Below are positions 1 through 25,706 of a stretch of 25,706 nucleotides of DNA, piece by piece. This DNA comes from a virus. The stretch is taken from positions 1 through 25,706 of the IMG/VR virus record IMGVR_UViG_3300027909_000059; one strand, written 5' to 3'. The translations under genes were made by a program, and so were the position numbers. How positions within the stretch are numbered: the stretch's first letter is position 1; each line of letters begins with the position of its first letter. The notes under the pieces were generated by a model that searched no databases, had not been told where the DNA came from, and worked only from the letters and a program-made list of their open reading frames with translations.

Positions 1-519
1 GCACAGGCTACCTATGCTGTTGCACACAAGAATGGGTATAATCCTCACTACAAGAGTAGTTTCTCAACATTTGAGGACCTTGTATTGGCTTCACGTGAAT
101 CGTTGACTAGAGAGGGAATTTCAGTGACTCAGTATATTGAGTCTACTGAAGATGGAAAAGATTACCTTATAACGATCCTTATGCATATCTCAAGTCAGAG
201 TATTAAGAGTAAGATGATCATTGCAGTGAAAGACAGAACTGATGTACAGAAGTTCGGCAGTGCTCTTACCTATTTAAAGAGGTATTTGTACGCAGCGATC
301 TGCGGGATAGCAACCTCAGAACACGATGAAGATGGAAACGACACAATACAAGAGAACGTTATTACTGACAAGCAGGCAGCGTTATTGCATATGTTGATGA
401 AAGGCGATATGGATCTAGAGGGAAAGATCTGTAAGCATTATAATATTACATCGATCAGAAGTTTGCCGATGAAGTACATGAACCAACTCGTAGAGAAACT
501 TAAACCGAAAGAATCTTAA
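1..519 (+). CDS. erf: ERF-family single-strand annealing protein (5' partial)
   Basis: The reading frame is open from base 1, so the gene begins before the window; the first in-frame start-like codon, a TTG at 85, is not needed as a start. Visible residues begin AQATYAVAHKNGYNPHYKSS, typical of the N-terminal part of ERF-family recombinases, which anneal complementary single strands in phage recombination. The central motif GSALTYLKRYLYAAICGIA followed by an acidic stretch (HDEDGND) matches the conserved ERF core. The C-terminal 50 residues (from ITDKQ to QLVEKLK) form a separate small helical domain often found at the end of phage DNA-binding proteins. It leads the visible plus-strand block, and a second ERF gene lies at 1302. 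Family identity is firm; the in vivo role is inferred. Confidence 0.88.
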   Translation, partial: AQATYAVAHKNGYNPHYKSSFSTFEDLVLASRESLTREGISVTQYIESTEDGKDYLITILMHISSQSIKSKMIIAVKDRTDVQKFGSALTYLKRYLYAAICGIATSEHDEDGNDTIQENVITDKQAALLHMLMKGDMDLEGKICKHYNITSIRSLPMKYMNQLVEKLKPKES

Positions 520-522
520 CAT

Positions 523-930
523 ATGCCACAAATTGATTTAGCAGCCCAAACATCATCCATAGAAACTAATTATAAAAACTTAATAGATAAGTTATTTCTT
601 CTCATAGAAAAAATAAAGCATATTGATGAATTAGGAGAAAAAAACATACCAGAAGAATTATCAACGGAGATGAGTAATACTATCAACCAGGTTCTTTTCT
701 GCTCTGTATTTATAATGTCTCATTATGAAAGTGCTATAGAAATTATTAATTTTTATAATATTGCCAGAGAAACTTTACCAGTAAAATATTATATGGATAA
801 TGTAGATGCTTTGATCAATCGAGCTAGGAAAATTCACGGAGAAAATAAAAAATCAAAAATATATAAAAATTCAAAAGAGTACGAATCTGACCTGCAGTTA
901 GTAGAAAAACTAAAACCCAAGGAGCAATAA
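523..930 (+). CDS. Hypothetical protein, AT-rich gene
   Basis: ORF of 135 residues starting at ATG 523, three bases after the ERF stop, with only a weak purine-rich ribosome binding site, so translation is probably coupled to the upstream gene. The product is mostly helical, lysine- and isoleucine-rich, with no signal peptide or clear membrane segment. I do not recognise a family. Its last residues, QLVEKLKPKEQ, nearly equal the end of the upstream ERF protein (QLVEKLKPKES), although the DNA has diverged. The gene looks more AT-rich than its ERF neighbours, which hints at a separate origin. The middle part (FIMSHYESAIEIINFY) resembles FIVMYQKQCHFMDFY in the next gene, so the two may be diverged duplicates. 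The gene is well supported; the function is unknown. Confidence 0.75.
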   Translation: MPQIDLAAQTSSIETNYKNLIDKLFLLIEKIKHIDELGEKNIPEELSTEMSNTINQVLFCSVFIMSHYESAIEIINFYNIARETLPVKYYMDNVDALINRARKIHGENKKSKIYKNSKEYESDLQLVEKLKPKEQ

Positions 931-931
931 T

Positions 932-1282
932 ATGGATCTGAAGTTTAATATAAAAGAGTTAGAAGCATTTCATAAATTTGTATCAGGAAAAGAAAAAAGT
1001 TTAGAAGAGCTCCTCAACAAATTGTATGAGGATGATCAAGACGCCTCTCAAAAAGATAGTCGTTTGTTAAAACAAAAAGCAGATGAGTTGGCTGAGATAG
1101 CGATGTTTTTCATAGTGATGTACCAAAAACAGTGTCATTTTATGGATTTCTATACTGATTTAATAAAAAATTCTCCCGGAATGGAAGATCCAGAGTTTAG
1201 AAACGCCGCAGAGAATGTTACTAACCATTTTGTAACAGTCTTTAAAGAAAACAAAAAATTGGAACTGCAACCGTCGACATAA
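932..1282 (+). CDS. Hypothetical protein, AT-rich gene
   Basis: ORF of 116 residues with ATG at 932, one base after the previous stop, preceded by a good AAGGAG site at the end of the upstream gene. The protein is predicted helical and charged (many K and E), starting MDLKFNIKELEAFHKFVSGK. It has no recognisable catalytic motif, signal peptide or convincing membrane span. It shares weak similarity and a similar ENKK tail region with the preceding protein. The gene ends in a pair of GTCGAC palindromes (1272-1277 and 1283-1288) that straddle its stop codon. It sits between two ERF genes, so a role in replication or recombination is possible but is only inferred from position. Confidence 0.75.
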   Translation: MDLKFNIKELEAFHKFVSGKEKSLEELLNKLYEDDQDASQKDSRLLKQKADELAEIAMFFIVMYQKQCHFMDFYTDLIKNSPGMEDPEFRNAAENVTNHFVTVFKENKKLELQPST

Positions 1283-1301
1283 CGTCGACAGAAGGATATT
1301 A

Positions 1302-1997
1302 GTGAGTGAATGCATCTGTAAGAATAAAAAAGATAAACTCTATGAGGCGTTAGCGAAAACAAAACTTGAGTATCGTAATGTAACCTTCAATAGAGTTAAC
1401 TCCTTCAACAAACAGGTCTACGCAGATCTTGATATCATCCAGAAAAGTACCAACAAAGCATTAGCAAATAATGGCTTGGTATTTATTCAAGAACCTCGTG
1501 ATGAAGATGGTACGACATTCCTCTATTCAACACTCGGTCATGCAAGTGGTCAAGAGATCATCTGCAAAAGCCGCTTAATCGTTCCAGGTTACACGGGAGC
1601 TAAGTCAGACAACCAACGCTTTGGCGAATCACTTGCGTATCTTAAAAGGCATGTAGCGCAGTGTATGCTTGGGGTGGTTGCCAATAACGATCCAGAAGAT
1701 AATGATGATGCAGATGCCTCAGAAACTCAATACGCTAACGAATCACGCAGATCGATGGCAGGTGATGAGAAAGCAGCACATGTTGATCAGGGAATATTTA
1801 CTGAAAAGATAACCAGAGAACAGCTTGATGAACTTTATTATGAGCTACAGGATTATCCTATCATGGCTGAGAGCCTCAAGAAGGCATTAGAGATATCCCA
1901 TTTATCAGATGTTCCTAAGGCTAAATATACCTCCCAGATGCAGCATATTAGAAGACAGAAAATAGCTCTGATGAACTCGCCACGCAAAGAATGGTAA
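1302..1997 (+). CDS. erf: Second ERF-family single-strand annealing protein
   Basis: Protein of 231 residues. The start is GTG at 1302, supported by GAAGGA at 1291-1296 with five bases of spacing. The N-terminal half (KLYEALAKTKLEYRNVTFN, then the motif KSTNKALANNGLVFIQEP) and the core GESLAYLKRHVAQCMLGVVA followed by the acidic run NNDPEDNDDAD fit the ERF single-strand annealing family. The C-terminal 60 residues (from ITREQLDELYYEL) look like the same kind of small helical tail domain as in the first ERF gene. The two ERF proteins share the layout but differ widely in sequence, so they are ancient paralogues or separately acquired genes. It is the last gene of the plus-strand block and faces the late operon convergently. 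Confidence 0.87.
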   Translation: MSECICKNKKDKLYEALAKTKLEYRNVTFNRVNSFNKQVYADLDIIQKSTNKALANNGLVFIQEPRDEDGTTFLYSTLGHASGQEIICKSRLIVPGYTGAKSDNQRFGESLAYLKRHVAQCMLGVVANNDPEDNDDADASETQYANESRRSMAGDEKAAHVDQGIFTEKITREQLDELYYELQDYPIMAESLKKALEISHLSDVPKAKYTSQMQHIRRQKIALMNSPRKEW

Positions 1998-2040
1998 ATG
2001 TTTCTGTGTGAAATGAGTGTAATTTTTATAAATTATACTG

Positions 2041-2069
2041 TTGACAGATAAGTCTTATTGTAGTACCAT
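2041..2069 (+). promoter_or_regulatory. Possible sigma70-type promoter
   Basis: A perfect TTGACA (2041-2046), 17 bases, then TACCAT (2064-2069; four of six consensus positions), preceded by a very AT-rich stretch. A start near 2076 would give a transcript of about 95 nt ending at the T run at 2166-2170, with no ORF of note. It could also be a chance match upstream of a terminator. Confidence 0.35.
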
Positions 2070-2111
2070 AAGAGGAGTGATTATTTCCTTCTCGGTAATA
2101 ATACATCTGCT

Positions 2112-2146
2112 GAGGCCTCGGTTCGTGTCATAACATCCGAGGCCTC
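2112..2146. terminator. Probable bidirectional terminator between convergent operons
   Basis: A perfect 10-bp inverted repeat, GAGGCCTCGG (2112-2121) and CCGAGGCCTC (2137-2146), with a 15-base loop. It lies between the plus-strand ERF block and the left end of the minus-strand tail operon. On the plus strand it is followed by a moderately T-rich run. The arms contain GAGGCCTC, itself palindromic, so alternative pairings exist. Confidence 0.6.
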
Positions 2147-2170
2147 TCCTTGTTGTTAAAGAGGCTTTTT
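2142..2170 (+). terminator. Alternative intrinsic terminator hairpin overlapping the larger one
   Basis: GCCTCT (2142-2147) can pair with AGAGGC (2160-2165), followed directly by TTTTT (2166-2170). The left arm is also the right arm of the 2112-2146 hairpin, so the two folds exclude each other, as in an attenuator. Confidence 0.45.
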
Positions 2171-2299
2171 GATTAACAGTTCACTGACTGCCTTATTTCT
2201 GCTTTTGTTTGAATTCATTTTATGTGCTATGCCACCTATTATGAATAACATAAGTACTATAGCACATGCCATACGTTTTAATAAAAGATTCATGTCCAT
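2156..2299 (-). CDS. 47-residue single-span membrane protein
   Basis: Short ORF: ATG at 2299 with an AAGGAG site six bases upstream that overlaps the end of the preceding fibre gene; stop at 2156-2158. An alternative ATG lies two codons later. The product has a hydrophobic segment at about residues 10-25 (ACAIVLMLFIIGGIA), bounded by K8/R9 and K27, followed by a basic polar tail ending LLIKKPL. It is the last gene of the long minus-strand operon, directly before the convergent terminator. Small membrane proteins at the end of tail operons are often lysis proteins such as holins or spanin parts, but nothing here proves that; no endolysin is visible in the window. Confidence 0.6.
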   Translation of the reverse strand: MDMNLLLKRMACAIVLMLFIIGGIAHKMNSNKSRNKAVSELLIKKPL

Positions 2300-2311
2300 A
2301 CAAAACTCCTT

Positions 2312-3544
2312 CTAGACGTAATAAAGTCCTTGGATAAGCATACTGTGATAAACGCTTGGCGTATTTATAAATAAAGTACTGGTGATAGCAAAAGCATTTC
2401 CTGATGATAAATTATTAAGTTGTGCCTGAATAGACATCGTTGTGGTTCCCGCCACAAATCTACACCATGTATACTGATTACTCCCTAAACTATTAAGTCT
2501 ATTTTCACCCCATCCTGCTGTTTCCATGAAAAATGATCCATGAGCATTAGAAACAGTAAATGGTAATCCAGATATGGTAGCAGCTAATCCTCCTGTAGAA
2601 CCTGAATATTGTGGACTTATATAAATATTTATAAATACAATACTCCCCATGCGTACATACCAACCATATCTATTACCAGCAAAATAACTAATCCCAGAAG
2701 ATGAACCGCCCAAAAGTAAAGAGGGCGTAAAGGTACCGTTTGAATAATTCGGTAATGCACCACTTCCCGTGCCAGTTATAGTTACGGTGCTTCCTGCAGC
2801 AGATATGGATGTTCCCGTGCCAGAAGCAAAAGTTATAACGCCCGCAGCAGGAGTAGCGGTTCCCGTCGCAGGACTCGTTATATAACTTTGAGCAATATTA
2901 GAGCCAGCAGTTACCGTAACGGTCGAACCCGCACCACTGGTAGAAATAGAGTTAGAACCATATATATTCAATACACCAGCAACCGGAACTGCTGTACCAG
3001 CCTGGGTTAAGAATGATGTTGCATTGGCTCCTGATTGAGAAATGGTCAATGTTGAAGTACCGGGATTACCGGCAACAGAGATCGTTCCCGCACCAAGTAT
3101 GTTAATATTACCGGCTGTTTCGCCAACAGCACCGCCACTATTGCCAGTTAATGTTAACGCAGCACCACCACCGATAGCGCTCATCGTTAACGTAGAAGTG
3201 CCTGGATTACCCGTTATATTTACCGTGGTACCATCACCTACTACATTGATATTACCAGATAAGGGTAATACCAAGCCACCAGAGTTACCGGTTAATGAAA
3301 GCAATCCAGTACCTGATCCTTGTACCTGTATCCAGGTAGCGGTCAAACCATTTGTTACTGCAAGATACCATATGGAATTGTCAGAAGTATTAAGCCACCA
3401 ATCACCACGATTAAATTCACGAGCATCATCTACCGTAGGAGCTGAAGAAGCCATGGTAAAGTTGGTAGGTTGAACAGCATTGGCACCAATATATGACAAG
3501 GGTGTAAATCCATTAAGTCGTTGATTCTGATTATTACTAGACAT
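2312..3544 (-). CDS. Tail fibre / receptor-binding protein, paralogue 3 of 3
   Basis: Protein of 410 residues. Residues 8-20 (QRLNGFTPLSYIG) and the following WWLNTSDNSIWYLA region form an N-terminal attachment domain shared with the two genes upstream. The middle (about 80-270) is built from glycine-, serine- and threonine-rich beta modules: two copies of an LTGNSGG...GNINxxG...GNPGTSTLT unit, then two of an S(F/Y)xTxxGTAxPxAGV unit. The last ~145 residues begin YSNGTFTPSLLLGG and contain a G-x-Y-x-x-x-G-S-I-V-F pattern typical of globular heads on phage fibres that bind the cell surface. The RBS is AGGAG upstream of ATG 3544. Fibre assignment is firm by architecture; the receptor is unknown. 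Confidence 0.8.
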   Translation of the reverse strand: MSSNNQNQRLNGFTPLSYIGANAVQPTNFTMASSAPTVDDAREFNRGDWWLNTSDNSIWYLAVTNGLTATWIQVQGSGTGLLSLTGNSGGLVLPLSGNINVVGDGTTVNITGNPGTSTLTMSAIGGGAALTLTGNSGGAVGETAGNINILGAGTISVAGNPGTSTLTISQSGANATSFLTQAGTAVPVAGVLNIYGSNSISTSGAGSTVTVTAGSNIAQSYITSPATGTATPAAGVITFASGTGTSISAAGSTVTITGTGSGALPNYSNGTFTPSLLLGGSSSGISYFAGNRYGWYVRMGSIVFINIYISPQYSGSTGGLAATISGLPFTVSNAHGSFFMETAGWGENRLNSLGSNQYTWCRFVAGTTTMSIQAQLNNLSSGNAFAITSTLFINTPSVYHSMLIQGLYYV

Positions 3545-3553
3545 ATGGAACTC

Positions 3554-4777
3554 CTAAATTAAATAACAACCAGAAACGGTAAATGTAGAACCATTTTGTA
3601 GATTATTTGATATGAAAAATGGCGCTGATTTAGCACCTGCTCCCAAAAACGATCCAGTGTAAGGGTTACCCATGACAAGACCAGCACCAAATATAACATA
3701 CCAATAAAGAATATTACCGACTGGTATATTATATTGATAACTCGTTATAGGAGTTGAAAAAGTAACTTGAGGACTCCCATAAGCAGCAGGATAAGAAGGG
3801 ACGGTAAACGGAAGTCCACTAAGAATTGTGGTGCCAACAATAGTAGGAGCCCACGTTGCTATAGCAATATCAATCTGAACAAAAACAAAATTACCTATCT
3901 GAACATATTGACCATTTTGACGTGTATAAGTAATACCTGCAGTACCTGCAGAGGTCCTTAAAATCGGTACAAATGATCCTGTTGAATAAGTAGGAGTCGC
4001 ACCACCACTACTTGTTATGGTCACCGTACTTCCCGCTGCTGACATGGTAATGCCACCAGCTCCTGCAAAAGTTAATACGCCAGCTGCTGGTATCGCCGTT
4101 CCCGTAGCTGGACTCGTTTTATAACTTTGTGATAATGTTCCACCTGCTACCACGGTGACAGTAGATCCTACACCAGTCGTTGATAGTCCATTTGATCCAT
4201 TGATGGTAAGAGCGCCTGCAACAGGTATTGCTGTGCCAGATTGAGTAGGAAATGACTGAGCAACAATACCACTTTGACTTACTGTCAACGTCGAAGTTCC
4301 TGGATTACCCGCAACAGATATGGGCGCTGTACCAATGATATTTATGTTACCCATAGTCGGGCCTACTGCGCCACCACTATTACCAGTGAGTGTACTCGTC
4401 GCTGGCGCACCGACAGCAGATATCGTCAACGTACTTGTTCCTGGATTACCCGCAATATTCATTGATACCCCATCACCAACAACATTAATGTTGCCAAGTG
4501 TTGGTGGTACGGGACCACCGGTGTTTGCTGTTAACGTTTCAACAGCACCACTCATGGCAGATACATTAATCCACGTAGCAGATCCATTAGTAAGCGCTGC
4601 CAAATAAAATAAACTGTTTGTATCCGTATTAAGCCACCAGGTACCCAAATAAAAATTATTAAAATCGGTCGTTAATGGATCTCTGGGTAGTTTTATAAAA
4701 TCAGTAGGTTGATATGCATCAACACCTAGATATGATAAAGGATTGAGACCATTCAATCGTTGATTCACTCGTGACAT
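3554..4777 (-). CDS. Tail fibre / receptor-binding protein, paralogue 2 of 3
   Basis: Protein of 407 residues with the same plan as its neighbours: N-terminal QRLNGLNPLSYLG, a WWLNTDTNSLFYLA segment, beta modules (LTANTGGPV, then LTGNSGGAV, each ending GNPGTSTLT) and a C-terminal head starting YSTGSFVPILRTS with the segment GQYVQIGNFVFVQIDIAI. The head differs much more from its paralogues than the stalk does, which is the usual sign of receptor-binding variation. The RBS GGAGAG precedes ATG 4777. The ten-base gap to the next gene suggests cotranslation from one long mRNA. Confidence 0.8.
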   Translation of the reverse strand: MSRVNQRLNGLNPLSYLGVDAYQPTDFIKLPRDPLTTDFNNFYLGTWWLNTDTNSLFYLAALTNGSATWINVSAMSGAVETLTANTGGPVPPTLGNINVVGDGVSMNIAGNPGTSTLTISAVGAPATSTLTGNSGGAVGPTMGNINIIGTAPISVAGNPGTSTLTVSQSGIVAQSFPTQSGTAIPVAGALTINGSNGLSTTGVGSTVTVVAGGTLSQSYKTSPATGTAIPAAGVLTFAGAGGITMSAAGSTVTITSSGGATPTYSTGSFVPILRTSAGTAGITYTRQNGQYVQIGNFVFVQIDIAIATWAPTIVGTTILSGLPFTVPSYPAAYGSPQVTFSTPITSYQYNIPVGNILYWYVIFGAGLVMGNPYTGSFLGAGAKSAPFFISNNLQNGSTFTVSGCYLI

Positions 4778-4794
4778 ATACTATCTCTCCTTTA

Positions 4795-6000
4795 TTACAT
4801 AAAATACATGCCATAAAATGTAAATGATGTAGTACTTAAAAAGTGATTTGTTTGTACAATACCCCCAGCCACCAGTGGGCCCCCATATCGTAACGTTCCT
4901 GTCGTAGCACCAGGAGTAAATCTAACCCAAAAATATGTCGTTCTTCCTGCTGCAAAAAGAACATTGCTCACTGGCGTTAAAATATTAAATTGATGACTAT
5001 CCATAAAAGAAGTAACCACATTAGATACCGTAAATGGCAAATCTTCAATCAACACATTATTAATAGGTGCTGGCCATCCTGTTAGAGTAATGTTCGCGGT
5101 AACATACACCATAGTACCTATTTGTGTATAAATACCCAGTTGCTTTGAATAGGTTATACCGGCTCTATTACCATTAATAGATAGTGCCGGAGTCCAGTTA
5201 CCCGTTGAGTAGGAAGGAACCCCCCCTCCAGTTACACTAAATGTTACGGTACTGCCTGCAGCAGAAGCAGTTGAGTTAGCCCCTGAGGCGAACGTTAGCA
5301 CTCCTGCAGCCGGCACCGCTACGCCGGTCGCAGGGCTGGTGATAAAACTTTTTGCTAACGCAGAACCACCAATAACCGTAACCGTATTCCCGACACCCAT
5401 CGTTGATAATCCATTGGAACCATTAACAGTCAAGACACCCGCTACTGGTGTCGCAGTCCCTGCTTGGGTAATAAATGAATTAGCAACCGCACCCGATTGC
5501 GTAATAGTAAGCGTAGAAGTACCAGGATTACCTGCAATGGAGAGGGTACCAGTACCAACTAAATTTATATTGTCCGCTGTAGGAAAAACCGGACCGCCCG
5601 TATTACCAGTTAATGAACTGATCACTGATGATCCAATAGCAGAAACGGTTAGCGTATTAGTTCCAGGATTACCTATTACGAGTACCGTAGTAACATCTCC
5701 CACAAGATTAATATTGCCAGCTGTTGGGCTGACGGGGCCACCACTGTTACCCGTTAATGTTTGTATACCAGGAACAGATGAAGATATATTAATCCACGAA
5801 GCAACCCCATTACGTAATGATGCTAAATAAAAAAGAGAGGTCGTAGCGCTATTAAGCCACCACGAACCTACATACACATTCCTATTATCACTCGTCTCTG
5901 GATTCCTTGGTTGTATAACGATATTCGTTGGCTGAACCGCATCAAACCCAAGATAGGATAATGGGTTTAAACCATTCAATCGTTGATCTATCTTAGGCAT
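4795..6000 (-). CDS. Tail fibre / receptor-binding protein, paralogue 1 of 3
   Basis: Protein of 401 residues; first of the three tandem fibre paralogues in transcription order. N-terminal QRLNGLNPLSYLGFDAVQPT is nearly the same as in the next gene downstream. It is followed by WWLNSATTSLFYLASLRNG, the LTGNSGGPVSPTAGNINLVG module twice, the two S-F-I-T modules and a head beginning YSTGNWTPALSING with the segment GIYTQIGTMVYVTANITLTG. The RBS AAGGA lies before ATG 6000. Such fibres normally trimerise through the beta stalk and bind a host surface sugar or protein through the head; this is inferred from the architecture. Confidence 0.8.
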   Translation of the reverse strand: MPKIDQRLNGLNPLSYLGFDAVQPTNIVIQPRNPETSDNRNVYVGSWWLNSATTSLFYLASLRNGVASWINISSSVPGIQTLTGNSGGPVSPTAGNINLVGDVTTVLVIGNPGTNTLTVSAIGSSVISSLTGNTGGPVFPTADNINLVGTGTLSIAGNPGTSTLTITQSGAVANSFITQAGTATPVAGVLTVNGSNGLSTMGVGNTVTVIGGSALAKSFITSPATGVAVPAAGVLTFASGANSTASAAGSTVTFSVTGGGVPSYSTGNWTPALSINGNRAGITYSKQLGIYTQIGTMVYVTANITLTGWPAPINNVLIEDLPFTVSNVVTSFMDSHQFNILTPVSNVLFAAGRTTYFWVRFTPGATTGTLRYGGPLVAGGIVQTNHFLSTTSFTFYGMYFM

Positions 6001-6011
6001 AATAGTTCCTT

Positions 6012-7598
6012 TTATGTTGATGCTATCATATACGCAAAACTAATTGTTATGGTGTTATCATTAGCAGCATTACCTGATATTTCTGTTGCTATCGGTTGGT
6101 ATACAACTACAGTTTTATTAGCAGTACTAGTTATAGCAGTAGGATTAGTTAGAGTAATGCCACCCAGTTGAAATTTTGAACTTGTAGAAACTATGAGAGC
6201 AGTAGTTAAAGCATCAGTACTAGAAGAAACAAGCAGTCCTGCACCATCCGTATATTTTAATACAATAGTTTGAGATGCAGCGGCGGTAAAAGCACTCGTT
6301 CCACCATAATTTAATGTACCTACCTGTTGAACTCCAATAATTGACAGTCCAGCACCCGGAGCTGCTAATATTTGAATAGGTGTTGCGTGAAGATTTTTTA
6401 TTTGAGAATTAGTTAAAGTTAAAGTAACAACTTTAACAACTCCAGAGGGAGCAGCAGCAGCTTGAAAACTTGGCGCCGTACCAGCAGCATTTGCTGTTAA
6501 AACAAATCCTGCTGTACCGGTAACCGTTGAAATTACCCCTGTACTACTTGTTACTAATGCTCCTTCAGCAAATGCTGGTATTTTAATTCCACCACTTCCT
6601 GATTGAAGATTCGTCGTTGACGTTGTATTAGTGCTACCAAGAGTAATAGTCTTAACAGCAGCACCTGTTCCTAGATTGACTGTTGTCGCTGATGCATCAG
6701 TTGATACACCAAGTGTTCCTGTTCCAGAATTTATCGTTAATGTACCATTCGTACTCGTAACTGCTAATGCACCTGAACCACTTTGAACAGTCGTAGCAGA
6801 AGTAGAGTTAGTGCTACCAAGAGTAACGCCTTTCACTGCAGCACCAGTTGCAAGACTCACCGTCGTTGCTGATGCATCAGTAGAAATACCAAGTGCACCA
6901 GTTCCGGAATTTATGGTGAGAGCACCATTAGTTGACGTAACATTAAGCGCTCCAGATCCGCTTTGTACTGTGGTAGCAGACGTTGAATTGGTACTTCCGA
7001 GTGTCACTCCTTTAACGGCAGCACCTGTTCCTAAGCTTACTGTTGTTGCAGAAGCATCAGTTGAAACACCTAAAGCTCCTGTACCAGAGTTAATAGTAAG
7101 AGCACCGTTGGTTGAAGTTACATTGAGAGCCCCACTACCACTTTGGATAGTTGTAGTAGATGTCGTATTGGTACTACCAAACGTGGAAGTCTTAACCCCA
7201 GCACCAGTACCGATGTTTATGGTTGAAGCAGTTGCATCAGTCGCTAATGACACCGTACCACCATTCGCGGTAATACCCGCAAAGGTAGTGGTAAACGTAG
7301 AAATTAAACCATCAAATGAAAGCCCGGTTGTGCCTCCAGTAAAAATAAATGCTGCACCGACTAATGGTCCGCCGGTATCACCAGTGATAGTAATAGGCGA
7401 TGGTGATCCAGAAGTCCATGTAGGAAGTGCACCTGCACCTGCCGAGGTTAATAGTTGACCGGCTGTACCGAGTCCTACCACATTCTGAAATGGACCAGTA
7501 GCAGTAGTTCCTGCGGTAATAACGGAATATGCCGTAAATGTATTATTTCCTGTTCCCCCTTCTACAACTGGCTGGGGGCTAATTCTTTTATATGCCAA
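6012..7598 (-). CDS. Repetitive tail fibre with 60-residue repeats (TTG start)
   Basis: Protein of 528 residues. The start is TTG at 7598, placed by an AAAGGAG site seven bases upstream and by the sequence MAYKRISPQPVVEGGTG, a common fibre N-terminus. A region of about 210 residues consists of three and a half tandem 60-residue repeats (pattern GTGAAVKGVTLGSTNSTS ... QSGSGALNVTSTNGALTI ... STDASATTV). These should form a long beta-structured shaft. The C-terminal 130 residues (from VVKVVTLTLTNSQIKNLH) are non-repetitive and probably form the tip. It lies between the YadA-like fibre and the three fibre paralogues. No enzyme motif is visible. Confidence 0.78.
   Translation of the reverse strand: MAYKRISPQPVVEGGTGNNTFTAYSVITAGTTATGPFQNVVGLGTAGQLLTSAGAGALPTWTSGSPSPITITGDTGGPLVGAAFIFTGGTTGLSFDGLISTFTTTFAGITANGGTVSLATDATASTINIGTGAGVKTSTFGSTNTTSTTTIQSGSGALNVTSTNGALTINSGTGALGVSTDASATTVSLGTGAAVKGVTLGSTNSTSATTVQSGSGALNVTSTNGALTINSGTGALGISTDASATTVSLATGAAVKGVTLGSTNSTSATTVQSGSGALAVTSTNGTLTINSGTGTLGVSTDASATTVNLGTGAAVKTITLGSTNTTSTTNLQSGSGGIKIPAFAEGALVTSSTGVISTVTGTAGFVLTANAAGTAPSFQAAAAPSGVVKVVTLTLTNSQIKNLHATPIQILAAPGAGLSIIGVQQVGTLNYGGTSAFTAAASQTIVLKYTDGAGLLVSSSTDALTTALIVSTSSKFQLGGITLTNPTAITSTANKTVVVYQPIATEISGNAANDNTITISFAYMIAST
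6580..7225 (-). repeat. About 3.5 tandem 180-bp coding repeats
   Basis: Within the 528-residue fibre gene, motifs such as the run encoding STDASATTV recur every 180 bases (for example around 6690, 6870 and 7050 on the plus strand). Copies 2 and 3 are nearly identical in protein, while copy 1 and the partial copy 4 are more diverged. Boundaries are approximate. Confidence 0.75.
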
Positions 7599-7619
7599 AG
7601 TTTTCTCCTTTGAAATTTA

Positions 7620-8966
7620 TCAATATACCTCATACGAACTGCCATTACCGATTACATTAATAGCTTGGTATGCTGTATTCATGACGAATGTTGTAGCGCC
7701 ATCAATGTTAACTGCACCACCAACCGTTGTAACCGTGATGTTATTCGCTGCAGCAGAGCCTGTTCTATCTTTTATGATAAATACTTGGCTTAACGTGGCA
7801 GCATTAGGCAATTGAACTGTTATGGCACCACCAGAACTATCCACACTTAAATATTCATCAGTGACCAAAACGACATAAGGCGTTGTATTAACATTCGTAT
7901 AATTTGCAGGAGTGACACCACTTGAAGCAATGGTAATCGTATTTGCTCCAGGAGTAACGACTATGCCAGCACCGCCAGTAATGGTCGCAGTTCCTAATTG
8001 ATCAGACGCAAGCGTAACAACTTTAGCGACAGAACCAACATTCACCCCATCGATACCCGCTATAAATGTTGCCGTATGAGTACCATTGGTACCTATGCGA
8101 ATTTTCGCATTATCACCAACAATACCACCATTACCAATAAGGATATTATTACCATCAGTTGTGGTGAGATTTGCTCCAGCGTTTATACCAAGCGCAATAT
8201 TACCAGTTCCTGTCGTTAAATTATAAAGAGCACTATAGCCGATAGAAGTATTATTAGATGCTCCTGCAAGGGCATTAAACATCGACCAGGCACCAACTGC
8301 GGTACACTGACTTCCTGTAGTCGATGAAACCATTGCTTGGTAGCCAATAGCAGTATTACTATCACCAGATGTATTAGAGGCTAATGCTATTTTACCCAAT
8401 GCCGTATTAGAAGTACCCGTAGTAATCGATCCCGTTGATCCGAGTAACATATTACTTGTTGGTGCAAAATCAAGTGTTTCAGTAGAAACAGCACCAGCAA
8501 ATACAATATTAGTATTTGCCGTGACGATGTTAATGTTGCCCAATGTAGGAGAAATAGGGCCACCGGTATTACCGGTAATGGTTGAAACAAAACCAGCTGA
8601 ATTTACTACCATATCAAGTGAATTTGGTCCTGGGGTAAAAACAATTGAACCATTACCACTGGTGATGGTTGCAAAGGCGGGATCTGCTCCCGTGGCACCT
8701 ATAAGAACCTGGCCATCCGTACCTACCCCTAAAGAGGTAAGACTGCCACCAGCATTACCAACTTGCACTGCATGATTGGTGGTACCAACTAAGGTGATAG
8801 TAAGGGTATTAGTACCTGGATTACCCGCAACATCAATATTACCTGAACCGACCAAAAATATTGTATTGGCAAAATCAGGTGGTACTGGTCCACCACTGTT
8901 ACCTTGGATAAAATCGACCGTTGCAAGCGCGGGGTTCCCTTGAAAATATTGCCCTAATTGACTCAT
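7620..8966 (-). CDS. Tail fibre with YadA-head-like repeats
   Basis: Protein of 448 residues, ATG 8966 with an AAGGAG site. The N-terminus (MSQLGQYFQGNPALATVDFI) leads into the GNSGGPV...GNPGTNTLT module seen in the neighbouring fibres. The middle (about residues 185-290) has repeats of the type NTAxGxxAxxxxTTGxxxxAxG, as in NTAIGYQAMVSSTTGSQCTAVG and NTSIGYSALYNLTTGTGNIALG, resembling the left-handed beta-roll head of trimeric autotransporters. It continues NNILIGNGG and TATFIAGIDGVNV, a segment often found in such proteins. The C-terminus resembles the beta-rich caps of fibre proteins. Function as a virion surface fibre is inferred from repeats and neighbours. Confidence 0.75.
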   Translation of the reverse strand: MSQLGQYFQGNPALATVDFIQGNSGGPVPPDFANTIFLVGSGNIDVAGNPGTNTLTITLVGTTNHAVQVGNAGGSLTSLGVGTDGQVLIGATGADPAFATITSGNGSIVFTPGPNSLDMVVNSAGFVSTITGNTGGPISPTLGNINIVTANTNIVFAGAVSTETLDFAPTSNMLLGSTGSITTGTSNTALGKIALASNTSGDSNTAIGYQAMVSSTTGSQCTAVGAWSMFNALAGASNNTSIGYSALYNLTTGTGNIALGINAGANLTTTDGNNILIGNGGIVGDNAKIRIGTNGTHTATFIAGIDGVNVGSVAKVVTLASDQLGTATITGGAGIVVTPGANTITIASSGVTPANYTNVNTTPYVVLVTDEYLSVDSSGGAITVQLPNAATLSQVFIIKDRTGSAAANNITVTTVGGAVNIDGATTFVMNTAYQAINVIGNGSSYEVY

Positions 8967-8975
8967 GATCTCTCC

Positions 8976-9329
8976 TTATCCATTAATAAATCCATAGAAT
9001 ATAGAAAGATACACAGAGCCCACAGTTGGCAATGCAACACCCAATGTTTTGACATAAAAACGAGTCCCTTGGGCTACCATAAAAGAACCGCCTGTTAATG
9101 TTTTATTTGATGCAACATCCATAATAACATAGCCATTAATGGGAAGAGGGAAATGATCATTGATCCCGTCCCACGATATCATCACTGGCTGATCACTGAG
9201 ATTCTGAACCATAAACCAATGTACTGGATTATCAAATGGAGCACCAATACCAGTATACGTTGCGGTGATCGATGCGAAACCAGTACTTCTTACCGGCTCT
9301 GGCATCACCCGTACTGCAAGATTAGACAT
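8976..9329 (-). CDS. Small virion-associated protein, paralogue of the next gene upstream
   Basis: The frame stays open up to 9536, but the start is set at ATG 9329 because GAAGGAG lies just upstream and the longer form would overlap the preceding gene by about 200 bases. The product has 117 residues (MSNLAVRVMPEPVRSTGF...). The segment ISWDGINDHFPL...GGSFMVAQGTRFYVK matches VSYDGTNDHDYI...CSLAQGTKIYVK in the upstream gene, so the two are tandem paralogues. The likely fold is a small beta sandwich, and it is probably a structural accessory between fibre genes. I do not recognise a named family. Confidence 0.72.
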   Translation of the reverse strand: MSNLAVRVMPEPVRSTGFASITATYTGIGAPFDNPVHWFMVQNLSDQPVMISWDGINDHFPLPINGYVIMDVASNKTLTGGSFMVAQGTRFYVKTLGVALPTVGSVYLSIFYGFING

Positions 9330-9339
9330 AGTTTCTCCT

Positions 9340-9681
9340 TCATACCTGAGGTTGATAGAATCCAGACAAGAACACAAAACCGGTTCCCGCCGCTCCTTTA
9401 ACATATATTTTCGTGCCTTGAGCAAGAGAACACATATTATTTTGAGGTTGAGAATTTGTTTGGAACTGAATATCCCGTACTGTCTTAGTAGGGATATAAT
9501 CATGATCATTGGTACCATCATAACTAACGGTAACATCTTTATCAGAATTATTTACAATACGTATTATGATACAGGGATGTGTGACACCTGCGGCACCTGA
9601 AACAAGCTGATAGGCACCGGTGAAAGAAAAGGAATCAATAGATGAGAGGGGGATGGGGAGAACCCTATTTTTTACTGCCAT
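9340..9681 (-). CDS. Small virion-associated protein, paralogue of the next gene downstream
   Basis: Protein of 113 residues, ATG 9681 with AAGGAG upstream, stop ten bases before the next start. It is beta-rich, with the segments IIIRIVNNSDKDVTVSYDGTND and LAQGTKIYVKGAAGTGFVFLSGFY. The S-Y/W-D-G-x-N-D-H and AQGT-R/K-x-Y-V-K motifs are shared with the downstream protein. Phage proteins of this size between fibre genes are often decoration or fibre-attachment proteins, but no function can be assigned from sequence alone. Confidence 0.75.
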   Translation of the reverse strand: MAVKNRVLPIPLSSIDSFSFTGAYQLVSGAAGVTHPCIIIRIVNNSDKDVTVSYDGTNDHDYIPTKTVRDIQFQTNSQPQNNMCSLAQGTKIYVKGAAGTGFVFLSGFYQPQV

Positions 9682-9707
9682 TCTGCTCTCCTTTTTTTAT
9701 AGATAAT

Positions 9708-9935
9708 TTATGCAACTACTTCTGCAGCAACCTCAGGTGATTCTTCTTGTGCTTTCTTTTGAGCAGCTTCAGCTTCAGCAGCAAGTGCTTTCTCTTTCAA
9801 TATAGCTAATTCTGCTTTAAATGCTTCTAATGCATTATCAAGATCATCAAAATTAACGACACCTGGCTGAAATGAAAACTGATAGTATTTTTCATTAACC
9901 GCCATTTCAAAATGACACAATATACGTTGATTCAT
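9708..9935 (-). CDS. Small protein with C-terminal coiled coil
   Basis: The start is set at ATG 9935 (MNQRILCHFEMAVNEKYYQF), with AAGGA seven bases upstream; a longer frame to 10001 would run through the hairpin after the preceding gene and lacks a site. The 75-residue product has an N-terminal part with YYQFSFQPG and then an acidic, alanine- and lysine-rich helix (about residues 28-65) with heptad spacing. Small coiled-coil proteins of this kind next to fibre genes may act as fibre chaperones or assembly factors; that is only a guess from position. Confidence 0.65.
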   Translation of the reverse strand: MNQRILCHFEMAVNEKYYQFSFQPGVVNFDDLDNALEAFKAELAILKEKALAAEAEAAQKKAQEESPEVAAEVVA

Positions 9936-9963
9936 AGAGTTCCTTATAAATAATAAATATGAA

Positions 9964-9994
9964 GCCTCCTTTAGTTTATATAACCAAAGGAGGC
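9964..9994 (-). terminator. Hairpin after the solenoid fibre gene
   Basis: GCCTCCTTT (9964-9972) pairs with AAAGGAGGC (9986-9994). On the minus strand it begins 13 bases after the stop of the 10007-11077 gene and is followed by a U-rich run (UUCAUAUUUAUUAUUUAU). It may be a partial terminator or an mRNA-stabilising end inside the operon. Confidence 0.5.
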
Positions 9995-10006
9995 AAATCA
10001 ATCACC

Positions 10007-11077
10007 CTATGCAGCACACGTGAAATTCGTCCAAACTCCAGCAGCGGTAGCAATGAACATACGATCAGCAGCTCCCGTTGGTGTTGTATTAATGTACGTA
10101 TCACCCGCATGTAATGCTAAGCCACCCGCAGGGGCACCTGCTCCTGTATACATAAATATTGGACCAGGAAGTTCAACAAATGGCGCATTAAGGAAAATAC
10201 CATTAGTACCTGCTCTTATGATTGTTCCCGCAACACCAGTAGTTGAACCAATGGTTATTTGGTTATCAATCGCTCCAGTACCAATTAAAATAGTTTTAAT
10301 ACCAGTACCAACGGCACCGATGCTAATAGTCATGGCTCCGGTTGAAGCACCAATAAAGATAGCACCTGTCTGAGCAGCACCACCGATATTTATAGAACCA
10401 GCGACCATACTATCACCGATTGCAATAGACCCACCTGCCTGTGTAGCACCAATACTGATTACGTTAGCACCAGTTCCACCAATGTTGATGACATTTGCTA
10501 CAGCCGCACCAGTACCAATATTAATGGTCTTGAATGCACCGACTCCTGTTCCTATATTAATCGTTCCCAAACCAATGCCGATACCAATATCAATTGTATT
10601 GGCCGCACTAGAATTTCCTATAGCAATCGTTCCTGATTGGAGAGTACCACCAATATTGATACTACCGGTTGTTAATGAAGGTCCGATATTGAAAATAGAA
10701 GCGCCAACACCATCAAGACCAAATCCACCGGTACCTACAAATATATCAACACTGGTAGCACCATTAATATTACCAAATGAGTTCACCGTAGAAGCAGTAG
10801 TAGTCGCAAGATTAGTCTGCCCAGTACTGGTAAGAGTCGTGAATACACCAGCACCACCTGCTGCTTCTATAAGAGACCAGGTTGCTACATTAGCAATAAT
10901 TGATACCAAAATATAGGCGACCGCAGGAGAGACCGCTTTATTAATCCAAATAGTACCTAATTGATAACCCGTGTCTGCTCCAGTTGGTGCTCTGAGAGCC
11001 TGTATAGGAGCTGGAGCTACTGCTATCAGTGCATCCGATAACCCATATGCTACTTTTGCCCTAAATTGTGCTGCCAT
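10007..11077 (-). CDS. Beta-solenoid tail fibre-like protein
   Basis: Protein of 356 residues, ATG 11077 with AAGGAG upstream. N-terminal residues 40-70 (GTIWINKAVSPAVAYILV ... NVATWSLI) resemble the WWLNT...ATW attachment segment of the three fibre paralogues. Residues about 125-290 are a string of short turns of the form (I/S)I-x-I-G-x-x-x-x-x-G, about 10-13 residues each (SINIGGTLQSG, TIAIGNSSAAN, TINIGTGVGAF), which would stack as a beta solenoid. The C-terminus has GDTYINTTPTGAADRMFIATAAGVW, another motif common in phage fibres. It starts near the divergent plus-strand mini-operon. Confidence 0.75.
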   Translation of the reverse strand: MAAQFRAKVAYGLSDALIAVAPAPIQALRAPTGADTGYQLGTIWINKAVSPAVAYILVSIIANVATWSLIEAAGGAGVFTTLTSTGQTNLATTTASTVNSFGNINGATSVDIFVGTGGFGLDGVGASIFNIGPSLTTGSINIGGTLQSGTIAIGNSSAANTIDIGIGIGLGTINIGTGVGAFKTINIGTGAAVANVINIGGTGANVISIGATQAGGSIAIGDSMVAGSINIGGAAQTGAIFIGASTGAMTISIGAVGTGIKTILIGTGAIDNQITIGSTTGVAGTIIRAGTNGIFLNAPFVELPGPIFMYTGAGAPAGGLALHAGDTYINTTPTGAADRMFIATAAGVWTNFTCAA

Positions 11078-11135
11078 AGTATCTCCTTTTAAAAAGTTTT
11101 AATGTTAATCCCATAGAATCATAGCTAAAATTTAT

Positions 11136-11164
11136 TTGCAATCTTTTCTATATTAGTGTATAGT
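11136..11164 (+). promoter_or_regulatory. Probable sigma70-type promoter for the RHH mini-operon
   Basis: TTGCAA (11136-11141), 17 bases, TATAGT (11159-11164; five of six consensus). The predicted start near 11171 lies about 27 bases before the ATG at 11198. An inverted repeat, CTATAT (11148-11153) and ATATAG (11170-11175), brackets the -10 box and could be an operator for the ribbon-helix-helix protein, though AT-rich DNA makes chance matches likely. Confidence 0.5.
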
Positions 11165-11197
11165 TAGTTATATAGATATAAACATTAAAGGGAACCC

Positions 11198-11371
11198 ATG
11201 GAAGAACTGAATAGAAAAAAGCCGACAAGAAAGCAGGTTATATTCGATGTTTCAGAAGAGGATCATCGATTAATCAAGCGAATGGCGATGAATCAAAAAA
11301 TGACGATGCGGGAATGGATCATCAATGCAATGGCTGATGCTATCAAAAAGATGCAGGAGCCGATTATATGA
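11198..11371 (+). CDS. Ribbon-helix-helix DNA-binding protein
   Basis: ORF of 57 residues, ATG 11198 with AAGGG five bases upstream, stop TGA at 11369-11371. After a basic N-terminus (NRKKPTRKQ) comes a short strand (VIFDVS), a helix starting EEDHRLIKRMAM, a turn, and a second helix starting TMREWIINAMADAIKK. This is the strand-helix-helix pattern of Arc/MetJ-type repressors, which bind DNA as dimers through the strand. It is encoded opposite to the surrounding late operon, led by its own promoter, and its last codons overlap the next small gene as ATGA. It probably regulates its own operon or phage genes. Confidence 0.72.
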   Translation: MEELNRKKPTRKQVIFDVSEEDHRLIKRMAMNQKMTMREWIINAMADAIKKMQEPII

Positions 11372-11496
11372 TACTGATTAAATTATTAATGATCATGGCG
11401 CTTTGTACTGCATCACTAGTTACGTTGTATGTATTTATGTTAGTGAATAAAGAAATAGATAATGCGTGGGAAAAATTTCGAAAGGGAAAATCATGA
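11368..11496 (+). CDS. 42-residue membrane protein
   Basis: ATG 11368 overlaps the RHH stop codon (ATGA), and AGGAG lies eight bases upstream inside the RHH gene, so translation is coupled. The sequence begins MILIKLLMIMALCTASLVTL and is hydrophobic to about residue 26, followed by a charged tail (NKEIDNAWEKFRKGKS). One membrane span is predicted. Candidate roles include a holin-like or antiholin-like lysis control protein, a superinfection-exclusion protein or a small toxin; the sequence does not decide between them. Confidence 0.62.
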   Translation: MILIKLLMIMALCTASLVTLYVFMLVNKEIDNAWEKFRKGKS

Positions 11497-11624
11497 ATGA
11501 GAATGAATTGAAAGAATTGATGCAATACATAAAGAGCATTAATAATAACATCATGTTTATGACGGTAATTAGTATGTCTTATTATTGGTATTGGTTTGTA
11601 AATACCCTCATATTCCAGGCGTAA
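11493..11624 (+). CDS. 43-residue membrane protein
   Basis: ATG 11493 again overlaps the previous stop (ATGA), with AAGGG six bases upstream. Residues 1-18 are polar and acidic (MNENELKELMQYIKSINN), while residues 20-41 are hydrophobic and aromatic (IMFMTVISMSYYWYWFVN). It therefore has a single C-terminal span, opposite in layout to its 42-residue neighbour. The last 17 bases overlap the end of the convergent coiled-coil gene. No family is recognised; the coupled pair of tiny membrane proteins suggests a joint function. Confidence 0.58.
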   Translation: MNENELKELMQYIKSINNNIMFMTVISMSYYWYWFVNTLIFQA

Positions 11625-12558
11625 TTTTCTGGTCCTGTAATAAATTCGATACGAAGCCTGAATGTTCTGATGCGCAATTTTCATATGCTAAACGATCAGC
11701 TTCTGCGCGATTAGCTTGAGCTCTTTCTATCTCAACCATGCTCAATTCTTCTGGTCGAGCTTCTTGGCTTTTACCTTCTTTAAGCACTTCAATCTTATTG
11801 ACCAAGCCACCGTATACCCGTTCTAATCGAGCAATACGCATGCTACCAGCCAATCGTGTCTCGACTTCTTCCCTATCGTGTTTATCTAAATCACGGCTTA
11901 TGCATCCAACTTTTTGTTCAATACTGTCTTGTTTCTTCTTCTGTTGTTTTACATAGTTATTGCCATCAACAAGCAGCTGCTTCATTTGTTCTCTATATCT
12001 GCCTATTGAATCAGCAATTTCACGTTGCCTAACCGCGACGATATTCAAATTGTTATGTATTTCATTCATTTTAGATGTGGTTACGTGTGTATGATCAATA
12101 AGGTCACATAGTATAAGTTTATGACCGTTTTGTTCTTCGTGCAATCCTTCTAAATGTAATGATTCTAATCCATTAATACGCATATCAATTCTATCATGCC
12201 TATTTTGTAGTTCCTCATGATGAATATCAAGCGCTATCTTCTGTTGATCAATAATCGCCTGTAAAGAAACCAGTTGTTCGGCAAGCCTCTGTCCTTCTTG
12301 CCTTTGTTGCTTTAATAATTCTGATTGCTTTTCTTGTTCATGGAGCAATCGAGCTGGATCACAAAAACCGCTCAGGTCAAAATTTGAAGAGCCACGACTA
12401 TGCCATGGAACTGGAAATTGTGGGCTCAGGCTTGGACTTCTTCGCCGGATTATGGGCGAATGCTTTCGGGTGTTACTCTTATTATTACGTACGGCACATA
12501 CATTACTATTCATGCTTAAAATGGTTACATAAAGACACAATAGTGAGAACATATTCAT
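11608..12558 (-). CDS. Exported coiled-coil protein with signal peptide
   Basis: Protein of 316 residues with ATG at 12558, four bases after the upstream stop; its ribosome binding site is weak (GGTGAT), so coupling is likely. Residues 1-22 (MNMFSLLCLYVTILSMNSNV, then CA) look like a Sec signal peptide. A basic, proline-rich linker follows to about residue 55, then long helices rich in Q, E, K and L (about 70-270), consistent with an extended coiled coil. A signal peptide on a protein encoded among virion genes is unusual. It could be a secreted or periplasmic factor, or a virion protein whose hydrophobic N-terminus helps DNA delivery. No named family is recognised. Confidence 0.7.
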   Translation of the reverse strand: MNMFSLLCLYVTILSMNSNVCAVRNNKSNTRKHSPIIRRRSPSLSPQFPVPWHSRGSSNFDLSGFCDPARLLHEQEKQSELLKQQRQEGQRLAEQLVSLQAIIDQQKIALDIHHEELQNRHDRIDMRINGLESLHLEGLHEEQNGHKLILCDLIDHTHVTTSKMNEIHNNLNIVAVRQREIADSIGRYREQMKQLLVDGNNYVKQQKKKQDSIEQKVGCISRDLDKHDREEVETRLAGSMRIARLERVYGGLVNKIEVLKEGKSQEARPEELSMVEIERAQANRAEADRLAYENCASEHSGFVSNLLQDQKITPGI

Positions 12559-12562
12559 CGTA

Positions 12563-14003
12563 TCACCGTTTTGGCATTATGGTACGAGCACCGCCAAGAT
12601 TTATTGGTTGCATTGGTTCTTTTTTAGATACAGGAGGCTTCGATTCTCCAACAAATTTCTCTGCAAGTTTGTCTAATTCTGCTTGAGCTCTTTCCTCAAC
12701 CAAAATAGCTAATTCTGCTGGTCGCTTACCACGATTCTCTTTAATAATTTCTTTCATAGCTTTGGCACGCGCATGTTCAGCTTCATTCGCTATCTTCATA
12801 CTTCTGATTATTTTCTTTTTTCCTGCGTCAGTATTTGAAAGCGTTGGTATCTGTTGCATAAATGCTCGAAGATCTTGGTCAGTAATGCGAGCACCAAAAA
12901 TAGATTTTGCTCCAGAAATAAATTGGCTACTTAATTTTTCAAATTCTTCAGTGTCTGGTGATGTTAAACGCTGAATAGAGCGTAATACACCTACAACAGG
13001 GCTCACTAAACCTCCTATAGCACCGCCTACTGCGGTACCAACAGCTGCTCCTGGAGCAGCGGCAAGGCCGGCCGTGACGCCTCCTCCTAACAATCCTCCT
13101 ATTACACCACCAATTGCTCCTCCAGCGCCAACACCGGTCACCGGAGAAACATGTTCTTCTATATTTTTAAGACCGCTGTAATAGGCAGAAAAAGGCAAAC
13201 TCCCCTCATTAACTAATTTTAGCATTCTATCAAGGCGATTATCTGATTCTCGAGCTGCTTTATCAACTGACAAAACTTGGTCATAATATTTTTGCGTTTC
13301 TTTATGAGCAGCAGCTTCTTCTTTATGTAATTGTTTTTTTTGTTCGTGGGTTAAGATCTTTTTTTCTTTCTCAGCTTTTTTTTGTTCAACGGGAGTTAAT
13401 TTTCTTTGTGGTGCTATTGCTTGCTGAACTGCTTGTTGTTCCTGTATTTGCTGCTGTACTGGTGAAGCAGCCATTTGAGGTGCCGCAGCTTCTTCAGGAA
13501 TGTTCTCAACAGGTTGTTGAGCAGCCTGCAGTTGCTCTTGCATTGGCAGTTGAGGAGCATTTGGTAATTGGAACTGAGCATATGGAGCGCGATTAGTAAC
13601 AGGAGCCTGTTCTTGTTCTTGTGCACCCATGAGTTGTGTAAGACCTTGGCCTTCTTGATTCTCTAATAATGGCAGTGCTTGTTCAGCTTGTTCCGGTGAC
13701 ATGTTAAATAATGACTGCAAGTGACTTTTTTTCTGTTCACGCAGACGATCTTTGACCACATAATCAAGGATCTCTGGTTGCAATCCTGCAAGATGATGTG
13801 CTTCTTGTGCAGGGATATTCAATAAATGCTGCAAGCCAGAAGCAGTTTGTTGTTGCTTCCTACGTTGCGATAGTTCCTGTGCTCTGCCATGTATTAAACC
13901 ACCTAATACACTCGAAACTGCATTGAAGTAGGGCGTTTCCTGTTCATATTTTTGTTGAGCGCTATAATCACGATTTCTATACGGATCATTAATAACCTGT
14001 GCC
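12563..14003 (-). CDS. Probable internal virion / DNA ejection protein
   Basis: Protein of about 480 residues. The ATG (14003-14005) overlaps the previous stop as TAATG, so the true 5' end is at 14005. The N-terminal half is Q- and E-rich and low in complexity (about residues 120-220). Residues about 290-340 are a glycine/alanine/valine-rich zipper (GAGGAIGGVIGGLLGGG, then GTAVGGAIGGLVSPVVG) able to enter membranes. The C-terminal part (FISGAKSIFGARITDQDL ... TLSNTDAGKKKIIRSMKI ... MKEIIKENRGKRPAEL) resembles a conserved region I associate with podovirus internal proteins. Together with its upstream neighbour, which also has a glycine zipper, this suggests a protein released into the host envelope during DNA injection. 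Confidence 0.7.
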
Positions 14004-14004
14004 A

Positions 14005-14997
14005 TTATACCCCCTTCTGAAGTCTTTTAAGTGCGATTAAATTAGCGAACGTATTGATCGATGGTTTTCTACCAGTCCCTTTTGTACGCGCATCCACAAG
14101 TGAGCCGGTTCTGTTTTTATTCAGTATTTGATTTACCACCGCTTCTTGTTGTTTTTTTGCTTTTCGATTGGCAAGGATTTGGCTAATACCAAAATCACCA
14201 CCGCCTTGTAAATAACCTCCAAGCAATCCAGCACCTGTTTCAAGAGTCCGTTCACCAGTAGAAGGCATTTGCGGTAATGGTGGTTGTGCAGGGAAATAAT
14301 GCTGTTCAGTTTGTGGTGTTAATCCCATTCTTAATAGATCAAGTGCTCGGCCTTGGTTCTCTAGTCCATACTGTGCTCGTAAGGCAGCAATGCCTTGGTC
14401 AAATTCTGATTGAGCACCAGCAAGAGATCCCGTAAGATCACTTGAATAACGAGTATCCGATCCACCAAGTGCAGAAAATCGTTCAGCAATACTGGGCAAT
14501 GATTCACTTTGAAACTTAGATCGTGCTTGTTGCTCAATGGGTTCAAATCCTCCGTACGGATTTTCCAGTTGAGATTTGCCCTGGCTGAGGAGATAATTCA
14601 AAACATTTTGTTGTTCTGGACTATAAAGATTCGGTGAGGTTTGGTAGCCACCTTCTGTGCCAAGCGTAGTAGCTCCTGGAGCACCCGCAGTTGCTGGTTG
14701 TCCAGCAGTACTTTGATCAGTAGGAGAAGGAACTTGAACGGTACTTGGATCTACATAGCCAGCAGGATATCTACCAAATTTTCTGTAATATTTGTCCGCT
14801 TTTTTTTGCGCTTTCAATGCAGCTTTTGCTTTTTTCTTTTCAGGATCTCTTCGGATACCGGATAAAAGTCCTGCCAATCCACCAATACCTGCACCGATTG
14901 CAGTTCCTATACCAGGAAAAATTGCTGATCCTACTGCTGCGCCCGTTGCAGCTCCTCCCAAACCACCACCAACCCCTTGGCTTGTATCATATGGCAT
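14005..14997 (-). CDS. Glycine-zipper internal virion protein
   Basis: The start is set at ATG 14997 (MPYDTSQGVGGG) because GAGGAG lies seven bases upstream; the frame extends five codons further without a better site. The product has 330 residues. Residues 8-46 form a G/A-rich zipper (GGAATGAAVGSAIFPGIG, then AIGAGIGGLAGLLSG), followed by a basic K/A-rich helix and a Q/S-rich body with the segment FSALGGSDTRYSSDLTGSLA. Zippers of this kind in short-tailed phages belong to ejection proteins that form a channel across the cell envelope. Its stop overlaps the next start. Confidence 0.68.
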   Translation of the reverse strand: MPYDTSQGVGGGLGGAATGAAVGSAIFPGIGTAIGAGIGGLAGLLSGIRRDPEKKKAKAALKAQKKADKYYRKFGRYPAGYVDPSTVQVPSPTDQSTAGQPATAGAPGATTLGTEGGYQTSPNLYSPEQQNVLNYLLSQGKSQLENPYGGFEPIEQQARSKFQSESLPSIAERFSALGGSDTRYSSDLTGSLAGAQSEFDQGIAALRAQYGLENQGRALDLLRMGLTPQTEQHYFPAQPPLPQMPSTGERTLETGAGLLGGYLQGGGDFGISQILANRKAKKQQEAVVNQILNKNRTGSLVDARTKGTGRKPSINTFANLIALKRLQKGV

Positions 14998-15008
14998 TAC
15001 TATTCTCC

Positions 15009-15548
15009 TCAACTTTGCACATATTCAAGAATGATATACGTAATAGTAAAATTAGTTCTATTTGATCCCGTTATAATAGTGACATTTGTTCCATCAACTT
15101 TCAACTCTATTTCATTCGCATCAGTAGGAGAAGCATATGGCAACGGAATATAATTCCCTGCTGTATCAGTTGAGCATCCATAAATTCGTGTAAATGAAGT
15201 CATGGCTGTACACGTTATGCCGTGGGCCACTGCTTTTGTTCCCGTATTAGGCAATGAACCGAAATCAATTACTTTACGCCATATTTGTCTATCTTCAGCC
15301 GTTTGTGCCGTGGAAGATGTTAGTGCAGGATTACTGAAAAGAAGCTGTCCATTAACAAATTCTGTCAGCGGATATTGCCCCGTATCTTTTATGTTCAACA
15401 GATTCGCAATGTTATTTACCTGCTGATACAGCCGAACAAGAAGTTCTTTAAATGCAGGACTAGTAACATCAACATCGAGTAACTGAGAAATATCCCATAC
15501 TTGGGTTGTTTGGATAAAGGCACCATACTGAATAGAATCTTGTGGCAT
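15009..15548 (-). CDS. Phage structural protein, probable tail accessory
   Basis: Protein of 179 residues; its ATG at 15548 overlaps the previous stop as TAATG. The first half is helical (ISQLLDVDVTSPAFKELLVR) and the second beta-rich, with the segments VIDFGSLPNTGTKAVAHGI and FTRIYGCSTDTAGNYIPLPY, a pattern I associate with phage tail or neck proteins in gene sets like this. It lies between the large hub-like gene and the internal proteins. Exact role unknown. Confidence 0.68.
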   Translation of the reverse strand: MPQDSIQYGAFIQTTQVWDISQLLDVDVTSPAFKELLVRLYQQVNNIANLLNIKDTGQYPLTEFVNGQLLFSNPALTSSTAQTAEDRQIWRKVIDFGSLPNTGTKAVAHGITCTAMTSFTRIYGCSTDTAGNYIPLPYASPTDANEIELKVDGTNVTIITGSNRTNFTITYIILEYVQS

Positions 15549-15820
15549 TACTTCTTTCCTACGATACTATTTAACTTCAATTTAACTAATATGATACTTT
15601 TTTTGTCTTCCGAATAAGAAAAAGCAAAAGGGCATTCAGGAGTACCATCTTTATACTTCCCTAAGAAAGGAGTAAGATCATGATTTTTTCTTATATTATT
15701 GTTATATTCTTGTTCTTCTTTGATATGTGCTTCTCGCAAGCGAATAAATTTCTGGGATGCATTACTATCCATAAAACAGCACAATAAAAGGAGATAACCA
15801 TAATATATACTATTCTTCAT
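15548..15820 (-). CDS. Small protein with N-terminal signal peptide
   Basis: Protein of 90 residues; ATG 15820 overlaps the end of the upstream gene as ATGA. Residues 1-21 (MKNSIYYGYLLLLCCFMDSN, then A) form a typical n-, h- and c-region with a likely cut after DSNA. The mature part is small, charged and polar, with the sequence LTPFLGKYKDGTPECPFAFS. No family is recognised. Together with the 316-residue protein it is one of two apparently exported proteins in the virion operon, so a role at the host envelope (lysis, exclusion or DNA entry) is plausible but unproven. Confidence 0.65.
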   Translation of the reverse strand: MKNSIYYGYLLLLCCFMDSNASQKFIRLREAHIKEEQEYNNNIRKNHDLTPFLGKYKDGTPECPFAFSYSEDKKSIILVKLKLNSIVGKK

Positions 15821-18147
15821 TCTAACCTCACTGACGTTGGTTGGGTATGTAATACCATTCCTTGTATTTCAAATTCCTGTAATGAAACAGTAGGATCAAT
15901 CATTTGTTCTAAACTAAATGATATACCCAGTTGAATATACTCTCCACTTGATTGAAAGTAGATAGGGTGCCATAACAATTCCTGGAATTGCTCAAGAGGA
16001 TACATCGTTGGATCATACGGGAATGTTTCTAAAATATTGTTTCCCATGATAGCGCCTGTTTGAACACCGCCATCGATCATAGATACTTCAGACGATGATG
16101 GATAATAATCAACGGTGATTTCACCAGATGTTGTCTTAACAACACCGAAATCAATACGAGCAAGATATACATTCTGCCCATCATTAACATACGGGTTCCA
16201 TTGCTTACTCTTGATCTGAATATTAGAAACACGCGCTGCCGTTCCCAACCCATTGTACGTACCCGATAATAATCCAGGCACTAGGATTCTAATATTATTG
16301 GCATCAACAACGGTATATACCTGAAAAATATTACCATTGAGTGCTAGTTCTGTTGTAGCATCCCCGTCAACATCTTCGATGAGAATGAAATCCATATCAT
16401 AATCAAACTCAATAGGTTGATCGGTAAGATTATGACTTATGATGGTCAGAGTCAGTGACTGATCACCATTAAAGGTAATATTAGTAATTTGCATCGATGC
16501 TGCATTACGTGATATTTCAGTATCAAGAACCAATACGAATCCCTCAGGAGTACCGAATAAAATATCACGGTGCTGTCCTTGAATTGAGTTACTATTCCAG
16601 GCAAATGTTGCTTCTGCCCATTCTAGTGGATCTGAAGATGCCCATGTCATGTCAGTTGATTGTTCTAAATACCCAAATGTCGTTGCACAATCATCATTGA
16701 TCGCCCACGTGCCATTCTTATAGTTATACACTAATATTTGATTAGGGAATGTTTGCGTCGCTTGTTCAAGATCATCAACATAGGCCCAATATACTAATTC
16801 AGTATAGTAATCTCGGATACCTGCCGTGCGCTGTGTCGCATTGTTATCAAGCTCCATCTCAAATACGGTTGTTGGTATGTTATCATCGATACGAACAACA
16901 TTTGATCCGTTACATGCATGAACGCCTGTTTGACCAATCGTCAAAACATCTTTATCAAATGAGATAGAGCTGAAAGTCGATTGCGATCCTAATTCATTAT
17001 TAATTTTTTGCCATATAAAGGGACCGACTTGGTTACCGGTATATACTAATTCCCAGGTACTTCGTTCAAAATAAACAATAAGCCGATCTTTGATGAATTC
17101 CGCTGATATAATTTGTTCTTCCGTTGATGCATCAACAACACCACCACCAGCACCAACATTAGGAACGTTATCTGCTTGTGCTCTTTCATACCATGCATTG
17201 ACGGCGAACGGCGAACCATAAAAACAATACCGTGCACGATTGGTATACGCAGTATTAACACCCGCACCACCACTATTATCATTTTCTATAGTGCTTAACA
17301 GTACTAATCGATTCTTAAAAGGAACAATCATTCGTGCTGTCTTAACATAAGGACCAGTATGAATCGCGCCACCAGCTGGTCTGAAATAAAATGCATTCGC
17401 ACCCGATGCAGCAGTCCACGTTGTTCCATCAAAAAACCAAATAGGATCATCATTCGCACCTGGTGTTGGCACCGTCGCATTGTAATTAGTAACAAATAAA
17501 TATTTTGTACCTACTAATCCCTGCCAGTTAGTAACCCAAAAATAGTTCAGATTAGTACCATGCCATATCGCGGTACCAGATCGCCCCCATGAAACACCTG
17601 AAAATACGTAGGCATACCGCATATCAAATGCATAGGTCGGATGATTATTAACCGCGTTAATTTCATACTGACTAATACCCATAACCGGAAGGCTTGGATA
17701 GAAAAAAATAGTAGTCGTTGCTGGTCCACCGGTAATCGTAAAATCACCATTGCTAATATTAAAAGTACCGGATCCCATCGTTGCTAGCATCGCTTGCACA
17801 CCAGCAACTGCTGAAATAACCGTGTACATTTCATCATCAATAGAAAATGCTTGTCCAACCGCTAATGGTAGTGACGCGTCACCTAAAATAGTACGCACAT
17901 TACCCGCAGCAGCTCCTGCACCACTCGTAATACCAACTCCTGCGCCACCAGCAGCAAGTGAAGCACGAAGTCGTGTTTCAAATTGGGTGAATCCCATCAT
18001 TATGGATCCGTATCGTTTTTTTAATCTGCTCCTAAATACATATGCATTCTGGAGATAATCAAATGCTTCATCAGGTATTAACCATGGTGGTGCATTTTTT
18101 GTAAGTCCCGAATTAATAGGTGCGATTAAAAAACGATCGAATGCCAT
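15817..18147 (-). CDS. Large tail hub-like structural protein
   Basis: Largest gene in the window, 776 residues, ATG 18147 with AGGAT upstream. The N-terminus (RFLIAPINSGLTKNAPPWLI then PDEAFDYLQNAYVFRSRLKK) is a start I associate with large phage neck or tail proteins. The middle is beta-rich, with the motifs MIVPFKNRLVLLS, EFIKDRLIVYFERSTWELVY and IGQTGVHACNGSNVVRIDDN, spaced as in a beta-propeller; this recalls the packaged-DNA stabilisation/hub protein of short-tailed phages such as P22 gp10. The C-terminal 150 residues are beta domains. It follows the adaptor-like gene, as expected for head-tail joining. Structural role is likely; identity with gp10 is an inference. Confidence 0.65.
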   Translation of the reverse strand: MAFDRFLIAPINSGLTKNAPPWLIPDEAFDYLQNAYVFRSRLKKRYGSIMMGFTQFETRLRASLAAGGAGVGITSGAGAAAGNVRTILGDASLPLAVGQAFSIDDEMYTVISAVAGVQAMLATMGSGTFNISNGDFTITGGPATTTIFFYPSLPVMGISQYEINAVNNHPTYAFDMRYAYVFSGVSWGRSGTAIWHGTNLNYFWVTNWQGLVGTKYLFVTNYNATVPTPGANDDPIWFFDGTTWTAASGANAFYFRPAGGAIHTGPYVKTARMIVPFKNRLVLLSTIENDNSGGAGVNTAYTNRARYCFYGSPFAVNAWYERAQADNVPNVGAGGGVVDASTEEQIISAEFIKDRLIVYFERSTWELVYTGNQVGPFIWQKINNELGSQSTFSSISFDKDVLTIGQTGVHACNGSNVVRIDDNIPTTVFEMELDNNATQRTAGIRDYYTELVYWAYVDDLEQATQTFPNQILVYNYKNGTWAINDDCATTFGYLEQSTDMTWASSDPLEWAEATFAWNSNSIQGQHRDILFGTPEGFVLVLDTEISRNAASMQITNITFNGDQSLTLTIISHNLTDQPIEFDYDMDFILIEDVDGDATTELALNGNIFQVYTVVDANNIRILVPGLLSGTYNGLGTAARVSNIQIKSKQWNPYVNDGQNVYLARIDFGVVKTTSGEITVDYYPSSSEVSMIDGGVQTGAIMGNNILETFPYDPTMYPLEQFQELLWHPIYFQSSGEYIQLGISFSLEQMIDPTVSLQEFEIQGMVLHTQPTSVRLE

Positions 18148-18148
18148 A

Positions 18149-18760
18149 TTAATATCCTATCGCTAAATAATAAAAACTCACTGCCGCCGATCCTGTCGTA
18201 CTTCGTGGTGATCCCCATGCAGTAAAGTTTGCATTGGTAATCGCGACCAATCGTACTGCTAAATCAGTATCTAAAGCACCTGCTTGCAGTACCGTTAATT
18301 GAACACTTAAACAGACGGTAAATGCAGGCCCCGCAAATGCTATCACCGCAGATCCATTTGCTGTTCCTGGACCCCATTTTAATATAAGACCAGAAGGCAA
18401 ATAGGTGTAGCCATCCGTTCCCAATAATGGTGTTGCCGTACCAAGGGTCGAAGCGGTTGATGGTATTTGTGCAACACCAGAAGCAAGGGTTTTATTAATG
18501 TATAATTCATCTCGCGTTGATGTCACATTATTAAATGCGTACAGGGCCACATCACCAGCAGGGAACGAAGAACCTGCCGGCGGTGTAGCACCTTGATTGG
18601 GGAAATACAGCCAATTAAATCCAGAAGTACTATTAATAGAAGCGCTTGCAGCACTTGCGTTGCCTGCAATAGCGCCAAGGATAGTAAAATTGTTTAATAT
18701 ATTACCTTGTGAAATGGATAATTTATCAGTTGATTGCGGAATAAGTGGCAAAAAAGCCAT
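18149..18760 (-). CDS. Tail protein with fibre-type C-terminal domain
   Basis: Protein of 203 residues, ATG 18760 with AAGGAG. Residues 1-35 (MAFLPLIPQSTDKLSISQGN) are followed by a GDVALYAFNN...RDELYINK segment resembling the attachment segments of the fibres. The C-terminal part begins GYTYLPSGLILKWGPG, which matches the start of the fibre-tip domain known from phage gp53-like proteins (LP-x-GLI-x-x-WG), and ends FYYLAIGY. It probably sits at the tail surface. Its place between the hub-like and adaptor-like genes, away from the other fibres, is unusual. Confidence 0.65.
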   Translation of the reverse strand: MAFLPLIPQSTDKLSISQGNILNNFTILGAIAGNASAASASINSTSGFNWLYFPNQGATPPAGSSFPAGDVALYAFNNVTSTRDELYINKTLASGVAQIPSTASTLGTATPLLGTDGYTYLPSGLILKWGPGTANGSAVIAFAGPAFTVCLSVQLTVLQAGALDTDLAVRLVAITNANFTAWGSPRSTTGSAAVSFYYLAIGY

Positions 18761-18769
18761 GATATCTCC

Positions 18770-19909
18770 TTAAAGACTACTACCGCCACTGCCCCATCCA
18801 CTAAATCCGCCTGTTGTTGGAGACGTTTGTTCAGTGTAAATAGTAGCAACGCGTTCATTGGTATATTGTACAATTGTTCTACGGCCTATCAATCGTTCTT
18901 GTTCTTTCAATGCAGGAAGCAGCAGTTGAACGCTATCCATGTCCATACGATCTTCAAGAATCTTTTTTGCTGCTGAAAATGCTATATATTGCCAGTACTC
19001 TTCAAGCTCAGGGCTTTGAGACGTTGCCAAAAGAGCTGTTGGTCGTTTATATACCTCTATGTCGATTCTATATGGCTGATCAGGAACCGGACGTATTACA
19101 AATGTATTGCCATAATAAAGCATTGCCTGTGGCATACCAAGTCTTTGATTATTAGTCTGGCTGTTAATAGGAATCCCTGATCCTGGTGCAGTACCAAACG
19201 TAATCGTGTACACGCCGGTAGCGTAATTGATTGTATTAGTCACATCGACAACCGTTGGCGGAGCCAGCAGCGCTGCTTGATACGCAGCAGATGCAGGATC
19301 ATATAAATTACCATCAACCGTAGGATTACCGGTAGTTGCATTGATGACTGGCACATCAACCAATGCTAAGCCGTTCAAATTTGAATCAGCAGAATCAAAA
19401 AGTACTTGCCCTTGTACCAAGCCAACATTCTGAATAACATTCCCTGGCGTCGATTGTAGAGCATTTACGACGCCAGTAAATGAGGTAGTCACACCATCAC
19501 CTGCATTGGCTGTCAATGCGATGGAGTTCACATTTGGATAATATCCGTAAAATTGTTCCCGCGATTGGGTGTACAGGGTTTGATAACCAGCAACATAAAT
19601 TGGCGGATGAACTGAGATATATTTGTTCTGAAAGTTATAGAGTGGATTATAAACAATCGTTGGATTCGCTACTGGATCACCGAATGATATCTCATCAGTA
19701 CGGTAGGTATCTTGGTAGGGATTCGTGTAAAATGCAAAAGTTGTTCTGAGATTAAATGTCCTTAGATGCTCAGGAAAATCATACACAACAAAGGTGTTAA
19801 TGTAATTTTGAAGATCAAGATCAGTAAGCTGAGCAGTAGAAGGAGAACGCGTGAGACGCCTTACCTTCGTTTGTATTGCCTGTAATGTCGTTGTTGGTGG
19901 TATTGGCAT
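18770..19909 (-). CDS. Probable head-tail adaptor protein
   Basis: The start is ATG 19909 (MPIPPTTTLQAIQTKVRRLT): AAGGAG lies eight bases upstream, while the in-frame TTG two codons earlier is too close to that site. The product has 379 residues. The helical N-terminus (LTRSPSTAQLTDLDLQNYIN) and C-terminus (EEYWQYIAFSAAKKILEDRM) surround a beta-rich middle with the segments TPGNVIQNVGLVQGQVLFDS and ATGVYTITFGTAPGSG. This helix-beta-helix plan, the absence of catalytic motifs and the position between head genes and the hub fit an adaptor that joins the portal to the tail. The call is by context and general appearance. Confidence 0.6.
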   Translation of the reverse strand: MPIPPTTTLQAIQTKVRRLTRSPSTAQLTDLDLQNYINTFVVYDFPEHLRTFNLRTTFAFYTNPYQDTYRTDEISFGDPVANPTIVYNPLYNFQNKYISVHPPIYVAGYQTLYTQSREQFYGYYPNVNSIALTANAGDGVTTSFTGVVNALQSTPGNVIQNVGLVQGQVLFDSADSNLNGLALVDVPVINATTGNPTVDGNLYDPASAAYQAALLAPPTVVDVTNTINYATGVYTITFGTAPGSGIPINSQTNNQRLGMPQAMLYYGNTFVIRPVPDQPYRIDIEVYKRPTALLATSQSPELEEYWQYIAFSAAKKILEDRMDMDSVQLLLPALKEQERLIGRRTIVQYTNERVATIYTEQTSPTTGGFSGWGSGGSSL

Positions 19910-19921
19910 AACCAATTCTCC

Positions 19922-20281
19922 TTATAAAAGATTAATCTCAGCGGGAGCAAGCGTATCATTATTTGAGCCAATCGGTACAGATAATCCACATACATTTATT
20001 TTGGAAGATAACCCAACGGGAATAACAAATGGTGCAAATTGTGTTGTATCAATAGTAATAGTAAATGTTGTAGGACTCGTAACAACAATCGGAGAGGTCA
20101 TTTGGTCTAACTGAATCATGCCTAAAGCTGGCGGTATATCAAACCTCACGACCGTTCCATTTGGATAACCATGGGCAAATGAAGTAGTTACCAGAGCAAA
20201 AGGACTGTTCGTGATTGCGGTAATAATTCGCATGGCTGGACCATAAACAGGATCCGTATAGGCATAACACTGATAAGCCAT
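19922..20281 (-). CDS. Small structural protein sharing a domain with the 367-residue head protein
   Basis: Protein of 119 residues, ATG 20281 with AAGGAG upstream. Residues about 20-90 (ITNSPFALVTTSFAHGYPNG ... VRFDIPPALGMIQLDQM ... TFTITIDTTQFAPFVIP) match a region in the protein encoded at 20806-21909 (ITNAVTPTVSTSIAHGMTPG ... IRFSIP ... GMIQLNG ... INIDTSAFNTFVWP). The T-S-x-A-H-G-x-x-x-G motif followed by G-M-I-Q-L is characteristic of a small beta domain repeated in phage structural proteins. A decoration, neck or tail-tube role is possible. Confidence 0.68.
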   Translation of the reverse strand: MAYQCYAYTDPVYGPAMRIITAITNSPFALVTTSFAHGYPNGTVVRFDIPPALGMIQLDQMTSPIVVTSPTTFTITIDTTQFAPFVIPVGLSSKINVCGLSVPIGSNNDTLAPAEINLL

Positions 20282-20307
20282 GATCTCTCTCCTTGTTAAT
20301 AACTACA

Positions 20308-20733
20308 CTACTTTAAAAATGTTACCGTTTCAATATTCGATGGTGTTAATTCTGCTATATCATTGGAGTCCATAAAATCTAATGGTTCAAATGAACAACG
20401 GCGCTTTTTCTTGGTGATCTGAATAGAAGGCAATCCCTTATCATCCATTTTATACGCGTGTTCAGGATACCAACAATTATTGGATAAATGATGCGCAACG
20501 CCACGCGGAATAGTATAAATAGATCCATCATTTAAAGTATATGTTTCTATTTCGTCTTCCTTATATTTTCGGAAAGAAAACGCCATAGTCCCATTGGGGA
20601 CTTCAAAAAATCTAAAAATGCCCCGTACCATTTCACGGTCTTTGTCTCGCATGTACTTAAGATCTTTTTTTGTTTTTTGATTGGTCTTAGCCGCATTGGT
20701 CTCAGCGGTTCCTTGCAATTTTCCATCTGACAT
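20308..20733 (-). CDS. Conserved phage protein of head region, unknown function
   Basis: Protein of 141 residues, ATG 20733 with AAAGGA upstream. It has a lysine-rich N-terminus (TAETNAAKTNQKTKKDLKY), then KDREMVRGIFRFFEVPNGTM, a beta-rich segment with AFSFRKYKEDEIETYTLNDG, the segment YTIPRGVAHHLSNNCWYPEH and a basic KKKRRCSFEPL stretch. Its position among head and neck genes suggests a minor virion or assembly protein. I recognise the general pattern from phage gene sets but cannot name a function. Confidence 0.68.
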   Translation of the reverse strand: MSDGKLQGTAETNAAKTNQKTKKDLKYMRDKDREMVRGIFRFFEVPNGTMAFSFRKYKEDEIETYTLNDGSIYTIPRGVAHHLSNNCWYPEHAYKMDDKGLPSIQITKKKRRCSFEPLDFMDSNDIAELTPSNIETVTFLK

Positions 20734-20759
20734 GGATTTCCTTTCTATAATTTTACAAC

Positions 20760-20781
20760 GGGGAAGGCCGTCGCCCTCCCC
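20760..20781 (-). terminator. GC-rich hairpin after the 367-residue head gene
   Basis: On the minus strand GGGGAGGGC and GGCCTTCCCC form a 9-bp stem (one G-U) with a 4-base loop, 24 bases after the stop at 20806. The following GUUGUAAAAUU is only weakly U-rich, so partial termination or 3'-end protection of the abundant head mRNAs is more likely than a full stop. Confidence 0.5.
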
Positions 20782-20805
20782 TTAATGTGACATTAATTAA
20801 AAAGT

Positions 20806-21909
20806 TTATAGTCCGCCGTAAGATGACTTACCAGCAACCCAATAAACAACATCAGCAGCAGCAGTACCCGCAGGACCACTAATTGCTAATGCACCAGCAA
20901 CGGTACCAACCCCGCCAGTACCAAGAACCATACCAAGGAATCCAGTATTAACGGTAGCATCGGCAAGGATACCTGATTGCGTTCCATTAATTTGTATTCC
21001 TCCAATAGTAGGAACCTGTGACGCAGGAGTTGATAATGATGTTGCGGTATCTTCACCAAACGGCACCATAAGTGGGAATGATGAAGGTTGTTGCGCAACA
21101 GTAGGCCATACAAATGTATTGAATGCTGATGTATCAATATTGATAACGAAGTTATAATCATCCGTTACCGATAAGACGATAGCACTCAAGCCATTCAATT
21201 GGATCATGCCAGGGTTACCAATCACCAACGTTGGAATAGAGAACCGAATCTCTTGTCCCGGTGTCATGCCATGAGCAATAGAGGTACTCACGGTTGGTGT
21301 TACGGCGTTTGTGATATTAACCACCACACGTCGACGTGGATAGAAAAGTTCTGATGTGTTAACAATGCGGTAGAAACCAGCACCACCAACTACACCAGGA
21401 ACATTCGCTAATGGGTTAGTCGCCGTAAGTAAGGTGAAACTCACATTAGTGGTGACCGCACCAACGACCATATCGATACCATTAACATCAGTTTGTGCAG
21501 TATTGCTCATACGAACAACACTTCCTACAACAATACCAGCCGTAGATGCTGTTGATACAACAGGGCGAACAGCATTAGTAGACGCTGTTGTCGCGACTGC
21601 ATTACCAATTAACGGTAAAGCTCCTGCAGTTTGTCCTGATGGATCATAAAGAGTAAAACCACCAGATACTAACGTATCACCACTCATAACGGCAGTTGCG
21701 TTACCATAGTAGTTAACAACACCGGTTCCGGGAGCCATACCACGTTGCCAGTAGTAACTGACACCTAAACCAGTAGCACCACCGACTTTTGCTGCATTGG
21801 TGTAGTTAAGAACCTTCATCCAATCAACGCCAGATGGTATTTTGATATATTGATTTACAACGGTTGCAGGGACTACAAACGAACCCTGACCTATAATAGT
21901 TCCGTCCAT
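20806..21909 (-). CDS. Head-associated structural protein (possible decoration or minor capsid)
   Basis: Protein of 367 residues, ATG 21909 with AAAGGAG upstream, directly after the capsid gene. It is rich in G, T, V and A and poor in charge, typical of virion surface proteins: MDGTIIGQGSFVVPATVVNQ, then VDWMKVLNYTNAAKVGGATG and YYWQRGMAPGTGVV. Residues about 200-270 hold the AHG...GMIQLNG domain that also occurs alone in the 119-residue protein. The C-terminus (GTAAADVVYWVAGKSSYGGL) is hydrophobic. Its place next to the major capsid gene suggests a stoichiometric head component; a tail-tube role cannot be excluded. Confidence 0.65.
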   Translation of the reverse strand: MDGTIIGQGSFVVPATVVNQYIKIPSGVDWMKVLNYTNAAKVGGATGLGVSYYWQRGMAPGTGVVNYYGNATAVMSGDTLVSGGFTLYDPSGQTAGALPLIGNAVATTASTNAVRPVVSTASTAGIVVGSVVRMSNTAQTDVNGIDMVVGAVTTNVSFTLLTATNPLANVPGVVGGAGFYRIVNTSELFYPRRRVVVNITNAVTPTVSTSIAHGMTPGQEIRFSIPTLVIGNPGMIQLNGLSAIVLSVTDDYNFVINIDTSAFNTFVWPTVAQQPSSFPLMVPFGEDTATSLSTPASQVPTIGGIQINGTQSGILADATVNTGFLGMVLGTGGVGTVAGALAISGPAGTAAADVVYWVAGKSSYGGL

Positions 21910-21919
21910 ATTATCTCCT

Positions 21920-22600
21920 TTAAGCTAATGTTGCGCGTAAGTTAATTACCCACAAGTCATTAGTAATTCTTGGAACTTCAGCAAATTTGTAACCAACCGA
22001 CGCGTTCAACGCTAATGGCCCATCATAAATCGGTGGTCGATAAATAAAGCTTGCTGAGTAACCGTCTTGCTCAATGCATGCGTATGCTTCCATACCAACA
22101 CAGAAAATGTTGAATACATTGGCACCATTTGAAGATGCATTAGCAGTAAAGCTACCAATAGATGAAATCAAGAATCGAAGGTTACCAATAGCACCCCATT
22201 CTGAACGCAATGCATTCATTGGCGCAGGGTATTGGTTCTTTTGAATGAATCCAGCAACGGCATCAAGATTACCAGTCAATTGTGTTGAACATAATGCAAA
22301 GTATGCATCACGAACTGGTGCTGTACCGAATTTGTCTTCACCTTCGATGTTGTCCATAATCGTGTACGCATTATTGTTTAATAAAGTACGAACGACAGCA
22401 TCCACATCAGAACGGGTAATTTCAGTCGGATTATCACCATTAACACCACCAACACTATTAATAAAACCAGCAGTTGCTGCTAACATATCACGAGTTAATT
22501 GGTCTTCGGTTTGACGAAGAGATACACCAAGACGAGCAGCACATTCATTAAGAACAGGATCTTGGTTCTGCAGTGTGCATTTAACTGTTACTTTTTTTGA
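21920..22600 (-). CDS. Major capsid protein, exon 2 (C-terminal 226 residues)
   Basis: The second part of the split capsid gene. The coding frame begins at 22600 with S-K-K-V-T-V-K-C, directly after the group I intron, and runs through TLQNQDPVLNECAARLGVSL, RQTEDQLTRDMLAATAGFIN to the stop at 21920. The NQDPVLNE...RLGVSLRQTEDxLTRDML block is a hallmark of N4-gp56-type major capsid proteins. An ORF finder would start at the internal ATG 22486, which has no ribosome binding site and would drop the conserved block. After splicing the protein is 314 residues, forming the HK97-fold shell. Confidence 0.85.
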   Translation of the reverse strand, partial: SKKVTVKCTLQNQDPVLNECAARLGVSLRQTEDQLTRDMLAATAGFINSVGGVNGDNPTEITRSDVDAVVRTLLNNNAYTIMDNIEGEDKFGTAPVRDAYFALCSTQLTGNLDAVAGFIQKNQYPAPMNALRSEWGAIGNLRFLISSIGSFTANASSNGANVFNIFCVGMEAYACIEQDGYSASFIYRPPIYDGPLALNASVGYKFAEVPRITNDLWVINLRATLA

Positions 22601-22713
22601 CCAAATATTTTCTATTTGGCGGTTGGTCTTGTTATTCCCAACTCCCCTAGTCTCCTAAGGGATCGGACTGTCGCTTCACCTCTCGGTGTCCACTCGCCTC
22701 AGTCTCTCAGCGT

Positions 22714-23258
22714 GATAATTTAATTTATTTATGGTACGCTATATCCATACATTAAAATGAAGGAAAACTATGCATGACGAATTCTCATACTTATCACAAA
22801 ATAATTCAGAGCAACAACTAATAAGAGATTTGAAAATAACAACTATGAGCTATCTTGCTGGAATTGTAGACGGAGAAGGATGCATTGGATTAGAACATCT
22901 TTCACCGACTAAAAATAGAAAGAAAGATTATTACGTATGCCGACTTACCGTAGTTAACACCAGTGAAGAACTAATGAAGTTATTAGTGTCTAGCCTCAAA
23001 GGGCAATATGATACAAGAAAAAAGATAGAAGGCAGAAAGACTTGTTATAGATGGCATGTTTTTGGTAAAGACCTAGAACAAGCTATCTTGGCCTTGTTGC
23101 CTTATTTGCGTATCAAAAAGAAACAAGCGAAATTAGTTCTCGAATATAGAAATACAGTAGCAAGCAATGGTTGGCTCATTAGTGATGATGTACTTGCGCA
23201 TAGAAAAACCATTTGGATTGAATGTAAGAAATTAAATACCATAGGTGGTTAAATTATC
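22714..23258 (-). repeat. 10-bp inverted repeat (P6a) enclosing the endonuclease gene
   Basis: GATAATTTAA at 22714-22723 and TTAAATTATC at 23249-23258 are perfect complements. On the intron RNA they form P6a, looping out the homing endonuclease gene; the right arm contains the gene's TAA stop (23250-23252). Confidence 0.8.
22770..23252 (+). CDS. LAGLIDADG homing endonuclease, antisense to its intron
   Basis: Protein of 160 residues, ATG 22770 with AAGGA five bases upstream. Residues 28-39 (YLAGIVDGEGCI) are a LAGLIDADG motif with the catalytic acid at E36. Further conserved parts are YYVCRLTVVNTSEELMKLLV, CYRWHVFGKDLEQAILALLP and YLRIKKKQAKLVLEYRNTV. A single motif and this length fit the homodimeric class, which cuts intronless alleles so that the intron is copied in. 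The gene is encoded on the strand opposite to the capsid gene and intron, so it cannot be translated from the capsid mRNA and needs a plus-strand transcript; I see no strong promoter, only AT-rich DNA upstream. Confidence 0.9.
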   Translation: MHDEFSYLSQNNSEQQLIRDLKITTMSYLAGIVDGEGCIGLEHLSPTKNRKKDYYVCRLTVVNTSEELMKLLVSSLKGQYDTRKKIEGRKTCYRWHVFGKDLEQAILALLPYLRIKKKQAKLVLEYRNTVASNGWLISDDVLAHRKTIWIECKKLNTIGG

Positions 23259-23432
23259 TTCGCCCTTGTCGCCCTCGTCTTTACGTTAGGGCTTCCAAGT
23301 CAATCAGAGCGGATTTAAAGCAGGCCATTTACTGCTAAAACCAAGAAATTTCAAAGAACAATCGTCGTTAACCTGCTCGTTCAACTGTACATAGGTCTAT
23401 AATAAGTCGAACTCATACGGCACCTACTTTTT

Positions 23433-23696
23433 ACCGTAAAAACTAATAACTGCATCAATATCTACCGCAGTAAGATTTTGGGCAGGAGGAGTAATACCAG
23501 AATTCCCTAAAGGAACCATCGCTGTGTTAAGCGGATTGTATCGACGCATACGAAGAGTTGTACCACCATTACGCGGCATATTCTTCTTCATTGCGGGGAT
23601 CTTATGGATCATATTAGGAACTGGTACTGAAAGTAGTTTGTACGAGAAACTTTGCTGCACTGGTGCAGGCAGTGTACTCGTAGTTGTGATAGCCAT
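23433..23696 (-). CDS. Major capsid protein, exon 1 (N-terminal 88 residues)
   Basis: ATG 23696 with AAGGAG upstream. The exon encodes MAITTTSTLPAPVQQSFSYK through TAVDIDAVISFYG and ends with the GGT codon at 23433-23435. Reading on into the intron adds two lysines and a stop at 23424, giving a useless 90-residue product, so the split is real unless spliced. N-terminal features such as RNGGTTLRMRRYNPLNTAMV, then PLGNSGITPPAQNLTAVDI, are typical of N4-gp56-type capsid proteins, and the reading frame continues exactly into exon 2 after removal of the predicted intron. Confidence 0.86.
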
Positions 23697-23903
23697 AATA
23701 GCTCCTTAAGTAATAAAATAATTTTTTACTTAAGACTGACGAGATCTCACATTGCGTCATCGGCGGACGAATTCCGATTTACGTCCAGACAATTTCAGAT
23801 TGCTAATCCGAACTTTCATGCAGATTGGAAGAACGACTTCCAAATTACGTTCATACGTAGGATATAATGAAGAAAAAAGAGAAGCAAGTAGGAAAAATAG
23901 GAG
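23697..23903 (-). promoter_or_regulatory. Structured 5' leader of the capsid mRNA
   Basis: No gene is visible here. The leader holds closely spaced inverted repeats: CTTAAGTAA/TTACTTAAG (23705-23713, 23726-23734), which covers three bases of the AAGGAG site (23702-23707); a possible pseudoknot with stems GGACG/CGTCC (23765-23769, 23782-23786) and ATCGG/CCGAT (23759-23763, 23774-23778); TTCAGATT/AATCCGAA (23794-23801, 23805-23812, one mismatch that is G-U in RNA); and TTGGAAG/CTTCCAA (23825-23831, 23837-23843). The capsid promoter probably lies near the upstream end, but no convincing -35/-10 pair was found. Confidence 0.5.
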
Positions 23904-23940
23904 GGTCGTGGTTGGCAAAGAGGATTGACCAACCACGACC
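23904..23940 (-). terminator. Strong terminator between scaffold and capsid genes
   Basis: A perfect 12-bp inverted repeat, GGTCGTGGTTGG (23904-23915) and CCAACCACGACC (23929-23940), with a 13-base loop. On the minus strand it starts about 20 bases after the scaffold stop and is followed by CUCCUAUUUUUCC. It would separate the scaffold transcript from a capsid transcript with its own promoter. Confidence 0.7.
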
Positions 23941-23960
23941 TATCATAAAAAGAGTCTTAG

Positions 23961-24734
23961 TTATTTACGATACTGTTGCATTTCTTTCCACAATCGCGCT
24001 TTCATATCTTCGTTAAATTCTCCATTTGCAAAGGCATTTGCTTTTGACAATGGGCTATCGCCTTGTTGCGGAGAAATAGATGCAAGCGATTTAGGTTTTG
24101 CTGCATTGCGTTGAGCAATCTCTTTTTCCTGCTTAAATGGATCATCTTGTGGTGATATTCCCAATCGCTTTATCATAGTGTATGCAGTCACTGCCTTACT
24201 GTAAAGATCAGTTGAAGAATCAATAGTATGTGCTATCTCTGGATGGCTACTGCGTAAGTTTTCAAGATTATCAACGGAAACAATCGCATCAAAATCAGGA
24301 TATTTTTGCTTTAATCGCACTTCTGTTGCACTTAAACTCGATTGCTGTTCATACTGGCGAATTTGTTTTTCTAGATTCTGTATCTTCTTACTCACTTTAC
24401 TCAGATGCTTACCTTCAACAAGGGAATCATCATCAACTTTAAGTTCAAGATCTTCGTCTTCAGACTCAGATTCTTGTTGTGCGAGTAATGCTCGTTCAAG
24501 TTCAGCTGCTCTGCGCTCTGCACGTTCAGCCTTTTCACGAAGTGTTTTCCATGATTCTTGTGGCGCAGGTTTATGAACTACTGGTTTCTCTTCTTGCACT
24601 GGTTCCGGTGTTTCATACTCTTCTTGGGCTATTGGTGCTGCTTCCAGTTGTTGTTCGGGAACCTGCTCTTGGAATTGTGGTTCAGGTTGAGGAATAACGG
24701 TACCATCGCGATCATATTTGATTTCAAAACTCAT
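23961..24734 (-). CDS. Probable capsid scaffolding protein
   Basis: Protein of 257 residues, ATG 24734 overlapping the previous stop as TAATG. It is highly charged and low in complexity, with a Q/P/E-rich N-terminus (VIPQPEPQFQEQVPEQQLEA), a coiled coil (about residues 60-140, with WKTLREKAERAERRAAELER and VSKKIQNLEKQIRQYEQQ), a central YPDFDAIVSVDNLENL segment and a basic C-terminus (MKARLWKEMQQYRK). This composition and its place directly before the major capsid gene are those of phage scaffolds, which guide capsid assembly and are then removed. Confidence 0.78.
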   Translation of the reverse strand: MSFEIKYDRDGTVIPQPEPQFQEQVPEQQLEAAPIAQEEYETPEPVQEEKPVVHKPAPQESWKTLREKAERAERRAAELERALLAQQESESEDEDLELKVDDDSLVEGKHLSKVSKKIQNLEKQIRQYEQQSSLSATEVRLKQKYPDFDAIVSVDNLENLRSSHPEIAHTIDSSTDLYSKAVTAYTMIKRLGISPQDDPFKQEKEIAQRNAAKPKSLASISPQQGDSPLSKANAFANGEFNEDMKARLWKEMQQYRK

Positions 24735-24901
24735 TAATTATCCTTACTCAATGCAGAAGATAAATAATCTTTGATAATATTTATTTTAGAATGGCTATCT
24801 TGAGTAGAAAAAAATTCTTCTGATTTTATTTCATCAATTTTTATTCTTATACTTCTAAATAATTCTAATTTTTTCGAAATTTCTTTTTTTTTATCTAACA
24901 T
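24734..24901 (-). CDS. Small 55-residue protein between two head genes
   Basis: Short ORF: ATG 24901 with AAGGGA upstream, stop TAA at 24734-24736 overlapping the scaffold ATG (TAATG), consistent with translational coupling. The product begins MLDKKKEISKKLELFRSIRI and is mostly helical, lysine-rich and very AT-rich in DNA, ending KDYLSSALSKDN. No membrane segment or family is seen. It fills an otherwise empty gap between a good upstream gene and the scaffold, which supports it as a real gene. Confidence 0.6.
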   Translation of the reverse strand: MLDKKKEISKKLELFRSIRIKIDEIKSEEFFSTQDSHSKINIIKDYLSSALSKDN

Positions 24902-24903
24902 TT

Positions 24904-25395
24904 TTATCCCTTAAATGTAAAATCTTGTAATTCTACGCTCTCTAATTTTTCACCATTTAATTTTTTTGCGATACGCAGAAGCGTTCCATCATGAAATGCT
25001 AAAACATATTCTAACAGTTTATACTCTTCAAGGGGAATAAGATGTTTATTCATCATCATTTCTTCACATGATTGTTTGGATGGAATTACCCACATAAATA
25101 TAATACCATCATCTTTTCTATTATATTTATACACTGCTTGATCCCAGTCTGGTGTTGGGCATGATACTCTGCCATAGAAATAATTTCTTAGTACATTCTG
25201 CATCAATCGTTCACGCTTTGTGAGAACAACAACATAGAAATCACCAGGGAAATCCTTTTTATTCCTTTCTACGCATTCCATAATGTTTTTATCGTATTCA
25301 CCCAGTTGTTCGCGCATCTGCTCTACAGGTGATGTTGTCTCATGAGGTTTTTTTATTAAATCAGACGATACTTTACCAACTGTCTCTCGAATCAT
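24904..25395 (-). CDS. Conserved phage protein, unknown function
   Basis: Protein of 163 residues, ATG 25395 with AAAGGAG upstream. It contains DKNIMECVERNKKDFPGDFY, then VVVLTKRERLMQNVLRNYFY and GRVSCPTPDWDQAVYKYNRK, followed by IIFMWVIPSKQSCEEMMM. These look like the conserved blocks of a small soluble phage protein encoded near portal and scaffold genes. No catalytic motif is recognised. It is the first gene after the terminator at 25437-25465, so it may start a transcript unit, although no clear promoter was found. Confidence 0.68.
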   Translation of the reverse strand: MIRETVGKVSSDLIKKPHETTSPVEQMREQLGEYDKNIMECVERNKKDFPGDFYVVVLTKRERLMQNVLRNYFYGRVSCPTPDWDQAVYKYNRKDDGIIFMWVIPSKQSCEEMMMNKHLIPLEEYKLLEYVLAFHDGTLLRIAKKLNGEKLESVELQDFTFKG

Positions 25396-25436
25396 AATGC
25401 TCCTTTTAAAATGAATAATGCTTATTGAGAATAACG

Positions 25437-25465
25437 AAAAAGCCCCGTGTAGTAAAACATGGGGC
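25437..25465 (-). terminator. Intrinsic terminator after the DUF6496-like gene
   Basis: Minus strand: GCCCCATGT (25457-25465), loop TTTACT, ACACGGGGC (25442-25450), then TTTTT (25437-25441). Nine-base-pair stem with one G-U pair, a 6-base loop and a T run directly after: a classical terminator. It lies 31 bases after the stop of the gene at the window edge. Confidence 0.85.
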
Positions 25466-25496
25466 CTTCATTAAAAGGGAGGGAATATAAACGCTG

Positions 25497-25706
25497 TTAT
25501 TTCTTCGATCTTTTTTTCTTTTTAGGTATCTTTGCACCTTCTTTACGCGCTTCTGAAAGGGCAATAGCTATAGCTTGTTTTGGATTTGTCACTTCTGGTC
25601 CCTTTTTAGAACCGCTATGAAGCTTATGTTCTTTGAACTCTTCCATAACTCTTTTGATCTTTAGTTTGCCCTTTTTTGCACCAATTTTTTTAGCATGCTT
25701 AACGGG
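25497..25706 (-). CDS. DUF6496-like small basic protein (5' partial)
   Basis: The last 69 residues of a gene that begins beyond the window; stop at 25497-25499. The sequence VMEEFKEHKLHSGSKKGPEV followed by NPKQAIAIALSEARKEG matches the compact pattern V-M-x-E-F-K-x-x-x-L-x-S-G-S ... P-K-Q-A-I-A-I-A-L-S-E-A of DUF6496-type proteins, common in phages and some bacteria. The C-terminus (KIPKKKKRSKK) is strongly basic, which suggests nucleic-acid binding. The function of the family is unknown to me. Confidence 0.75.
   Translation of the reverse strand, partial: PVKHAKKIGAKKGKLKIKRVMEEFKEHKLHSGSKKGPEVTNPKQAIAIALSEARKEGAKIPKKKKRSKK

Follow-up and report, generated by a model that had tools for sequence, protein, structure and literature searches.

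A group I intron and a putative core-less mini-intron in the major capsid gene of an uncultured bacterial virus

A close parallel to the locus considered here has been described in mycobacteriophage LittleE, where a probable group I intron, its splicing shown by RT-PCR, interrupts the major capsid gene and carries a LAGLIDADG-like ORF on the opposite strand (PMC3706429). Our locus lies in a stretch of 25,706 nt from an uncultured bacterial virus (IMG/VR record IMGVR_UViG_3300027909_000059, positions 1 to 25,706; ‘the window’), in which the major capsid protein (MCP) gene is on the minus strand. It shares with LittleE both the capsid-gene intron and the opposite-strand LAGLIDADG-like ORF, so that an antisense LAGLIDADG intron in a capsid gene was already known in kind. 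The two differ in that no mini-intron has been reported for LittleE (PMC3706429), and the MCP of the window belongs, as far as tested, to an unrelated family.

Small group I introns are found in the rDNA of the fungi Phialophora, Arthonia and Porpidia. They resemble the phage inserts described below in the G·U pair that marks the cut in P1, in their P10 and in a pairing between mid-intron and 3' exon, but they are 63–78 nt long, interrupt rRNA, possess a P7-like element and an omega-U, and are regarded as autonomous; the same account describes none that is coupled to a full intron (PMC3160393). The phage inserts, by contrast, are 28–48 nt long, end in G and are without P7. In engineered spliceozymes, a single group I core cuts out an internal segment distinct from itself and ligates the RNA on either side (PMC4094466); these are engineered and act in trans, whereas the phage system would be natural and apparently acts in cis. 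Two introns flanking a small exon, the arrangement of the window, are also present in the Bastillevirinae phages phiNIT1 (rNDPL) and SIOphi (TerL) and in Twort (orf142), and exon skipping in Twort and SIOphi shows that a splice site of one group I intron can be ligated to one of its neighbour; the excerpted account of these phages mentions no core-less or partner-anchored intron (PMC11878797). The open-licence literature yielded nothing on core-less phage introns or intron-encoded degrons, an absence that is weak evidence.

A 36-nt insert in the window's capsid gene is probably a non-autonomous mini group I intron, which would be excised first by the ribozyme core of its neighbour. It is likely, more broadly, that such loci form a natural system of two introns and one ribozyme, in which a core-less satellite mini-intron of 28–48 nt would be removed in cis, held to the P1 of its neighbour by a retargetable anchor, and inherited and exchanged with that neighbour as a unit.

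The capsid gene, its large intron and the antisense endonuclease

The gene was identified as that of the MCP by its match to phrog_1357 (E = 2e-28); the nearest annotated phages are ~25% identical to the window's MCP. Relatives were drawn from 573 viral-contig stretches, the best 80 of which were kept for comparison, and nearly all of these 80 are uninterrupted. The intronless relatives read SFYGTYVQLNEQVTLQNQDP; around the insertion points their sequence is SFYG-TYVQLNEQ-VTLQNQDP. In the window, the DNA for TYVQLNEQV, ACCTATGTACAGTTGAACGAGCAGGT, is located at 23396–23371 on the minus strand, between two insertions, and deletion of 23432–23397 (36 nt) and 23370–22578 (793 nt) generates a 948-nt ORF that matches the intronless locus L002 exactly over the FYGTYVQLNEQVTLQNQDPVLN block. 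The position of TYVQLNEQV and the match of the joined ORF to L002 lead us to describe the gene as three exons and two insertions (Table 1).

This differs from a sequence-only reading of the same DNA, which had proposed a single 832-nt group I intron, 23432–22601, with FYG joined to SKKVTVKCTLQ. An interruption of the minus-strand frame and a group I core are indeed present, but the extent, both splice sites and the joined frame of that intron have had to be redrawn. The 832-nt extent has in its favour a U·G P1 at 23433, a G at 22601 and an open frame; against it are the conserved TYVQLNEQV encoded within it, the family's 3' motif, GTAACA, which is located beyond 22601, and the helix formed with exon 3 (see below). 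There is next to no chance that it is correct. Position 22601 is the end of the P9.2 hairpin, and the terminal G is further downstream, at 22578. The P1 of that reading, TACGGT/GCCGTA with U·G at the cut, is genuine but belongs to the separate 36-nt insert; the P1 of the small insert had thus been joined to the core of the large intron, and the antisense homing endonuclease was absent from the finding. A separate intact capsid gene was looked for and is not present within the 25.7-kb record. The accompanying idea, that the yield of virions would be limited by how efficiently the intron is spliced, is a plausible one.

Table 1. Features of the interrupted capsid gene (coordinates of the window)
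Feature	Position	Strand	Basis
MCP exon 1, codons 1–88, ends ..FYG	23433..23696	-	Homology to intronless MCPs
P1a exon strand TACGGT, U of U·G pair at 23433	23433..23438	-	Covaries: TATGGT/GCCATA, GATTGGT/GCCAATC
Putative mini-intron, 36 nt, AAAAAGTAGGTGCCGTATGAGTTCGACTTATTATAG, two in-frame TAG, ends in G	23397..23432	-	Absent from intronless relatives; architecture common to ~95 distinct inserts
P10a guide strand GTAGGT, pairs with exon 2 ACCTAT 23396–23391	23422..23427	-	Covaries with exon in 71 inserts
P1a guide strand GCCGTA	23416..23421	-	Conserved insert architecture
Anchor strand GTTCGACT of mini-intron, pairs with 23386–23379	23405..23412	-	Pairing statistics
MCP exon 2, 26-nt micro-exon (TYVQLNEQ + GT)	23371..23396	-	Homology; anchor target AGTTGAAC 23386–23379 abuts P1b
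P1b exon strand AGCAGGT, pairs with GCCTGCT 23325–23319, U·G at cut	23371..23377	-	Sequence; conserved in relatives
Group I intron, 793 nt (splicing predicted)	22578..23370	-	P1–P9, RNA family, homology of joined exons
P1b-loop strand TCTTGGTTTT, pairs with exon 3 AGAACCAAGA 22569–22560	23337..23346	-	10–15 bp in most of 36 long-loop relatives
P3 5' strand TCCGCTC, pairs with GAGTGGA 22695–22689	23307..23313	-	Direct pairing count
P4 (GCCC/GGGC) and P5 (CGT/ACG)	23271..23292	-	Sequence, position
P6 GCG and P6a GATAATTTAA, 5' strands; 3' strands 22723–22710	23249..23263	-	Sequence
Predicted LAGLIDADG homing endonuclease gene, P6a loop, antisense; AAGGAA upstream of ATG	22770..23252	+	PF00961; I-MsoI; start context
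P7 5' strand GACTG, pairs with CAGTC 22670–22666	22700..22704	-	Direct pairing count
P8 CACC-GAGA-GGTG	22677..22688	-	Sequence
P9 22661–22645, P9.1 22642–22622, P9.2 22619–22601	22601..22661	-	Sequence
MCP exon 3	21920..22577	-	Homology to intronless MCPs

The 793-nt element has the features of a group I intron, and its splicing with GTP is predicted from them. It would be cut after the U of a U·G pair in P1 at 23371 and ends in G at 22578, as placed by homology of the joined exons. P3, P4, P5, P6, P7, P8 and P9 follow one another in canonical order on the minus strand as had been claimed, with P3 TCCGCTC/GAGTGGA and P7 GACTG/CAGTC both present. Among 57 introns of the family, the endonuclease gene having been cut out of the window copy, 50 have a fully paired P3 and 56 a fully paired P7, and compensatory changes are seen in both helices. 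Both helices were counted directly because RNAalifold, applied to the 57 cores, missed the pseudoknotted P7 while recovering P3. Support for the 3' splice site at 22578/22577 comes from the pairing of the P1b loop with exon 3, seen in most of 36 relatives with a long loop. Class A introns have a conserved TTCTTTGAAAT motif in their long P1b loops, in the window at ~23357–23347 (minus strand), beside the strand that pairs with exon 3.

A search with the J3/4–P4 motif CTRATTGACTTGGAA found at least 120 viral stretches, and among the matches listed ~110 introns of the same family could be recognized by eye. Loci L090, L104, L129 and L180 each have at least two introns of this family, at different sites in the MCP gene or its neighbourhood. 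A covariance search had been put forward as a check by the sequence-only reading: an Rfam scan of the window at two thresholds matched neither the mini-intron nor the full intron, while two of four sister loci tested, which are compact and free of the endonuclease gene, matched RF00028 (E = 1.1e-5 and 0.0035, below the gathering score). The separation of the two halves of the core by the endonuclease gene probably explains the missing match in the window.

The antisense gene encodes a protein of 160 aa, whose closest PDB structures are I-MsoI (E = 2.9e-10), I-CvuI and I-CreI. Motif and family both place it with the LAGLIDADG homing endonucleases of the I-CreI/I-MsoI type, PF00961 being matched at its cut-off (23.1 and 23.7 bits), and the enzyme is predicted to cleave the intronless site. 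PHROG labels the family ‘HNH endonuclease’ (phrog_5046), whereas Pfam and the solved structures indicate LAGLIDADG; the PHROG label looks wrong. In Stenotrophomonas phage StenR_269 (L115, 2962–4423), a relative of this protein, annotated as ‘intron homing endonuclease’, is located directly before a distant MCP relative, the start of which may have been misannotated around an intron. For annotators there would be a warning here, as phage structural genes seem to contain exons down to 26 nt and introns down to 28 nt, and Rfam detected neither of the window's two.

The 36-nt insert and its relatives

In the first comparison an insert of this kind was found in every distinct MCP with a full intron at the window's site, L139 excepted. 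A pattern scan gave 89 stretches representing 71 distinct inserts, the window's included, with ~4 chance matches expected by our own arithmetic. In a larger genome collection the same pattern gave eight chance matches and one real mini-intron (L339), on a 4.4-kb contig of a Methylococcaceae metagenome-assembled genome; being the only one among genome contigs, it is a weak hint at that host group, mis-binning being the alternative. Four further inserts have a compensated P1a, TATGGT/GCCATA, and a separate scan for the mismatched combination TACGGT..GCCATA found none. A second type, to which the already known L090 and L093 belong, comprises 20 inserts situated 5 nt away with P1a GATTGGT/GCCAATC, and in L151 P1a is UUUCGGU/GCCGAAA. 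The distinct viral inserts thus number ~95 (the 71, the further four, the second type and L151); they are related by descent, and the counts are not of independent events. Nearly all were found with patterns that fix P1a, so its invariance among them is no evidence.

The inserts have a common order: a P1 loop containing the P10 strand, the guide, 1–4 nt, the anchor, a short linker and a G. They are 28–41 nt long in the set of 71 and 36–48 nt where measured in the second type. Each of the 71 has G as its last nucleotide, and the exon always resumes at AC; when the last nucleotides were compared, only this G proved common, which is too little to show a P9.0-like contact. Every one of the 71 breaks the reading frame, 68 with an in-frame stop and the other three by shifting it, which means that an essential gene needs their removal. 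As 54 of the 71 also shift the frame, recoding of TAG was set aside as the main idea.

A ribosome might also pass the insert without its removal, by hopping over it as in T4 gene 60. The size is alike, a stem-loop is located at the take-off side and most inserts contain stop codons. The take-off codon would be GGT, yet none of the 71 inserts ends in a GGN landing codon, and the second type splits a codon (GAT TGG T/AY). Nor does bypassing explain the terminal G, the U·G pair, P10 or the anchoring to a group I intron, and we regard it as a most remote prospect. Of the marks of a group I intron the insert has three, accompanied by covariation: the U·G pair of P1 at the cut, P10, and G as its last nucleotide. 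A catalytic core of its own (P3–P8 with the G site) is lacking, the 28–41 nt being filled by P1, guide and anchor, and the insert is therefore not classed as a group I intron but only as working like one.

The pairings are maintained as the sequences change. Exon and P10 strand are ACC–GGT in 49 of the 71 inserts, ACT–AGT in nine, ACG–CGT in six and ACA–TGT in six, with one exception. The anchor pairs over 8–13 bp in most inserts, and the gap between the end of its helix and P1b of the full intron next to it is 0 ± 1 nt. Full introns are located after NEQV (46), QDPV (17), GVSL (5) or QDP (1), and the anchor target follows all four sites. In class B, 15 of 17 anchors pair better there than at any other of 34 exon positions, and in class C all five do so among 70 positions, while for class A none of 20000 permutations reached the observed pairing score. 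Taken together in gapless blocks of 59 inserts, the three helices have 96.9% of cells paired, against 34–43% when slid by 1–3 columns, and the covariation score is 0.494 against 0.106 after shuffling; P1a is invariant in this alignment, being part of the search pattern, and its covariation comes from the separate scans.

The insert and the full intron are coupled. A full intron is located immediately downstream of 70 of the 71 inserts (69 found automatically, L260 by inspection), the contig of L249 ending at that point, and one is adjacent to all 20 inserts of the second type. There are 79 intact MCPs without a full intron, and a few full introns without an insert. Loci L282 and L311 have 98% of 260 upstream nt in common but different inserts, each matching its own full intron, and L298 has 99.5% of 182 nt in common with its empty counterpart L180. 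No near-identical contig lacking the insert only was found among the loci collected, alleles such as L180 lacking both the insert and the adjacent intron. To judge from these alleles, the full intron seems to travel together with the micro-exon and the insert, and co-conversion in the course of homing is the presumed route. When 181 full introns were scanned for mini-introns preceding them in other genes or at other exon positions, convincing cases were confined to the FYG site of the MCP, the remaining candidates occurring at about the shuffle rate of 4–6.

A probable sharing of one ribozyme by two introns

The anatomy of the inserts, the covariation of their helices and their regular occurrence beside a full intron are observed; from them we infer that the mini-intron is removed at the RNA level, by group I chemistry and through use of the neighbour's core in cis. 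It retains only the recognition parts of an intron, namely a guide for both the end of exon 1 (P1a) and the beginning of exon 2 (P10), and its terminal G. In place of a core it has the anchor, which pairs with exon 2 beside the P1 of the full intron; the anchor helix could stack on P1b and so bring P1a to the neighbouring core. In the first step, that core would use P1a and the terminal G of the mini-intron, joining exons 1 and 2, and the anchor would be taken away with the excised segment. P1b could then dock and the full intron excise itself. The mini-intron is placed first in this order because departure of the full intron would strip it of the attached core.

Excision by the insert itself, as a tiny autonomous group I intron for which the anchor is only a folding aid, has a precedent in the fungal rDNA introns of 63–75 nt. 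These have P1, P10 and PM, the pairing of mid-intron with 3' exon, and one of them, the 67-nt PaSSU, splices in vitro (PMC3160393). At 28–41 nt (36–48 nt where measured in the second type), an insert that already holds P1 and the anchor could not also hold a P7 with its G site, and an autonomous intron would have no need of the full intron that is adjacent wherever this could be judged, or of an anchor ending at P1b. We consider autonomy improbable. Excision in trans by a group I core, for example that of a freed copy of the full intron, is likewise an unlikely explanation. The insert has its own guide, and engineered spliceozymes do remove internal segments in trans (PMC4094466), but the anchor targets the exon beside P1b of the same transcript and tracks four different sites, for which a core acting in trans would have no need.

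Full introns with the same guide are located at the FYG site in other phages (L317, L322, L328 and others), and the mini-intron probably arose from such a full intron through loss of the core. Such descent would also suit a decaying relic or defect, the MCP allele being dead or the insert tolerated. Purifying selection is, however, evident from identical alleles in other contigs (L082, L083 and L258), from the intact state of the flanking exons and from the covariation of three helices across ~95 inserts, which makes a relic very unlikely. A working mini-intron served by its neighbour would have wider meaning. Group I introns could then become non-autonomous and share a catalyst, with the guide parts and the core on separate excised segments linked by a retargetable anchor. 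Group II introns are thought to have gone the same way, towards a common catalyst, on the path to the spliceosome. The phage loci would offer a small, testable model for the splitting of a splicing machinery into recognition pieces and a common catalyst.

Tails read from unspliced frames

The exon frame, when read on into introns of the window's family, is usually open through J3/4 (SLIDLE). The resulting tails end in two alanines before the stop in 23 of 51 cases and in at least one alanine in 35 of 51 (e.g. L136, L117, L104, L229 and L321), SLIDLELLAA-stop being an example. The same two-alanine ending arises from different codons, stops and hairpins, which suggests that an ssrA-like degron has been selected to mark what is translated from the unspliced mRNA; ClpXP is the natural candidate protease. 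Other frames read from the same start have the two-alanine ending in 0 of 50 and 1 of 48 cases, and shuffled sequence has it in 0.4%.
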